Assembly (NCBI RefSeq): GCF_003205205.1
Contig: NZ_QJRL01000014.1
Location: 1-64,000, forward strand
Reading direction: 5' to 3'
Source of the DNA: Pseudomonas sp. LB-090624
GTDB lineage: Bacteria; Pseudomonadota; Gammaproteobacteria; Pseudomonadales; Pseudomonadaceae
DNA length: 64,000 nt
Shown in pieces: positions 1 through 64,000 of this stretch (position 1 is the stretch's first letter; every line of letters starts with the position of its first letter). Made by a program: the position numbers and the translations under genes. The notes beneath the pieces were generated by a model that saw only the letters and a list, made by a program, of their open reading frames with translations, made no database searches and was not told the origin of the DNA.

Positions 1-224
1 CTTCAGGAGCGATCGGTCTCCCCGGAAGTGCTTCTTGAACCTGACGAGAATAACCTCTCTGGCCAGGTCAGACACAACATACAAGGAGCGAGCGCAGCTC
101 GCGATGCGCCGCGCGGGCGGCGCTCGATCTCCCAGGCGCCAAACATCCCATGACAAGCCCTAAAGGCCCCAACCCACACCAACTCCGCTATCATGCGCAG
201 CACGTTCCACCTCGCGAGTCCGCC
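1..224. other. Intergenic stretch upstream of dsbD
   Basis: No open frame here looks like a real gene. The first 80 bases show nothing I recognise. The stretch then holds one copy of a dispersed repeat (listed separately), followed by the leader of dsbD. Long frames on the minus strand across this area are shadows of dsbD. Confidence 0.6.
83..138 (+). repeat. Dispersed GC-rich repeat, copy A
   Basis: This is a ~56-base copy of a repeat that recurs at 11074-11154 (inverted), 11243-11319 and 39361-39430 (inverted). The shared core contains GGAGCGAGCG, GCTCGCGATGCGCCGCG and GGCGGCGCTCGAT, and it can fold because it contains GCCGC/GCGGC-type arms. This copy lacks the flank GGCCCGAAACA seen in the others. 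It lies just upstream of dsbD. It looks like a REP/BIME-type element of the P. putida group. Confidence 0.75.
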
Positions 225-1997
225 ATGCGCCGCCTGTTTTTCCTGCTGTTCCTGCTGCTGGCCAGCCCTGCCTACGCCACGGGCCTGCTCGACAACCGCC
301 CCAGCGCCACCCTTGGCGCCGCTTCGCTGGCCAACAACGCCGACTTCCTGCCGGTACACGAGGCCTTCAAGCTCAACCTGGTCCAAGCCGATGCGCAAAC
401 CATCAAGCTGCGTTTCGTTGCCACCGATGGCTACTACCTCTACCGCCATCGCTTCCAGTTCCACACGGAACCGGCCGATATCACCCTGGGCACGCCGAAC
501 ATCCCCAAGGGTGAGGCCAAGCACGATGAATTCTTCGGCGATGTCGAGGTGTACCACGGCGTGCTCGATATCGAGTTGCCACGCAAAGACCCACGCGCCT
601 TCACCCTGCTGGTGGGCTACCAGGGGTGCGCCGACAAGGGCTTGTGCTACCCGCCGGAAACCGCACGCCTGAGTATCGATGGCGAAGGCGTTGCAAACGC
701 GCCAGCCACCCGCGAACACGGCTGGAACTGGAAGTCTCTGCTGCTGTTCTTCCTCGCCGGGGTCGGCCTGACCTTTACCCCTTGCGTCCTGCCAATGTTG
801 CCGATCCTTTCCGGGGTCGTGCTGCGCGGCCAGGTTGGCGGCGTGCGCGGGCTGGCGCTGTCGCTGGCCTATGTGCTGCCGATGGCCGCCAGCTTCGCAG
901 CACTCGGTGCGCTGATGGGCCTGTTCGGCGCCGGCCTGAACCTGCAGGCGCGCCTGCAATCGGCCTGGGTGCTGGTGCCCTTCGCGTTATTCTTCGTGGT
1001 GTTCGCCCTGGCCATGTTCGGTTTGTTCGAATTGAAACTGCCGCAAGCCCTGAACAACCGCCTGAATAACGTCGCCAACCACACCCGGGGCGGTTCGCTG
1101 CTGGGTGCAGCGGTACTTGGCGTGCTCTCCAGCCTGTTGGTTTCGCCATGCGTGTCCGCGCCCCTGGCCGGCGCCTTGCTGTATATCAGCGCCAGCGGCG
1201 ATGCCCTGGGCGGTGCACTGAAACTGTTCGCCCTCGGCCTTGGCATGGGTGCGCCATTGCTGCTGGTGGCCACCGGCGGCGCAGCCTGGCTGCCGAAAAG
1301 TGGCCCTTGGCTGAACACGGTCAAGAACGCTATCGGCGTGCTGCTGCTAGGGCTGGCCATCGGCTTGCTCAGCCGTGTGCTGCCGGGCCAGGTGACCCTG
1401 GTGTTGGTCGGATTCCTCGCGGCAGGGGTGGCGCTGTTCCTCGGTGCCCTGGAATTCGTCGTCAAGACCACGCGCCAGCGCCTGGCGCAATTGCTTGGCC
1501 TGGCCTTGCTGGTGTACGCACTGGCCTGCTGGTACGGCGCCCTCAGTGGCCAAGGTGATCCACTGCGGCCACTTGCGGTTGCGACTGTTACAGCCAGTGG
1601 CAGCAGCGCGGTAGCCAAGGCCGATGCCTGGCAGACCGTCACCACACCTGAGGCACTGGACGCTGCCCTCGCTCAGGCCAAGGAGGCTGGGCAGCCGGTA
1701 CTGCTGGACTGGTATGCCGACTGGTGCATCAGCTGCAAGGTGATCGAACATGAAGTGCTCAACGCGCCACAGGTGCAGCCACAACTGGCGGCCTTCAAAC
1801 TGCTGCGTTTCGACATCACAGAGAGCAATGTCGAACAACGCAAGCTGCTCGACCGCTACCAGCTGTTCGGCCCACCTGCTTTGCTGTTCTTTGCTGCGAA
1901 CGGCAGCGAAATTACCGCTGATCGGGTGATTGGCGAGATAAATGCCGGTGAATTTGCGCAGATTCTGACGCGCGTGCGCGGCAAAGTCGGTCTATAA
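225..1997 (+). CDS. dsbD: Thiol:disulfide interchange protein DsbD
   Basis: DsbD passes electrons from cytoplasmic thioredoxin across the inner membrane to periplasmic thiol-disulfide proteins and cytochrome c maturation. The 590-residue product starts with a signal peptide (MRRLFFLLFLLLASPAYA), which fixes the start at 225 rather than the longer in-frame start at 150. The N-terminal alpha domain carries a cysteine pair in GCADKGLC. The central membrane domain has the two conserved membrane cysteines in FTPCVLPML and VSPCVSAPL. The C-terminal thioredoxin-like gamma domain has WCISCK near residue 505. All three redox pairs are intact. The gene is followed by aroQ and accBC, the usual Pseudomonas order, where it is often called dipZ. 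Confidence 0.95.
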   Translation: MRRLFFLLFLLLASPAYATGLLDNRPSATLGAASLANNADFLPVHEAFKLNLVQADAQTIKLRFVATDGYYLYRHRFQFHTEPADITLGTPNIPKGEAKHDEFFGDVEVYHGVLDIELPRKDPRAFTLLVGYQGCADKGLCYPPETARLSIDGEGVANAPATREHGWNWKSLLLFFLAGVGLTFTPCVLPMLPILSGVVLRGQVGGVRGLALSLAYVLPMAASFAALGALMGLFGAGLNLQARLQSAWVLVPFALFFVVFALAMFGLFELKLPQALNNRLNNVANHTRGGSLLGAAVLGVLSSLLVSPCVSAPLAGALLYISASGDALGGALKLFALGLGMGAPLLLVATGGAAWLPKSGPWLNTVKNAIGVLLLGLAIGLLSRVLPGQVTLVLVGFLAAGVALFLGALEFVVKTTRQRLAQLLGLALLVYALACWYGALSGQGDPLRPLAVATVTASGSSAVAKADAWQTVTTPEALDAALAQAKEAGQPVLLDWYADWCISCKVIEHEVLNAPQVQPQLAAFKLLRFDITESNVEQRKLLDRYQLFGPPALLFFAANGSEITADRVIGEINAGEFAQILTRVRGKVGL

Positions 1998-2176
1998 CTT
2001 CCCGCGAGCCGGGAAAAATCCTGAAATGAGTGACCAGATTTAATTATTTGGTCACATACTTCGCGCGAATCTCGGTCATCGTGCTGGCTATTGCCGGGAA
2101 CTGGACACTTGCCGTCGCTTTACGGCACACTCGCCGCGCTGTGTCGAATTGCCCTACAAATCCAAGGAATCCGCAG

Positions 2177-2632
2177 ATGGCAACGCTACTGGTGCTCCAC
2201 GGCCCCAACCTCAACCTGCTCGGTACTCGCGAGCCTGGCCATTACGGCGCCGTGACCCTGGCCCAGATCAACCAGGACCTGGAGCAACGTGCCCGCGCCG
2301 CAGGCCATCATCTGCAATACCTGCAGAGCAATGCCGAATACGAACTGATCGACCGCATTCACGCGGCACGCAACGAGGGTGTGGACTTCATCCTGATCAA
2401 TCCGGCTGCTTTCACCCACACAAGTGTCGCATTACGTGACGCATTGCTTGCGGTGAGCATCCCATTCATCGAAGTGCACCTGTCCAACGTGCACAAACGC
2501 GAACCGTTCCGCCACCACTCCTACTTTTCCGATGTTGCCGTAGGGGTGATCTGCGGTCTGGGCGCCAGCGGTTATCGCTTGGCCCTGGAGTCCGCGCTGG
2601 AACAACTGGCTGCCAACGCACAGCCCAAATGA
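2177..2632 (+). CDS. aroQ: Type II 3-dehydroquinate dehydratase
   Basis: This enzyme converts 3-dehydroquinate to 3-dehydroshikimate, the third step of the shikimate pathway, in the cytoplasm. The 151-residue product has the type II landmarks: [14 protein letters not shown] at the N-terminus with the catalytic Tyr in [18 protein letters not shown], and the [17 protein letters not shown] lid and active-site segment. Start 2177 is chosen because the family begins at [10 protein letters not shown]. An upstream in-frame extension to 2030 has no family match. It sits between dsbD and accB. Confidence 0.96.
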
Positions 2633-2636
2633 TGAA

Positions 2637-2691
2637 AACCCTGGCCTGAATGGGCCGGGGTTCGAGAGAAACGTTTCAGATACGTTTTTTT
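2637..2691 (+). terminator. Hairpins and T-run after aroQ
   Basis: Two adjacent stem-loops follow the aroQ stop. The first pairs AACCCTGGCC with GGCCGGGGTT at 2637-2662. The second pairs AAACGT with ACGTTT at 2669-2687 and runs into a seven-T tract. Together they look like an intrinsic terminator, so accBC probably has its own promoter in the short gap that follows. Confidence 0.55.
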
Positions 2692-2732
2692 GTATTTCGC
2701 CCCCTGACCGAACCTTTGGGAGTTGATGATTA

Positions 2733-3194
2733 ATGGATATCCGTAAAGTCAAGAAACTGATCGAGCTGCTGGAAGAGTCTGGCATCGACGAACTGGAGAT
2801 CAAGGAAGGCGAAGAGTCGGTCCGTATCAGCCGTCACAGCAAGACCCCAGCTGCCCAGCAGTTCTACGCACCGGCGCCTATGGCTGCCGCCCCTGCCGCT
2901 GCGCCGGTTGCCGCTGCTGCGCCAGCCGCCGAAGCCGCTGCTGCCGCCCCAGCCCTGAAAGGCACCGTGATCCGTTCGCCAATGGTAGGCACCTTCTACC
3001 GCAAGCCTTCGCCGACCTCGCCTAACTTCGCAGAAGTGGGCCAGTCCGTGAAGAAAGGCGACACCCTGTGCATCGTCGAAGCCATGAAGATGATGAACCA
3101 CATCGAAGCCGATGTTGGCGGTGTCATCGACGCCATCCTGGTAGAAGACGGCCAGCCGGTTGAGTTCGACCAGCCGCTGTTCACCATCGTTTGA
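2733..3194 (+). CDS. accB: Acetyl-CoA carboxylase biotin carboxyl carrier protein
   Basis: AccB carries the biotin that AccC carboxylates and the carboxyltransferase then uses to make malonyl-CoA for fatty acid synthesis. The 153-residue protein has an N-terminal interaction region ([18 protein letters not shown]), a flexible Ala/Pro-rich linker at about residues 45-75, and a C-terminal biotinyl domain. The biotin attachment motif is [11 protein letters not shown] with Lys119. It is co-transcribed with accC, which starts 17 bases after its stop. Confidence 0.97.
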
Positions 3195-3211
3195 ATCGCG
3201 GAGAGCCAACG

Positions 3212-4567
3212 ATGTCTGGGAAGCTCGAAAAAGTCCTGATCGCCAACCGCGGGGAAATTGCCCTGCGGATCCTGCGTGCCTGCAAAGAGCTGGGCATCAA
3301 GACCGTCGCCGTGCACTCCACTGCCGACCGTGAACTGATGCACCTGGGCCTGGCAGACGAATCGGTCTGCATCGGCCCTGCATCGTCGAAGGATTCCTAC
3401 CTGCACATCCCGGCGATCATCGCTGCCGCCGAAGTGACTGGCGCCACCGCGATTCACCCGGGTTACGGCTTCTTGGCTGAAAACGCCGATTTCGCCGAGC
3501 AGGTGGAAAAGTCCGGCTTCGCCTTCATCGGCCCGAAAGCCGACACCATTCGCCTGATGGGCGACAAGGTTTCGGCCAAGGACGCGATGATCAAGTCGGG
3601 CGTACCGACCGTGCCGGGCTCCGATGGCCCGCTGCCGGAAGACGAAGAAGTCGCCCTGGCGATTGCCCGTGACGTCGGCTACCCGGTGATCATCAAGGCC
3701 GCCGGTGGCGGTGGTGGTCGCGGCATGCGCGTGGTGCACAAGGAGGAGGACCTGATCTCCTCGGCCAAGCTCACCCGTACCGAAGCCGGTGCTGCCTTCG
3801 GCAACCCGATGGTTTACCTGGAGAAGTTCCTGACCAACCCACGTCACGTGGAAGTGCAGGTACTGTCCGACGGACAGGGTAACGCCATTCACCTGGGCGA
3901 CCGTGACTGCTCGCTGCAGCGCCGTCACCAGAAGGTCCTGGAAGAAGCACCTGCCCCGGGCATCGATGAAAAAGCTCGCCAGGAAGTGTTCAAGCGCTGC
4001 GTCGATGCGTGCATCGAGATCGGCTACCGTGGTGCTGGTACTTTCGAGTTCCTGTACGAAAACGGTCGCTTCTACTTCATCGAGATGAACACCCGTGTGC
4101 AGGTTGAGCACCCGGTGTCGGAGATGGTCACTGGCATCGACATCGTCAAGGAGATGCTGAGCATCGCCGCTGGCAACAAGCTGTCGTTCCGCCAGGAAGA
4201 CGTTGTCATCCGTGGCCACTCGCTGGAGTGCCGGATCAACGCCGAAGACCCGAAGAAGTTCATCCCGAGCCCAGGCAAGGTCAAGCACTTCCACGCCCCG
4301 GGTGGCAACGGCGTTCGCGTCGATTCGCACCTGTACAGCGGTTACTCGGTTCCGCCGAACTACGACTCGCTGATCGGCAAGCTGATCACCTACGGCAAGG
4401 ACCGCGACGAAGCCATGGCGCGCATGCGCAATGCCCTGGACGAGATCGTCGTCGACGGCATCAAGACCAACATCCCGCTGCACCGCGACCTGGTGCGTGA
4501 TGAAGGTTTCTGCAAAGGCGGCGTCAACATTCACTACCTCGAGCACAAACTGGCCAACCAGGACTGA
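3212..4567 (+). CDS. accC: Acetyl-CoA carboxylase biotin carboxylase subunit
   Basis: AccC uses ATP and bicarbonate to carboxylate biotin on AccB, the committed step toward fatty acids. The 451-residue protein has the ATP-grasp layout: an N-terminal domain starting [15 protein letters not shown], the glycine-rich ATP loop [12 protein letters not shown], the [14 protein letters not shown] segment, and the [14 protein letters not shown] active-site stretch. Start 3212 has a ribosome site (GGAGA) just upstream. A TTG start at 3191 overlapping accB is possible but unlikely. A strong terminator follows. Confidence 0.97.
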
Positions 4568-4588
4568 TCGTGTAGTGTGATGTACCAG

Positions 4589-4616
4589 AACCCCGGCCTT
4601 GTGCCGGGGTTTTTTA
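4589..4616 (+). terminator. Intrinsic terminator of accBC
   Basis: AACCCCGGC and GCCGGGGTT form a perfect 9-bp stem with the loop CTTGT, followed by six T residues. It closes the accBC operon and also separates it from the convergent acoR. Confidence 0.93.
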
Positions 4617-4657
4617 TCGCCTGCCTGAATCTGGGGCCGCGTTGCGGCCCCAGGGCT

Positions 4658-6511
4658 CTACCCCTTCATCCGCGGCATGTCAATGCGATGCTCATGCACT
4701 CGCCGATAAAGCGTCGCCCGCGAAATGCCCAATGCCCGCGCCGCATCGGCCGGTTTCCAGCGATGGCGGATCAGCGCGTCCAGCAACAGCTGCCGGGCCG
4801 GGCACGACACCCCGCTTTCCGCCGAGCCGACCGCTTCACCGCGCACCTCCTGCGGCAGATCCTGCAGCCGCACCTGCCCGCCTTCACTCACCGCACAGGC
4901 ATACCGCAACACTTGCCGTAGCTGGCGCAAATTGCCCGGCCAACGATAAACCAGCAGCGCCTGCAGCGCGTCATCCGCCATCACCACCTCCACCCCGCAG
5001 GCCGCGGCCTCCTCGGCCAGCAACTGGTGAATCAGGCCCAGTCGGTCATCGCGCTCACGCAAGGGCGGGAGCTCGAAACGGGCATTGGCCAGGCGGAAGT
5101 ACAAGTCTTCACGAAATCGCCCGTCCGCCACCATTGCCGCCAGATCGCGATGGGTCGCACAGATCACCTGAATATCCACCCGCTCCCGCCGCGCCGCGCC
5201 CAGCGGCGCCACCTCACCTTCCGCCAGCACCCGCAACAGGCGGGTCTGCAGGTTCAGCGGCATGTCACCGATTTCGTCGAGGAACAACGTGCCGCCATCG
5301 GCCTGCTGCAACAGCCCTTGCATGCCTTTGCTGGAGGCCCCGGTGAAGGCCCCGGCCACATAGCCGAACAGCTCACTCTCAATCAGGTTTTCCGGGATGG
5401 CCGCGCAGTTCAGGGTAACGAACGGGCCATCACAGCGCTGGCTTTGCTGGTGCAGCTGACGGGCGAATACCTCCTTGCCGGACCCGGTCTCACCCAGCAC
5501 CAGCACCGCCAGGTTGCAGTCCTTGACCCGGGTGGCCAACCGCAGGTGCTGCTCGATACGGGTGTCCTGGGCCTGACGCAAAGGCTGCGCACGCTGGCGT
5601 TGCTGCGGTGCGCTGACCCGGCCATACAAACCGCCCAGGCCAGGCAGGCGCTGGGCGGACGACGCGCTCACCCGGCGTAGCTGGTCGATGTCGAACAGTT
5701 CGCCAATGTACTCGGGCAAACGCCCCAGACGCTCTACCAGCCGCTCCCGCGCCAGGCTGTTGATCGCTTGCAGGCGGCCATCGGCATCCCAGGCCAGCAG
5801 GTAATCAGGCTGGCTTTCCACGTAGCCGGGCGTGCCGTGGGCGCGCATCACCCAATGGCCTTGGGCGCTGTGCATGAAGAAGGCGTTTTCGATTTCGCGG
5901 GCGGTCTGCTCGACCAACTGGCGGATCAGGTGCTGGCTGCGGCGGTCGTCAGGTGACTGCAAGGCCGACACATCCACCACGCCCAGCAACTCACCCAGTG
6001 GATCGAACACCGGCGCCGCCGTGCAGGTCAGGCCGATGAAAGCAGCGCGGAAGTGATCGCGCTTGTGCACCGTGACCGGCGCCTTGCTGGTCAGCACCGC
6101 TGCCACACCGCAGGTGCCCTCCTCGCCCTCCGACCAGCAGGTGCCGAGGTACAGCCCGGCCTTGCGACAATCGTTGCGGATGGCCGACTCGACCCGGTAA
6201 TCGATGGTGCGCCCCTGGGCATCGGTCAGCAGCACGCAATAGTCGGCACCGCGTACGCGCTCGTGCAGGCGGGCCACCGCATCGCTGGCAATGCGAAGGA
6301 ACAATTCAGCGCGTTCGCGGCATTCGTTGAGCAGGCTTTGGGACAGGATGCGCGGCCCCTGCTGGGAGCCAGGATCGAGGCGGTACAGCTCCATGGAACG
6401 GCGCCATGAATCGAGGATCAGCGGCGGCACCGGCGCCTGTGGCAGGCGGTCGGCATTTTTCAGCACCCTGCTGACGCAGTCGACATGGGCTCGGGAGTTC
6501 GCGGCAAGCAT
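4658..6511 (-). CDS. acoR: Sigma-54-dependent activator of acetoin catabolism, AcoR
   Basis: This is an enhancer-binding protein expected to sense acetoin or a product and to activate the divergent acoXABC operon with RpoN. The 617-residue product has an N-terminal GAF-type sensing region (about 60-220), a central AAA+ domain with Walker A GETGSGKE, the sigma-54 contact loop GAFTGA, and Walker [14 protein letters not shown], and a C-terminal Fis-type helix-turn-helix ([19 protein letters not shown] is the core). The acoXABC genes alongside, the palindrome at 6609-6632 and the -24/-12 promoter at 6746 support the name. Confidence 0.9.
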
Positions 6512-6608
6512 TCGGGCCCTCCGGTTCTCGTTGCTGTTTTTATCGTTGTGCGGCCATTAAGCGCTTCCCGGCATGCCCCGACAAGCACTGTGTGATTACC
6601 GGCCGGCT

Positions 6609-6632
6609 TGAGACGCTGCGTCTCAGCGTCTC
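6609..6632 (+). promoter_or_regulatory. Candidate AcoR upstream activator site
   Basis: Two overlapping perfect palindromes are nested here. One is TGAGACG-CTG-CGTCTCA (6609-6625). The other is GAGACGCTG-CGTCT-CAGCGTCTC (6610-6632). The site lies about 115-135 bases upstream of the -24 element, a normal distance for a sigma-54 activator. That AcoR binds it is inference from position and symmetry. Confidence 0.6.
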
Positions 6633-6745
6633 GCCAACCCAGGCCCCGCGCTGGCACCCGGCGTCTCGCCAGCAGCGCAATGAGCACCTGCCTGAGCGCA
6701 GCAAAACTGCTCTGGCGCGGCCCTTTCAGCTGCGCCACGAAAAGC

Positions 6746-6761
6746 TGGCACCGCGCTTGCT
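6746..6761 (+). promoter_or_regulatory. Sigma-54 (-24/-12) promoter of acoXABC
   Basis: TGGCACCGCGCTTGCT matches the RpoN consensus TGGCAC-N5-TTGC exactly, with GG and GC at the correct 10-base interval. It lies 34 bases before the acoX start codon and points into acoX. It fits the sigma-54-dependent activator encoded divergently. Confidence 0.88.
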
Positions 6762-6794
6762 CCTGCCCTTGCAAACGAAAATACGAGGTGCGCC

Positions 6795-7850
6795 ATGCCG
6801 CTACCCGCCCCGACCGTCGGGATCATTGCCAACCCCGCCTCTGGCCGCGACCTGCGCCGCCTGACGGCCAGCGCCGGGCTGTATTCAAGCACCGACAAGG
6901 CCTCGGCGATCCAGCGCCTGCTGGCGGCCTTCGGTGCCACTGGCATCGGCCAGGTGCTGCTGCCCAGCGACATGACCGGCATCGCCGCCGCCGTGCTCAA
7001 AGCCAGCCAGGGCCCAGGCGCCCGTGACCAGCACTGGCCGGCCATCGAAATACTCGACCTGCCGCTGACCCAGACCGTAGCCGACACCCGTCTGGCCACC
7101 CGACGCATGGTCGAACGCGGCGTGGCGCTGATCGCCGTGCTCGGCGGCGATGGCACCCACAAGGCGGTCGCCGCCGAAGCGGGTGACGTACCGCTGCTCA
7201 CCCTGTCCACTGGCACCAACAATGCCTTCCCCGAACTGCGCGAGGCCACCAGCGCAGGCCTGGCCGGTGGCCTGCTCGCCAGCGGCCAGGTACCGGCCAG
7301 CCTCGGCTTGCGTCGCAACAAGCGCTTGCTGGTGAAAGTGCCGGAACAGCAGCTGGCCGAATGGGCTCTGGTGGAAGTGGCAGTATCACCGCAGCGCTTC
7401 ATCGGCGCCCGCGCGCTCAGCCGCAGTGAAGACCTTGCTGAAGTATTCGCCTGTTTCGCCGAGCCCCATGCCATTGGCCTGTCAGCCCTCTGCGGCCTGT
7501 GGTGCCCGGTATCACGCCTGGACCCGCACGGCGCCTGGATACGCCTGAACCCTGGTGCCGAGCAGACACTGCTCGCACCGCTGGCCCCCGGCCTTCTGCA
7601 AGCCTGCGGCGTGACCGCCAGCGGCACGCTGACACCCGGCGTTGCCCATCGCCTGAGCCTTTCCAGCGGCACCCTGGCCCTGGACGGCGAGCGCGAAATC
7701 GAATTTGCCGATCACGACACCCCCACCATCACGCTCGACCCTCAAGGCCCGCTCAGCGTGGACGTCGAGGCTGTACTGGCACACGCCGCCCGTCATCACC
7801 TGCTGGCAGTACCCCGCGGCCACCGGCTGCACCCTGCAAACCCGTGTTGA
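6795..7850 (+). CDS. acoX: AcoX family NAD kinase-like protein
   Basis: AcoX is a conserved member of acetoin gene clusters. It resembles NAD/diacylglycerol-kinase folds, but its exact reaction is not settled. The 351-residue product shows the nucleotide-binding signature VLGGDGTHKAV near residue 115 and the second conserved block STGTNNAFPE near residue 138. It is the first gene downstream of the sigma-54 promoter. It is followed by acoA after a 22-base gap. Confidence 0.85.
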   Translation: MPLPAPTVGIIANPASGRDLRRLTASAGLYSSTDKASAIQRLLAAFGATGIGQVLLPSDMTGIAAAVLKASQGPGARDQHWPAIEILDLPLTQTVADTRLATRRMVERGVALIAVLGGDGTHKAVAAEAGDVPLLTLSTGTNNAFPELREATSAGLAGGLLASGQVPASLGLRRNKRLLVKVPEQQLAEWALVEVAVSPQRFIGARALSRSEDLAEVFACFAEPHAIGLSALCGLWCPVSRLDPHGAWIRLNPGAEQTLLAPLAPGLLQACGVTASGTLTPGVAHRLSLSSGTLALDGEREIEFADHDTPTITLDPQGPLSVDVEAVLAHAARHHLLAVPRGHRLHPANPC

Positions 7851-7872
7851 GACAACCCTGGAGAACAACAAG

Positions 7873-8850
7873 ATGTCCAATCAGCTCAGTACTGAACAAT
7901 TGCTGCATGCCTATGAAGTAATGCGCACCATCCGCGCCTTCGAAGAACGCCTGCATGTGGAGTTCGCCACCGGTGAAATCCCCGGTTTCGTCCACCTGTA
8001 TGCCGGCGAAGAAGCCTCGGCCGCCGGGGTCATGGCCCACCTGCGCGACAGCGACTGCATCGCCTCGACCCACCGCGGCCATGGCCACTGCATCGCCAAG
8101 GGTGTGGACGTGTACGGCATGATGGCCGAGATCTACGGCAAGAAGACCGGCGTGTGCGGTGGCAAGGGCGGCTCGATGCACATTGCCGACCTGGAAAAAG
8201 GCATGCTCGGCGCCAACGGCATTGTCGGGGCCGGCGCACCGCTGGTGGCCGGAGCAGCGCTGGCGGCCAAGCTCAAGGGCCGTGACGATGTGTCGGTAGC
8301 CTTCTTCGGCGATGGCGCCTCCAACGAAGGCGCGGTGTTCGAGGCCATGAACATGGCGTCGATCATGAACCTGCCGTGCATTTTCGTCGCCGAGAACAAC
8401 GGCTACGCCGAGGCCACCGCCTCGAACTGGTCGGTGGCCTGCGACCACATTGCCGACCGCGCAGCCGGCTTCGGCATGCCTGGGGTAACCATCGATGGCT
8501 TCGACTTCTTTGCCGTGTACGAGGCAGCTGGCGCGGCCATCGAGCGTGCCCGCTCGGGGCAAGGGCCGTCGCTGGTCGAGGTCAAGCTCAGCCGCTACTA
8601 CGGCCACTTCGAGGGTGATGCGCAAACCTACCGCGCCCCCGATGAGGTGAAGAACCTGCGCGAGTCGCGCGACTGCCTGATGCAGTTCCGCAACAAGACC
8701 ACCCGCGCCGGCCTGCTCACGGCCGAGCAACTGGACACCATCGACGCCCGCGTCGAGGACCTGATCGAAGACGCCGTGCGTCGCGCCAAGTCCGATCCCA
8801 AGCCACAGCCCGCCGACCTGCTCACCGACGTTTACGTCGCCTACCCCTGA
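7873..8850 (+). CDS. acoA: Acetoin dehydrogenase E1 component alpha subunit
   Basis: AcoA forms, with AcoB, the thiamine-diphosphate E1 enzyme that splits acetoin into acetaldehyde and an acetyl unit passed to lipoyl-AcoC. The 325-residue product has the E1-alpha hallmarks: STHRGHGHCIAKG, the GGKGGSMHIAD block, and the ThDP/Mg motif that starts GDGASNEG and ends AENNGY. Start 7873 follows the ribosome site GGAGAA. A longer frame back into acoX is a read-through. Confidence 0.94.
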   Translation: MSNQLSTEQLLHAYEVMRTIRAFEERLHVEFATGEIPGFVHLYAGEEASAAGVMAHLRDSDCIASTHRGHGHCIAKGVDVYGMMAEIYGKKTGVCGGKGGSMHIADLEKGMLGANGIVGAGAPLVAGAALAAKLKGRDDVSVAFFGDGASNEGAVFEAMNMASIMNLPCIFVAENNGYAEATASNWSVACDHIADRAAGFGMPGVTIDGFDFFAVYEAAGAAIERARSGQGPSLVEVKLSRYYGHFEGDAQTYRAPDEVKNLRESRDCLMQFRNKTTRAGLLTAEQLDTIDARVEDLIEDAVRRAKSDPKPQPADLLTDVYVAYP

Positions 8851-8883
8851 GCCGCGGATTACAAGAACAACAGGAGAACCACC

Positions 8884-9906
8884 ATGGCAAGAAAGATCAG
8901 CTACCAGCAGGCCATCAACGAAGCCCTGGCCCAGGAAATGCGCCGCGACGACAGCGTGTTCATCATTGGCGAAGACGTTGCCGGCGGAGCCGGCGCCCCT
9001 GGCGAGGATGACGCCTGGGGTGGCGTGCTGGGCGTGACCAAAGGCCTGTATCACCAATTCCCCGGCCGCGTGCTCGACGCGCCGCTGTCGGAAATCGGCT
9101 ACGTCGGCGCGGCCGTCGGTGCGGCCACACAGGGCCTGCGCCCGGTGTGCGAACTGATGTTCGTCGACTTTGCCGGCTGCTGCCTGGACCAGATCCTCAA
9201 CCAGGCCGCCAAGTTTCGCTACATGTTCGGCGGCAAGGCAGTGACCCCGCTGGTGATGCGCACCATGTATGGCGCCGGCCTGCGCGCGGCGGCCCAGCAT
9301 TCGCAAATGCTCACCTCGCTGTGGACGCATATCCCCGGGCTTAAGGTGGTCTGCCCGTCCTCGCCGTACGATGCCAAGGGCTTGCTGATTCAGGCGATCC
9401 GCGACAACGACCCGGTGATCTTCTGCGAGCACAAACTGCTGTACAGCATGCAGGGCGAAGTGCCGGAAGAGGTGTACACCGTACCGTTTGGCGAAGCCAA
9501 CTTCTTGCGCGATGGCGACGACGTGACCCTGGTCACCTACGGGCGCATGGTGCACGTGGCGCTGGAGGCCGCCAACAACCTCGCCCGTCAGGGCATCGAC
9601 TGTGAAGTGCTGGACCTGCGCACCACCAGCCCGCTGGACGAAGAAAGCATCCTGGAAAGCGTGGAAAAGACCGGCCGCCTGGTGGTGATCGACGAAGCCA
9701 ACCCACGCTGTTCCATGGCCACCGACATCAGCGCACTGGTGGCGCAAAAGGCCTTCGGCGCGCTGAAGGGCCCGATCGAAATGGTCACCGCGCCGCACAC
9801 CCCGGTGCCGTTCTCCGACGCCCTGGAAGACCTCTACATCCCAGACGCAGCGAAGGTCGAGGCCGCAGTGCGCAAGGTGATCGAAGCCGCAAGGAGTGCC
9901 GCATGA
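8884..9906 (+). CDS. acoB: Acetoin dehydrogenase E1 component beta subunit
   Basis: This is the beta subunit of the acetoin-cleaving E1 enzyme. The 340-residue protein has the transketolase pyrimidine-binding domain at the N-terminus (IGEDVAGGAGAPGEDDAWGG, the YVGAAVGAATQGLRPV segment, GGKAVTPLVMRT) and the transketolase C-terminal domain (VTLVTYGRMVHVALEAA, EVLDLRTTSPLDEESI). A good ribosome site (AGGAGAA) precedes it. Its stop overlaps the acoC start by ATGA, indicating translational coupling. Confidence 0.94.
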   Translation: MARKISYQQAINEALAQEMRRDDSVFIIGEDVAGGAGAPGEDDAWGGVLGVTKGLYHQFPGRVLDAPLSEIGYVGAAVGAATQGLRPVCELMFVDFAGCCLDQILNQAAKFRYMFGGKAVTPLVMRTMYGAGLRAAAQHSQMLTSLWTHIPGLKVVCPSSPYDAKGLLIQAIRDNDPVIFCEHKLLYSMQGEVPEEVYTVPFGEANFLRDGDDVTLVTYGRMVHVALEAANNLARQGIDCEVLDLRTTSPLDEESILESVEKTGRLVVIDEANPRCSMATDISALVAQKAFGALKGPIEMVTAPHTPVPFSDALEDLYIPDAAKVEAAVRKVIEAARSAA

Positions 9907-11009
9907 GCCAGATCCATACCCTGACCATGCCCAAGTGGGGCCTGTCGATGACCGAGGGCCGGGTAGACACCTGGCTCAAACAGGAGGGTGACGAAATCAG
10001 CAAGGGTGACGAGGTGCTGGACGTCGAAACCGACAAGATCAGCAGCAGCGTCGAAGCGCCGTTCAGTGGCGTGCTGCGCCGCCGGGTGGCCAAACCGGAT
10101 GAAACCCTGCCGGTTGGCGCGCTGCTGGCAGTGGTGGTGGAAGGCGAGGCCGAAGAGGCCGAGATCGATGCCGTGGTGCAGCGCTTCCAGGCCGAATTCG
10201 TCGCCGACGGTGGCGCCGACCAGGCCCAGGGGCCGGCCCCGCAGAAGGCGGAAGTGGGTGGCCGCTTGCTGCGCTGGTTCGAATTGGGCGAAGGCGGCAC
10301 ACCGCTGGTGCTGGTGCATGGTTTTGGTGGCGACCTCAACAACTGGCTGTTCAACCACCCGGCCTTGGCCACCGAACGCCGGGTAATCGCCCTCGACCTG
10401 CCAGGGCATGGCGAGTCGGCCAAAGCCCTGCAACGCGGTGACCTGGATGAACTGAGCGAAACCGTACTGGCCCTGCTCGACCACCTGGACATCGCCAAGG
10501 CGCACCTGGCCGGCCATTCGATGGGCGGCGCGGTCAGCCTGAACGTGGCGCGCCTGGCGCCGCAACGAGTGGCTAGCCTGAGCCTGGTCGCCAGCGCTGG
10601 TCTGGGCCAGGAGATCAACGGCCATTATCTGCAAAGCTTCGTCACCGCAGCCAATCGCAACGCGCTGAAGCCGCAGATGGTGCAACTGTTCGCCGACCCG
10701 GCGCTGGTCACCCGGCAGATGCTGGAGGACATGCTCAAGTTCAAGCGCCTGGAAGGCGTGGACCAGGCCTTGCAACAGCTGTCAGCAGCGCTCGCCGATG
10801 GCGATCGCCAGCGCCACGACCTGCGCGGCGTACTGGGCCAGCATCCAGCGCTGGTGGTGTGGGGTGGCATGGACGCGATCATCCCGGCCAGCCATGCCGA
10901 AGGGCTGGAGGCTGAAGTGCTGGTGCTGCCCGAGGCCGGGCACATGGTGCAGATGGAGGCGGCCGAGCAGGTCAACCGGAGGCTGGCGGAGTTCTTGCGG
11001 CGGCATTGA
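9903..11009 (+). CDS. acoC: Acetoin dehydrogenase E2: lipoyl domain fused to alpha/beta hydrolase
   Basis: AcoC is the dihydrolipoamide acetyltransferase-type partner that carries the acetyl group from E1 to CoA. The N-terminal lipoyl domain (1-80) has the attachment lysine in DVETDKISS (Lys45). The rest (about 120-368) is an alpha/beta-hydrolase fold with LVHGFGGDLNNW and the nucleophile elbow GHSMGGA, and a late GHMVQME histidine. This architecture, without the usual E2 catalytic HxxxDG domain, is typical of pseudomonad AcoC. No E3 gene (acoL) is nearby, so a housekeeping lipoamide dehydrogenase probably serves. No butanediol dehydrogenase gene follows. Confidence 0.92.
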   Translation: MSQIHTLTMPKWGLSMTEGRVDTWLKQEGDEISKGDEVLDVETDKISSSVEAPFSGVLRRRVAKPDETLPVGALLAVVVEGEAEEAEIDAVVQRFQAEFVADGGADQAQGPAPQKAEVGGRLLRWFELGEGGTPLVLVHGFGGDLNNWLFNHPALATERRVIALDLPGHGESAKALQRGDLDELSETVLALLDHLDIAKAHLAGHSMGGAVSLNVARLAPQRVASLSLVASAGLGQEINGHYLQSFVTAANRNALKPQMVQLFADPALVTRQMLEDMLKFKRLEGVDQALQQLSAALADGDRQRHDLRGVLGQHPALVVWGGMDAIIPASHAEGLEAEVLVLPEAGHMVQMEAAEQVNRRLAEFLRRH

Positions 11010-11073
11010 GGGGATGAGGTGCATGCCTGGAAATGGCGTCAGGGCATGGAAGTGCATGCCTTGAGTAGTTCAT

Positions 11074-11154
11074 CGCCTGGGCGATCGAGCGCCGCCCGCG
11101 CGGCGCATCGCGAGCTACGCTCGCTCCTACATTTGTTTCGGGCCAATTATTCCT
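11074..11154 (-). repeat. Dispersed GC-rich repeat, copy B (inverted)
   Basis: This is the reverse-complement copy of the repeat at 83-138. It starts CGCCTGGGCGATCGAGCG and runs into CTCCTACATTTGTTTCGGGC and then AATTATTCCTG. The last extension is shared only with copy D at 39361-39430. Together with copy C it forms an inverted pair. Confidence 0.8.
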
Positions 11155-11242
11155 GGGGCCGAGGCGCGCGCCCCCCTTAGCGCTCTCCACGAGATCGTGC
11201 TCTACAAACAAGGCGGTCGCGCGCGCAGGTGCAGTCGATACT

Positions 11243-11319
11243 GGCCCGAAACAGATGTAGGAGCGAGCGTAGCTCGCGATGCGCCGCGCGGGCGGCGCTC
11301 GATCGCCCAGGCGACGAAC
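11243..11319 (+). repeat. Dispersed GC-rich repeat, copy C
   Basis: Direct-orientation copy starting GGCCCGAAACAGATGTAGG and ending ATCGCCCAGGCGACGAAC. It mirrors copy B 88 bases away, making a BIME-like inverted pair downstream of acoC. Confidence 0.8.
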
Positions 11320-11536
11320 TACCCAAGGCATGCACCCACCAGCAATCACCCAATCCACCTCGGGGATACCGTCTCAGGGTCGCCGTGCTTGGTGACCGAG
11401 CCTCAAGGGCAGCGCAAATCCTGCAGGAGCAGCCTTGCCGGGGCGCGCCTACAGGGCGATGCGCCACCCTACGCGCTCGCTGTTTCAGGATCCCATTCTG
11501 CGTCATACTCGGCAGACCTATTACCCGGTCCTCGCC

Positions 11537-13270
11537 ATGCGTCCACTGCTCCCCATTACTCTGGTCCTGCTGCTCGCCGCCTGTGGCGATGGCGAATCGC
11601 TGCTACCGCCAGACGCGCGCCTGCCTGACGGTGGGCGTTACCGGGGGCAGGTGGTCGATGGTCTGCTGCAGGGTGAGGGCCGGATCGACTACCCCAACGG
11701 CAGCTGGTACGCCGGCAGCTTCAAGGACGGCCAGTGGCACGGCCAAGGCGAATGGCATGGCCAGAACGGCGAGGTCTACCGCGGCCAGTTCGCCGAAGGG
11801 CTGTTTCAGGGCCTGGGCGACCTGACCACCCCGGGCAGCCACTACAGCGGCACCTTCCGCCACGGGCGCCGCGACGGCGAAGGCACCCTCAAGCAAGCCG
11901 ACCAGACCTACCGTGGCCAGTTCAAGGACGACCTGTACGAGGGCGCAGGCCAACTGGAGCTCGCCGACGGCAGTCGCTACCAAGGCCTGTTCGCCAAGGG
12001 CAAGCCCAACGGTGCCGGGGTGCGCAGCGATGCCAGCGGCAACCAGTTCAGCGGCCACTTCGTCAACGGCCAGCTACAAGGCGCCGGCACCTACGACAGC
12101 GTTGATGGCGAGCAGTACATCGGCGAATTCAAGGACAACCGCCTGGAGGGCCGTGGCCGCTACGAAAACGCCGATGGCGATGTGTGGATCGGTGAATTCA
12201 AGGATGGCTCGCTGATCGGCGAAGGTGAACTGCTGGGCAGCGATGGTAGCCATTACAAAGGTGACTTCGTCGACTGGCGCTTTTCAGGCGAGGGTAGCCT
12301 GCAACTGGCCGACGGCAGCAAGTATATCGGCGGTTTCTTCAACGATGCCTACCACGGCCGTGGGCGGTTGATTCTGCCAAGCGGCAAGGTAGAAAGCGGC
12401 GTGTGGGCCAACGGCGTGCGCGTGCGCGACCACAACGGCAAGCTGCTGCCCGACCCGCTGGACCTGGCCCTGCTCAACCAGGGCCGGCTGCTGGACGAGG
12501 CACTGACCCGGGTGCCGCGCTCGGTGCCAGCGATCCAGCTGTACAGCCTGGTGGTCGCTGGCGATGGCCAGCAGAGCGTGTTTCTGCGCGAAGCCGACTA
12601 CGTCAGCAACATGCTGAAAGTGCGCTTCGGCGCCCGCGGCCAGGTGACCCTGATCAACCACCGTGACCACATGGCCACCCGCCCCATGGCCACCCGCGAG
12701 AACCTTACCCGCGCCGCCCAGACCCTGGCCGAGCGCAGCGGCCCTGAAGACCTGGTGTTCATCTATCTGACCAGCCACGGCAGCCAGGACCACCAACTGG
12801 TGCTCGACCAGCCGCGCCTGCAACTGGCCGACCTGTCCGCCGATGAACTGGCCACCGCCCTGGCGCCGCTGAAGAACCGCGACAAAGTCATTGTCATCTC
12901 CGCCTGCTATTCAGGGGGCTATATCGCCCCGCTCAAGGATGACCGTACGCTGATCATGACAGCCGCGCGGGCCGACCGGGTGTCCTTCGGGTGTTCGGAG
13001 GAAGCCGACTTCACCTACTTTGGCGATGCCTTGTTTGCCGAAGCCCTTAACCAGACCGACGACCTGAAACAGGCGTTTGAACTGGCGCGTTCCAGCGTTG
13101 CCGAAAGAGAACAAAGGGAAGGCTTCGAGGCCTCGGAGCCGCAGCTGTGGGCGCCGCCAGCCGTACTTGAGCACTGGCAACACCTGCGCCGGCAACAGGC
13201 CGAAGAAGCATTGCGTAACGCCTCACAGGCCACTGTGGGAGGTCAGGCAAAAACGCCGACCAGCCACTAG
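11537..13270 (+). CDS. MORN-repeat lipoprotein with C-terminal C13 (legumain-like) peptidase domain
   Basis: The 577-residue product starts with a lipoprotein signal (LLLAAC, Cys15), so it should be anchored in the envelope. Residues about 30-290 hold eleven or so MORN-type repeats of 22-24 residues (YRGQF..G...GEG.L..). The C-terminal part has the catalytic dyad layout of clan CD peptidase family C13: His414 in LTSHGSQ and Cys457 in ISACYSGG, followed by TAARADRVSFGC. The target is unknown. MORN repeats elsewhere bind membranes or proteins, so a membrane-tethered processing enzyme is a reasonable guess, not a demonstrated function. Start 11537 is set by the signal peptide. Confidence 0.85.
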   Translation: MRPLLPITLVLLLAACGDGESLLPPDARLPDGGRYRGQVVDGLLQGEGRIDYPNGSWYAGSFKDGQWHGQGEWHGQNGEVYRGQFAEGLFQGLGDLTTPGSHYSGTFRHGRRDGEGTLKQADQTYRGQFKDDLYEGAGQLELADGSRYQGLFAKGKPNGAGVRSDASGNQFSGHFVNGQLQGAGTYDSVDGEQYIGEFKDNRLEGRGRYENADGDVWIGEFKDGSLIGEGELLGSDGSHYKGDFVDWRFSGEGSLQLADGSKYIGGFFNDAYHGRGRLILPSGKVESGVWANGVRVRDHNGKLLPDPLDLALLNQGRLLDEALTRVPRSVPAIQLYSLVVAGDGQQSVFLREADYVSNMLKVRFGARGQVTLINHRDHMATRPMATRENLTRAAQTLAERSGPEDLVFIYLTSHGSQDHQLVLDQPRLQLADLSADELATALAPLKNRDKVIVISACYSGGYIAPLKDDRTLIMTAARADRVSFGCSEEADFTYFGDALFAEALNQTDDLKQAFELARSSVAEREQREGFEASEPQLWAPPAVLEHWQHLRRQQAEEALRNASQATVGGQAKTPTSH

Positions 13271-13297
13271 ACTTGTGTGTAACAAGGGAGAGACATC

Positions 13298-13942
13298 ATG
13301 TATTTGACGCCTCAGCATGTCCTGCTTGCCGGTGCCACCGGCCTCACCGGTGAACACCTGCTCGACCGCCTGCTCAACGAGCCCACCATCAGCCGTGTGC
13401 TGGCCCCCACCCGCCGGCCACTGGCCGAACACCCGCATCTGGAAAACCCGGTAGGCGACCCGGCGGTGTTCTTGCCACAGTTGGCCGGCCGGGTCGACAT
13501 TGCTTACTGCTGCCTGGGCACCACGCTGAAACAGGCCGGTTCCGAATCAGCTTTCCGCGCCGTGGATCTGGACATGGTGGTCGCCTTCAGCAAGCGTGCC
13601 CGGGAAATGGGCGCACGGCATCTGCTGGTGGTCAGTGCCGTCGGCGCTGACCCCAAGTCGTCAATCTTCTACAACCGGGTCAAGGGCGAGATGGAAGAAG
13701 CGCTCAAGGCTCAGGACTGGCCACAGTTGACCATCGTGCGGCCCTCGTTCCTGCTGGGCGAGCGGATTGAACCGCGGCTCAGTGAACAGCTGGTTTCGCC
13801 GTTTTCCAGGTTGATACCCGGGAAATACCGGGGAATCGAGGCTTGTACCTTGGCCCGTGCCCTGTGGCGGCTGGCGCTGGAGGAAGAAGACGGGGTGCGG
13901 ATTGTGGAGTCGGATGAGTTGCGCAGGCTGGGCAAGATTTAG
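13298..13942 (+). CDS. NAD(P)-binding Rossmann-fold oxidoreductase (atypical SDR)
   Basis: A 214-residue cytoplasmic protein with a dinucleotide-binding motif near the N-terminus (GATGLTG), YCCLGTT in the next strand, VVSAVGAD, and a [10 protein letters not shown] segment with the usual Tyr/Lys spacing. It resembles the NmrA/HTATIP2-like atypical SDR group. The substrate is unknown. A strong ribosome site (AAGGGAGAG) precedes the start. It follows the MORN-C13 gene by 27 bases and may be co-transcribed with it. Confidence 0.8.
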
Positions 13943-13987
13943 GCTTCGCTGGTGATGGCCTTTCGAGGGCACGACCGCGAAAAGCCA

Positions 13988-14275
13988 TCACAGGCCGCCG
14001 CTAGCCTGGAAGCCTATGCCGGCCGCTGTCAGCAAGGACAACGGCAGCAGCAGGGTATCAAGCAACATGCTCCCCGGCAGATCGAGGCGCGGATATGCCG
14101 GAGCGTCAGCCCCGTAATGATCCCGCGGGCAACACCCGCCATTGATCACGTACAAATCCAGTCGGGTACCGGCATACACCACCGGTGCGCCCAGCTTGTT
14201 GGCATCCAGCGTGCGCACCGTGGCGCAGCCCCCCAGCATCACCAGCGCCAGCAATCCCGCCAGTGCTCGCTTCAA
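13988..14275 (-). CDS. YceK/YidQ family lipoprotein
   Basis: A small (95-residue) predicted lipoprotein: signal peptide with lipobox MLGGCATV, then [20 protein letters not shown], a CCPRDHYG cysteine pair, and a hydrophobic C-terminal stretch ([17 protein letters not shown]). This is the pattern of the YceK/YidQ family, whose function is unknown. The start codon is TTG, overlapping the ubiX stop (TTGA), which implies co-translation with ubiX. Confidence 0.8.
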
Positions 14276-14901
14276 TCATCCACCCCGAAGTGATGCTCAC
14301 CCCAGCGGGGCAACATGTCCTGGGGAATGTTCAGCAGGTTGAGAATGCGCGCCACGACAAAGTCGACCAGATCGTCGATGGTTTGTGGCTGGTGATAGAA
14401 GCCCGGTGCTGCCGGCAGGATCACCGCACCCATCTGCGAAAGCTTGAGCATGTTCTCGAGGTGAATAGTGGAGAACGGCGCTTCGCGCGGTACCAGGATC
14501 AGCTGGCGACGTTCCTTGAGCGTAACGTCCGCCGCACGCTCGATCAGGTTGTTGCAGGCACCCGTGGCAATGGCCGACAGGCTACCGGTGGAACAGGGCA
14601 CCACCACCATCGCTGCCGGGGCGCCCGAGCCTGAGGCTACCGGCGACATCCAGTCTTCCTTGCCATATACACGGATCTGCCCGTCGGCGGCGCCGGTGTA
14701 TTCGGTAAGAAAGGCCTGCATCGCCTGGGGCTTGGCCGGCAGCACCACGTCGGTCTCGGTGGCCATCACCAGTTGCGCGGCCTTGGAGATCAGGAAGTGC
14801 ACCTCACGGTCCTCGCGCACCAGGCAATCGAGCAGGCGCAGGCCATACTGGGCGCCCGAGGCGCCCGTCATGGCCAGGGTGATGCGTTCCGGCCCGCTCA
14901 C
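14272..14901 (-). CDS. ubiX: Flavin prenyltransferase UbiX
   Basis: UbiX makes prenylated FMN, the cofactor used by UbiD-type decarboxylases in ubiquinone synthesis. The 209-residue product has the flavoprotein signature [15 protein letters not shown], the [16 protein letters not shown] block, and the [20 protein letters not shown] segment with its conserved Glu and Arg. The start is GTG at 14901, overlapping the mpl stop (GTGA). The run mpl-ubiX-yceK-like therefore reads as one operon. Confidence 0.95.
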
Positions 14902-16247
14902 TTCAGCGCCTCGGCCAGCTTGCCATGCAGGCCGCCGAAGCCGCCATTGCTCATGATCACCACATGCGTCCCTGGCCGGGCCTGGCCCTTGATCCGCTCG
15001 ATGATCGCCTCGAGGCTGTCGGCCACGACGCTCGGCACCTTGCATTGCGCGGCGGTGGCGGCGAGGTCCCAGCCCAGGTTGGCCGGTGCGTACCAGATCA
15101 CCTGGTCAGCGTCGTTGACGCTTTCCGGCAAACCGTCACGGTGAGCGCCGAGCTTCATCGAATTGGAGCGTGGTTCGATCACTGCAATCACCGGCGCCTC
15201 GCCAACGCGCTTGCGCAGGCCGTCGAGGGTGGTGGCGATGGCGGTCGGGTGGTGTGCGAAGTCATCGTAAATGGTCACCCCTTGCACTTCGGCGACCTTC
15301 TCCATGCGCCGCTTGACGCTCTTGAAGGCGCTGAGGCCAGCGATGCCCATGGCCGGCACCACGCCCACATGGCGCGCTGCTGCCAGGGTTGCCAAGGCGT
15401 TGGCGACGTTGTGCTGGCCAGTCAGGGCCCATTCCACCACGCCTTGCACTTCGCCATCGAACAGCACTTCGAAACGTGAGCCATCGGCACTGAGCAGGCG
15501 GGCTTGCCACTGGCCGCCCTCACCGGTGGTCTGCACCGGGGTCCAGCAGCCCATGCCGATCACCCGCTCGAGCGCCTGCTCGGTGGTTGGGTGGATGACC
15601 AGGCCCTCGCTGGGAATAGTCCGCACCAAGTGGTGGAACTGCCGCTCGATCGATGCCAGATCTGGGAAGATGTCTGCGTGATCGAATTCAAGGTTGTTGA
15701 GGATCGCAGTGCGCGGGTGGTAGTGCACGAACTTCGAGCGCTTGTCGAAGAAGGCACTGTCGTACTCGTCGGCCTCGACCACGAAGAACGGCGTGTCACC
15801 CAGGCGGGCCGACACCGAGAAGTTCTGCGGTACGCCGCCAATCAGGAAACCCGGGCTCATGCCGGCGTGCTCCAGCACCCAGGCCAGCATGCTGCTGGTG
15901 GTGGTCTTGCCGTGGGTACCGGCAACGGCAAGCACCCAGCGGCCTTGCAGCACGTGATCAGCCAGCCACTGCGGGCCGGAAACATAAGGCAGGCCTTTGT
16001 TCAGCACGTATTCAACCGCAGGGTTGCCGCGTGACATGGCGTTACCGATCACCACCAGGTCGGGTGCCGGCTCCAACTGGGCCGGGTCGTAGCCTTGGGT
16101 CAGCTCGATGCCCTGGGCTTCGAGCTGGGTGCTCATCGGTGGATAGACGTTGGCATCAGAGCCGGTGACGCGGTGGCCAAGTTCCTTGGCCAGCACCGCC
16201 AGCGACCCCATGAAAGTGCCGCAAATACCGAGAATGTGAATATGCAT
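14898..16247 (-). CDS. mpl: UDP-N-acetylmuramate:L-alanyl-gamma-D-glutamyl-meso-diaminopimelate ligase Mpl
   Basis: Mpl recycles peptidoglycan by attaching the salvaged tripeptide to UDP-MurNAc. The 449-residue product has the Mur ligase plan: an N-terminal Rossmann domain ([19 protein letters not shown]), the ATP loop [31 protein letters not shown], and [14 protein letters not shown] near residue 330. Mpl proteins are longer than MurC at the tail but share these motifs; the G-x-x-G-T-F-MG start and length match Mpl. Start 16247 is the ATG of MHIHIL. Confidence 0.96.
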
Positions 16248-16313
16248 GGTCAACCTCGCAAAACATCGAGGCAGGGTAGCCCAGGGCGCGACAAATCGCA
16301 CCCGCTGTTTCGC

Positions 16314-18245
16314 TTAGTCGGCCTTGGTGATGCCGTGTTTGCGCAGTTTTCGATACAAGGTATTGCGGCTGATGCCCAAGTGCTCGGCGACACGGGTGAG
16401 GTGCCAGTGTTTTGCCTGTAGGGTCACCATAAGCGCTTCCCGTTCCGCGTCTTGCAAAACGTCACTACCCACGAGTTCACCGGCAGTTCCTGGACCAACG
16501 CCCGCGCCCACAAGCTTGGCACTGCTGCGCACTGCGGGGGGTAGATCCGAGAAGCCGATTCGGCAGTCGTCGCAAAGCGCCACCAGCGTACGAAGCACAT
16601 TGCGCATTTGCCGCACGTTGCCCGGCCAAGCAAAGTCGAGCAGTGCCTGCCGCGCCCTGGGTTCGATGTCGATCAGTTGCCCTTGGGCTTCCTGACGCAG
16701 CAGGAAGTCCAGTAATTGCGCCTTGTCACTGCGCTCACGCACTGCCGGCAACGTCACTTCCAGGCCATTCAGGCGGTAATACAAATCTTCGCGGAAGCTG
16801 CCCTGCTCCACCCGCTCCAGCAGGTCGCGGTGCGTAGCACTGACAATGCGCACATCCACCGCCTGCGGCTCGCCACCGATCGGTACTATCTGACGCTCTT
16901 CCAGTACACGCAGCAGGCGGGTTTGCAGGGCCAGCGGCATGTCGCCGATTTCGTCCAGCAGCAAGGTGCCGCCGTCGGCCTGCAGCAACTTGCCACGCAT
17001 GCCTTCCTTGCGCGCGCCGGTAAAGGTGCCGCCGCGGTAACCGAACAGTTCGCTCTCGATCAGACTCTCCGGGATCGAAGCGCAGTTGATGGCAACGAAT
17101 GGCTTGCTGCGCCGCTCGCTGGCCTGATGCACGGCCTGGGCGAAGGCCTCCTTGCCGCAGCCGGTCTCGCCGCGCAGCAACAAAGGCACATCGCGTTCGA
17201 ACACCCGCACACTGCGCCGAAAATCGTTTTGCAGCGCCGGGTCGAGCAGGCACACCAGCGGCTCGACCTCCCGCGCGGGCCGAGGCTGGGCAGCGGGTAC
17301 CGACCATACCGGCGCCCGTGCCTGCCCCCGCAGGCTGGCGAATACCTGGCGGCCGTCCAGTGTCCGCAGCGGCCAGGCAGTGCTGCCACCTGGCGTGGCG
17401 CGGCTGAACAGCTCATCGTGGCTGCAGGCAAAGAAGCGTTCCAAAGGTTTGCCCAGCACGCCACCACGCACGGTGCCCAGCAGGTTCAGCGCGCTCTGGT
17501 TGGCCGCACAGATCCGCCCGTCGCCGTCGAACGCCAACAGGCCCTCGCTGAACAGGCCGACCGACTCGGCCTGCAGGTGAAAACGCAGCAGCCACTGCTG
17601 TTCGAAATGGCGCAGGAAGTAGCAGCTTTCGATCATCTTCGCCGACAGGTTGACCAAGGCCATGGTGTGAAACTGGCTTTGCCGGGATACGTCAGGGCGC
17701 GCAGAGGAGACGTCGAGCACCGCCAGTAGCTCGCCATGCGGGTCGAACACCGGGCTGGCCGAGCAGGTCAGCCCGGTGTGGCGGCCACGGAAGTGCTCGT
17801 TCTGGTGAATGGTCAGCGCCTGGCGCTCGACCAGGCAGGTGCCGATACCGTTGGTGCCCTCTCGCGCCTCGCTCCAGTCGGCGCCCAGCCACAGCCCGGC
17901 ATGCTCGAAGCTGCGCCGCTCGCTGGGCGCGCTGACGCAGTTGAGGATCACCCCGCGGGCGTCGGTCAGCAGTACCGCATGGCCGGCGCCGGAAAGCTGC
18001 TGATGCAGGCTGTTCATTTCATGGTCGGCAATCTGCAGCACCTGACGCAGGCGCTCGCGGCTTTCCAGCAGGCGCCCGTGCTCAAGTACCACCGGGGCCT
18101 CGATCACTGCGGGGTCGAGGTGGTAGTCCTCCAGGCAGCGCAGCCAGGAGCGGGCGATGGACGGGTCACTGCCGCCCTCCCCGGCCCCACCATGGGCAAC
18201 GCTATGCACCTGCCGGGCGTGGCGAGTGAAGTGATTGCTCTGCAT
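16314..18245 (-). CDS. eatR: Sigma-54-dependent activator of ethanolamine use (EatR-like)
   Basis: The 643-residue product is an enhancer-binding protein: a GAF-like sensor in the first 320 residues, an AAA+ domain with Walker A GETGCGKE and Walker [14 protein letters not shown], and a Fis-type helix-turn-helix at the end (VAEHLGISRNTLYRKLRKHG). It lies divergent from the aldehyde dehydrogenase, permease and eutBC genes. That is the arrangement of EatR (PA4021) in P. aeruginosa, reported to activate ethanolamine catabolism with RpoN. The sigma-54 contact loop reads GTFTGA, not GAFTGA. Start 18245 has GGAGAA upstream. Confidence 0.85.
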   Translation of the reverse strand: MQSNHFTRHARQVHSVAHGGAGEGGSDPSIARSWLRCLEDYHLDPAVIEAPVVLEHGRLLESRERLRQVLQIADHEMNSLHQQLSGAGHAVLLTDARGVILNCVSAPSERRSFEHAGLWLGADWSEAREGTNGIGTCLVERQALTIHQNEHFRGRHTGLTCSASPVFDPHGELLAVLDVSSARPDVSRQSQFHTMALVNLSAKMIESCYFLRHFEQQWLLRFHLQAESVGLFSEGLLAFDGDGRICAANQSALNLLGTVRGGVLGKPLERFFACSHDELFSRATPGGSTAWPLRTLDGRQVFASLRGQARAPVWSVPAAQPRPAREVEPLVCLLDPALQNDFRRSVRVFERDVPLLLRGETGCGKEAFAQAVHQASERRSKPFVAINCASIPESLIESELFGYRGGTFTGARKEGMRGKLLQADGGTLLLDEIGDMPLALQTRLLRVLEERQIVPIGGEPQAVDVRIVSATHRDLLERVEQGSFREDLYYRLNGLEVTLPAVRERSDKAQLLDFLLRQEAQGQLIDIEPRARQALLDFAWPGNVRQMRNVLRTLVALCDDCRIGFSDLPPAVRSSAKLVGAGVGPGTAGELVGSDVLQDAEREALMVTLQAKHWHLTRVAEHLGISRNTLYRKLRKHGITKAD

Positions 18246-18323
18246 TGTTGTAATTCTCCGCAGATAGAGCGTCAGCCCAGCATCCTCCACCCGGGTAGGC
18301 TTTGCAATGCACATGCCTGTGAG

Positions 18324-18339
18324 GTGTCGCAAACGGCAC
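18324..18339 (+). promoter_or_regulatory. Possible activator site for the ethanolamine operon
   Basis: GTGTCG-CAAA-CGGCAC is an imperfect dyad about 100 bases upstream of the -24 element, where an enhancer-binding protein would be expected. A second, perfect dyad AATGAC-CCAA-GTCATT lies at 18398-18413, closer to the promoter. Neither has been tested; the assignment is positional. Confidence 0.35.
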
Positions 18340-18436
18340 AAAATGTCACCCCAGCCGTACCGGCGCCGGCACAACGCCCCTTGATCAGCCTGGTAAAAAT
18401 GACCCAAGTCATTGATTTGATTGGCACGGCCAGCGC

Positions 18437-18452
18437 TGGCCCAACCTTTGCT
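18437..18452 (+). promoter_or_regulatory. Sigma-54 (-24/-12) promoter of the aldehyde dehydrogenase gene
   Basis: TGGCCCAACCTTTGCT has the GG and GC elements of an RpoN promoter at the correct spacing. It lies 48 bases before the aldehyde dehydrogenase start and reads toward it. It pairs with the divergent sigma-54 activator. Confidence 0.75.
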
Positions 18453-18499
18453 CTACGCTTTTCAACTCCTCAACAAACACAATAGCCAGGAGACACACC

Positions 18500-20020
18500 A
18501 TGCGTTACGCACATCCCGGTACCGAAGGCGCGAAGGTTTCCTTCAAGAACCGCTACGGCAACTACATCGGTGGCGAGTTCGTAGCTCCGGTCAAGGGGCA
18601 GTACTTCGAAAATACGTCCCCGGTGAATGGCAAACTGATCGCCGAATTTCCCCGCTCCACTGCCGAAGACATCGATAAAGCGCTCGACGCCGCCCACGCA
18701 GCTGCCGACGCCTGGGGCCGCACTTCGGTGCAGGATCGCTCCAACGTGCTGCTGAAGATTGCCGACCGCATCGAGCAGAACCTTGAACTGCTGGCCATTA
18801 CCGAAACCTGGGACAACGGCAAGCCAATCCGCGAAACCCTCAACGCCGACATTCCCCTGGCCGTCGACCACTTCCGCTATTTCGCGGGCTGCATCCGCGC
18901 CCAGGAAGGCGGTGCCGCCGAGATCAACGAAGGCACTGTGGCCTATCATATCCACGAGCCGCTGGGCGTCGTCGGGCAGATCATCCCGTGGAACTTCCCC
19001 ATCCTGATGGCCGCCTGGAAGCTGGCGCCTGCACTGGCCGCCGGTAACTGCGTGGTACTCAAGCCTGCCGAGCAGACGCCGCTGGGTATCACCGTGCTGC
19101 TGGAAGTGATCGGCGACCTGCTGCCACCTGGCGTACTCAACGTGGTGCAAGGCTATGGCCGCGAAGCCGGTGAAGCCCTGGCCACCAGCAAGCGTATCGC
19201 CAAGATCGCTTTCACCGGTTCTACCCCGGTCGGCTCGCACATCATGAAATGCGCAGCCGAGAACATCATCCCGTCTACCGTCGAACTGGGCGGCAAGTCA
19301 CCGAACGTATACTTCGAAGACATCATGCAGGCCGAGCCGAGCTTCATCGAAAAAGCGGCCGAAGGCATGGTGCTGGCGTTCTTCAACCAGGGCGAGGTGT
19401 GCACCTGCCCGTCGCGTGCTCTGGTGCAGGAGTCGATCTACCCGCAGTTCATGGAAGTGGTGATGAAGAAGGTGCTGCAGATCAAGCGCGGCGACCCGCT
19501 GGACACCGACACCATGGTCGGCGCGCAGGCTTCGCAGCAGCAGTTCGAGAAGATTCTTTCGTACCTGCAGATTGCCCAGGACGAAGGCGCTGAGTTGCTC
19601 ACCGGCGGCAAGGTCGAGAAGCTGGAAGGCTCGCTGGCCACCGGTTACTACATCCAGCCGACCCTGCTCAAGGGCAACAACAAGATGCGCGTGTTCCAGG
19701 AAGAAATCTTCGGCCCGGTGGTCAGCGTCACCACCTTCAAGGACGAAGCCGAAGCGCTGGCGATCGCCAACGACACCGAGTTCGGCCTGGGTGCGGGCGT
19801 GTGGACCCGCGACATCAACCGTGCCTACCGCATGGGCCGCGGGATCAAGGCTGGCCGGGTGTGGACCAACTGCTACCACCTGTACCCGGCGCACGCCGCG
19901 TTCGGTGGCTACAAGAAGTCCGGGGTTGGCCGTGAAACGCACAAGATGATGCTGGATCACTATCAGCAGACCAAGAACCTGCTGGTGAGCTACGACATCA
20001 ATCCGCTGGGCTTCTTCTAA
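18500..20020 (+). CDS. NAD-dependent aldehyde dehydrogenase (acetaldehyde oxidation)
   Basis: A 506-residue aldehyde dehydrogenase close to the ExaC/AldB group. The cofactor region contains [19 protein letters not shown], the glycine motif [11 protein letters not shown], the general-base Glu in ELGGKSPN, and the catalytic Cys301 in NQGEVCTC. It likely oxidises the acetaldehyde released by ethanolamine ammonia-lyase to acetate. It is the first gene downstream of a -24/-12 promoter, divergent from the EatR-like activator. The P. aeruginosa counterpart position is PA4022. Confidence 0.9.
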
Positions 20021-20030
20021 ACCGCGTTGC

Positions 20031-20062
20031 GGCCTTCGCGGGCACGCCCGCGAAGAGGCCGG
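20031..20062. repeat. P. putida-type REP element
   Basis: GGCCTTCGCGGG and CCCGCGAAGAGGCC form a near-perfect hairpin with a small loop. The sequence matches the REP family common in P. putida group genomes. It sits between the aldehyde dehydrogenase and the permease gene and may act as a processing or attenuation point inside the operon. Confidence 0.85.
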
Positions 20063-20185
20063 AGCTGATCTACACAAAACCCAGAGCGGCAACCGTGCAC
20101 CAGCCGCTCTGGCTCGCTTCCTGCAGTACCCATCACCATCGGCCTGAAACCCTTCCGGCCACCAAGAAAAACAACAGGTGAATCT

Positions 20186-21634
20186 ATGCCAAGCGATCAT
20201 TCCGCCGGGTCCCCGGCAGGTTCCTCCGTCGACTTCGAAAAGGTCGGCTCGGACTATTTCCAGCAACGTGAACTAAAAAAAGGTGCCGCCGGCTGGGTGC
20301 TGCTGGTCGGCCTGGGCGTGGCGTACGTCATCTCCGGCGACTACGCCGGCTGGAACTTCGGCCTGGCCCAGGGCGGCTGGGGCGGCATGTTCCTCGCCAC
20401 CTTGCTGATGGCCACCATGTACCTGTGCATGTGCTTCTCGCTGGCCGAGCTGTCATCGATGATACCGACTGCTGGCGGCGGCTACGGTTTTGCGCGCAGC
20501 GCGTTCGGGCCGTGGGGCGGCTTCCTGACCGGCACGGCGATTCTTATCGAATACGCCATCGCGCCTGCCGCCATCGCGGTGTTCATCGGCGCCTACTGCC
20601 AATCGCTGTTCGGTATCGGCGGCTGGATGATCTACCTGGCGTTCTACATCGTGTTCATCAGCATCCACATTTTCGGCGTGGGTGAGGCATTGAAGCTGAT
20701 GTTCATCATCACCGCCATCGCCGCCATTGCACTGGCCGTGTTCCTGATCGGCATGGTGCCCCATTTTGATGCGGCCAACCTGTTCGACATCGCCAAAACG
20801 GACGCCGTCGGCGCCAGCAGCTTCCTGCCGTTCGGCTATGTCGGCGTGTGGGCAGCCATCCCCTACGCCATCTGGTTCTTCCTTGCCGTCGAAGGCGTGC
20901 CGCTGGCCGCAGAAGAAACCAAGAACCCCAAGCGTGACCTGCCTCGCGGCCTGATCGGCGCCATGCTGGTACTGCTGGCCTTCGCCTTGCTGATCCTGGT
21001 GGTCGGCCCGGGCGGCGCAGGCTCCGAGGCGCTGAAGGCCTCCGGTAACCCGCTGGTCGAAGCCCTGTCGAAGGCCTACGGCGGCTCCACCTGGATGGGC
21101 GGCTTCGTCAACCTGGTCGGTCTGGCCGGGCTGATCGCCAGCTTCTTCTCGATCATCTATGCCTATTCCCGGCAGATCTTCGCCCTGTCCCGTGCTGGCT
21201 ACCTGCCGCGCAAGCTGTCGGAAACCAACAAGAGCAAGGCCCCGGTAATGGCCTTGGTCATCCCCGGCATCATCGGTTTTGCCCTGTCGCTGACGGGCCA
21301 GGGGGACTTGCTCATCCTGGTGGCAGTGTTTGGCGCTACCCTGTCTTACGTGCTGATGATGGCTGCGCACATCACCCTGCGCATCCGCCGGCCAAAGATG
21401 GAACGCCCATACCGCACCCCAGGTGGCATCTTCACCTCCGGCCTGGCGCTGGTGCTGGCGTGCATCGCCGTGGTCGCCGGGTTCCTGGTCGACCCGCGAG
21501 TAGTCATTGGCGCCGCAGTGATCTATGCGGTATTAATTGCCTACTTTGCTTTCTACAGCCGCCACCACCTGGTTGCGGGCACACCGGAAGAGGAATTCGC
21601 CGCGATCCAGAAGGCCGAAGAGGCCCTGCACTGA
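20186..21634 (+). CDS. eat: Ethanolamine permease
   Basis: A 482-residue APC-superfamily transporter with about 12 hydrophobic segments, starting with GWVLLVGLGVAYVISGDYAG and including the SSMIPTAGGGYGFARSAFGP segment. It should import ethanolamine for EutBC. It lies directly upstream of eutB (46 bases) and downstream of the aldehyde dehydrogenase in a single-direction cluster. Specificity is inferred from context and family. Confidence 0.9.
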   Translation: MPSDHSAGSPAGSSVDFEKVGSDYFQQRELKKGAAGWVLLVGLGVAYVISGDYAGWNFGLAQGGWGGMFLATLLMATMYLCMCFSLAELSSMIPTAGGGYGFARSAFGPWGGFLTGTAILIEYAIAPAAIAVFIGAYCQSLFGIGGWMIYLAFYIVFISIHIFGVGEALKLMFIITAIAAIALAVFLIGMVPHFDAANLFDIAKTDAVGASSFLPFGYVGVWAAIPYAIWFFLAVEGVPLAAEETKNPKRDLPRGLIGAMLVLLAFALLILVVGPGGAGSEALKASGNPLVEALSKAYGGSTWMGGFVNLVGLAGLIASFFSIIYAYSRQIFALSRAGYLPRKLSETNKSKAPVMALVIPGIIGFALSLTGQGDLLILVAVFGATLSYVLMMAAHITLRIRRPKMERPYRTPGGIFTSGLALVLACIAVVAGFLVDPRVVIGAAVIYAVLIAYFAFYSRHHLVAGTPEEEFAAIQKAEEALH

Positions 21635-21680
21635 TCGCCGCCACCCGCCGCGGGGCAGCCCGCGGCTCTGGAGATTCTGT

Positions 21681-23075
21681 ATGGCAAGTTTCGTACACAC
21701 GGTCGGCCATCTGGTCTACCGCTTCGACAGCCTCAAGGAAGTGATGGCCAAGGCCAGCCCGGCACGCTCCGGGGACTGCCTGGCAGGCGTCGCGGCCAGC
21801 AACGACGGCGAGCGCGTCGCCGCGCAGATGGCTTTGGCCAATATTCCGCTGACGCACTTCCTCAATGAAGCATTGATCCCTTACGAAGCAGATGAAGTTA
21901 CCCGCCTGATCATCGACACCCACGATACCCAGGCCTTCGCCCCGGTCAGCCACCTGACCGTCGGTGGTCTGCGCGACTGGCTGCTTAGCGAGGAAGCCAA
22001 CGAAGACAGCCTGCGCGCCCTGGCGCCCGGGTTGACGCCGGAAATGGCCGCTGCCGTGTCGAAGATCATGCGCGTGCAGGACCTGGTGCTGGTGGCGCAA
22101 AAAATCCGCGTGGTCACCCGGTTCCGCGGCACCATGGGCCTGCGCGGGCGCCTGTCGACCCGGCTGCAACCCAACCACCCGACAGACGAACCGGCCGGTA
22201 TTGCCGCCAGCATTCTCGACGGCTTGCTGTACGGCAACGGCGACGCCATGATCGGCATCAACCCGGCCACCGACAGCATCGCTTCGATCTGCGCCCTGCT
22301 GGAAATGCTCGACGCCATCATCCAGCGCTACGACATCCCGACCCAGTCCTGCGTGCTGACCCACGTCACCACCTCGATCGAAGCGATCAACCGCGGCGTG
22401 CCACTGGACCTGGTGTTCCAGTCCATCGCCGGCACCGAGGCGGCCAACGCCGGCTTCGGCATCAACCTGAACGTGTTGCAGGAAGGCTACGAAGCAGGTT
22501 TGTCGTTGAAACGCGGCACCCTCGGGCAGAACCTGATGTACTTCGAAACCGGCCAAGGCAGTGCGCTCTCGGCCAACGCCCACCACGGCGTCGACCAGCA
22601 GACCTGCGAAACCCGCGCCTATGCCGTGGCCCGTCACTTCAAGCCGTTCCTGGTCAACACCGTGGTCGGTTTCATTGGCCCGGAATACCTCTACAACGGC
22701 AAGCAGATCATCCGCGCCGGCCTCGAAGACCATTTCTGCGGCAAGCTGTTGGGCGTGCCGATGGGTTGCGATATCTGCTACACCAACCACGCCGAGGCCG
22801 ATCAGGATGACATGGACACCCTGCTGACCCTGCTGGGTGTGGCCGGGATCAACTTCATCATGGGCATCCCCGGCTCCGACGACATCATGCTCAACTACCA
22901 GACCACCTCGTTCCACGACGCGTTGTACGCGCGCCAGACCCTGGGCCTGAAGCCCGGGCCGGAATTCGAGGCATGGCTGGCCCGCACCGGCATCTTCACC
23001 CAGGCCGATGGCCGGGTGCGCTTCGGTGACAACCTGCCGCCGGCTTTCCGCCAGGCCTTGGCACAGCTTGCATAG
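21681..23075 (+). CDS. eutB: Ethanolamine ammonia-lyase large subunit EutB
   Basis: EutB and EutC form the adenosylcobalamin-dependent enzyme that converts ethanolamine to acetaldehyde and ammonia. The 464-residue product has the family blocks [16 protein letters not shown], the [20 protein letters not shown] segment and [20 protein letters not shown]. Start 21681 follows GGAG at the proper distance; a longer in-frame start inside the permease gene is rejected. No microcompartment shell genes are present, so this is the soluble, non-compartment type. Confidence 0.96.
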
Positions 23076-23083
23076 GGACGACC

Positions 23084-23902
23084 ATGGACCATCGCACGCC
23101 TACCCCCGATAACCCTTGGCTGGCCCTGCGCACCCTGACCCCGGCGCGCATTGCCCTGGGCCGCACCGGCACCAGCCTGCCGACCGGCGCGCAGCTGGAC
23201 TTCCAGTTCGCCCATGCCCAGGCCCGCGATGCCGTGCACCTGGCCTTCGACCACGCCAGCCTGGCTACCCAGCTGAGTGACCGTGGGCGCGAAAGCCTGG
23301 TGCTGCACAGCGCCGCCAGCGACCGCCACCAATACCTGCAGCGCCCGGACCTGGGCCGGCGCCTGAATGAAGACTCGATTGCCACGCTGCGCCAGCACGC
23401 CCAGGCCAACCCCGGCGGCGTCGACCTGGCCATCGTCGTCGCCGACGGCCTGTCGGCGCTGGCCGTGCACCGCCATACGCTGCCATTCCTGACCCGCTTC
23501 GAAGAACAGGCTGCCGCCGACGGATGGACCAGCGCCCCGGTAGTGCTTGTGCAACAGGGCCGTGTGGCGGTGGCCGACGAGGTTGGCGAATTGCTTGGCG
23601 CCCGCATGACGGTGATGCTGATCGGTGAACGCCCGGGGCTCAGCTCGCCCGACAGCCTTGGCCTGTATTTCACCTATGCACCCAAGGTCGGCCTGACCGA
23701 CGCCTACCGCAACTGCATTTCCAACATCCGCCTGGAGGGCCTGAGTTATGGCATGGCGGCACATCGCCTGCTGTACTTGATGCGCGAAGCCTGCCGGCGC
23801 CAGCTTTCCGGAGTGAATCTGAAGGACGAAGCCGAGATCCATAGCATCGACAGCGAAAATGGCCCTTCCCAGCGAGGCAACTTCCTGCTCGGCGAAGGGT
23901 AA
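23084..23902 (+). CDS. eutC: Ethanolamine ammonia-lyase small subunit EutC
   Basis: The 272-residue partner of EutB contributes to the cobalamin site. It carries [16 protein letters not shown] at the N-terminus, [16 protein letters not shown], and the conserved [19 protein letters not shown] block near residue 185, followed by [13 protein letters not shown]. It starts 9 bases after eutB. The predicted operon ends here. Confidence 0.96.
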
Positions 23903-24011
23903 AGAACATGTCACGGAGGGCGGATTGCGCTAAAGGCCAGCATTGGGGCAGCATGCTCTTGAACGCTGCAGGCATTCCGCTGTTTCCCCAAATGGACTCT
24001 GAGGGCCGCAC

Positions 24012-24470
24012 ATGCGCATCATCAAGGCAACCCTGGAACACCTCGACCTGCTCACACCCTTGTTCGTCAAATACCGTGAGTTCTATGGGCAGCTGCCCTA
24101 CCCCGACAGCTCGCGCAGCTTTTTGGAAAAGCGCCTGAAGCGGGATGAATCGGTGATCTACCTGGCACTACCCGATGATGACGACGGCAAGCTGCTGGGC
24201 TTCTGCCAGCTGTACCCAAGCTACTCGTCGCTGTCACTGAAGCGGGTATGGATCCTCAACGATATCTACGTCGCCGAAGACTCGCGGCGCATGCTGGTGG
24301 CCGACCACCTGATGCGCGAGGCGAAGAAAATGGCCAGGGAAACCAATGCCGTGCGCATGCGGGTTTCGACGAGCGCGGACAATCAGGTAGCCCACAAGAC
24401 TTACGAATCCATCGGGTTTCGTGAAGACACCGAGTTCAAGAGCTACATCCTGCCCATTAGCCAGGATTGA
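24012..24470 (+). CDS. GNAT family N-acetyltransferase
   Basis: A 152-residue acetyltransferase of the GNAT fold. It has the usual core: an N-terminal strand-helix (MRIIKATLEHLDLLTPLF), the central strand LNDIYVAEDSRR followed by the acetyl-CoA-binding helix region (MLVADHLMREAKKMA), and the C-terminal NQVAHKTYESIGFREDT motif. The substrate is unknown. Confidence 0.85.
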   Translation: MRIIKATLEHLDLLTPLFVKYREFYGQLPYPDSSRSFLEKRLKRDESVIYLALPDDDDGKLLGFCQLYPSYSSLSLKRVWILNDIYVAEDSRRMLVADHLMREAKKMARETNAVRMRVSTSADNQVAHKTYESIGFREDTEFKSYILPISQD

Positions 24471-24722
24471 CCTGCTCGACGCTCCCTCTGGCATGCACCG
24501 CACCTGCAACAGCAGCCTTGTGCTGCTCCTGCAGGGCTGTGGTGAACCTGTCAGCGCAGGTTTAGCCGCGAACTGGCTGAACCAGGCCCCCTGTCGTAAC
24601 CCCCCGCTACAAACTCCCCGGGCATGTTCTTCACTTAGCCGTATAATGCCCCACCTGTCATGTGTGAAAATTTACCCATCCCCAGGTAACTGAGCCTACG
24701 CCCCAGAACACAGGTGCTGTAC
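24471..24722. other. Intergenic region before dedA
   Basis: Some 250 bases without a gene. It contains a small hairpin-rich REP-like element (AGCAGCCTTG...CTCCTGCAGG, about 24507-24536) similar to text at 11419, and a promoter-like TATAAT at 24642. Confidence 0.5.
24642..24647 (+). promoter_or_regulatory. Candidate -10 element upstream of dedA
   Basis: TATAAT is a perfect sigma-70 -10 hexamer, 75 bases upstream of the dedA start. I could not place a good -35 at normal spacing, so confidence is limited. Confidence 0.4.
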
Positions 24723-25370
24723 ATGGATTTCAACCCGCTGGACCTTATCCTGCATCTCGATGCTTATCTCGATCTGCTGGTCACCAATTACGGTCCCTGG
24801 ATCTACGCCATCCTGTTCACCGTGATCTTCTGCGAGACCGGGCTGGTGGTCATGCCGTTCCTGCCAGGCGATTCGCTGTTGTTCATTGCCGGTGCCGTGG
24901 CCGCTGGCGGTGGCATGGACCCGGTATTGCTGGCCGGCCTGCTGATGGCTGCGGCCATCATGGGCGACAGCACCAACTACGTAATCGGGCGAACGGCCGG
25001 CGAGCGCCTGTTCAACAACCCCAACTCGAAGATCTTCCGCCGCGATTACCTGCAGCGCACCCACGAATTCTATGAACGCCACGGCGGCAAAACCGTAACC
25101 CTGGCGCGCTTCCTGCCCATCCTGCGGACTTTCGCACCGTTCGTCGCCGGCATCGCGCACATGCAATACCCGCGCTTCCTCGGTTTCAGCGTCGCCGGTT
25201 CGCTGCTGTGGGTCGGTGGCCTAGTCACCCTCGGCTACTTCTTCGGCAACGTGCCGTTCATCAAGCAGCACCTGTCGCTGATGGTGGTGGGCATCATCGT
25301 CCTGTCGCTGGTACCCATGATCCTGGGCCTGCTGCGCACCCGCCTGGGCCGCACGGCCAAAGCCCACTGA
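24723..25370 (+). CDS. DedA family membrane protein
   Basis: A 215-residue inner-membrane protein of the DedA/VTT family, implicated in polyprenyl-phosphate or phospholipid translocation and envelope stress tolerance. It has the family blocks FCETGLVVMPFLPGDSLLF, GDSTNYVIGR and the FYERHGGKTVTLARFLPILR motif with the conserved Arg residues, then RTFAPFVAGIAHM. Start 24723 (MDFNPLDLIL) is preferred over a GTG nine bases earlier. Confidence 0.92.
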   Translation: MDFNPLDLILHLDAYLDLLVTNYGPWIYAILFTVIFCETGLVVMPFLPGDSLLFIAGAVAAGGGMDPVLLAGLLMAAAIMGDSTNYVIGRTAGERLFNNPNSKIFRRDYLQRTHEFYERHGGKTVTLARFLPILRTFAPFVAGIAHMQYPRFLGFSVAGSLLWVGGLVTLGYFFGNVPFIKQHLSLMVVGIIVLSLVPMILGLLRTRLGRTAKAH

Positions 25371-25379
25371 CCGCCCCTC

Positions 25380-26195
25380 ATGTGGTCGTTCGGCGCCTGG
25401 CGGCGCAAGCGCACCCTGGCGCGCTACCCGATCACGCCACAGCAATGGCAGGCCGTACGCGAGCGCCTGCCGATGCTGGATGGCATCACCGACGCAGAAG
25501 ACCACTGGCTGCGCGAAGCCTGCATCCTGTTCCTGCTCGACAAGCACCTTACCTGCCTGCCCGGCGTTGAACCGGACGACGAACAGCGCCTGTTGCTGGC
25601 CGCCCAGGCCCAGCTGCCACTGATGCACCTGGGTGAGCTGAACTGGTACCAGGGTTTCCACGAAATCATCCTCTACCCCGACGACTTCAAGAGCCCGCAA
25701 CGCCATCGCGATGCCAGCGGCGTGGAGCATGTGTGGGACGGCGAGCACAGCGGCGAGGCCTGGCAACAGGGGCCGATCATCCTGGCCTGGAACGGTGTGC
25801 TGGCCAGCGGCGGTTGGGAGGCTTACAACCTGGTCATCCATGAGCTGGCGCACAAGCTCGACATGCTCAACGGCGATGCCAACGGCCTACCACCGCTACA
25901 CAGCGGCATGCCGGTTGATGAGTGGGCAAGCGCCATGCAGCAGGCGTACGACGACCTCAACCGCCAGCTGGACGCCGACCCCGACGCCGAAACCGCCATC
26001 GACCCTTACGCGGCGGAGAACCCGGCAGAGTTCTTTGCAGTCACCAGCGAATACTTCTTCAGTGCCCCCGACCTTCTGCACCAGGCTTATCCATTGGTCT
26101 ACAGCCAGTTGTCGCGGTTCTACCGGCAAGACCCGCTGGGGCGCCTGTGCCAGCTGCAGGCCGAGCACCCCGAATACCGCGAAAGCCACGCCTGA
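25380..26195 (+). CDS. MtfA-like zinc-dependent peptidase
   Basis: A 271-residue protein of the MtfA/DUF980 peptidase family. It has a gluzincin-like HELAHKLD motif (His154) and the downstream Glu in NPAEFFAVTSEYFF that completes the zinc site. In E. coli MtfA binds the repressor Mlc and is an aminopeptidase; whether this protein does the same is unknown. It starts nine bases after dedA and is probably co-transcribed. Confidence 0.88.
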   Translation: MWSFGAWRRKRTLARYPITPQQWQAVRERLPMLDGITDAEDHWLREACILFLLDKHLTCLPGVEPDDEQRLLLAAQAQLPLMHLGELNWYQGFHEIILYPDDFKSPQRHRDASGVEHVWDGEHSGEAWQQGPIILAWNGVLASGGWEAYNLVIHELAHKLDMLNGDANGLPPLHSGMPVDEWASAMQQAYDDLNRQLDADPDAETAIDPYAAENPAEFFAVTSEYFFSAPDLLHQAYPLVYSQLSRFYRQDPLGRLCQLQAEHPEYRESHA

Positions 26196-26243
26196 CGGGG
26201 CCGCACATCAGGCCAGGCGTGGCATGCCCCGGCAGAATGTGCC

Positions 26244-26249
26244 TATAAT
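26244..26249 (+). promoter_or_regulatory. Candidate -10 element of ppa
   Basis: TATAAT lies 40 bases upstream of the ppa start codon in a short non-coding gap. The upstream -35 match is weak. Confidence 0.45.
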
Positions 26250-26288
26250 CGCCGCCACTTTTTTGGTCAAACACGGGGGCACTGCCCA

Positions 26289-26816
26289 ATGAGCTACAGC
26301 AAGATTCCGGCGGGCAAAGACCTGCCGAACGACATCTACGTCGCCATCGAAATCCCGGCCAACCACGCGCCGATCAAATACGAGATCGACAAGGACAGCG
26401 ACACCCTGTTCGTCGACCGTTTCATGGCTACCCCGATGTTCTACCCTGCCAACTACGGCTTCATCCCGAACACCCTGGCTGACGACGGTGACCCGCTGGA
26501 CGTGCTGGTGGTTACCCCTTACCCGGTGGCCCCAGGCTCGGTTATCCGCGCCCGTCCGGTTGGCGTGTTGAACATGACTGACGACGGCGGCGGCGACGCC
26601 AAGGTCATCGCTGTTCCTCACGACAAGCTGTCGCAGCTGTACGTTGACGTGAAGGAATACACCGACCTGCCAGCCCTGCTGATCCAGCAGATCGAGCACT
26701 TCTTTGCCAACTACAAAGATCTCGAGAAGGGCAAGTGGGTCAAGATCGAAGGCTGGGAAGGCGCCGACGCCGCCCGTGCCGCGATCACCAAATCGGTTGC
26801 TGCCTACAAGGGCTGA
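26289..26816 (+). CDS. ppa: Inorganic pyrophosphatase (family I)
   Basis: Ppa hydrolyses pyrophosphate to drive biosynthesis. The 175-residue product has the family I landmarks: [17 protein letters not shown], the active-site block [18 protein letters not shown], and the signature [11 protein letters not shown] with its aspartates. A strong terminator follows 17 bases after the stop. Confidence 0.97.
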
Positions 26817-26832
26817 TACCGGTTGCAGAATG

Positions 26833-26858
26833 AACCCCGCCTTGGCGGGGTTTTTTTT
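26833..26858 (+). terminator. Intrinsic terminator of ppa
   Basis: AACCCCGCC-TT-GGCGGGGTT forms a perfect stem followed by a run of eight T residues. Confidence 0.93.
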
Positions 26859-27054
26859 GGCCGGCATGCGCTCGTGAGCGCTATCAGGCGTGGCCTGTCG
26901 TCGCGCTTCTGCAGGGATGGCAGTAACGCTCAGATATGGGTAATAAATCCTACGTCGCCTTACGCCAACACCCTACAAACAGCCTTTTTTCCTACAAATT
27001 TCGTCAACACCCGGTTCATACCCTTGCTGGCATCACGCCGCTACACTCGCCGGC

Positions 27055-27756
27055 ATGAACACTTCCGGTGACCGCCTCAAGGCCCTTCTCCATGAATGTG
27101 GCCTGACTCCTTCCGACTTCGCCGCCCAGCGCAGCGTCACCCCACAGCACGTCAACAACTGGTTCAAACGCGGCGTGCCCCTGGCCCGCCTGGACGAACT
27201 GGCCGACCTGTTCTGCGTGCACCGCCGCTGGCTGCGCTCTGGCGAAGGGCCCAAACACCCCAACCCGATCCTGCGTACCTGTCGGCCCCGGCACACACCC
27301 GCAAACCCGCCTACCCCGCTGTCGGTGCATCACGGTCGGCTTGTGAAAGTGCCTTATTACGAACTGGACAATGGCCTGCTCTCGACAGTGGCCGGCAAGC
27401 ACCTACGCTTGCCGGCAAAAGCCCTGAAAGTGCTGAGAGTGCGGGCCTGCAACGCGATCTGCATGACGATGCCGGCCAGTAACATGCTGCCGCTGATTCC
27501 GCTGGAGGCCATGCTGGTCATCGACCGGGGCATGACCCAGGTGATTGAGGGGGAAACCTATGCCCTGCTGCACAACGGCATGCTCAGGGTGAACAACCTC
27601 AGCCTTGGCCAGCACGGTACGCTGTACCTGCACAGTCATGACCGGCGTAACTACGCGGTGGAGCGTTACACCCCTGCACAGCTTCAGGCGCAAAGCCTGG
27701 AAGTGCTTGGTTGGGTGTTCCACTGGTCGCATTTTCGCCAGCAGCGGCCCGGCTGA
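27055..27756 (+). CDS. XRE-family regulator with S24-like C-terminal domain
   Basis: A 233-residue putative DNA-binding regulator. The N-terminal XRE-type helix-turn-helix spans about residues 5-60 (SDFAAQRSVTPQHVNNWFKRG). The C-terminal domain resembles LexA/CI-type S24 domains (MPASNMLPLIPLEAMLVID, then YALLHNGMLRVNNL). The catalytic Lys usually found in the last segment is not apparent (RVNNL), so self-cleavage is doubtful. No phage genes are adjacent. Its targets are unknown. Confidence 0.75.
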   Translation: MNTSGDRLKALLHECGLTPSDFAAQRSVTPQHVNNWFKRGVPLARLDELADLFCVHRRWLRSGEGPKHPNPILRTCRPRHTPANPPTPLSVHHGRLVKVPYYELDNGLLSTVAGKHLRLPAKALKVLRVRACNAICMTMPASNMLPLIPLEAMLVIDRGMTQVIEGETYALLHNGMLRVNNLSLGQHGTLYLHSHDRRNYAVERYTPAQLQAQSLEVLGWVFHWSHFRQQRPG

Positions 27757-27807
27757 ACCACCCTGTGCCAATTTTTGCTGGGCATCCTGCGCCAGCCCTT
27801 GTATGCT

Positions 27808-27984
27808 ACGCGGCACATTCAGCCCCGGCCGGCGCAAGCCCTGGCCTAGAGGGCTCGGCGATATCCCACACGGGTATCTGCCATCTCTTTCAGGCCCTTG
27901 TTGGCCACACAGTTAAGGCGATTGCGGCTTACCATAAATTAGTCGGAAGCGTCCCCGAGAAGCCGGCCACAAGCCGGCTTTTTA
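27808..27984 (+). ncRNA. Candidate small RNA ending at an intrinsic terminator
   Basis: About 175 bases lie between a -10-like hexamer (TATGCT, 27802-27807) and a strong terminator. No open frame with a good start occupies it, and local inverted repeats suggest structure. I do not recognise the family. The 5' end is a guess; only the terminator is firm. Confidence 0.35.
27961..27984 (+). terminator. Intrinsic terminator upstream of copA
   Basis: AGCCGGC-CACAA-GCCGGCT is a perfect stem-loop followed by TTTT. It has no coding gene directly upstream (the regulator ends about 200 bases earlier), so it probably ends a small transcript. Confidence 0.85.
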
Positions 27985-28041
27985 ATGCCTCGCCGAAAGC
28001 CATCCCAAGCCCTGTGCGGCCTGCCTTCCCCTTCAAGAAGC

Positions 28042-28059
28042 TGACGAAAAAGTAATGTC
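28042..28059 (+). promoter_or_regulatory. Possible copper-responsive operator
   Basis: TGACGAAAAAGTAATGTC is an AT-rich motif with GAC/GTC ends about 100 bases upstream of copA, where a CopR-type response regulator would bind. I recall similar motifs at pseudomonad cop promoters but could not compare them. Treat as a candidate. Confidence 0.3.
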
Positions 28060-28158
28060 GAGCTCAGTTTTCTGACAGCGGCAACGCGCTAGTTTGGTCG
28101 TGAGCTGCGAAATCCAGCAGCCGGGATATCCGCAACCCATACGACTGGACGCAACGGC

Positions 28159-29880
28159 ATGCAAAGCAAAACCACACGACGCACCTTCGTCAAAGGCCTG
28201 GCCGCCACTGGACTGCTTGGCGGGTTGGGCATGTGGCGCACGCCGGTGTGGGCCTTGACCAGCCCTGGCCAGCCAAACGTGCTGACAGGCACTGACTTCG
28301 ACCTGTACATCGGTGAACTGCCGGTCAATTTCACCGGCGCAACGCGCACAGCCATGGCAATCAATGGATCATTGCCGGGCCCTACGCTTCGCTGGCGCGA
28401 AGGCGACACCGTTACGCTTCGCGTGCGCAACCGTTTGCAGCAGGACACCTCCATCCACTGGCACGGCATCATCCTGCCGGCCAACATGGATGGTGTGCCT
28501 GGCCTGAGCTTCCACGGCATCGCCCCGGATGGCCTGTATGAGTACAGGTTCACAGTCCATCAGAACGGCACCTACTGGTACCACAGTCACTCAGGCTTCC
28601 AGGAACAGGTTGGGGTGTACGGCGCACTGGTCATCGATGCGAAAGAACCCGAGCCGTTCACCTATGACCGGGATTACGTGGTGATGCTCAGCGACTGGAC
28701 AGATGAAGACCCTGCCCGGGTTCTGTCCAAGCTCAAAAAGCAGTCTGACTACTACAACTTCCACAAACGGACGGTGGGTGATTTCGTCAACGACGTGAGC
28801 GAAAAGGGCTGGTCCGCTGCGGTGGCTGATCGCACGATGTGGGCCGAAATGAACATGAGCCCCACCGATCTGGCAGACGTGAGCGGGTACACCTACACCT
28901 ACCTCATGAACGGCCAGACGCCGGACGGCAACTGGACGGGGGTTTTCAAGCCTGGCGAGAAAATCCGCCTTCGCTTTATCAACGGCTCGGCCATGACGTA
29001 TTTCGACGTGCGGATTCCCGGCCTGAAGATGACGGTGGTTGCGGCAGATGGGCAGTATGTGAAGCCGGTCTCGGTCGACGAGTTACGTATCGCTGTTGCT
29101 GAAACCTACGATGTGATTGTCGAGCCCGAAAATGAGCAGGCCTACACCCTCTTTGCTCAATCCATGGACCGTACCGGTTACGCCAGGGGCACCTTGGCCA
29201 TCCGCGAGGGCTTGCAAGCGGCTGTTCCAGCTGTTGATCCGCGCCCGCTGATTTCCATGAGTGACATGGGTATGGATCACAGCGGCATGACCGGCATGGA
29301 CCATAGCCAGATGGCCGGCATGGATCACGGCAGCATGGCCGGCATGAATGGGGCCATGCAGCGCCATCCTGACTCAGAGACCAACAACCCCCTGGTCGAC
29401 ATGCAGACGATGAGCCCGACGCCGAAACTGAGCGACCCGGGCATCGGGCTGCGGAACAACGGCCGGCGTGTGCTGACGTATGCGGACCTGCGCAGCACGT
29501 TCATTGACCCCGACGGCCGAGAGCCTGGCCGCACAATCGAGTTGCACCTCACAGGCCACATGGAAAAGTTCGCCTGGTCGTTCGACGGGGTCAAGTTCTC
29601 CGATGCCGAGCCGCTACGCCTCAAATACGGGGAGCGCCTGCGTATCACCTTGGTCAACGACACCATGATGACTCACCCCATCCACCTGCATGGCATGTGG
29701 AGCGACCTGGAGGATGAGGACGGCAACTTCATGGTGCGCAAGCACACCATCGACATGCCGCCTGGCTCAAAACGAAGCTACCGCGTGACTGCGGATGCTC
29801 TGGGGCGCTGGGCCTATCACTGCCACCTGCTGTTCCACATGGAAATGGGCATGTTCCGAGAAGTCCGCGTGGACGAATGA
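28159..29880 (+). CDS. copA: Copper-resistance multicopper oxidase CopA
   Basis: A 573-residue periplasmic multicopper oxidase of the CopA/PcoA type, which oxidises Cu(I) and binds copper. The N-terminus carries a Tat signal (TRRTFVKG, then a hydrophobic stretch to VWA). Copper motifs are [28 protein letters not shown] and [12 protein letters not shown], covering the trinuclear and type 1 sites. Residues about 367-400 are a Met/His-rich insert with repeated GMDHxxM units, as in other CopA proteins. It heads a four-gene set with the next three genes; the following start overlaps its end closely. Confidence 0.95.
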
Positions 29881-29894
29881 ACTGGAGATCCGAG

Positions 29895-30212
29895 ATGAAC
29901 AACCTTACGAAACGAAGTGCGTTTTTCCTCTCTGCTGCGATGGCTGGCCTCTTGGCTGTTTATGCTCCGTCGTCGTGGGCCGCCGACAACCATGAGCAAC
30001 ACACCCACAAGGCCGCCGATGCAGCTAAAGCCAAGGGCGCTCAAGGCATGGATCACGGTTCCATGAAGGGCATGGACCACAGCGCCATGCAGGGCATGGA
30101 TCACAGTGCCATGAAAGGCATGGACCATGGTTCGATGGAAGGTATGGATCACAGCAAGATGATGGAATCGCATGGCAGCGCCAACGCTAAGGCAGGGAAA
30201 GATGGCCAATAG
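29895..30212 (+). CDS. Small Met/His-rich periplasmic copper-binding protein
   Basis: A 105-residue secreted protein: signal peptide to about SSWA, a Lys/Ala-rich spacer, then five consecutive GMDH(G/S)xM units at about residues 55-90. Such units bind copper through Met and His. Start 29895 has a fine ribosome site (GGAGATCCGAG). The gene sits between copA and copB and overlaps copB by 11 bases. The role as a copper sponge or chaperone is inferred from composition and context. Confidence 0.75.
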
Positions 30213-31143
30213 CCCAGCGCGCCCCTCGCTGCTGGCCCTGGGCGTTTCACTCGGCATGCTGGGTGCTGCACCCAGCTTCGCCGCTGGCGATATGGACCAT
30301 GCAGCGATGGGACACGGCTCCATGCCGGGCATGGACCATAGCCAGATGGATCATGGCGGCATGCAGGGCATGGACCATGGGAGCATGGATCACTCGAAAA
30401 TGAACCATGGTGCTGGCAGCCCTGCGACGACCAGCCGAACGCCGATTCCCGAATTGACGGATGCAGACCGGCAGGCGGCATTCCCCCCATTGGGCGGGCA
30501 TCAGGTGCACGACAGCGCACTCAATAGCTTCTTCTTGCTGGACCAACTCGAGTATCAGGATGCAGACGAAGGTAGCAGCCTGGCCTGGGATGCTACCGGG
30601 TGGATCGGCGGCGATATCAACCGCCTGTGGGTTCGTTCCGAAGGCGAACGCACCAACGGCGTCACCGAAGATGCCGAGTTGCAATTGCTCTATGGCCGCT
30701 CGATCAACCCCTGGTGGGATGTGGTTGCCGGGGTGCGTCAGGATTTTAAACCGGAATCCCCGCAGACCTGGGCAGCGTTCGGCATACAGGGCATGGCGCT
30801 TTACGGCTTTGAAGCCGAAGCCACCGCGTTCATGGGTGAGAACGGTCAAACGGCCGCTCGCCTGGAAGGTGACTACGATATTCTCCTGACCAACCGCCTG
30901 ATCCTGCAGCCAACCGCTGAAGCCAATTTCTATGGCAAGAACGACCCCGAGCGAGGCGTGGGCTCCGGCTTGGCGAATACCGAAATCGGGCTGCGGCTAC
31001 GGTATGAAATCGTTCGTCAGTTCGCACCTTACATAGGCATCACCTGGAACCGCTCCTACGGCAAAACGGCTGATTTCGCCCGTAACGAGGGTGGCGAAGT
31101 GGATGAAGCGCGTTTCGTTGCCGGCATCCGCCTATGGTTTTGA
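30202..31143 (+). CDS. copB: Copper-resistance outer-membrane protein CopB
   Basis: A 313-residue CopB/PcoB-type outer-membrane beta-barrel protein. After a signal peptide (to FAAG) come Met/His-rich units ([20 protein letters not shown]) over residues about 28-70. The barrel domain follows: [45 protein letters not shown], and an aromatic C-terminus ([10 protein letters not shown]) suited to Bam-mediated insertion. Start 30202 follows AGGGAAAG; an earlier in-frame start would overlap the upstream gene further. Confidence 0.92.
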
Positions 31144-31152
31144 GAGCCCGAC

Positions 31153-31806
31153 ATGAAAAAAACAATTACAACGCTGGTTGCAGCAGGCGCCGTGGCGGGT
31201 GCGGGCGTATTGGGCGTAGCTTACATTGGCCTGGTGAACGTCGGGGCTGATGATCCCCATTTCCCGGCAGTGCATGCCTTTCTCGCCATGGCCCGGGATC
31301 GCTCTATCAAAGTACGGGCCAGGGACATCGAGGTACCGAACCTCAAGAATGAGAACCTGATTCGCATGGGCGCCGGCAACTACAACGCCATGTGCGTCGG
31401 TTGCCACCTTGCCCCTGGCATCGAGAAGACAGAGCTGAGCCAAGCGCTGTACCCGTCGCCCCCCGACCTGAGCAAGCTCGGCGCCAGTGGTGACCCCGCG
31501 GTTGCGTTCTGGACCATCAAGCACGGCATCAAGGCTTCGGGTATGCCGGCTTGGGGCAAGAGCATGGATGATTCGTACATCTGGGGCATGGTGGCTTTTC
31601 TGGATCAGCTACCGCAGATGAATGCCCAGCAGTACCGGGCGATGGTCACCAGCAGCGGCGGCCACCAGCATGGGGGCGGTGAAAGTGACATGCATAACCC
31701 TGAAGGCCAACATGGGCAAGACGACGCCGGCAGTGATCACCACTCTAAGCCGGCGTCGAAGGCGCATCTTCACCGTGATGGCAAGGAGCATCGCCATGGT
31801 GGCTGA
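31153..31806 (+). CDS. Membrane-anchored cytochrome c with His-rich tail
   Basis: A 217-residue protein with an N-terminal hydrophobic anchor or signal, one heme c motif MCVGCH (Cys81, Cys84, His85) and a probable Met ligand in GMPAWGKSMDD. The last 50 residues are very rich in His, Gly and Asp (HQHGGGE, HDHH-like runs, EHRHGG). It is the last gene of the copper set, starting nine bases after copB. A redox partner for CopA or a metal-binding role is plausible; neither is shown. Confidence 0.82.
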   Translation: MKKTITTLVAAGAVAGAGVLGVAYIGLVNVGADDPHFPAVHAFLAMARDRSIKVRARDIEVPNLKNENLIRMGAGNYNAMCVGCHLAPGIEKTELSQALYPSPPDLSKLGASGDPAVAFWTIKHGIKASGMPAWGKSMDDSYIWGMVAFLDQLPQMNAQQYRAMVTSSGGHQHGGGESDMHNPEGQHGQDDAGSDHHSKPASKAHLHRDGKEHRHGG

Positions 31807-31918
31807 TTGCGCTTTTGGTTATCAGCGTTGCATTCACTCGCGAAGCGCCGCCCGGGCGGCACTCGGTGTTATACACGCTGCAAAACCGTGGGCGTAAACC
31901 TACACGCCACAACGCCAA

Positions 31919-34096
31919 TCAGAAGTCATACCGCGCCCCAACCATCATGCTACGCGACGGCCCATAGAAGTTGAACGTGGAGGTCGAGCCCACCCGCGAC
32001 AGGTAGTCCCGGTCGAACAGGTTGTTGACGTTGAAGGTGGCGGTCAGCTTCGAAGTCACCGGGTACGACAGCATCGCATCCACCGTCGCGTAGCCCGGCG
32101 CGTCGATACGCACGCCGCCGTTTTCGGAGTAGAAGTTGCTCAACGCGGAAATTCCGCCACCAATCGCCAGGCCGGTCAGCGGGCCTTGGTTGATGGTGTA
32201 CTTGCTCCACAGCGAAGCCTGGTTGCGCGGCATGATGAAGAACGTGGTTTCGGCGTCACCCTTGACGGTTTCCGTCTCCATCCAGGTGTAACCGGCCAGC
32301 AGTTCCCAATTCGGCATCAGCTTGCCGCTCATTTCCACTTCCGCGCCCTTCACCCGGGTCTTGCCGGATGCCACGGAGTCGGTAGTGGCCACTCCATCAG
32401 CATCGTACACGGTGGTAGCGCGGTTCTTGTCGGTCAGGCGGAATACCGAGAAGCGCGTATTCAAGTCGCCGCCAAAGTAGCTGCTCTTCAGGCCGAACTC
32501 GTACTGCTCGCCTTCACGCGGTTTCAGCACCCGACCATTGCTGTCGGTGTCGGACTGCGGCTTGAACACCTGCGAATAGCTGGCGTACAGCGCGTGGTTG
32601 TCGGTCAGGTCATAGACCAGGCCGCCGTAAGGGGTGAAGTGGCCGTCGACGCGTTTGCTGTCATTGGTGGTAGCGCCGCTGCTAAGGGTGGTGGTGTAGA
32701 AGTCACCGCGATACCAGCTGAAGCGGCCACCGGCAATCAGCGCCAGGCGCTCCACCGGGCGGAAGGTCACTTTGGAGTACAGGCCGTATTCCTCTTCCTG
32801 CATGCCAGTCTCGGTGCTGTAGTTGGGCGACGGCTTGGCGAACTGCTTCGGCGAGTAAGTATTCACGTTGATCGCGCCGAGATTGGTGGTGCCGTTGAGG
32901 TACTCGGTGTCGTAGTTCTTGTAGTCACTCCCGACCACAAACTCGCTTACCTGCCCGAAGGTTTCGAACGGCTGGCTGTAGCTGGCGTCCAGCGAATAGG
33001 TGTCTTGCGTGAAATCACGGGCGCTGGCGCGCTCGGAGTTGGCGCCTGTGGTGGCATTGGTTGCAGTGAAGGCGTACAGATAGTTGGTGTCGCGGTGCGA
33101 GCCACGGGCCGCGACACGGCCGTAACCGCCATTGTCGAAGCGGTGGGTCAGCTCGGCGACCAGGTCGGTGGTCTTGCCGTCGAAGTAGTTCCAGTCGGCG
33201 CCCAGGAAACGCGAATGGCTGAAGTCGGGCACCTCGCCGGACAACGTGGCCGGGTAGCCGTTGTGCGGGGTGATGTTCTTCACCTCGTGCATCAGGCCGA
33301 ACGACAGGGTGGTGGCGTCGTCCAGGTCGATGTCCAGCGCACCGTAGTAGGTGTTGCTGGTGTTGGCGTTGTAGTCCACTTCGCCATTGGTGTCGTCACG
33401 GGATGCGATGAAGCGCCCGCGCACGCGACCGGCCTCGTCCAGCGGCCCGCTCAGGTCGATTTCCTCATGATTGGTGTCCCAGGTGCCGTAGCTGCCTTCG
33501 ATATGCCCCTGAAACTCGGCGGTCGGGCGCTTGCGTACCATGTTGACGATGCCTCCCAGCTCGCTGGTACTGCTGAACAGCCCGGCCGGCCCGCGCATGA
33601 TCTCGACGCGGTCGAACGCCGCCAACGACGGGACAGTGCCGAAGATACTGGCCATGGGCGCCGGCAGGCCGTCGATATTGAACTCGCTGTACTCGTAGCC
33701 ACGGGCATAGATCGACGAGCGGCCGCTGTCATTGGTCAGGGTGCGCAGGCCAGCGGTGTACTTGGCCAGGTCATCCAGGTGCACGAACTGGCGGTCCTTG
33801 ACGTAGTCCTGGGTGTACACGGTGATCGACTGCGGGATGTCCCTGAGCGCCGCCGGCGTCTTGGTGCCCACGGTAGCGGCATCGACGCTGTAGCCTCCGG
33901 TGGCCTCCGAAGGCAGCATGTCGTAGAGGCGGTTGCCTTCGATAGTCAGTGCCGGCAGGTCCAGCGCGCTGTCTTCGGCTGTCGCCTGGGTCGCTACCGT
34001 TTCAGCCAGTGCCGACAGTGAAAAAGGCGCCAGCAACCCCAGCACCAACCAGCCCCGCGCCCGTCGCGGGCACCCCACACCGATGAAACCGCTCAT
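31919..34096 (-). CDS. TonB-dependent siderophore receptor
   Basis: A 725-residue outer-membrane receptor of the FhuE/FpvA type. A signal peptide ends near LSALAE, a TonB-box-like segment is LPALTIEGN, the plug domain includes RDIPQSITVYTQDYVKDR and GYEYSEFNIDGLPAP with IMRGPAGLFSSTSELGG, and the barrel ends in VGARYDF. There is no N-terminal signalling (STN) domain, so it is not a FecIR-type transducer. It is divergent from a two-component pair. Ligand unknown. Start 34096 is set by the signal peptide. Confidence 0.92.
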   Translation of the reverse strand: MSGFIGVGCPRRARGWLVLGLLAPFSLSALAETVATQATAEDSALDLPALTIEGNRLYDMLPSEATGGYSVDAATVGTKTPAALRDIPQSITVYTQDYVKDRQFVHLDDLAKYTAGLRTLTNDSGRSSIYARGYEYSEFNIDGLPAPMASIFGTVPSLAAFDRVEIMRGPAGLFSSTSELGGIVNMVRKRPTAEFQGHIEGSYGTWDTNHEEIDLSGPLDEAGRVRGRFIASRDDTNGEVDYNANTSNTYYGALDIDLDDATTLSFGLMHEVKNITPHNGYPATLSGEVPDFSHSRFLGADWNYFDGKTTDLVAELTHRFDNGGYGRVAARGSHRDTNYLYAFTATNATTGANSERASARDFTQDTYSLDASYSQPFETFGQVSEFVVGSDYKNYDTEYLNGTTNLGAINVNTYSPKQFAKPSPNYSTETGMQEEEYGLYSKVTFRPVERLALIAGGRFSWYRGDFYTTTLSSGATTNDSKRVDGHFTPYGGLVYDLTDNHALYASYSQVFKPQSDTDSNGRVLKPREGEQYEFGLKSSYFGGDLNTRFSVFRLTDKNRATTVYDADGVATTDSVASGKTRVKGAEVEMSGKLMPNWELLAGYTWMETETVKGDAETTFFIMPRNQASLWSKYTINQGPLTGLAIGGGISALSNFYSENGGVRIDAPGYATVDAMLSYPVTSKLTATFNVNNLFDRDYLSRVGSTSTFNFYGPSRSMMVGARYDF

Positions 34097-34277
34097 GACA
34101 CACCCATCCCCAAGTGATAACAATTCGCAAACGAAACAAGTTGCTTTTTGCGAACGATACCGGACCGAAAACGGGGGTGCAGCATCATTAACCTTCTTAA
34201 CACAATGGAGCGTTGCCCTCGGGCCACCGGCAATGGGATGATCCGTAACTGATAGAAGTTCTCATTCAAGGCGCACC

Positions 34278-34970
34278 GTGCCCATCTCACTGCTCCTCGC
34301 CGAAGACGACCCACGCCTGCGTCAGGACCTGGAACGTCATTTCCTCAATCGCGGTTTTCAGGTGCATGCCTGCGCCAGCGGCACCCAGGCCCTGAACGCC
34401 ATACAGCACTCGCGCTTTGAGTTGGTACTGCTGGACATCATGCTGCCGGGCATCGACGGCCTCAGCCTGCTCGATGAACTGCGCCGCCATCAGGCAGTGC
34501 CGGTCATGCTGATGTCGGCGCTGGGCGCCGAGCAAGATCGCATCAGCGGCTTTACCCGTGGTGCGGACGACTACCTGCCCAAACCGTTCAGCCTGGCCGA
34601 GCTGAATGCCAGGGTCGACGCATTGCTGCGGCGCGTGGCATTTGAGCGCGGTACGGCGGTGCGTGCCGATGTCGGTGAAGTGATGCTGGATCATGACCGC
34701 CAGGACGTTATCCACAACGGCCAGGCTGCCGGCCTTACCGCATCCGAATTCCGCTTGCTGGCTACCCTTCGTGCCCATCCGGGCGAAGCCTTGAGCAAGC
34801 CATTCCTCTACCAGACCGTACTGCATCGCGCCTACACCCGCCTGGACCGTGGCCTGGATGTGCATGTATGCAACTTGCGCCGCAAGCTGGCCGACATCAC
34901 CGCCCAGCACCTGCAGATCCAGGCGGTACGGGGCCAAGGGTACATCCTGGTCGACACGGAACAGCCCTGA
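34278..34970 (+). CDS. OmpR-family response regulator
   Basis: A 230-residue two-domain regulator. The receiver domain has the acidic pocket EDD near residue 9, the phosphoacceptor Asp in LLDIMLPG (about 51), and KPF with the conserved Lys. The C-terminal winged helix includes LTASEFRLLATLRAHPGEA and GLDVHVCNLRRKL, ending VRGQGYIL. Its stop overlaps the kinase start (TGATG). The location between a siderophore receptor and an esterase suggests it controls that cassette. Confidence 0.92.
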   Translation: MPISLLLAEDDPRLRQDLERHFLNRGFQVHACASGTQALNAIQHSRFELVLLDIMLPGIDGLSLLDELRRHQAVPVMLMSALGAEQDRISGFTRGADDYLPKPFSLAELNARVDALLRRVAFERGTAVRADVGEVMLDHDRQDVIHNGQAAGLTASEFRLLATLRAHPGEALSKPFLYQTVLHRAYTRLDRGLDVHVCNLRRKLADITAQHLQIQAVRGQGYILVDTEQP

Positions 34971-36298
34971 TGCGTCGCCATCCATTGCTGTGGAAACTGG
35001 CGGTGTTGCAGGTCGGCTTCTGCCTGCTGCTGACCTGGCTGATCTGGACCTGGGGCCTTTCAGTGGAACGCAGCACCTACTTCCTGTCCCAGGCCGATCA
35101 GGACTACCTGGCGCGTTATGCACAACAGGCCGAACAGGCGTGGGAGCAGGACGGCGCGGTCGGCGCCGAGGCCTGGCGCAAGCAGCTGGAACGGGCTGAG
35201 GACACCTGGGTGGCCGTGATCGGCCCACACCTGCAGAGCCTTGGCACCACGCCGCTGAGCGCCGAGGAAGCCAGCCACCTTACATTCATGCGCAAGCTCG
35301 ACTGGCCGATGAGCCGGCGCCTGCAGGATGAGCTGCCGTATGTCAGCATCGAATTTCCGCAACACCCCGAGCATGGCCGCCTGGTGCTGCAACTGCCCGA
35401 ACGGCTGCTACCCACAGGCCTAACACCCTGGACCCATGTGGTCACTCACGGCGTTGCCCCCGCGCTACTGGCCTTGCTGCTGGGCCTTGCGCTATACCGG
35501 CATCTTGTCGTGCCGCTGAACCGCCTGCGCGACCGCGCCGACGCCCTGCGGGCCGATGACCTGGACAGTCCCGCCCTGCCCCTGCAGGAACGCCGTGATG
35601 AACTGGGAGAGCTGGCTCAGGCGTTCGAGCACATGGCCGCGCGCCTGCGTCAGAGCCTTGAGCAACAGCGCCTGCTGTTGCGAACGCTGTCCCACGAACT
35701 GCGCACGCCCTTGGCGCGGCTGCGTATCGCCCATGACAGCGACTTGCCACCGCCGCAGCTGCGCGAGCGTCTGGACCGTGAGGTGGCCGACATGCAGAAG
35801 TTGCTGGAAAACACCCTCGACCTGGCCTGGATGGACACCGAACAGCCCAGCCTGTCGACCGAGCCGGTATTGGTGCTTTCCGTTTGGGAAGCGTTGTGTG
35901 AGGACGTGTGCTTCGAAAGCGGCTGGGACGGAGTGCGCCTGCCGTGTTCACTGGGCACCGATTGCCTGGTGCAGGCGCATCTGGACAGCCTGGCCCAGGC
36001 CATGGAAAACCTGTTGCGCAATGCCATTCGCCACTCGCCCACCGAAGGCCGGGTCAGCCTTGATGGCTGGCGTGAGGGCACCTACTGGCACCTGCGCCTG
36101 AGCGACCAAGGACCCGGCGTCCCTGATCCCGACCTCGAGCGTATTTTCAAGCCTTACCAGCGCCTGGCCGACAGCGGCGCAGGTTTCGGCCTGGGCCTGG
36201 CTATCGCCCGCCGCGCCATCGAACTGCAAGGCGGGCGCTTATGGGCCAACAATGGGCACCCGGGCCTGTGCCTGCACATGACCTTACCTGCGGCCTGA
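34970..36298 (+). CDS. Two-component sensor histidine kinase
   Basis: A 442-residue membrane kinase, partner of the preceding regulator. Two membrane segments (about 8-30 and 150-170) flank a periplasmic sensor region. A HAMP-like linker is followed by the H box LRTLSHELRTPLARLR, then the N box MENLLRNAIRHSP, and G boxes DQGPGVPD and GAGFGLGLAIARRA. Start 34970 overlaps the regulator stop. The signal is unknown; iron or siderophore status is a guess from the neighbours. Confidence 0.92.
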   Translation: MRRHPLLWKLAVLQVGFCLLLTWLIWTWGLSVERSTYFLSQADQDYLARYAQQAEQAWEQDGAVGAEAWRKQLERAEDTWVAVIGPHLQSLGTTPLSAEEASHLTFMRKLDWPMSRRLQDELPYVSIEFPQHPEHGRLVLQLPERLLPTGLTPWTHVVTHGVAPALLALLLGLALYRHLVVPLNRLRDRADALRADDLDSPALPLQERRDELGELAQAFEHMAARLRQSLEQQRLLLRTLSHELRTPLARLRIAHDSDLPPPQLRERLDREVADMQKLLENTLDLAWMDTEQPSLSTEPVLVLSVWEALCEDVCFESGWDGVRLPCSLGTDCLVQAHLDSLAQAMENLLRNAIRHSPTEGRVSLDGWREGTYWHLRLSDQGPGVPDPDLERIFKPYQRLADSGAGFGLGLAIARRAIELQGGRLWANNGHPGLCLHMTLPAA

Positions 36299-36308
36299 GA
36301 CTGTTTAG

Positions 36309-37292
<984 letters not shown>

Positions 37293-37313
37293 CCCGCCCT
37301 GCGCACGTCCGAC

Positions 37314-38294
37314 TCAAGGTTGCGCGTACTTGAGCACGTACAGGCACAGCTCGCGGTAGACATCCACAGGCAGCTGCGACATCAGCTTCTGAGCCTGGCC
37401 GAGGGTTTTGCAACTGAGTTCGGCCATCGTCCGACGGTGTTTCGAACCCAGCAGGCCGGCATGCACCACCTGTGCATACTGAATATAGGAACAAGGGAAA
37501 TCGGCCTGGGGACTGCGCTGGACCTTGAAGTCGATCTTCAGGTCTGCCCCACGGAAGAATGCTCTGCCCTGGTAGGTCTGTTGGGGCACGAGGAGCCCTT
37601 TTTCAGGACAGGTGCTGTGACAGACCGGCAGGCTATTCCTGTCCGTCTCAAGGCCACGTCGATAAAGCACGAGTTCGGAACCTGGCACCTCGATACAGGC
37701 GTTTTCGAAAGCATCGATGATGGCCCTGCCATTGATCTGCGCCTCCTCGATCTGCGTCAGGCTGACCACACGCTCGAGCTCATGATTGCCAACACTGTTG
37801 ACCACACGATCCAGGGTCGACCAGTGGCTGAATTCTTTCTGACACGCAATCAGGTGGATCTCACTCTGATAGCCTTTGCGGGCGGCTTCAGGTGGAAAGT
37901 CAGCGAAATGAGGGCTGTCGAGCGCGGTCTCCATGATGATGTTGTATCCATTATCCATCGCATACGTGCAAATCATCGCGCCCAGGCGCCAGATGAACGG
38001 CTCGGTATGCTCATAGACATAGAGCACGCCTTTGTCTTCCATTGCCCGGTAATGAGGGTGCAGCTCACGAAAATGGGTTTCGTAAAGGCGAACATAATTG
38101 TCGTACCGCCCGCTCTTCAACAGCGTGTTTTCCAGCAAGTAGGTCTTACCCGAGCCCTGTGCACCGGCAATAATGAGCATTTTGGGCTTGAGTACGCCGT
38201 CGACGTAGTCACGCTTCTTGTCGAACAACGAGTCGGCAATCGTTCTGAATGCGACATGAAGATCGGTATCGGTAAAAGGATGGAGAGAGGACAT
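37314..38294 (-). CDS. Zeta-toxin-family P-loop kinase
   Basis: A 326-residue protein with a zeta toxin/PezT-like domain. The Walker A is IIAGAQGSGKTYLLE, followed by FRELHPHY, which matches the zeta signature after the second strand, and IIMETALDSPHFADF. Zeta proteins phosphorylate UDP-GlcNAc and poison wall synthesis unless held by an epsilon antitoxin. No antitoxin-like gene adjoins it. In my visual alignment the residue matching the catalytic Asp of zeta is Thr (YETHFR), so the activity is uncertain. Its base composition is lower in GC than the neighbours. It converges on the esterase gene. Confidence 0.75.
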   Translation of the reverse strand: MSSLHPFTDTDLHVAFRTIADSLFDKKRDYVDGVLKPKMLIIAGAQGSGKTYLLENTLLKSGRYDNYVRLYETHFRELHPHYRAMEDKGVLYVYEHTEPFIWRLGAMICTYAMDNGYNIIMETALDSPHFADFPPEAARKGYQSEIHLIACQKEFSHWSTLDRVVNSVGNHELERVVSLTQIEEAQINGRAIIDAFENACIEVPGSELVLYRRGLETDRNSLPVCHSTCPEKGLLVPQQTYQGRAFFRGADLKIDFKVQRSPQADFPCSYIQYAQVVHAGLLGSKHRRTMAELSCKTLGQAQKLMSQLPVDVYRELCLYVLKYAQP

Positions 38295-38449
38295 GACGGT
38301 TCGTTTCCTTGGTTTGCCAATGTGACCGTCACCAAGGTAGGCGCTGCGGCAGGTGAGAAAGGGGTAAATGGTTACTGCTGCCCGTCTTGTCGGAGACGGT
38401 AGAGCAGCGGGTTGCCAGTAGGGTGGCACAGTGCTGTATGCTTGCTTGG

Positions 38450-38582
38450 TCTTCAGGGCGGGGTGAAAGTCCCCACCGGCGGTAAATCGAAAGATGAGCC
38501 CGCGAGCGCCCCGGCCATGCCGGGGGTCAGCAGATCTGGTGCGACTCCAGAGCCGACGGTCATAGTCCGGATGAAAGAAGGC
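38450..38582 (+). promoter_or_regulatory. FMN riboswitch (RFN element) upstream of ribB
   Basis: The conserved RFN parts are readable: CTTCAGGGCGGGGTGAAAG, CCCCACCGGCGGTA, GAGCCCGCGAGCG, CAGATCTGGTG, ACTCCAGAGCCGACGGT, and TAGTCCGGATG. They occur in the right order over about 130 bases. It should repress ribB expression when FMN is plentiful. Confidence 0.96.
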
Positions 38583-38587
38583 GTCAG

Positions 38588-38612
38588 GCAGGGGCCTTTC
38601 GGGCGCCCCTGC
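38588..38612 (+). promoter_or_regulatory. Expression-platform hairpin of the FMN riboswitch
   Basis: GCAGGGGC pairs perfectly with GCCCCTGC around a nine-base loop, directly after the aptamer. No strong T-run follows (only ATTTTG), so the switch may act by a weak terminator or through downstream translation control. It sits 55 bases before the ribB start. Confidence 0.6.
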
Positions 38613-38666
38613 GCGCGCATTTTGTTCGCCCCGAGACGTTCATCGATCATTCACGAGGAGCGTTTC

Positions 38667-39317
38667 ATGTCCACCCAGCACCACTCGCAATACCCCAATG
38701 TTTCCGCTGCCATCGCCGCCTTCAAGGCCGGTCGCCCTGTGCTGTTGCTCGACGATGACGACCGCGAGGACGAAGCGGACATCATTGCCGCCGCCGAAAA
38801 CATTTCGCTGCAGACCATGGCCATGATGATTCGCGATTGCAGCGGCATCGTCTGCCTGTGCCTGGACGAGGCCACAGTCGACGAACTGCAGCTGGCGCCC
38901 ATGGTGCAGAACAACCAAGCCCGCCATGGCACCGGCTTCACCGTCACCATCGAGGCGGCGGAAGGGATCACAACCGGGGTTTCAGCCCAGGATCGTATTA
39001 CCACCATTGCCGCGGCACTACGCTCCAGCGCCGAGCAGCGCCATATCGTCAGCCCTGGGCATGTGTTCCCGCTACGCGCCCGCAATGGCGGCGTACTGGC
39101 GCGCCGCGGGCACACCGAAGGCTCGGTGGACCTGGCGCGCCTGGCTGGCCTGCGGCCGGCGGCGGTGCTGTGCGAGTTGATGAACCCCGACGGAACCATG
39201 GCCCGTGGCGAGCAAGTGGCGGTGTATGCGCGGCAGTACAACTTGCCAGTGCTGACCATCGAAGAGCTGGCGCGGTACCGTGAAGCCATGGTGGAACGGG
39301 AAGCTGCCACGGCTTGA
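38667..39317 (+). CDS. ribB: 3,4-dihydroxy-2-butanone-4-phosphate synthase (riboswitch-controlled)
   Basis: RibB turns ribulose 5-phosphate into dihydroxybutanone phosphate for riboflavin. The 216-residue protein has the motif [16 protein letters not shown], the segment [39 protein letters not shown], and [20 protein letters not shown]. Start 38667 has the ribosome site GAGGAG. It lies downstream of an FMN riboswitch and is a second ribB-type gene; a RibBA is encoded at 48450-49541. Confidence 0.95.
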
Positions 39318-39360
39318 TAGTTTCCTGCGCCTGACTCGAGGCAGATGGCGGCGCTGAAAT

Positions 39361-39430
39361 CGAGCGCCGCCCGCGCGGCGCATCGCGAGCTGCGCTCGCT
39401 CCTACATTTGTTTCGGGCCAATTATTCCTG
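39361..39430 (-). repeat. Dispersed GC-rich repeat, copy D (inverted)
   Basis: Reverse-orientation copy of the repeat also found at 83-138, 11074-11154 and 11243-11319. It continues into GGGCCAATTATTCCTG as copy B does. The following ~100 bases share fragments (ACAAGCGGTCG-like) with the spacer between copies B and C, so the true unit may be longer. It lies between ribB and xseB. Confidence 0.8.
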
Positions 39431-39580
39431 TGGGATTCGCGCGCGGACGCCTTGGCGCATCGCGCGATATCGCCTCGTACATACAAGCGGTCGCTCCAGC
39501 GGCCTGCTCCACACAAGTTTGCTCCCCCCGCCCCGCTCTGCTAGTGTCGCGCCGTTCTGAATGCCACCGAGACAGTCGCC

Positions 39581-39823
39581 ATGGCCCGCAAAAAAGCCTC
39601 CCTCGATTTCGAGCAATCCCTCGCAGACCTGCAAGCCCTGGTCGAGCGCCTGGAGAACGGCGAGTTGTCGCTGGAAGAGTCGCTGGCCGCCTTCGAGCAA
39701 GGCATCGCCCTGACCCGTGATTGCCAGGGCGCCCTGGCCCAGGCGGAGCAGAAAGTGCAAATCCTGCTGGAACGCGACGGCGAGTTGGCTGCCCAGCCCT
39801 TCGACGCGGAGCCGGAAGCATGA
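39581..39823 (+). CDS. xseB: Exodeoxyribonuclease VII small subunit
   Basis: An 80-residue helical protein of the XseB family: [21 protein letters not shown] and [21 protein letters not shown] are the recognisable blocks. With XseA it degrades single-stranded DNA. Its stop overlaps the ispA start (ATGA), the usual xseB-ispA-dxs operon order. Confidence 0.95.
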
Positions 39824-40707
39824 TTGGCACCTACCAGGCCAGTTGCCAGGCACGGGTCGACGCTGCCCTCGAGCCGCTGTTCGTTGCCCCGACCAAAGAG
39901 CTCGAACGCCTTTACGCCGCCATGCGCTACAGCGTGATGAACGGCGGCAAGCGCGTGCGCCCATTGCTGGCCTACGCGGCCTGCGAAGCCCTGGGTGCCG
40001 CTGCCGAACAGGCCAACGGCGCTGCCTGCGCAGTAGAGCTGATCCATGCCTATTCCCTGGTGCATGACGACCTGCCGGCCATGGACGACGACGACCTGCG
40101 TCGCGGCCAGCCGACCACCCATAAAGCCTTTGACGAAGCCTGCGCCATCTTGGCAGGCGACGGCTTGCAGAGCCTGGCTTTCAGCGCCCTGCTCGATCCG
40201 CGGCTGAGCCCGCAGGCCGACAGTATCCGCCTGGCCATGGTCCAGGCCCTGGCCAAGGCTGCCGGCCCGGCCGGCATGGTCGGCGGCCAGGCTATCGACC
40301 TTGGTTCGGTGGGCCTGAAGCTGGACCAGCAGGCACTGGAATTCATGCACCGGCACAAGACCGGGGCGCTGATCGAAGCCAGCGTACGCCTCGGCGCCCT
40401 GGCCAGTGCCCGCGCCGACCAGGCACAACTGGACGCCCTGCAGACTTATGCACAGGCAATCGGCCTGGCGTTCCAGGTACAGGACGATATCCTCGACGTG
40501 GAAAGCGACACCGCCACCCTGGGTAAGCGCCAAGGGGCAGACATCGCCCGTGACAAACCGACCTACCCGGCCCTGCTGGGCCTGGAAGCGGCCAAAGCCT
40601 ATGCGATCGAACTGCGCGACCAGGCGCTGGTCGCACTGGAAGGGTTCAGCGAAACCGCCGAGCCGTTGCGGGCCTTGGCGCGCTACATCGTCGAACGCCG
40701 CAACTGA
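39820..40707 (+). CDS. ispA: Farnesyl diphosphate synthase (geranyltranstransferase)
   Basis: IspA condenses isopentenyl and allylic diphosphates to farnesyl diphosphate for quinones and undecaprenol. The 295-residue product has the first Asp-rich motif [16 protein letters not shown] and the second, [19 protein letters not shown]. The start at 39820 overlaps the xseB stop; a longer start inside xseB is rejected. Confidence 0.96.
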
Positions 40708-40720
40708 GCAGCTACACCAT

Positions 40721-40803
40721 TCCCTGTGGGAGCGGGTTCACCCGCGAATGCGCCAGTAAATTCAATATCGCATTCGCGGGTAAACCCGCTCCCGCAGGGG
40801 CCG
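40721..40803. repeat. Inverted pair of P. putida REP elements
   Basis: CCCTGTGGGAGCGGGTTCA and its reverse-complement-like partner AAACCCGCTCCCGCAGGG are separated by a short spacer, with CCCGCGAATGCG/CGCATTCGCGGG forming the inner arms. The transcript could fold into one long stem. The pair separates ispA from dxs. Confidence 0.88.
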
Positions 40804-40883
40804 CGTAACCTGTGGTCGAATGGGCACTTTTCCCACAATGGGTTAAACTGCCGCGTCTTCACACACCTATAACGACTCGCCTG

Positions 40884-42779
40884 ATGCCCACGACGTTTCA
40901 AGAGATCCCCCGCGAACGCCCGGTCACGCCGTTGCTCGACCGCGCTGACACGCCTGCCGGCCTGCGCCGGCTGGCCGAAGCCGACCTGGAGACCCTGGCC
41001 GACGAGTTGCGCCAGGAATTACTCTACACCGTGGGGCAGACCGGTGGGCACTTTGGTGCCGGCCTGGGCGTGATCGAGCTGACCATCGCCCTGCACTACG
41101 TGTTCGACACCCCGGACGACCGGTTGGTGTGGGATGTGGGCCACCAGGCCTACCCACACAAAATCCTCACCGGGCGCCGTAACCGCATGCTCAGCCTGCG
41201 CCAGAAGGACGGCATCGCCGCCTTCCCGCGCCGCAGCGAAAGCGAGTACGACACCTTTGGAGTCGGTCACTCCAGCACCTCGATCAGCGCCGCGCTGGGC
41301 ATGGCCATTGCTGCCCGCCTGCAAAACAGCGCGCGCAAGTCGATCGCGGTGATCGGTGACGGCGCACTCACTGCCGGCATGGCCTTCGAGGCGTTGAACC
41401 ACGCCCAGGAAGTCAACGCCGACATGCTGGTCATCCTCAACGACAACGACATGTCGATTTCGCGCAATGTCGGCGGCCTGTCCAATTACCTGGCCAAGAT
41501 CCTCTCCAGCCGCACCTACGCGAGCATGCGCGAAGGCAGCAAAAAAGTGCTGTCGCGGCTGCCAGGCGCCTGGGAAATTGCCCGCCGCACCGAAGAGTAC
41601 GCCAAGGGCATGCTGGTGCCGGGCACATTGTTCGAAGAACTGGGCTGGAACTACATCGGCCCAATCGATGGCCACGACCTGCCGACCATGATCGCCACCC
41701 TGCGCAACATGCGTGACCTCAAGGGCCCGCAGTTCCTGCACGTGGTGACCAAGAAGGGTAAGGGCTTCGCCCCAGCCGAAATCGACCCGATCGGCTACCA
41801 TGCCATCACCAAGCTGGAGCCGGCCGACAAGCCCGCCGCGCCAAAGAAAGCCAGCGGGCCGAAATACTCCGCCGTGTTCGGCCAGTGGCTGTGCGACATG
41901 GCCGCTACCGACAACCGCCTGGTGGGCATTACCCCGGCGATGAAGGAAGGCTCGGACCTGGTCGACTTCAGCGAGCGCTACCCTGAGCGCTACTTCGACG
42001 TGGCGATCGCCGAGCAGCATGCCGTGACCCTGGCGGCCGGCATGGCCTGCGAGGGCAGCAAGCCGGTGGTGGCGATCTACTCCACCTTCCTGCAGCGTGC
42101 CTACGACCAGCTGATCCACGACGTGGCGGTGCAGAACCTCGACGTGCTGTTCGCCATCGACCGCGCCGGCCTGGTCGGCGAGGACGGCCCGACCCACGCC
42201 GGCAGCTACGACCTGTCGTACCTGCGCTGCATCCCGGGCATGCTGGTGATGACCCCCAGCGACGAGAACGAGCTGCGCAAGATGCTCAGCACCGGCCACC
42301 TGTACAACGGCCCGGCGGCAGTGCGCTACCCGCGCGGCACCGGCCCGAATGCACCGATCAGTGGAGACCTTGAGCCGCTGGAAATCGGCAAGGGTGTAAT
42401 CCGTCGCCAGGGCGAGAAAGTGGCCTTGTTGGTGTTCGGCGTACAACTGGCCGAGGCCATGCAAGTGGCCGAACAGATCAACGCCACGGTGGTCGACATG
42501 CGCTTCGTCAAGCCGCTGGACGAGGCGCTGGTGCTGGAGCTGGCAGGCAGCCATGAGCTGCTGGTAACCATCGAAGAAAACGCCATCATGGGTGGCGCGG
42601 GGGCTGCGGTGGGTGAGTGCCTTGCCAGCCAGGCAGTGCTCAAGCCGCTTCTGCACCTGGGCCTGCCGGATATCTATGTCGAGCATGCCAAGCCGGCACA
42701 GATGCTGGCTGAGTGCGGGCTGGATGCAGCCGGGATCGAGGCGTCAGTGAAAGCCCGCATGGCCAAGCTCGGCCTGTAG
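40884..42779 (+). CDS. dxs: 1-deoxy-D-xylulose-5-phosphate synthase
   Basis: Dxs joins pyruvate and glyceraldehyde 3-phosphate, the first step of the MEP pathway. The 631-residue product has the ThDP motif starting [17 protein letters not shown] and reaching [26 protein letters not shown], and the transketolase-like [13 protein letters not shown] and [15 protein letters not shown] blocks. Start 40884 ([13 protein letters not shown]) is chosen over an in-frame start within the REP-adjacent leader. Confidence 0.97.
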
Positions 42780-42784
42780 GGGCC

Positions 42785-42863
42785 TCTCCCGCGTCAACCC
42801 GCGCCTACCGGGGCTGCACAGTGCTCAAGCGCTGTAGCGCCCCTGTGGGAGCGGGTTGACCCG
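42785..42863. repeat. Degenerate REP pair next to the receptor remnant
   Basis: CCCTGTGGGAGCGGGTTGACCC at 42841 is a clear REP half. TCCCGCGTCAACCCGCG at 42787 is a diverged inverted partner. The pair lies between dxs and the btuB-type remnant, where deletions mediated by repeats could have begun. Confidence 0.6.
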
Positions 42864-42883
42864 AGGATGCTTCGTAACTGCCC

Positions 42884-43091
42884 ATGAAAAGTCTGCCTGT
42901 GTCGCGATTCTCTGTGCCCCAACATTCCTTATGGCCGCTGAGCGCGACGACGCCCTCAAGCTCCCAGACGTGCTGATCAGCGCAAGCCGCCAGGTCGAAT
43001 CTCGCACCGCTACCAGCGCCGCCAATACGGTCTTCCGTGGTACCAAGGCCGCACGTTCCTGCTCAGCATCACCTGGACGCCGGCGCTTTAG
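42884..43091 (+). pseudogene. Collapsed TonB-dependent receptor gene (btuB-type remnant)
   Basis: Only the two ends of a B12-type TonB receptor remain. The N-terminal part reads LKLPDVLISASRQVESRTAT then SAANTVF (42952-43035). It then jumps, in another frame, to PWYQGRTFLLSITWTPAL and a stop at 43091, which looks like a receptor C-terminus. The junction is at about 43035. The signal peptide region also changes frame near 42930. About 1.7 kb of plug and barrel is missing. It converges on and overlaps the tail of the btuF-like gene. Identification as btuB rests on the N-terminal pattern and the neighbour. Confidence 0.8.
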
Positions 43092-43881
43092 CCGCTAGTA
43101 ACGCGCACAGGCGGGCGGTGGCTTCGATCATCTGCCCGCTGGGTCGCTCCAGGCCTTTGTCAGGCACCACCAGCAAGCGTTCATCGGCGACCGCACGCAG
43201 CTGCGGCCAGGCTTTCCAGCTCGCCAGTTGTGCCTGATCGCCGGCAAGGATGACCTGTGGATTGCGCAGCAACACAGACTCCACACTCACCTGTGGCGCC
43301 GGTTGGCCGAGGTCGGCGAACACATTGCGCGCCCCGCACACAGCCAGCGCGTCACTGACTACCTGACCGCCTCCCAGGGTGTACAGCGGCCGATCCCAGA
43401 CTTGGTAGAACACCTGCAAAGGCTCATCCCGTCGATACTGCTGGCGCAGCTGCTGCAACCGCTCACGCAGGGATTGCGCGTACCGCTGCCCCTGCTCGGC
43501 GCGCCCGATGCGCCCGGCAATGGCTTCGATCTGCTCGATGAGCTGGTCGATGTCATGGGGTTCGGCGCTGAAGGTGGCAATGCCAAGGCGCTCGAGTTGG
43601 TGGCGCTGGGCCAAGGGCACACTGCCCGGCCACAGCAGCAACAAGTCGGGGCGTAAGCTGAGCAGGCGCTCCATGTCCAGCTGCCCCTGGCGCCCCAGCG
43701 AAGGCAGGTCGCGCAACCCCGCTGGCCGCTCACCACCGTCAAGCACGCCCACCAACAGGTCATCGGCCTGCAGCTCGAGCATGATTTCCGTCATCGAAGG
43801 GGCCAGGCTGACTACGCGCAGCGGTTCACCAGCCAGTACGGAGCAGGCAAACAGCGCCAGCAGGCCAGGGAGCAGGCGCAT
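43069..43881 (-). CDS. btuF: Periplasmic cobalamin-binding protein BtuF-like
   Basis: A 270-residue periplasmic binding protein of the BtuF/FhuD-like class, expected to bring cobalamin to an ABC importer. It has a signal peptide (LLALFACSVLAGEP), then VVSLAPSMTEIMLELQADDLL, PDLLLLWPG, and VSVESVLLRNPQVILAG. No btuCD genes are adjacent. Its partner receptor gene on the other strand is collapsed (42884-43091). It overlaps the upstream membrane gene by TGATG. Confidence 0.85.
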   Translation of the reverse strand: MRLLPGLLALFACSVLAGEPLRVVSLAPSMTEIMLELQADDLLVGVLDGGERPAGLRDLPSLGRQGQLDMERLLSLRPDLLLLWPGSVPLAQRHQLERLGIATFSAEPHDIDQLIEQIEAIAGRIGRAEQGQRYAQSLRERLQQLRQQYRRDEPLQVFYQVWDRPLYTLGGGQVVSDALAVCGARNVFADLGQPAPQVSVESVLLRNPQVILAGDQAQLASWKAWPQLRAVADERLLVVPDKGLERPSGQMIEATARLCALLAAKAPASR

Positions 43882-44300
43882 CAGCCGAGCTGGCGTGGTA
43901 TGCGATAGAGGTACAGCACCACTAAGGTGGACAACGCCAGCAGGATCTGTGGCACCGCCTCGAGGCCGACCAGTACTGATAGTGCGGCGACCCAGGCTGG
44001 GAAGCAGGCATACAGCATGGCCAGGCGCCGTACCCGCGCCAGCTCGATCCAGGCGGCGGGCTCTTCGCCAGTGCCAAGCACCTTCGAGGTGGCAATGAGT
44101 GCGCGTTTGTAGGCACCAAAACGCGGCAGGCTGAGGAACATGGTGGCCGCCCCGGCAATGAACAACGGCATGGCCAGCACCGGGATCAGCGCATCACCGC
44201 CACCAAACGCCCAGGCCATGACGGGCAACGGCACCAGGCCCACTGCCAGGTACTGCCACCAGGCCAGCGCCAAGCGCCGCTTGACCTCGGCGCGCGTCAC
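43881..44300 (-). CDS. Small membrane protein of unknown function
   Basis: A 139-residue protein with about four hydrophobic segments: [57 protein letters not shown] and [17 protein letters not shown]. It starts with GTG overlapping the ribA stop and ends overlapping the btuF-like start, so the three genes are translationally coupled. I recognise no family. Confidence 0.75.
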
Positions 44301-44914
44301 GCCTGGGGCACCTCGCCCTGGTGTTCGTTGCCCAGCATGTGGCCCAACTTGCCGGCCTTGGTCGCCAGGTAATAACGGTTGTGCGGGTTGTGCCCGGTGT
44401 GCAGCGGCACACGCTCTGCGACGACAATGTTCATGTCGGTCAGGGCTTTGACCTTGCGCGGGTTGTTAGTCATGAGGCGCAGAGATTTCACGCCCAGGTG
44501 CTCCAGCATCGGCAGGCACATGGCGTAGTCGCGCTGGTCGGCAGCAAAGCCCAGGCGCTCGTTGGCTTCGACGGTGTCGGCGCCGCCGTCTTGCAACTCG
44601 TAGGCGCGGATCTTGTTCAACAGACCAATCCCGCGGCCTTCCTGACGCAGGTACAACAGCACCCCACGGCCTTCGCGGGCGATGGCCTGCAGCGCGGCTT
44701 CCAGCTGCGAGCCGCAGTCGCAGCGCTGGCTGAACAGGGCATCGCCGGTCAGGCACTCGGAATGCAGGCGCCCCAATACCGGCTGGCCGTCCGCGATATC
44801 ACCCAGGCTGAGCACCACATGCTCACGGCCAGTGGCTTCGTCGAGAAAGCCATGCATGGTGAAGGTCGCGAAGGGAGTCGGGAGTTTAGAGGCGGCAACA
44901 AAGACGACGGGCAC
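44297..44914 (-). CDS. ribA: GTP cyclohydrolase II
   Basis: RibA opens GTP to start riboflavin synthesis. The 205-residue product has the zinc ligands in [18 protein letters not shown], the [16 protein letters not shown] block and the [13 protein letters not shown] segment. It is a complete free-standing RibA, which matters because the RibBA at 48450-49541 has lost the zinc cysteines. The start is GTG with AGGAG upstream. Confidence 0.96.
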
Positions 44915-45137
44915 GTTGTGCTCCTGGAATAAGTAGGAAATTTCTCGTTGTCCGATTGTATCAGCAGGTTGGGGAATGTGGGCTGGCTGAATACGGTGGG
45001 TTAAGATCGAAAAGTTCGATGCTTAGGCTCAGCATCCCGGCCCTATTGCCAGCAAATCAGTAGCCTCCCGTGTTGAGACTTGCGCATCAATTGCGGGGGT
45101 TGGCTTGCCGGCGACAGAGGCGCCAGGCGCCCCGGCT

Positions 45138-45881
45138 TCAGTTTGGCTTGCCATCCGAACTGAACGGATATGGCTGCTTCCAATGCTGGAAAATCGGCTT
45201 CAGCTCGCCACTGCGCACCAACTCGGCCATGCGCTTGTCGAACAGGTCGCGCAGGGCCTTGGCCTGGTCGTTACGGGCAAAAGCCAAGTACAGCGGCAGC
45301 TCGGCCACATGAGTACGTCGAAACCGCTCGGGATGCGATGACTGGCCGAGCACGTAGTCGACTTCAGTCTGTGCATCAATGTAGAAATCGACCCGGTCAT
45401 GCTCGAGCATCGGCAGGATGCCTTCACGACGCTGAATCTCTCGGAACTCGTGCACATTCGGCAGATAGCTGCCGTAGTCGTAGCCGCGGACCCAGGCCAG
45501 GCGATACTTGCCCACGTCCTGCGCGGTAGGCACAGGTTTGCTGGCCAGCCCCAAGGCATAGATATGGTCCATATCGAAGTGCCAGCGCGGGTACAGGTTG
45601 TCTTCGTTCTCGTTTTTATACGAGCCCACCCAGGCATCAGCCTCGCCGCGCTTCACCAGCCCAACCGCCCGGCTGTACGGCGCACTCTGCGTCACCACCT
45701 TGACCCCGGCCGGTTCGAACACCTTGCGCAGCACGTCCCAGGCCACCCCGGTACCGTCGGCGTTGGTGTAGTCGAGCCACTCCTCGCTGACCAGGTGGAT
45801 CTGCCTGGGCACACCTTCAGCAGCCGTCACCCACGGGGCAATGATCACCAGCATTGCCAGCAGCACAATCCTTATGGCCAT
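45138..45881 (-). CDS. Periplasmic substrate-binding protein (family 3 type)
   Basis: A 247-residue secreted protein: signal peptide to about VTAAEG, then a solute-binding family 3 pattern (WDVLRKVFEPAGVKVVTQSA, RAVGLVKRGEADAWVGSYKN, GYDYGSYL, FYIDAQTEVDYVL). No transporter membrane or ATPase genes adjoin it, so it is an orphan. The ligand is unknown; polar amino acid-type binding is only the family default. It is separated from pgpA by 16 bases. Confidence 0.78.
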   Translation of the reverse strand: MAIRIVLLAMLVIIAPWVTAAEGVPRQIHLVSEEWLDYTNADGTGVAWDVLRKVFEPAGVKVVTQSAPYSRAVGLVKRGEADAWVGSYKNENEDNLYPRWHFDMDHIYALGLASKPVPTAQDVGKYRLAWVRGYDYGSYLPNVHEFREIQRREGILPMLEHDRVDFYIDAQTEVDYVLGQSSHPERFRRTHVAELPLYLAFARNDQAKALRDLFDKRMAELVRSGELKPIFQHWKQPYPFSSDGKPN

Positions 45882-45897
45882 TCACGCGCTCCCTGTT

Positions 45898-46401
45898 TCA
45901 GGCAACCGCCCACACCAGAACCTGCATGCCCAGCCAGGCGAACACGCCGGCCAGGATATCGTCGAGCATGATGCCGACGCCCCCGTGCACATGCCGGTCG
46001 ATCCAGCGGATCGGCCACGGCTTGAGGATGTCGAAGAAGCGGAACATCAGGAACCCCGCCAGCAGCCACTGCCAGCCTTCCGGCACCAGCCAGAGGGTGA
46101 TCCACATGCCGACGATCTCATCCCAGACAATGCCTTCATGGTCGTGCACACGCAAGTCGTTGGCGACTTTGCCACATAGCCAGAAGCCGAACAGCATGCT
46201 CACGCCGAGCAACAGCCAGTACCCCCAGTCGGGCAGCAACTGCCATAAAGGGATGAACGGTATGGCTACCAGCGAGCCCCAGGTACCTGGCGCCTTGGGC
46301 AAGGTACCGGAACCGAAGCCAAAGGCGATGAAGTGCCAAGGGTTGCGCCAGACCGAAGGCGGAACGAACTCCGCAGGCACCTGGTTGGGGTGATCGGTCA
46401 C
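45898..46401 (-). CDS. pgpA: Phosphatidylglycerophosphatase A
   Basis: PgpA removes phosphate from phosphatidylglycerophosphate to give phosphatidylglycerol. The 167-residue membrane protein has WHFIAFGFGSGTLPKAPGTW at the front, DHEGIVWDEIVGMWITL, and FFDILKPWPIRWIDRHVHGG, followed by the final segment. The start is GTG overlapping the thiL stop. This is the standard thiL-pgpA order. Confidence 0.95.
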   Translation of the reverse strand: MTDHPNQVPAEFVPPSVWRNPWHFIAFGFGSGTLPKAPGTWGSLVAIPFIPLWQLLPDWGYWLLLGVSMLFGFWLCGKVANDLRVHDHEGIVWDEIVGMWITLWLVPEGWQWLLAGFLMFRFFDILKPWPIRWIDRHVHGGVGIMLDDILAGVFAWLGMQVLVWAVA

Positions 46402-47366
46402 GGTGTCTCCCTAAAGTGTTGATAGCCCCGCTGGACGGGGGTTATGTCCTGGCCCTGTGAGTCGCGCAAGGTCACACCCCGCCCTTCGAGCACACGACCA
46501 ATGATATGGACCTCGATGAATCCGAGGCCAGCCAGGGGCGCCAGCGCTTCGGGCGGCAAGGTGAATGCCAGTACGTAGTCGTCGCCACCGGTGAGTGCTG
46601 CCTGCAACGCCGCTTCGCGGCCGAGGAATGCCTCTAAGGCAGGAGACACTGGTACCTGCGCCAGGTTCACCTCCAGCGCCACGCCGGAGGCCTTGGCGAT
46701 GTGCCCGCAATCAGCGAGCAGGCCGTCGGAGATGTCCAGCGCCGCAGTGGCCTTGCCACGCAGCAGTTCACCGAGGGTGAGCTGCGGCATCGGTGACCAG
46801 TAATGGGCCAGCAGCGGCTCGGCCTGCTCGGCTGGCGCCTGGCGTTCGCCCAGCACCAGCGGCAAGGCACCGGCAGCCTTCCCTAGCGAACCACCAACAC
46901 ACAGCAGGTCGCCAGGCCGTGCACCGCAGCGGCGCAACGCCTGGCCAGCCGGCACGCGACCGAACACAGTCACGGTGATGCTCAGCGGGCCACGGGTGGT
47001 ATCCCCGCCAATCAGGCTCATGCGGCAACGGTGGGCCATGCGGCTGAGGCCATCGGCATAAGCCGCCAGCCAGTCCGCCCCCACGTCAGGCAGGGTTAGC
47101 GCGAGGGTAAAACCGATGGCAGTCGCGCCCATGGCGGCCAGGTCACTGGCCGCCACGGCCAACGAACGCTGGCCCAGCAGCAGCGGGTCGCAAACAGCAG
47201 GAAAGTGCACCCCGGCGACCAGCGTGTCGGTCGACACTGCCAGTTGTTCACCGGGGGGAAGATCCAGCAAGGCGCAATCGTCACCGATCCCCAGGGCCAC
47301 TCCCTCGCCCCCTTGCGCACAAGGCGCGGCGGCGAAGTAATGGTTGATCAGCTCGAACTCACCCAT
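46398..47366 (-). CDS. thiL: Thiamine-monophosphate kinase
   Basis: ThiL phosphorylates thiamine monophosphate to the active diphosphate. The 322-residue product has the metal-binding GIGDDCALLDLPPGEQLAVS and the STDTLVAGVHFP motif, DLAAMGATAIGFTLAL, and the SLIGGDTTRGPLSITVTVFG block. It is coupled to pgpA by a 4-base overlap and starts 18 bases after nusB. Confidence 0.96.
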   Translation of the reverse strand: MGEFELINHYFAAAPCAQGGEGVALGIGDDCALLDLPPGEQLAVSTDTLVAGVHFPAVCDPLLLGQRSLAVAASDLAAMGATAIGFTLALTLPDVGADWLAAYADGLSRMAHRCRMSLIGGDTTRGPLSITVTVFGRVPAGQALRRCGARPGDLLCVGGSLGKAAGALPLVLGERQAPAEQAEPLLAHYWSPMPQLTLGELLRGKATAALDISDGLLADCGHIAKASGVALEVNLAQVPVSPALEAFLGREAALQAALTGGDDYVLAFTLPPEALAPLAGLGFIEVHIIGRVLEGRGVTLRDSQGQDITPVQRGYQHFRETP

Positions 47367-47384
47367 GGCCTGGCTGCGCCGGGA

Positions 47385-47885
47385 TCAGCGCTTGTTCGCC
47401 TTGACTTCTGCTTCACGCAGGGTCGGAGCGAGCTTGTCCAGCACGCCATTGACGAACTTGTGACCGTCGGTTGCACCGAAGACTTTGGCCAGTTCCACGC
47501 CTTCGTTGATCACCACGCGGTACGGTACGTCGACGCGCTTGATCAGCTCCCAGGTGGACAGGCGCAGCACGGCCAGCTCGACCGGGTCGAGCTCATCCAG
47601 GGCGATGGCCATGCAGGGCACCAGCGCCTTGTCGATTTCGCCCTTGATTGCCGGAACCCCATGCAGGATCTCGCGGAAATAGGCACCGTCGACATCGGTA
47701 AAATCGTTATCGACCCGGAACTGCGCTTCGATCTCGTTCAGCGAATGCTGGGCCATGTGCCACTGATAGAGGGCCTGAGTCGCGAGCTTGCGGGCTTCGC
47801 GGCGCTTGGCGCTCTTCGATGGCTTGCCGGCATCCGCAGGTTTTGGATCGCGCGGGTTGAAACGATCGCTTTCGTCGCTAATCAC
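47385..47885 (-). CDS. nusB: Transcription antitermination factor NusB
   Basis: NusB joins the antitermination complex for rRNA transcription. The 166-residue all-helical product has [51 protein letters not shown] and [20 protein letters not shown]. The N-terminal Lys/Ser/Pro-rich tail of about 25 residues is a Pseudomonas-type extension. GTG start overlapping the ribH stop (GTGA). Confidence 0.95.
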
Positions 47886-48358
47886 TTGGCCTCCAACTGC
47901 GCCAGCAGGCTGACCATTTCCAGAGCGGACAGGGCAGCTTCAGCACCTTTGTTGCCGGCCTTGGTGCCGGAACGCTCGATGGCTTGCTCGATGGAGTCGA
48001 CGGTCAGTACGCCGAAGGCCACCGGAACACCGAACTCCATGGACACCTGGGCCAGGCCCTTGGTGCACTCGCCTGCCACGTATTCAAAGTGCGGGGTACC
48101 GCCACGGATCACGGCGCCCAGGGCAATGATCGCGTCGTAGGCGCCTTGCTGGGCGACCTTCTGTGCTACCAGCGGGATTTCGAATGCGCCCGGGGCACGA
48201 ATGATGGTGATGTCGCTTTCGCTGACACCGTGGCGAACCAGGGCGTCGACGGCACCGCTTACCAGGCTTTCGACAACGAAGCTGTTGAAGCGGCCAACCA
48301 CCAAAGCATAGCGACCTTTGGGGGCGATGAAGGTACCTTCGATGGTCTTCAGGGTCAT
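47882..48358 (-). CDS. ribH: 6,7-dimethyl-8-ribityllumazine synthase
   Basis: RibH makes lumazine, the immediate substrate of riboflavin synthase. The 158-residue product has [56 protein letters not shown] and [12 protein letters not shown]. It lies between ribBA and nusB in the rib operon. Confidence 0.97.
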
Positions 48359-48449
48359 TCCGATATTCTCATCTTCAAGAGCGAGGCCGCATACAAGCGG
48401 CCTCGACAGGGGTCTGGACTCGAGCAGAGGGCGTCAATGCCGCCTCAAG

Positions 48450-49541
48450 TCACTCGGAGGGCACGTATTCTACAACTTCCAGATCGAATCCGGATATCGC
48501 GTTGAACTTCATCGGCGAACTCATCAGGCGCATCTTGCGCACGCCGAGGTCACGCAGGATCTGCGAACCGGCACCAACGGTGCTGTAGGTAGTCGGTGCC
48601 TTGGCCGGCGCATCGCCCGCGCTTTCGCGGATGTGGGCCAGCAGCACGTCGCCGTCCAGCGGGTGACCCAGCAGCAACACCACGCCACTGCCGGCCTCGG
48701 CCACTGCGGCCATCGCCGCGCGCAGGCTCCAGCGGCCCGGTTGCTTGACCAGCAGCAGGTCGCGCAGCGGGTCCATGTTGTGCACGCGCACCAAGGTTGG
48801 CTCTTCGGCGCAGATCTTGCCCAGGGTCAGGGCCATGTGCACGTCGCCTTCGACCGCGTCGCGGTAGGTCACCAGATTGAATTCACCCAGTTCACTTTCT
48901 ACCGGCTGCTCGGACACACGCTGCACGGTGCGCTCGTGGATCATGCGGTAGTGGATAAGGTCGGCAATGGTACCGATCTTCAGGCCGTGTTCGGCGGCGA
49001 ACACTTCCAGCTCGGCGCGACGCGACATGGTGCCGTCGTCGTTCATCACTTCGCAGATCACGCCGCTTGGCTCGAAACCGGCCATGCGCGCCAGATCGCA
49101 GGCAGCTTCGGTGTGGCCGGCGCGGGCCAGGGTACCGCCGGGTTGAGCCATCAGCGGGAAGATGTGGCCCGGGCTGACGATGTCTTCGGCCTTGGCATCC
49201 TTGGCGGCGGCGGCCTGCACGGTGCGGGCGCGGTCGGCGGCGGAGATGCCGGTGGTAACGCCTTCGGCGGCTTCGATCGACACGGTGAACTTGGTGCCGA
49301 AGCCCGAGCCGTTGCGCGGAGCCATCAGCGGCAGCTTCAGGGTTTCACAACGCTCGCGGGTCATCGGCATGCAGATGAGGCCACGGGCGTGCTTGGCCAT
49401 GAAGTTGATGTGCTCGGGCAGGCAGCATTCGGCTGCCATGATGATGTCGCCTTCGTTCTCGCGGTCTTCGTCATCCATGAGAATGACCATTTTACCCTGG
49501 CGGATGTCTTCGACCAGTTCTTCGATGCTGTTGAGCGCCAC
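48450..49541 (-). CDS. ribBA: RibBA: DHBP synthase with degenerate GTP cyclohydrolase II domain
   Basis: A 363-residue two-domain protein. The RibB half is intact (MVILMDDEDRENEGDIIMAA, GTKFTVSIEAAEGVTTGISA, RAGHTEAACDLARMAGFEPS). The RibA half lacks the zinc cysteines: where true RibA has HSECLTGD and RCDCG this reads VHNMDPLRDLLLV. The second half therefore should not be a GTP cyclohydrolase; a complete ribA is at 44297. The start chosen is GTG 49541 after AAGGGGG; TTG at 49559 is less likely. Confidence 0.92.
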   Translation of the reverse strand: MALNSIEELVEDIRQGKMVILMDDEDRENEGDIIMAAECCLPEHINFMAKHARGLICMPMTRERCETLKLPLMAPRNGSGFGTKFTVSIEAAEGVTTGISAADRARTVQAAAAKDAKAEDIVSPGHIFPLMAQPGGTLARAGHTEAACDLARMAGFEPSGVICEVMNDDGTMSRRAELEVFAAEHGLKIGTIADLIHYRMIHERTVQRVSEQPVESELGEFNLVTYRDAVEGDVHMALTLGKICAEEPTLVRVHNMDPLRDLLLVKQPGRWSLRAAMAAVAEAGSGVVLLLGHPLDGDVLLAHIRESAGDAPAKAPTTYSTVGAGSQILRDLGVRKMRLMSSPMKFNAISGFDLEVVEYVPSE

Positions 49542-49559
49542 GCGGCACCCCCTTCTCAA

Positions 49560-50225
49560 TCAGGATTTCAAGAAGCCGTTGGCGGCCAGGAAGCTTTCGG
49601 TAATGCCACTGCCCTTGCTCGGCTCGGCGGCCTTGTCACCCAGCAGCAAGCGCTCCAGATAACGGGCCAGCAGGTCGACCTCAAGGTTTACCCGACGCCC
49701 TGCGCGGTAGTCGGCCATGATGGTTTCGGACAGGGTGTGCGGGACAATGGTCAGCTCGAATTCGGCGCCATTGACCTCATTGACCGTCAGGCTGGTGCCG
49801 TCGACGGTGATCGAACCCTTGTGGGCGATGTACTTGGCCAGTTCCTTCGGTGCACGCACACGGAACTGGATGGCGCGGGCGTTATCGCTGCGCGAGATGA
49901 TTTCGCCGACGCCATCGACGTGGCCGCTGACCAGGTGCCCGCCCAGGCGGGTGGTGGGGGTCAGGGCCTTTTCCAGGTTGACCTTGCTGCCGCCCTTGAG
50001 GTCGATGAAGGCAGTGCGCTTGAGGGTTTCGACGCTGACGTCGGCCCAGAAACCGTCGCCAGGCAGCTCCACGGCAGTCAGGCACACGCCGTTGACAGCG
50101 ATGCTGTCGCCGAGCTTGACGTCCCCCAGGTCGAGCTTGCCGGTTTCGACGTAGACGCGCACGTCGCCACCCTTGGGGGTCAGGCTACGGATGGTGCCGA
50201 TGGATTCGATGATGCCGGTGAACAT
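49560..50225 (-). CDS. ribE: Riboflavin synthase alpha chain
   Basis: This enzyme dismutates two lumazines into riboflavin. The 221-residue product has two similar barrels starting MFTGIIESIGTI, with NGVCLTAVELPGDGFWADVS in the first and KGSITVDGTSLTVNEVNG in the second, plus HLVSGHVDGVGEI. It lies between ribD and ribBA. Confidence 0.96.
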   Translation of the reverse strand: MFTGIIESIGTIRSLTPKGGDVRVYVETGKLDLGDVKLGDSIAVNGVCLTAVELPGDGFWADVSVETLKRTAFIDLKGGSKVNLEKALTPTTRLGGHLVSGHVDGVGEIISRSDNARAIQFRVRAPKELAKYIAHKGSITVDGTSLTVNEVNGAEFELTIVPHTLSETIMADYRAGRRVNLEVDLLARYLERLLLGDKAAEPSKGSGITESFLAANGFLKS

Positions 50226-50267
50226 GGGGTCTTCCTCAAAAACGGATTGCGCGGGGCAAGCCCGGCA

Positions 50268-51398
50268 TTATACGCCGGGTGCCGGCAGGGGGATGGCCGT
50301 GACCCGCCAGTCATCGCCCACTGCGCGCATTTCGGTAATTTTCAGCCGCGGGGCCTCGCTCATTTTTTCCAGTGGCCAGTCCAGCAATGGGCGGGCATGG
50401 GAGCCAAGGAAGGTGCCGGCGACGAACAGCTGGAACTCATCGACCAGGCCCAGGCGGGCAAAGGCACCGACCAGACCGGCACCAGCCTCCAGCAGGATTT
50501 CGTTTACGCCGCGGGCGGCCAGGGCCTGCAGCAGCGCCGCAAGGTCGACCTGGCCATTGTCGCCCGGCAAGCTGAGCAGTTCGTGGCCGGCAGCGGCATA
50601 GCGCGGGTCATCTGCGACAGCGGTCACCACCAGTGCCGGACCGGCCTGGAAAAATGGCGCAGCCAGTGGCAGGCGCAGGCGGCTGTCGACCAGCACCCGC
50701 AGCGGGGTGCGGCTGAGGGCCAAGGCGGTGGTTTCGGCATCCAGGCCCAGCTCGGCGCCACGCACGGTCATGCGCGCGTTGTCGGCCAGCACGCTGGTGG
50801 CGCTGGTCAACACCACGCTGGAACGGGCGCGCAGGCGCTGTACCGCCGAGCGGGCGGCCGGGCCGGTGATCCACTGGCTTTCACCACTGGCCATGGCGGT
50901 GCGGCCGTCCAGGCTCATGGCCAGCTTGGCGCGGACGAACGGCAGGCCGTGCTCCATGCGCTTGAGGAAGCCCGGGTTGAGGGCGCGGGCCTCGGCTTCG
51001 AGCACCCCGCTGGCGACCTCGATTCCGGCTTCGGCAATGCGCCGCAGGCCCCGCCCCGCCACTTGCGGATTAGGGTCCTGCATGGCAGCGACTACACGCG
51101 CCACGCCGGCCTTGACCAGCGCTTCGGCACACGGCGGCGTGCGGCCATGATGGCTGCACGGCTCCAGGGTGACGTAGGCACAGGCGCCGCGGGCACGCTC
51201 GCCGGCCTGGCGCAGGGCATGCACTTCGGCATGCGGCTCGCCGGCGCGTACGTGCCAGCCTTCGCCAACCACCTCGCCATCACGCACGATCACACAGCCT
51301 ACGCGCGGGTTCGGGTGGGTGGTGTACAGGCCTTTGCGCGCCAGCTCCAGCGCACGGGCCATGTAGTGGGCGTCAAGGACGGCGGCTTGGCTGGGCAT
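50268..51398 (-). CDS. ribD: Bifunctional riboflavin deaminase/reductase RibD
   Basis: RibD carries out the deamination and reduction steps after GTP opening. The 376-residue product has the N-terminal deaminase zinc motif HAEVHALRQAG and LEPCSHHGRTPPCAEAL. The C-terminal reductase domain includes KLAMSLDGRTAMASGESQW and EILLEAGAGLVGAF. The start ATG at 51398 has AAGAG upstream; GTG at 51404 overlapping the nrdR stop is an alternative. Confidence 0.95.
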   Translation of the reverse strand: MPSQAAVLDAHYMARALELARKGLYTTHPNPRVGCVIVRDGEVVGEGWHVRAGEPHAEVHALRQAGERARGACAYVTLEPCSHHGRTPPCAEALVKAGVARVVAAMQDPNPQVAGRGLRRIAEAGIEVASGVLEAEARALNPGFLKRMEHGLPFVRAKLAMSLDGRTAMASGESQWITGPAARSAVQRLRARSSVVLTSATSVLADNARMTVRGAELGLDAETTALALSRTPLRVLVDSRLRLPLAAPFFQAGPALVVTAVADDPRYAAAGHELLSLPGDNGQVDLAALLQALAARGVNEILLEAGAGLVGAFARLGLVDEFQLFVAGTFLGSHARPLLDWPLEKMSEAPRLKITEMRAVGDDWRVTAIPLPAPGV

Positions 51399-51400
51399 GT

Positions 51401-51865
51401 TCACTCTTTAGCTGGCTCACGGGCCAGGCGGTCGATTTCTTCGCGGAACTCGTCGAGGTCCTGGAAGCGCCGGTACACCGAGGCAAAGCGGATATAGGCC
51501 ACTTCGTCGAGTTTGCGCAGCTCGGCCATGACCATCTCACCCACCACCAGCGATTTCACTTCGCGCTCACCCGTAGCGCGCAGCCGGCTCTTGATGTGCG
51601 CCAGCGCCGCTTCCAGGCGCTCGACGCTGACCGGGCGCTTTTCCAGCGCCCGCTGCATGCCGGCACGCAGCTTTTCTTCGTCGAAGGGCTGGCGCGTGCC
51701 GTCCTGCTTGATCAGCCGTGGCAGCACCAGTTCGGCGGTTTCGAAGGTGGTGAAGCGCTCGCCACACGCCACGCATTCGCGGCGGCGGCGCACCTGCTCG
51801 CCCTCGGCGACGAGGCGAGAGTCGATGACCTTGGTGTCGTTGGCACCGCAAAAGGGACAGTGCAT
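51401..51865 (-). CDS. nrdR: Transcriptional repressor NrdR
   Basis: NrdR represses ribonucleotide reductase genes according to nucleotide binding. The 154-residue product starts with the zinc ribbon [17 protein letters not shown] and [12 protein letters not shown], then an ATP-cone domain ([37 protein letters not shown]). Start 51865 is the [10 protein letters not shown]; a longer in-frame extension to 51943 is spurious. nrdR-ribD-ribE-ribBA-ribH-nusB is a standard gammaproteobacterial order. Confidence 0.96.
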
Positions 51866-51971
51866 GGTGGCAGGCAACAAAAAAAGGGAGGGCCATGGTA
51901 GCGCATTGCACTGGCAAGACAAGCCAAAGGGGTTAACATCCATGGGAAATCTGCCCGTGAAGGACTACCCA

Positions 51972-52424
51972 ATGCACTACCGAGCGCTCGTCGTGCTGTG
52001 CTGCGCCGCCCTGCTCACCGCCTGTGGCAGCGACAGGCCGAAGACCGAAAACCTGCCGACACCCACGCCTGCCCGCTCGCCCAAGCAGGCCGACGTACTG
52101 GGCCCACTGCCGGCTTATCAGCGCGAGCTCAGCGGCACCTTGCTGGAAATCCCCGCCGGGGCCGACGTGGAGCTGGCCTTGTTGGTCATCGACGAACGCG
52201 ATCGCCCGCAACGCCTTCTGGCCAGCAGCAACCTCATCGGTACTGGCCAGGCCCTGCCTTACCAGCTGCGCTTCAACCCCGAAGCCTTCCCGGCTGGTGC
52301 CCGGGTCGAACTGCGTGGCCGCGCCAGCAGGTCCGGCCAGCTGATCATGCACCTGCAACCGGTGCGCATTATCCAGGCGCAGAGCCAGGCAACCGGCCCA
52401 CTGCGTTTCGAGAAGGCGCCTTAA
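51972..52424 (+). CDS. YbaY-family lipoprotein
   Basis: A 150-residue predicted lipoprotein: signal MHYRALVVLCCAALLTAC with lipidated Cys18, a short linker, and a YbaY-type beta domain (ELSGTLLEIPAGADVELALL, ASSNLIGTGQALPYQLRFN, GARVELRGRASRSGQLI). Function unknown. A start ten codons earlier (51942) is possible. It abuts the methyltransferase gene, whose ATG follows its stop directly. Confidence 0.85.
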   Translation: MHYRALVVLCCAALLTACGSDRPKTENLPTPTPARSPKQADVLGPLPAYQRELSGTLLEIPAGADVELALLVIDERDRPQRLLASSNLIGTGQALPYQLRFNPEAFPAGARVELRGRASRSGQLIMHLQPVRIIQAQSQATGPLRFEKAP

Positions 52425-53084
52425 ATGGTACCGCTGGCCCTGCAACAGGCGCTCAGCGGCCTGATCGGCGAAGCGCGCCTGGTCGTCAGCGAACTGCCCG
52501 ACTGCGACCTGAAGTTGTGGCTGATCGACGACCAGAACATGGACCGCGCCTTCAGCAGCGAAGAAACCCGGCGCATTCTTGAGGACCCGCCTTACTGGAG
52601 CTTCTGCTGGGCCAGTGGCCTGGCCATGGCCCGCTACTTGGCTGAGCGCCCGGAATGGGTAGCCGGCAAGCGGGTGCTGGACTTCGGCGCCGGCTCGGGT
52701 ATCGCCGGCATTGCTGCAGCGCGCGCGGGTGCGTTGGAGGTAGTGGCCTGCGACCTTGACCCACTGGCACTCGATGCCTGCCGTGCGAACGCTCAACTGA
52801 ACGGTGTGGAACTGAGCTACAGCGAGGATTTCTTCGCCGAAGATGACCGTTTCGATCTGATCCTGGTTGCCGATGTGCTGTACGACCGCGCCAACCTGCC
52901 GCTGCTGGATGCCTTTCTTGGCCGTGGGCGCCAGGCGCTGGTCGCCGATTCACGGGTACGCGATTTCCGTCACCCGCTGTACCAGCAACTGGGCGTGCTC
53001 GAGGCGCTGACCCTGCCAGACCTGGCCGAGCCGCACGAATTCCGCCGGGTCAGCCTGTACCACGCCAGTCGCGAGCCTTTATAG
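52425..53084 (+). CDS. Class I SAM-dependent methyltransferase (ETFB-lysine type)
   Basis: A 219-residue methyltransferase with the SAM motif VLDFGAGSGIAGIAAARAGA, the acidic ribose-binding end of strand 2 (VVACDLDPLALDA), and ILVADVLYDR. The PPYWSFCWASG segment before the SAM motif resembles protein lysine methyltransferases of the ETFB/METTL20 group. The substrate is unconfirmed. Confidence 0.85.
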   Translation: MVPLALQQALSGLIGEARLVVSELPDCDLKLWLIDDQNMDRAFSSEETRRILEDPPYWSFCWASGLAMARYLAERPEWVAGKRVLDFGAGSGIAGIAAARAGALEVVACDLDPLALDACRANAQLNGVELSYSEDFFAEDDRFDLILVADVLYDRANLPLLDAFLGRGRQALVADSRVRDFRHPLYQQLGVLEALTLPDLAEPHEFRRVSLYHASREPL

Positions 53085-53115
53085 TGGTGCTATTCACGGA
53101 TTTGCGAGAGTCGCG

Positions 53116-53988
53116 ATGAGTCAGGAAACGCCGTACATCTTCGATGCCACCGATGCCACCTTCCAACAGCTGGTGATCGAAAACTCCTTCCACAAGCCGG
53201 TGCTGGTGGACTTCTGGGCCGAGTGGTGCGCGCCGTGCAAGGCACTGATGCCGTTGCTGGCGAAGATCGCCGAGGGTTACCAGGGCGAGCTGCTGCTGGC
53301 CAAGATCAACTGCGACATCGAGCAGCAAGTGGTAGCCCAGTTCGGCATACGCAGCCTGCCGACCGTGGTGCTGTTCAAGGATGGCCAGCCGGTCGACGGT
53401 TTTGCCGGAGCACAGCCGGAATCAGCGATCCGCGCCATGCTCGAGCCGCACGTGCAACTGCCCGCCGCCCCCACTGCTTCGCCACTGGAGCAAGCCAAGT
53501 CGCTGTTTGCCGAAAGCCGCTTTGCCGAGGCCGAAGCCCTGCTGCAGGCACTGCTGGGTGAAGACAACAACAATGCCGAGGCGCTGATTCTGTACGCCCG
53601 CTGCCTGGCCGAGCGTGGGGAGCTGGGCGAAGCCCAAGTGGTGCTGGATGCCGTCAAGACGGATGAGCACAAGGCCGCGCTGGCCGGCGCCAAGGCCCAG
53701 CTGACCTTCCTGCGCCAGGCTGCCAGCCTACCGGAAGTGGCCGACCTGAAAAGCCGCCTGGCGCAAAACCCGCAGGATGATGAGGCGACCTATCAGCTGA
53801 GCATTCAGCAACTGGCACGCCAGCAGTACGAGCCAGCTCTGGACAGCCTGCTGAAGCTGTTCCAGCGTAATCGAAACTACGAGAATGGGTTGCCGCAGAA
53901 GGCGTTGTTGCAGGTATTCGAATTGCTGGGTAACGATCACCCGCTGGTCAATGCCTACCGCCGCAAGCTGTTCGCTGCAATGTATTGA
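53116..53988 (+). CDS. Thioredoxin-TPR protein, CnoX/YbbN-like
   Basis: A 290-residue cytoplasmic protein with an N-terminal thioredoxin fold and a C-terminal tetratricopeptide region. The active site is FWAEWCAPCKALMPLL, a CxxC with APC between; E. coli CnoX (YbbN) lacks such a redox-active pair in that position. The helical part (FAEAEALLQALLGEDNNNAE, EDEATYQLSIQQLARQQYE-like stretches) is TPR-like. It may act as a chaperone-holdase in oxidative stress. Confidence 0.88.
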   Translation: MSQETPYIFDATDATFQQLVIENSFHKPVLVDFWAEWCAPCKALMPLLAKIAEGYQGELLLAKINCDIEQQVVAQFGIRSLPTVVLFKDGQPVDGFAGAQPESAIRAMLEPHVQLPAAPTASPLEQAKSLFAESRFAEAEALLQALLGEDNNNAEALILYARCLAERGELGEAQVVLDAVKTDEHKAALAGAKAQLTFLRQAASLPEVADLKSRLAQNPQDDEATYQLSIQQLARQQYEPALDSLLKLFQRNRNYENGLPQKALLQVFELLGNDHPLVNAYRRKLFAAMY

Positions 53989-54125
53989 CAACCGGCACCG
54001 GGGGCGACTGCCTGGCATCAGGCAGCCGCTTCAACGGGTTCTACATACCTCAGGCAATACCAAAGCGTAAAACAGTTTCCGCATCAACAAGCGGGACGGG
54101 TAAGACCAGCACTGCCCAGATATGC

Positions 54126-55079
54126 TCATTCCGTGTATCGTGCGCCCGTACCATACAATAGGGCATCTCCAAAGGGCTCTATCGTGCCGCCGCCAGTGAT
54201 AAAGCAGTTATGTCCATTCCATGAAATATTGCTCAAAGGGACTGCAACTTCTTCGTTACCTACTTGATAGCACAACTTCAAACTTATAACCCCCCCCCAC
54301 AGCGCCGCACGAAAATAACCGCTCGGCGCGCCTCGCAGGACGACAATCGTGGACGTAAAGTTACTGGATGGCACGCTCGCCTGAACCACGCAATATTCGC
54401 AGACCCGCTCGATACCACGGGTTTCCTGCTCCGCAGATTCAGCGTCGCCATGATTGCTGCTTAGTAGCCAGTTGCGGGGTATGAACGTACACGCCCAACC
54501 CTCTGGATCTACCCGCCCGTCGTATTGACTCCACCAGAGGGGCGGCTGATCGATGGCACCACTGGGCAAAAGTTTTAGCGTTACTGTGTCACTGCCATTT
54601 ATTACCCGCACCAAGGGGGTAAGGCCAAAATGCTCACCTTCAACTTCGGGCTGTGCGAGTGTGCGCACATTCGTTTGAGGCTGATAGGCGCTCTTCACGA
54701 TGGCGCCATCCCACTGCCAGGCCCCACCACGCATTAGCCCCGCTGGGAGCAAAAGGCTGGGGCAGTCATGGACATCTTGCTCGTTCAGTGATGAGTAACG
54801 TCTCGAATCAAGGAGGATGGACACCCCTGCCCTTGATTCAGGAATAGGCGGATAGGTATTCGGAAACACACCGCTACCGTTCCGCTCAATCAAAGGATGC
54901 AGAGCAATCCACGTCGACTCTGGGTCTACTGAGCGAAGCTGGAAATGCAGGGGCTTGAGTACATTATCGCTCAGTGGATGGATTCGATCCAACTGGATGA
55001 ATTTATCGGAATCAGCACGCCCCCTGAAATACAGGGCATAGGGCAACGCCCCCCAGCTCATCACGGAGCGAGCCGTCAT
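54126..55079 (-). CDS. Unknown protein, 3' part of a frame-split gene
   Basis: A 317-residue frame of unknown function, lower in GC than its neighbours. It overlaps the upstream frame by 68 bases. The overlap contains a six-G run (55049-55054): removing one G joins the two frames as LRDELGALPYALYFRG. So this is best read as the C-terminal two-thirds of one ~490-residue protein. A nine-G run at 54290-54298 lies inside it and is in frame here (TGG GGG GGG G). No domain was recognised; no signal peptide or membrane span is evident. Confidence 0.6.
   Translation of the reverse strand: MTARSVMSWGALPYALYFRGRADSDKFIQLDRIHPLSDNVLKPLHFQLRSVDPESTWIALHPLIERNGSGVFPNTYPPIPESRAGVSILLDSRRYSSLNEQDVHDCPSLLLPAGLMRGGAWQWDGAIVKSAYQPQTNVRTLAQPEVEGEHFGLTPLVRVINGSDTVTLKLLPSGAIDQPPLWWSQYDGRVDPEGWACTFIPRNWLLSSNHGDAESAEQETRGIERVCEYCVVQASVPSSNFTSTIVVLRGAPSGYFRAALWGGVISLKLCYQVGNEEVAVPLSNISWNGHNCFITGGGTIEPFGDALLYGTGARYTE
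54290..54298 (-). repeat. Nine-base G homopolymer inside a coding frame
   Basis: Nine C on the plus strand (nine G on the coding strand) encode Trp-Gly-Gly-Val. Such a tract is long enough for slipped-strand length change, which would switch the downstream 55 codons in and out of frame. Confidence 0.8.
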
Positions 55080-55563
55080 ACGTACTGGAAAGATAGAATA
55101 CGGGGTTGTTAGCCCATCCTAGTGTTACCCCACCCTCACTTTCATATACACCGACGTTGGAATCGATGTCTATTTCCAGGCAAAGCTCAATGCCCTGCTC
55201 CTCCAGGATGTGCCGCACTTCGGTAACCATTCTTTTAGGCGCACCTAGTGATCGGTACAGGTGAAGATTCACGCACGAAAGGATTTTCCGCCTAACCACC
55301 AGCCGGGCTGGCCGGCCTTCACCGCCAAGCATCTGCAATCTTGACGGCCCCAAGGCGCAGCGATAGAACCCTGTCGTTTGCGTTGACGTTTTGATTTCAA
55401 ACTCGATATTCGCTGCGGTGAACCCTAGGCCTTGCGGCGCAAGCACATGAGCATTCCAATATCGATTGAACTCAACCCTATTGAAAAACAGTATGAAAGG
55501 CCAGCCGTAGAGGTTGTCTACACCGGAGAGCGTTTCTCCACTTACGACTTCGTTGATATCCAC
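55012..55563 (-). CDS. Unknown protein, 5' part of a frame-split gene
   Basis: The frame gives 183 residues from a GTG at 55563 (VDINEVVSGETLSGVDNLYG, then ILFFNRVEFNRYWNAHV). Upstream TTG or GTG codons would extend it to 55668 but would put a 16-bp perfect hairpin inside the coding region. It ends at a stop (QGAC) just after a six-G run; dropping one G continues smoothly into the frame ending at 54126. I recognise no family. Either the gene is phase-off, decayed, or the base count is a sequencing error. Confidence 0.55.
   Translation of the reverse strand: MDINEVVSGETLSGVDNLYGWPFILFFNRVEFNRYWNAHVLAPQGLGFTAANIEFEIKTSTQTTGFYRCALGPSRLQMLGGEGRPARLVVRRKILSCVNLHLYRSLGAPKRMVTEVRHILEEQGIELCLEIDIDSNVGVYESEGGVTLGWANNPVFYLSSTYDGSLRDELGGVALCPVFQGAC
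55049..55054 (-). repeat. Six-base G run at the frame break
   Basis: Six C on the plus strand. Reading with five instead of six restores a single open frame across 55563-54126. This is the most likely position of the frameshift. Confidence 0.7.
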
Positions 55564-55578
55564 TTTGGCCACCGGTGA

Positions 55579-55615
55579 TATTGACGTGCTGGTAACTTGT
55601 ACCAGCACGTCAATA
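55579..55615 (-). other. Perfect 16-bp inverted repeat
   Basis: TATTGACGTGCTGGTA and TACCAGCACGTCAATA are exact reverse complements separated by ACTTG. On the minus strand it lies just upstream of the probable start of the frame-split gene and after the preceding gene's stop (55641). No T-run follows on either side, so it is not a normal intrinsic terminator. It may be an operator, an RNA processing site, or a leader hairpin. Confidence 0.85.
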
Positions 55616-55640
55616 CTGCGCAACTGGCAAAAATGACAGG

Positions 55641-56000
55641 TCAGTTGGCCTTGCCTGGGCCAACCCAATGGTAAACCGGCGCATCACCGGCGCTCTCCAC
55701 CCTCACATCCGGACTATGTCGCAGCCTGACCAACAGTCGTTTACCCGCGCCGACACTACCTACCAGCGCCTCCAGTTGCTCCAGCAACTGGGGGCCTCTG
55801 AGGTGCCCAGCCTGCCGCAGTAGCTCACGCGCGCGTGCCCACTGCCCATCTTCCTGACCAGGCGCACCGGTGATCATCGGGGTTGCTTCTGCAGTCACTT
55901 CCTGTTTCGGCACTTCTCGCCCCAGCTGCGCCCACTCTTCAGGCGCCAGCTCAATGGTCAGGTCCACCGGCCAGTCACCAATCTGTCCACGAATTCTCAC
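55641..56000 (-). CDS. Small protein of unknown function
   Basis: A 119-residue frame starting at GTG 56000 with AAGGA eight bases upstream (VRIRGQIGDWPVDLTIELAP, EEWAQLGREVPKQEV). The middle is acidic and Ala/Gly-rich and the end is LLVRLRHSPDVRVESAGD. No family recognised. It heads a minus-strand set with the frame-split gene. An in-frame longer start at 56060 lies within the Zur-box region and is less likely. Confidence 0.6.
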   Translation of the reverse strand: MRIRGQIGDWPVDLTIELAPEEWAQLGREVPKQEVTAEATPMITGAPGQEDGQWARARELLRQAGHLRGPQLLEQLEALVGSVGAGKRLLVRLRHSPDVRVESAGDAPVYHWVGPGKAN

Positions 56001-56086
56001 GATGCATCCTTTGAACAAGGTCAATGCCCCCATGCTACAGGAACATGAAACCTGCACCACCCAGGCTGGCGGCCGGCAGAAAACTT

Positions 56087-56099
56087 GTTATAACATAAC
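56087..56099 (+). promoter_or_regulatory. Zur box
   Basis: GTTATAACATAAC differs by one base from the Zur core GTTATANTATAAC and is a perfect GTTAT-N3-ATAAC dyad. It lies 30 bases upstream of the ZrgA-type gene start, within a normal promoter span. Zinc starvation should relieve repression of the operon that follows. Confidence 0.8.
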
Positions 56100-56129
56100 T
56101 AAATCTTACAGCCCGCCTCGGAGTTGTCC

Positions 56130-56705
56130 ATGCGTCGCCTGCTACTCGCCCTGTCCCTCGCCTTGCTGCCACTGGCCGTGGCCCATGCCCACGATGACCA
56201 TGATCACGATCACGCCCATGGGACCCTCGGCGCCCATGAGCATGGCGTGGCCAAGCTCAACGCCGTGCTCGATGGCAATACCCTGGAGCTGGAACTGGAC
56301 AGCCCGGCCATGAACCTGGTCGGCTTCGAGCATGCCGCCAGCAGCGATGCCGACAAGGCCAAGGTCGCCGCCGTGCGCCAGCAACTGGAACAACCCTTGA
56401 AGCTGTTCGGCCTCGCGGCGGCCGCAGGCTGCAAGGAAGACCAGCAGGAACTGGAAAGCCCGCTGTTCGGTGACGCCGCCAAAGCGGACGACGACGGTGA
56501 CGAACATGAGAAAGGCCACGTGCACAGCGACATCAATGCCCACTACCAGCTGACCTGCGCCACCCCGGAAAAACTGGCCCAGATCGACCTCACCCCGCTG
56601 TACAAGACCTTCCCGGCCACGCAGAAAATCAATGTGCAACTGATCGGCCCGAATGGCCAGAAAGGCGTCGAGACCTCGCCAGCCAAGGCTGTGGTCGCCT
56701 TCTGA
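56130..56705 (+). CDS. ZrgA family (DUF2796) periplasmic zinc-binding protein
   Basis: A 191-residue secreted protein: signal peptide to VAHA, then a His-rich stretch HDDHDHDHAHGTLGAHEHG, which is the classic DUF2796/ZrgA start, and a second HDxH-like run (DDDGDEHEKGHVHSD) near residue 125. It likely gathers zinc in the periplasm. The start ATG at 56130 is three residues after a TTG. The next gene begins two bases after the stop. Confidence 0.88.
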   Translation: MRRLLLALSLALLPLAVAHAHDDHDHDHAHGTLGAHEHGVAKLNAVLDGNTLELELDSPAMNLVGFEHAASSDADKAKVAAVRQQLEQPLKLFGLAAAAGCKEDQQELESPLFGDAAKADDDGDEHEKGHVHSDINAHYQLTCATPEKLAQIDLTPLYKTFPATQKINVQLIGPNGQKGVETSPAKAVVAF

Positions 56706-56706
56706 A

Positions 56707-57417
56707 ATGAGCCAGGCGTTGATTGAACTGCAGGACCTGGTGTTCGCCTGGCCCCGCCAGGCGCCGCTGCTGGATATTCCGGCGTTCCGCCTGGATGCCG
56801 GCGAAGCGTTGTTCCTGAAAGGCCCCAGCGGCAGTGGCAAGACCACGCTGCTAGGTTTGCTGGGCGGGGTAACCGTACCCGATCAGGGCAGCATCCATTT
56901 GCTCGGCCAGGATCTTGGCAGCCTTGGCCAAGGCGCCCGTGACCGCTTCCGGGTCGACCACACCGGGTACATCTTCCAGCAGTTCAACCTGCTGCCGTTC
57001 CTGTCAGTGCGTGAGAACGTCGAGCTACCCTGCCGTTTCTCGAACAGCCGCAAGGCCCGCGCCGAGCAGCGCCATGGCAGTGTCGACCAGGCCGCCAGCA
57101 CGTTGTTGGCGCACCTGGGGCTGGGCGATCCGGCGCTGCTCGCGCGCCGCGCCGACAGCCTTTCGATCGGCCAGCAGCAGCGGGTTGCCGCTGCCCGCGC
57201 ACTGATCGGCCAGCCCGAACTTGTGATTGCCGACGAGCCGACCTCGGCGCTGGATGCCGATACCCGCGAAGCGTTCATCCACCTGCTGTTCGCCGAATGC
57301 CGCGCCGCCGGTTCCAGCCTGCTGTTCGTCAGCCACGACCAGAGCCTGGCGCCGCTGTTCGACCGCCACCTGTCCCTGGCTGAACTCAACCGTGCCGCCA
57401 AGCCCCGGGAGGCCTGA
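56707..57417 (+). CDS. ABC transporter ATP-binding protein (LolD/MacB type)
   Basis: A 236-residue ATPase with Walker A GPSGSGKTTLLGLL, the Q-loop region FQQFNLLPFLSV, signature LSIGQQQRVAAARAL, and Walker B LVIADEPTSALD. It is the LolD-like class that pairs with FtsX-type permeases. It overlaps the permease start by TGATG. Start 56707 is the first ATG after the upstream stop. Confidence 0.93.
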   Translation: MSQALIELQDLVFAWPRQAPLLDIPAFRLDAGEALFLKGPSGSGKTTLLGLLGGVTVPDQGSIHLLGQDLGSLGQGARDRFRVDHTGYIFQQFNLLPFLSVRENVELPCRFSNSRKARAEQRHGSVDQAASTLLAHLGLGDPALLARRADSLSIGQQQRVAAARALIGQPELVIADEPTSALDADTREAFIHLLFAECRAAGSSLLFVSHDQSLAPLFDRHLSLAELNRAAKPREA

Positions 57418-58682
57418 TGTACCTACTCCGCCTTGCCTTGGCCAGCCTGGCCAATCGCCGCTTTACCGCCTGCCTCACGGCCTTCGCCATCGCCCTGTCG
57501 GTGTGCCTGCTGCTGGCTGTGGAGCGGGTTCGTACCGAGGCTCGTGCCAGCTTCGCCAGCACCATCAGTGGTACCGACCTGATCGTCGGTGCGCGCTCTG
57601 GCTCGGTGAACCTGTTGCTGTATTCGGTGTTCCGCATCGGCAACGCCACCAACAACATCCGCTGGGACAGCTTCCAGCACTATGCACACGACCCACGGGT
57701 GAAGTGGGCAATTCCGATCTCGCTGGGCGACTCGCACCGCGGCTACAGAGTGATGGGCACCACCACAGATTACTTCAGCCGCTACCAGTACGGCCGCCGC
57801 CAGCATCTGGAACTGAGCCAAGGGCGTGAGTTTGCCAACGACCCGTTCGAGGTAGTGCTCGGCGCCGAAGTGGCCGAGGCATTGCACTACAAGCTGGGTG
57901 ACAAGCTGGTGCTGGCCCACGGTGTGGCCGCAATCAGTCTGGTCAAGCACGACGACAAGCCGTTTACCGTCGTCGGCGTACTCAAGCGCACCGGCACCCC
58001 CGTCGACCGCACCCTGCATATCAGCCTGGCCGGCATGGAGGCGATCCATATTGACTGGCACAACGGTGTACCGGCCCGCGGTGCCGGGCGGATCAGCGCC
58101 GATCAGGCGCGTACGATGGACCTGCAACCTGCCGCCATTACCGCGTTCATGCTGGGCCTGAACAACAAGATCGCCACCTTCAGCCTGCAGCGGGAGATCA
58201 ACGAGTATCGCAGTGAGCCATTGCTGGCGATCCTGCCTGGCGTGGCCTTGCAGGAGTTGTGGAGCTTGATGGGCACCGCGGAGCAGGCGCTGTTCGTGGT
58301 GTCGCTGTTCGTGGTGCTGACGGGCTTGATCGGGATGCTTACGGCGATTCTCACCAGCCTCAACGAGCGCCGCCGGGAGATGGCGATACTACGTTCGGTC
58401 GGGGCCCGGCCGTGGCATATCGCCGGGCTGCTGGTACTGGAGGCGCTGTCGCTGGCGGCTGTCGGCATTTTCGCCGGGCTGGGTTTGCTCTATGCAGGGA
58501 TCGCCCTGGCGCAGGGGTATGTGCAGGCCAACTACGGTTTGTATCTGCCCCTGGCACTGCCGAGCGCGCATGAGTGGACCTTGCTGGCTATCATCCTGGG
58601 GGCGGCGTTGCTGATGGGCAGCGTGCCGGCGTGGCGGGCTTATCGGCAGTCGCTGGCCGATGGCCTGTCCATCCACCTCTGA
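57417..58682 (+). CDS. FtsX-type ABC permease
   Basis: A 421-residue inner-membrane protein: one N-terminal span (FTACLTAFAIALSVCLLLAV), a long periplasmic domain with ISGTDLIVGARSGSVNLLLY, and three C-terminal spans (FVVSLFVVLTGLIGMLTAIL, then the ILRSVGARPWHIAGL coupling helix, ALSLAAVGIFAGLGLLYAG). This is the MacB/LolE-like layout. With the preceding ATPase it is a mechanotransducing ABC system, here tied by the Zur box to metal supply rather than to lipoprotein transport. Confidence 0.9.
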   Translation: MYLLRLALASLANRRFTACLTAFAIALSVCLLLAVERVRTEARASFASTISGTDLIVGARSGSVNLLLYSVFRIGNATNNIRWDSFQHYAHDPRVKWAIPISLGDSHRGYRVMGTTTDYFSRYQYGRRQHLELSQGREFANDPFEVVLGAEVAEALHYKLGDKLVLAHGVAAISLVKHDDKPFTVVGVLKRTGTPVDRTLHISLAGMEAIHIDWHNGVPARGAGRISADQARTMDLQPAAITAFMLGLNNKIATFSLQREINEYRSEPLLAILPGVALQELWSLMGTAEQALFVVSLFVVLTGLIGMLTAILTSLNERRREMAILRSVGARPWHIAGLLVLEALSLAAVGIFAGLGLLYAGIALAQGYVQANYGLYLPLALPSAHEWTLLAIILGAALLMGSVPAWRAYRQSLADGLSIHL

Positions 58683-58715
58683 GTACGCGGAATGATCAGA
58701 CACCTCACCACCTGC

Positions 58716-58743
58716 TTCGCGGGCACGCCCGCGAAGAGGCCGG
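58716..58743. repeat. P. putida-type REP element inside the zinc operon
   Basis: TTCGCGGGCACGCCCGCGAA is a perfect hairpin, followed by GAGGCCGG. It lies between the permease stop and the DUF3299 gene. A longer reading frame would run through it, but the signal peptide sets the DUF3299 start after it. Confidence 0.85.
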
Positions 58744-58745
58744 CA

Positions 58746-59258
58746 ATGCATATGCTGCTGGCCCTGCTGTTGCTGGCAGCCATGCCTCTATGGGCCGCCG
58801 AGCCCAAGGAGCTGGACTGGCCCGCGCTGATCCCTGAAGGTGCACCGGTCATCCCGCCGCAACTCACCCCGCTGCACGACATGTCGCAGCTCAGCAACGC
58901 CTTGTCTGCCGAGTCCGCGCCTGCCGCACGCCAACAGGCGCCTGATGCGCCTGTGGTGCAAAGCCTCGACGGCCAGCAAATCAAGCTGCCCGGCTACATC
59001 GTGCCGCTGGAAGTCAGCGAAGAAGGCCGCACCACGGAGTTCTTGCTTGTCCCCTACTACGGCGCGTGCATCCACGTACCACCGCCGCCGTCGAACCAGA
59101 TCGTGCACATTTTCAGCGAAATGGGTGTGCGCGTCGAAGACCTTTACCAGCCTTACTGGATTGAAGGAAAGATGCAGGTTAGAGCCTCCAGCAGCGAGCT
59201 AGCCGATGCCGGCTACCAGATGGAAGCGGAGAAAATATACGTTTATGAGCTGAAATGA
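58746..59258 (+). CDS. DUF3299 periplasmic protein
   Basis: A 170-residue secreted protein (MHMLLALLLLAAMPLWAA) with the DUF3299 core: SLDGQQIKLPGYIVPLEVSE then FLLVPYYGACIHVPPPPSNQ. The conserved Cys-x-His within GACIHVP suggests metal binding. It is the last gene of the Zur-box operon; ATPase, permease, ZrgA and DUF3299 together suggest a periplasmic zinc-supply system. Exact role unknown. Confidence 0.82.
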   Translation: MHMLLALLLLAAMPLWAAEPKELDWPALIPEGAPVIPPQLTPLHDMSQLSNALSAESAPAARQQAPDAPVVQSLDGQQIKLPGYIVPLEVSEEGRTTEFLLVPYYGACIHVPPPPSNQIVHIFSEMGVRVEDLYQPYWIEGKMQVRASSSELADAGYQMEAEKIYVYELK

Positions 59259-59288
59259 GAACCGCTTCGAATTTGTAACGACGCTTCT

Positions 59289-59302
59289 TTGAGCTGGGTC
59301 AA
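59289..59302 (+). promoter_or_regulatory. Anr box and promoter of oprG
   Basis: TTGA-GCTGGG-TCAA matches the Anr/FNR half-sites at the right spacing. Its centre is 41.5 bases before a start point near 59337, and a -10-like TACCAT is at 59325-59330, the class II arrangement. OprG in P. aeruginosa is Anr-dependent, which agrees. Confidence 0.75.
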
Positions 59303-59367
59303 ACAATCCGTTTAGACGGCTCCGTACCATTGGACTACTCGATTACTCACGTCCTTTGGGAGCTTCC

Positions 59368-60051
59368 ATGAACAAGTCCTTGCTCGGCGCCTCACTTGTG
59401 GCCCTTGCGCTCGCCGCCCCTGCCGCCCATGCCTACCAGGCCGGAGACATGATCCTGCGCGCTGGTGCCATCACCACCGCACCGAACGAAAGCAGTGGCG
59501 ACCTGAAATTCGACGGCAACAAGGTTTCGGGCACCAAGGCGACTCTGGATAGCGACACCCAGCTGGGCTTGACCTTCGCCTACATGCTCACCGACCACAT
59601 CGGCCTGGAACTGCTGGCAGCCACCCCGTTCAAGCACACCGTCGGCGTCAAGGGCCTGGGCGGCGGCCTGGACGGCAAGCTGGCCGACATCAAGCAACTG
59701 CCGCCGACACTGTCGCTGCAGTACTACCCGATGGAGCCGAACTCCAGGTTCCAGCCATATGCCGGTGTCGGCATCAACTACACCTTGTTCTTCGATGAAG
59801 ACTTGAGCAGCGCCCGCAAGCAGCAAGGCTTCAGCAACCTGAAGCTGCAGGACTCTGTCGGCATCGCCGGCCAGCTGGGTATGGACTACATGCTCACCGA
59901 AAACCTGCTGGTCAACGCTTCGGTCTGGTACGTCGACATCGACACCAAGGCCAGCGTCAACGGCCCGACTGCGCTGGGCTATAGCAAGACCAAGGTCGAC
60001 GTCGACGTCGACCCATGGGTGTACATGGTCGGCCTCGGCTACAAGTTCTGA
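59368..60051 (+). CDS. oprG: Outer-membrane protein OprG/OmpW family
   Basis: A 227-residue eight-strand outer-membrane protein. The signal peptide ends at AAHAY, the mature part starts QAGDMILRAGAITTAPNESS, and the family block is LGLTFAYMLTDHIGLELLAA; the C-terminus is MVGLGYKF. OmpW/OprG proteins help small hydrophobic or amino-acid solutes across the membrane and are raised under low oxygen. A clear terminator follows. Confidence 0.94.
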   Translation: MNKSLLGASLVALALAAPAAHAYQAGDMILRAGAITTAPNESSGDLKFDGNKVSGTKATLDSDTQLGLTFAYMLTDHIGLELLAATPFKHTVGVKGLGGGLDGKLADIKQLPPTLSLQYYPMEPNSRFQPYAGVGINYTLFFDEDLSSARKQQGFSNLKLQDSVGIAGQLGMDYMLTENLLVNASVWYVDIDTKASVNGPTALGYSKTKVDVDVDPWVYMVGLGYKF

Positions 60052-60063
60052 GCGGCACACTGC

Positions 60064-60090
60064 AGGGCGGCTTCGGCCGCCCTTGTTTTC
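60064..60090 (+). terminator. Intrinsic terminator of oprG
   Basis: AGGGCGGC-TTCG-GCCGCCCT is a perfect stem with a stable UUCG-type loop, followed by TGTTTTC. Confidence 0.9.
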
Positions 60091-60163
60091 TGCGGCCATA
60101 GCCAGCAGCCAAAAGCCGCCGCGCTGATCGCCATGGCCAGGGCGCAGAGCGCCCCAATGGGAA

Positions 60164-61096
60164 TCAGCTTTTGCCCAGCAGCCGCGCCAAACCCTCGACC
60201 ATCGGCGTCGCCTGCGGAAAATCGAACCGCGCCAGCAGGCGCTGGTTCTCCGCTCGCGAATGGCGGATATCACCCGATCGCGCCGCCGCATAGCTGATCG
60301 CTGGCAAGCTCCCCACAACCTTCTCCAGCGCAGCCAGCAACTGGTTCAGTGAGGTCGCCTGGTTCAGCCCGATGTTCACCGCCCCCTCCTCAACCTGCGG
60401 CTGCTCCAGTGCCTGCACCATCACCTGCACCAGGTCGCCCACGTAAAGGAAGTCACGGGTCTGCTCGCCGTCACCGAACACTGTAATCGGCAAGCCCTGC
60501 ACAGCGCGCTCGCAGAAGATGCTGATCACCCCGGAATACGGTGAGGAAGGGTCCTGCCGTGGCCCGAAGATATTGAAGAAGCGAAACACCACCGGCTCCA
60601 GGCCATGCTGGCGACGGTAGAAGTCCAGGTACTGCTCACTGGCCAGCTTGTCCACGGCATAAGGGGTCAACGGCGCCTTGGGCGTGTCTTCGGCAATCGA
60701 CTCCCCTTCACCATTGTTGCCGTACACCGCTGCGCTGGAGGCAAACAGCACCCGACGCAGGCCATGCACGCGCATGGCTTCGCAAACGTTGAGGGTACCG
60801 ATGAAGTTACTCTGGTGGGTACGCACCGGGTCTTCGACCGAGGCCTGAACCGACGCTACCGCTGCCAGATGCACCACAGCACGGCAGCCAGCCGCCGCCT
60901 GAGTGACCAGCCCTGCATCGGCAACATCACCTTCGATCAGTTCCAGCCGTGGGTGGTCGACCTGCAGATTGCTTCGCCGGCCGGTGGAGAAGTCGTCGAG
61001 AATGCGTACGGCGTAGCCTTTGTCCAACAACGCATCGCACAGGTGGGAGCCAATGAAGCCGGCACCGCCGGTGATCAGGATGGGGGCGTCAGCCAT
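60164..61096 (-). CDS. NAD-dependent epimerase/dehydratase (GalE/WbpP-like)
   Basis: A 310-residue extended SDR. The NAD motif is ILITGGAGFIGSHLCDALL; FASSAAVYGNNGEG and PYAVDKLASEQYLDFY give the Ser/Thr-Tyr-x3-Lys triad; FFNIFGPRQDPSSPY is the substrate-side block. It acts on a nucleotide sugar, probably for O-antigen or exopolysaccharide precursors; a C4-epimerase role is likely but not proved. Start 61096 overlaps the upstream gene's end by 8 bases. Confidence 0.9.
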   Translation of the reverse strand: MADAPILITGGAGFIGSHLCDALLDKGYAVRILDDFSTGRRSNLQVDHPRLELIEGDVADAGLVTQAAAGCRAVVHLAAVASVQASVEDPVRTHQSNFIGTLNVCEAMRVHGLRRVLFASSAAVYGNNGEGESIAEDTPKAPLTPYAVDKLASEQYLDFYRRQHGLEPVVFRFFNIFGPRQDPSSPYSGVISIFCERAVQGLPITVFGDGEQTRDFLYVGDLVQVMVQALEQPQVEEGAVNIGLNQATSLNQLLAALEKVVGSLPAISYAAARSGDIRHSRAENQRLLARFDFPQATPMVEGLARLLGKS

Positions 61097-61973
61097 GGCG
61101 GTAGAACCGGTCCAGTAGAGGCGGCAAGCCCGCGCGCCAGGCACGCGGCTTGATGCCGAAGGTATGAAGGATTTTCTTGCAGGCCAATACCGCGTGCTGT
61201 GGCTCTTCGCTGGCGTCCGGGCGCGCGGCATGGGCCTGCGGGGTGGGTGCCTGCACCGCCAGTTGGCGGTACTGACCGGCCTCGGCGAGAATCGCCTGGC
61301 CCAGCGCCAGCGGCGTAGTCGCCTCGTTGCCGGCGTAATGGTAGGTGCCCCACAGCGGCGCACTGCAGTCGAGTTGCTTGAGCACCGACAGGATCACCCG
61401 AGCGGCATCGTCGACCGGGGTAGGGTTGCCACGCCGGTCATCGGCCAACAGCAATTCCTGCGGTTGCTCGGCACGTGTCAGGAAACGGCCCAGCGAGCCA
61501 TCGATGCTTTCGTCGAGCAACCAGCCAAAGCGCAGCAGCACATGCTGCGGGCAGGCCGCGCGCACGCTCTGCTCGATGCGCCACAGCGCCTGACCACGCA
61601 AGCCCAACGGCACGGGCTCGTCTTTCTCGCTGTAGGCCGTGGCTCGCGCCCCATCAAACACCCGGTAGCTGGAAGGCTGCACCAGGGTGATCTGATGGTG
61701 CTGGCACAGCTCTGCCAGCCGTTCCACCGCCCGCTCCTGTAGCGCCAGGCGCGGCTCGCTGACCGACTCGGCCTGGAACCAGTCGAAATAATAGGCCAGA
61801 TTGACCAGGGCGTCGGGGCGGTGGTCGTCGAGCAACTGCGTAAGGCTGGACGGCGTCCAGCCATTCTCGGGCGGGCGCGGCGCCAGAAATGCGATGTCCT
61901 CCTCGGCCCCAAGACGAATCAGCGCTTGCCCGAGGGCATTGCCACCACCCAACAGCATTAGGCGCATACGCAT
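61089..61973 (-). CDS. RfbD-like sugar-nucleotide reductase
   Basis: A 294-residue protein resembling dTDP-4-dehydrorhamnose reductase (RmlD): Rossmann start MRMRLMLLGGGNALGQALIR, PDALVNLAYYFDWF, a Tyr/Lys pair not as clear as in SDR, and LLRFGWLLDESIDGSLGRFL. No rmlABC genes are beside it. It is coupled to the epimerase gene. Residues before 61973 in frame do not look coding. Confidence 0.8.
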   Translation of the reverse strand: MRMRLMLLGGGNALGQALIRLGAEEDIAFLAPRPPENGWTPSSLTQLLDDHRPDALVNLAYYFDWFQAESVSEPRLALQERAVERLAELCQHHQITLVQPSSYRVFDGARATAYSEKDEPVPLGLRGQALWRIEQSVRAACPQHVLLRFGWLLDESIDGSLGRFLTRAEQPQELLLADDRRGNPTPVDDAARVILSVLKQLDCSAPLWGTYHYAGNEATTPLALGQAILAEAGQYRQLAVQAPTPQAHAARPDASEEPQHAVLACKKILHTFGIKPRAWRAGLPPLLDRFYRHG

Positions 61974-62330
61974 AGAGTCAGCAGATCCGGAGAGGTTGTT
62001 GAAGGAAAGGGGCCATTTTGCGGTTTCCTGCCCGGGAAGTCCAACACCGGACCCGTTCGATGCCACAGGGCGCGATTCCACAGTTTCACCGCTCAATACC
62101 GCCGCAGACAGAAATTTCCTACGACATACGAGGCATGGGCTGACTACCACATCACGGCATAACGCCATTGAATAGTCGACTCCCCACTTGCCAGCCAGGG
62201 AGTTTCACACAAAAACGACAAGGACTGTTCAATGCCTCATACGGAAGCTGCCTACCTGGATTCAAGCGCGCAAGGCGAAGGTATCGACTAGCCTATTCTG
62301 CGTGACGGCTGCACCAATCATTGGCTTTTA
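61974..62330. other. Intergenic stretch before the truncated permease
   Basis: About 350 bases with no convincing gene. It contains the promoter side of the minus-strand rfbD-like gene and the 5' flank of the TSUP remnant. No -10/-35 pair was clear. Confidence 0.45.
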
Positions 62331-62676
62331 TGACGGCATCTTCGGCCCTGGAGTCGGCTCGTTCTTCATGCTGGCCTGCGTGGTCCTCTTGGGCCAGCAC
62401 CTCATTCAAGCCGTATGCACCAGCAAGCTTTTGAACGCAGCCTGTAACCTAGGCGCATTGTCAGTCTTTTCTCTAAGAAGGGCGATCATCTGGCCGCTGG
62501 CGCTGGCAATGGCGCTCGCCGCCTTTCTGGGCGCGCAATTGGGGGCACGCTGCGCAGTACGCTTCGGCTCACGCCTCATAAAACCGCTGCTGGTCAGCGG
62601 CTGCTGCATCATGGCACTCAAACTGCTGCTCGATACCGGCAACCCGCTCGGCGAATGGCTCAACCAGTTCTTCTAG
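62188..62676 (+). pseudogene. 5'-truncated TSUP (TauE/SafE) family permease
   Basis: Only the second half of a sulfite exporter-type permease is readable: IIGFYDGIFGPGVGSFFMLA is the repeat-2 signature, followed by LLNAACNLGALSVFSL and three more hydrophobic segments. A normal TSUP is about 250 residues with a first-half repeat; that half is missing, and the first 45 residues of this frame look random. The likely remnant spans about 62300-62676. Function is doubtful. Confidence 0.65.
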
Positions 62677-62684
62677 AGAGCACC

Positions 62685-63530
62685 ATGCACATTCAAAAGG
62701 CTTCCCCGCAGCGCGTGAAGTGGCAGTTTGACGAGCCCGCCCCGGGCAAAGAGCTGTTCATCAATGAAGTCTTTGAAAACTACCAGCAACAGGCGCGATT
62801 GCTGTTACCTGATATCGAGCGCGCAGCCCCCGCATTCGTTTTGGGGGGCGCGCGTTCGGACTTTACCCGGCTCAACCCACTGCTTTATCGCCTGCAAACC
62901 GCAGGCATTGGTTCACTCACTGGCAATCTGTCAGGTCATAGCCTCGCCAGCGAGCCAGGCGCAATGGCGCCGTCACTGGCTACGAACCTTGATGAAGCAA
63001 AGCGTTTCCACGCGCATATCGCGCCTCGATGCCGAACGCTCATCGGCCACAGCCTTGGCGCGGCAATTACGCTTAAGCTTGCAGCACAGTTGCCACAAGT
63101 GGACAGCATCGTATTGATCTGCCCTGCAGTTTATCCAGACGATGCCCACCAGGCGCCGTTCGGCCCGGCATTCACTGCCGCCATCAACAAGCCTTTCGGT
63201 TTTCTGGAGAGCGATAGCTACACCTTCCTCAACCAGTTTCGTGGAAGAGTATTGATGGTGATCGGCGAGTACGACGGGCTCAACTCCCAGAGATTCGGCA
63301 AAGGCCCCGGCACCAGCGCTGGCAATTTGTGGCTTGCTGGCACTGAACGCTACAGCCCGATTCCTGAAGAAGTTACCCTCGCCTTGATGCGAGCAGTTTC
63401 AGCGGCGCGTTTGCAATGCCTGTTTCTTACCGACTGCGACCATGGCATCGCAGCTCATTTGCGCAGTACTCCAACAATAGCGGACCAGGTTGCGGACGCA
63501 GTAGTATCGTTCATCCTCGACAGTGCTTAA
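62685..63530 (+). CDS. Alpha/beta-hydrolase family protein
   Basis: A 281-residue cytoplasmic protein with GARSDFTRLNPLLYRLQTAG, the nucleophile elbow IGHSLGAAITLKLAAQ, VLMVIGEYDGLNSQRF (acid region) and DCDHGIAAHL (His). All catalytic landmarks are present. The substrate is unknown. Start 62685 (MHIQKASPQ) is chosen over an in-frame start in the TSUP remnant. Confidence 0.8.
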   Translation: MHIQKASPQRVKWQFDEPAPGKELFINEVFENYQQQARLLLPDIERAAPAFVLGGARSDFTRLNPLLYRLQTAGIGSLTGNLSGHSLASEPGAMAPSLATNLDEAKRFHAHIAPRCRTLIGHSLGAAITLKLAAQLPQVDSIVLICPAVYPDDAHQAPFGPAFTAAINKPFGFLESDSYTFLNQFRGRVLMVIGEYDGLNSQRFGKGPGTSAGNLWLAGTERYSPIPEEVTLALMRAVSAARLQCLFLTDCDHGIAAHLRSTPTIADQVADAVVSFILDSA

Positions 63531-63541
63531 GGCGTTTAGCA

Positions 63542-64000
63542 TTACTCGATCTCGAACAGACCATTGCGCAACGGCCCCACGCTCAACCGCTCGCGCACAT
63601 CGTCATCTATACGAGGATCATCCGGCCGGTACAGTTTCACCTGCCGGTAGGCATTGATGCGATTGATCTCCTCGCCCAGGTACTCCCACACCACCCGGGT
63701 ACAGGCCGGGTTGCGCCGGTCGCCGCTGGAGACACCGGCCTTCAGCCCGTTCAGGCGGGTGATGCGGCTTTTGAAGCTGGGAATGAGAATGGTCTGACTC
63801 ATCTCGTTGAAGGTCAGCGACTCATAGTCGATGAGGAACACTCGGTCCTGCAGCTGGAATGCCGCGCCCAGGTAGCGGCAACGGACTTCGGCATGCTGGT
63901 CGGTAGCGCTGGAACGCTCTTGACGCTCCTGGCGCTCGAACAGGAAGCGGCCGCGCTCTTCCCACAGGTGCACCAGCGACACCAGGATCGTGCCCGGTAC
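63542..64000 (-). CDS. Unknown protein, C-terminal part (gene runs off the window)
   Basis: The frame is open to the window edge (VPGTILVSLVHLWEERGRFL at the edge side) and ends at 63542. The visible ~150 residues include LGAAFQLQDRVFLIDYESLT, SQTILIPSFKSRITRLNGLK and YRPDDPRIDDDVRERLSVG. The true start lies beyond the window. I do not recognise the family; a regulator's C-terminal domain is only a guess. Confidence 0.6.
   Translation of the reverse strand, partial: VPGTILVSLVHLWEERGRFLFERQERQERSSATDQHAEVRCRYLGAAFQLQDRVFLIDYESLTFNEMSQTILIPSFKSRITRLNGLKAGVSSGDRRNPACTRVVWEYLGEEINRINAYRQVKLYRPDDPRIDDDVRERLSVGPLRNGLFEIE

Follow-up and report, generated by a model that had tools for sequence, protein, structure and literature searches.

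Pseudogenes that keep the ends of a gene and break at short repeats are of a common kind. For the locus described here the closest known systems are such direct-repeat deletion scars, the cobalamin receptor BtuB of E. coli (TIGR01779; PDB 1nqe) and the vitamin B12-binding protein BtuF (NF002894; PDB 5ysc, 1n4a). The window, a 64,000-nucleotide stretch of the genome of Pseudomonas sp. LB-090624, holds between dxs and btuF (42884–43091) the scar of a btuB gene, at a place where most relatives carry an intact copy. A relative's intact copy aligns lengthwise with E. coli BtuB (residues 35–617, E = 2.1e-60) and also adjoins a btuF gene; its protein nevertheless scores under the TIGR01779 cut-off, and the window itself keeps about 210 nt, no frame of which encodes a receptor.

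Anatomy of the btuB scar

When window positions 42760–43160 were searched against 298 Pseudomonas genomes, the full stretch was found only in the strain's own genome among the matches listed. Relatives match it in two blocks, 42760–43035 and 43045–43160 (query positions 1–276 and 286–401), which in their genomes lie about 1.7 kb apart. The intervening DNA is taken up by an intact btuB, some 620 codons long, and a long BtuB-type open frame was present there in all 20 of the relatives fetched from those matches. The original prediction, a B12-type receptor remnant beside an intact btuF-like gene with some 1.7 kb missing, is borne out by these alignments: both ends of the remnant align with the ends of relatives' intact btuB, and the missing DNA, measured against two relatives (G156 and G264), amounts to 117 + 1,546 = 1,663 nt. 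The prediction had also described two fused ends. Both are real and in different frames, but the scar consists of three pieces, of which the plug-domain piece had been missed; the 'PWYQ' of that reading is this piece (43036–43054) in the wrong frame.

Three lesions distinguish the remnant from its relatives, a 1-base frameshift and two deletions, of 117 and 1,546 nt (all pieces on the plus strand). The 5' piece (42884–43035) comprises the start codon, a frameshifted signal peptide and the first mature residues as far as SAANTVF. One base is absent directly 3' of its ATG (window ATGAAAAGTCTGCC versus ATGAAGAAATCTGCC in G156), so that start codon and mature N-terminus are in different frames; the frame that the ATG opens runs into a stop after 30 codons. 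After AANTVF, 117 nt are gone in frame, and the plug-domain piece (43036–43054) follows, reading RGTKAA and giving 22–24-nt matches to the btuB interior of G156 and G264. Finally, 1,546 nt are gone between two copies of a 10-bp repeat, AAGGCCGCAC: in the intact gene one copy falls in the plug-domain piece and the other lies close to the 3' end, and in the window the sequence stands at 43045–43054. The frame shifts here, and the 3' piece (43045–43091) reads GRTFLLSITWTPAL followed by a stop, in a frame other than that of the 5' piece. Both repeat copies are perfect in G264, while the inner one differs in G156; the distance between them is 1,546 on G156 and G264 and 1,549 on G288. With a frameshift and 1,663 nt gone, the window holds no open reading frame for a plug and a barrel. 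The exact junction string was absent from 80 named loci and, the window's own locus aside, from all others fetched, and the idea that the scar is common to relatives was rejected on that ground.

Upstream lies dxs (40812–42779, plus strand), named from the annotation that a matching plasmid record carries, with its start codon unrefined, and used here both as flank and as tree marker. The degenerate REP halves that had been placed upstream of the remnant correspond to real REP-like DNA, which forms a single inverted pair (42790–42863; halves 42790–42825 and 42828–42863) between dxs and the btuB remnant. Several relatives whose btuB is intact align across the DNA in which the pair sits, so that it predates the deletion; since, in addition, the breakpoints lie inside the gene, the pair was rejected as the cause. 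Two REP-like heads in opposite orientation just 5' of dxs (40725–40796) resemble the pair on its 3' side.

Downstream, the intact btuF-like gene (43069–43881, minus strand, 270 aa) converges on the remnant and shares its last 23 bp with the end of btuB: the btuB stop codon (43089–43091) lies inside the end of btuF, whose own stop is at 43069–43071 on the other strand. Of 66 named loci with a one-piece btuB, 46 have an overlap of 23 bp and four have one of 29 bp; the other 16 show neither, the remaining values listed being gaps, so that the overlap is not general. In seven of eight relatives without btuB the btuF-side end DNA matches that of an intact locus (L074), the exception being L097, which gave no match. 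Selection on btuF would be expected to hold the last bases of btuB. The closest solved relative of the btuF product is 5ysc (E = 2.6e-45), followed by eight further vitamin B12-binding sequences before any heme-binding one, with a score against NF002894 of 141.3 bits that lies under the curated 234 bits. A 139-aa open frame behind btuF has no NCBIfam match.

The intact btuB product was represented by the protein of G264 (P0001), which is identical to a protein of P. putida W15Oct28. In a search with this one orthologue the best solved relatives were six BtuB sequences (E = 1.2e-60 to 6.7e-59), but its TIGR01779 score, 461 bits, is under the curated cut-off of 599.7. No RNA-family match was found at seven dxs loci searched, six of them with intact btuB, and btuB itself therefore does not look riboswitch-controlled. 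Given the score and the lack of a riboswitch at these loci, the substrate is taken from resemblance and from the btuF neighbour, on which basis the intact orthologue is predicted to be a cobalamin receptor.

Loss of btuB and retention of btuF among relatives

The original prediction allowed that outer-membrane uptake of cobalamin had been lost or moved elsewhere. P0001 found no match in the strain's own genome at E <= 1e-30, the threshold at which it found one in 36 of 45 genomes (the strain's own plus 44 that belong to the 80 named loci). No match was obtained in nine: the strain's own and the genomes of eight relatives whose locus has lost btuB. The gene was thus lost, and its relocation was rejected. 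TIGR01779 gave 43 matches in the genome, none above the cut-off (best 96.7 bits), and the five weak matches that were checked, one of them in the window, all fit other TonB receptor families better. Elsewhere in the window are a TonB receptor of FauA/FhuE type (31919–34123), near a copper-resistance multicopper oxidase gene (28159–29880), and a 371-aa open frame (37314–38429) in which a P-loop-like GAQGSGKT motif was picked out by eye and for which NCBIfam gave nothing at 1e-10.

For the wider comparison, named genomes were scanned with the BtuF protein and the best 80 of 173 loci were kept, a sampling in which loss of both genes is invisible. By tblastn with P0001, btuB is in one piece in 67 of these and absent from eight (L071, L073, L075, L076, L080, L097, L104 and L114); it is in two pieces in two (L092 and L136), cut by a contig end in two (L093 and L144), and in one (L127) the stretch contains neither dxs nor btuB. 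The two pieces in L092 (P. entomophila COR5) and L136 (P. lini DSM 16768) are in different frames, which may reflect frameshifts, decay or sequencing errors. Two btuB genes, of G065 and G118, were flagged with stop codons; that of G065, the one examined, has its stop before its start codon and was not counted as broken. L086 (Pantoea sp. Ap-967) and L129 (a Paucimonas MAG) have Pseudomonas-type dxs and btuF, fall among Pseudomonas on the tree and are probably mislabelled.

On a dxs tree of 76 rows, built by a quick method with 24 of its 73 inner branches left open, nine rows carry the label 'lost', which requires six changes, at least four of them forced by starred branches. None of 500 label shuffles gave as few as six changes (mean 8.7), so the losses are clustered on the tree. 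The scars themselves are of at least five kinds, the window's included: whole-gene removal with similar ends in L071, L073, L075, L080 and probably L076, a 26-nt gap in L097, two inner fragments in L104 and a separate kind in L114. Within the Pseudomonas putida group several independent losses of the gene have taken place. In the open-licence papers searched, which are weak evidence of absence, we found no report of btuB loss in this group.

In the set of 298 Pseudomonas genomes, 234 have a btuB match at E <= 1e-60 and 253 a btuF match at E <= 1e-30; comparison of the lists by eye gives btuF alone in 19, btuB alone in none and neither in 45, figures that rest on unequal thresholds and include some fragmented assemblies among the 19 and kin genomes that are not independent events. 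In four relatives that seemingly share a deletion, dN/dS of btuF is 0.085 (six pairs, 0.050–0.135), close to the 0.089 and 0.104 of two btuB-bearing groups (10 pairs each), which indicates that btuF is still under purifying selection after btuB loss. Our best guess is that it then serves another receptor or retains cobamides in the periplasm.

Cobalamin synthesis and a second TonB receptor

The window does carry the genes of B12-dependent ethanolamine ammonia-lyase that had been reported in it, eutB for the large subunit (21537–23075, plus strand, start unrefined; NF011649, 729 bits) and eutC for the small subunit (23084–23902, plus strand; NF003971, 352.8 bits), both scoring above their cut-offs. 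What the earlier reading omitted is most of the aerobic cobalamin pathway, with which, to judge from gene content, the enzyme need not depend on uptake. A search for de novo synthesis genes, which it had proposed, recognised 19 cobalamin-synthesis or cobalt-uptake proteins by NCBIfam in a scan that covered some of the pathway's steps, cobP/cobU, cobV, cobE and chlD being among those outside it. CobK, a CbiD-type C1-methyltransferase, CobL (CbiE+CbiT), CobG, CobH, CobI and CobJ are encoded on contig C16; CobW, CobN and a ChlI-like ATPase (under its cut-offs) on C77; CobO, CobB, BluB, a CbiB-type synthase, a threonine-phosphate decarboxylase and CobQ on C17, together with an alpha-ribazole-phosphatase-like protein (156.7 bits; cut-off 162.9); and CbtA and CobM on C22. 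The ethanolamine ammonia-lyase could be supplied by this synthesis. cobN was present in all 14 genomes examined, including the nine that lack btuB.

An excerpt of PMC8123684 places btuB 5' of cobO in P. denitrificans. That arrangement was not seen here: close before cobO on C17 stands a cobalamin riboswitch, one of five RF00174 matches in the genome. The earlier reading also omitted a different TonB receptor and an ABC transporter, which stand behind cobalamin riboswitches. They lie on the minus strand of contig C50, in the order riboswitch piece, TonB receptor, membrane protein (no NCBIfam match), full riboswitch and ABC transporter. The receptor (708 aa) is of the TIGR01783 siderophore-receptor type (287.5 bits, under the curated cut-off), and the permease resembles F420-0 and BtuC permeases, likewise under curated cut-offs. 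In all 11 relatives' loci examined a full riboswitch (positions 1–189) precedes the receptor gene; the strain's own copy covers positions 50–166 only, the one-piece aptamer having been split by an insertion. The last 126–127 nt of C50 are common to five other contig ends, and 27–31 nt to six more. The end of C22 carries the missing 5' half of the riboswitch together with the DNA upstream of it, with 87.8% identity to W15Oct28 over 1,018 nt, and both insertion flanks, read from the contig ends, show TCGTGTTA, an 8-bp target duplication. DNA matching the insertion turned up in 13 records; among the 12 plasmid rows listed, 11 give IS256-family transposase as its annotation. The site of this IS256-type insertion is at 11172/11171 of C50 and at the end of C22 in the strain's genome, G000 (loci L151 and L184). 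A promoter scan, of a kind that is weak, gave nothing sigma-70-like between insertion and receptor gene; the receptor may have been either silenced or freed. The open-licence papers searched, again weak evidence of absence, contain no report of an insertion sequence in this riboswitch.

Of the 45 genomes, 43 encode a relative at least 60% identical to the C50 receptor, five of these relatives lying at 60–61% and being possibly not orthologues. The two genomes without one, G331 (locus L104) and G341 (L114), both lack btuB, have no C50-receptor relative above 37% identity, keep cobN, and give five and four RF00174 matches, respectively. The suggestion that the C50 receptor is a necessary backup is left unsupported by these two relatives.

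Explanations for the loss

The reading in which we have high confidence is that btuB in this strain is dead through three lesions, that its loss is tolerated by virtue of the strain's own cobalamin, and that the receptor has been dropped repeatedly in the P. putida group. The ancestor would have had, in a dxs-btuB-btuF locus, a TonB-dependent outer-membrane receptor for cobalamin. The frameshift after the start codon, the in-frame 117-nt deletion and the 1,546-nt deletion inactivated it, perhaps in that order, and the 10-bp direct repeat at the ends of the last is what would be expected if it arose by short-repeat slippage. The 3' tip was probably kept for its second role as the end of the convergent, still-selected btuF. 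Own cobalamin synthesis most likely made the loss tolerable; the second, riboswitch-associated TonB receptor may help and would not be needed, because two btuB-less relatives without a close relative of it keep cobN. As a single case the window's btuB is an ordinary pseudogene, a known kind of scar left by gene loss, and what happened at this site is ordinary gene decay.

The deletion is known from one draft assembly of 87 contigs, in which a repeat-induced collapse could in principle have taken out the middle of btuB. We consider such an artefact very improbable: the end repeats are only 10 bp long, the lesions are three and separate, one being a frameshift, the locus is inside a 118-kb contig, and comparable losses occur in relatives. 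Those losses, independent, several in one group and with different breakpoints, are also what would be seen if BtuB were a docking site for phage or bacteriocin and its deletion an escape, the strain's own B12 keeping the cost low; on this view each of the repeated losses would be a resistance event, as opposed to neutral decay. BtuB is treated as a phage receptor in the parts available of papers on other bacteria, and in those of PMC12054119 it is named only as a known receptor and an E. coli example. For btuB-annotated genes of P. aeruginosa isolates followed through phage therapy, an excerpt of PMC12754627 lists one nonsense change and one 1-bp deletion, but the gene names there are annotation labels and the excerpt claims no cause. 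No sign of a phage or bacteriocin came up incidentally in this genome, no P. putida phage using this receptor was found among the papers listed, and we think selected loss unlikely.

Replacement also appears doubtful to us. Here the C50 receptor would have taken over cobamide uptake and made BtuB redundant, the IS256-type insertion freeing it from repression. The wide occurrence of the C50 receptor, the riboswitch before it in every relative's locus examined, the ABC transporter after the second riboswitch and the insertion with its target duplication, visible from two contig ends, are all in keeping with this. However, all 36 btuB-bearing genomes of the set have the C50 receptor as well, so that its presence fails to tell losers of btuB from keepers, and among the nine losers two do without it; its sequence resembles siderophore receptors, and the insertion, with no promoter found behind it, may equally silence the gene.

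Beyond tolerated loss of a dead gene, a bolder proposal can be put forward tentatively, as a possibility that we rate below even chances: that the P. putida group sheds BtuB repeatedly while BtuF, fully selected, has a BtuB-free job, and that this strain is perhaps a pure producer. BtuF might then hold, for example, cobamides that enter by another receptor or leak from the cell's own synthesis, and the strain, in which the B12 control of the second receptor is broken too, may have abandoned regulated B12 import altogether. The pattern of interest is that of several independent losses of the B12 receptor in carriers of cobN, with the periplasmic partner btuF kept, which makes the btuB-less strains natural knock-outs for the role of BtuF without BtuB. 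It also carries a warning, in that BtuB-mediated uptake is not proved by the presence of btuF or of a B12-dependent enzyme.

Set against the known systems, the minus-strand neighbour of the scar is like BtuF in being intact and in having vitamin B12-binding proteins as its best solved relatives, and differs in that no btuC or btuD was recognised by eye among the adjoining open frames of the window and in that 19 of the 298 Pseudomonas genomes keep btuF in the absence of btuB. With direct-repeat deletion scars the window shares breakpoints in a 10-bp repeat and remnant ends; it differs from them in that its 3' remnant is common to an overlapping neighbour gene that is still under selection.
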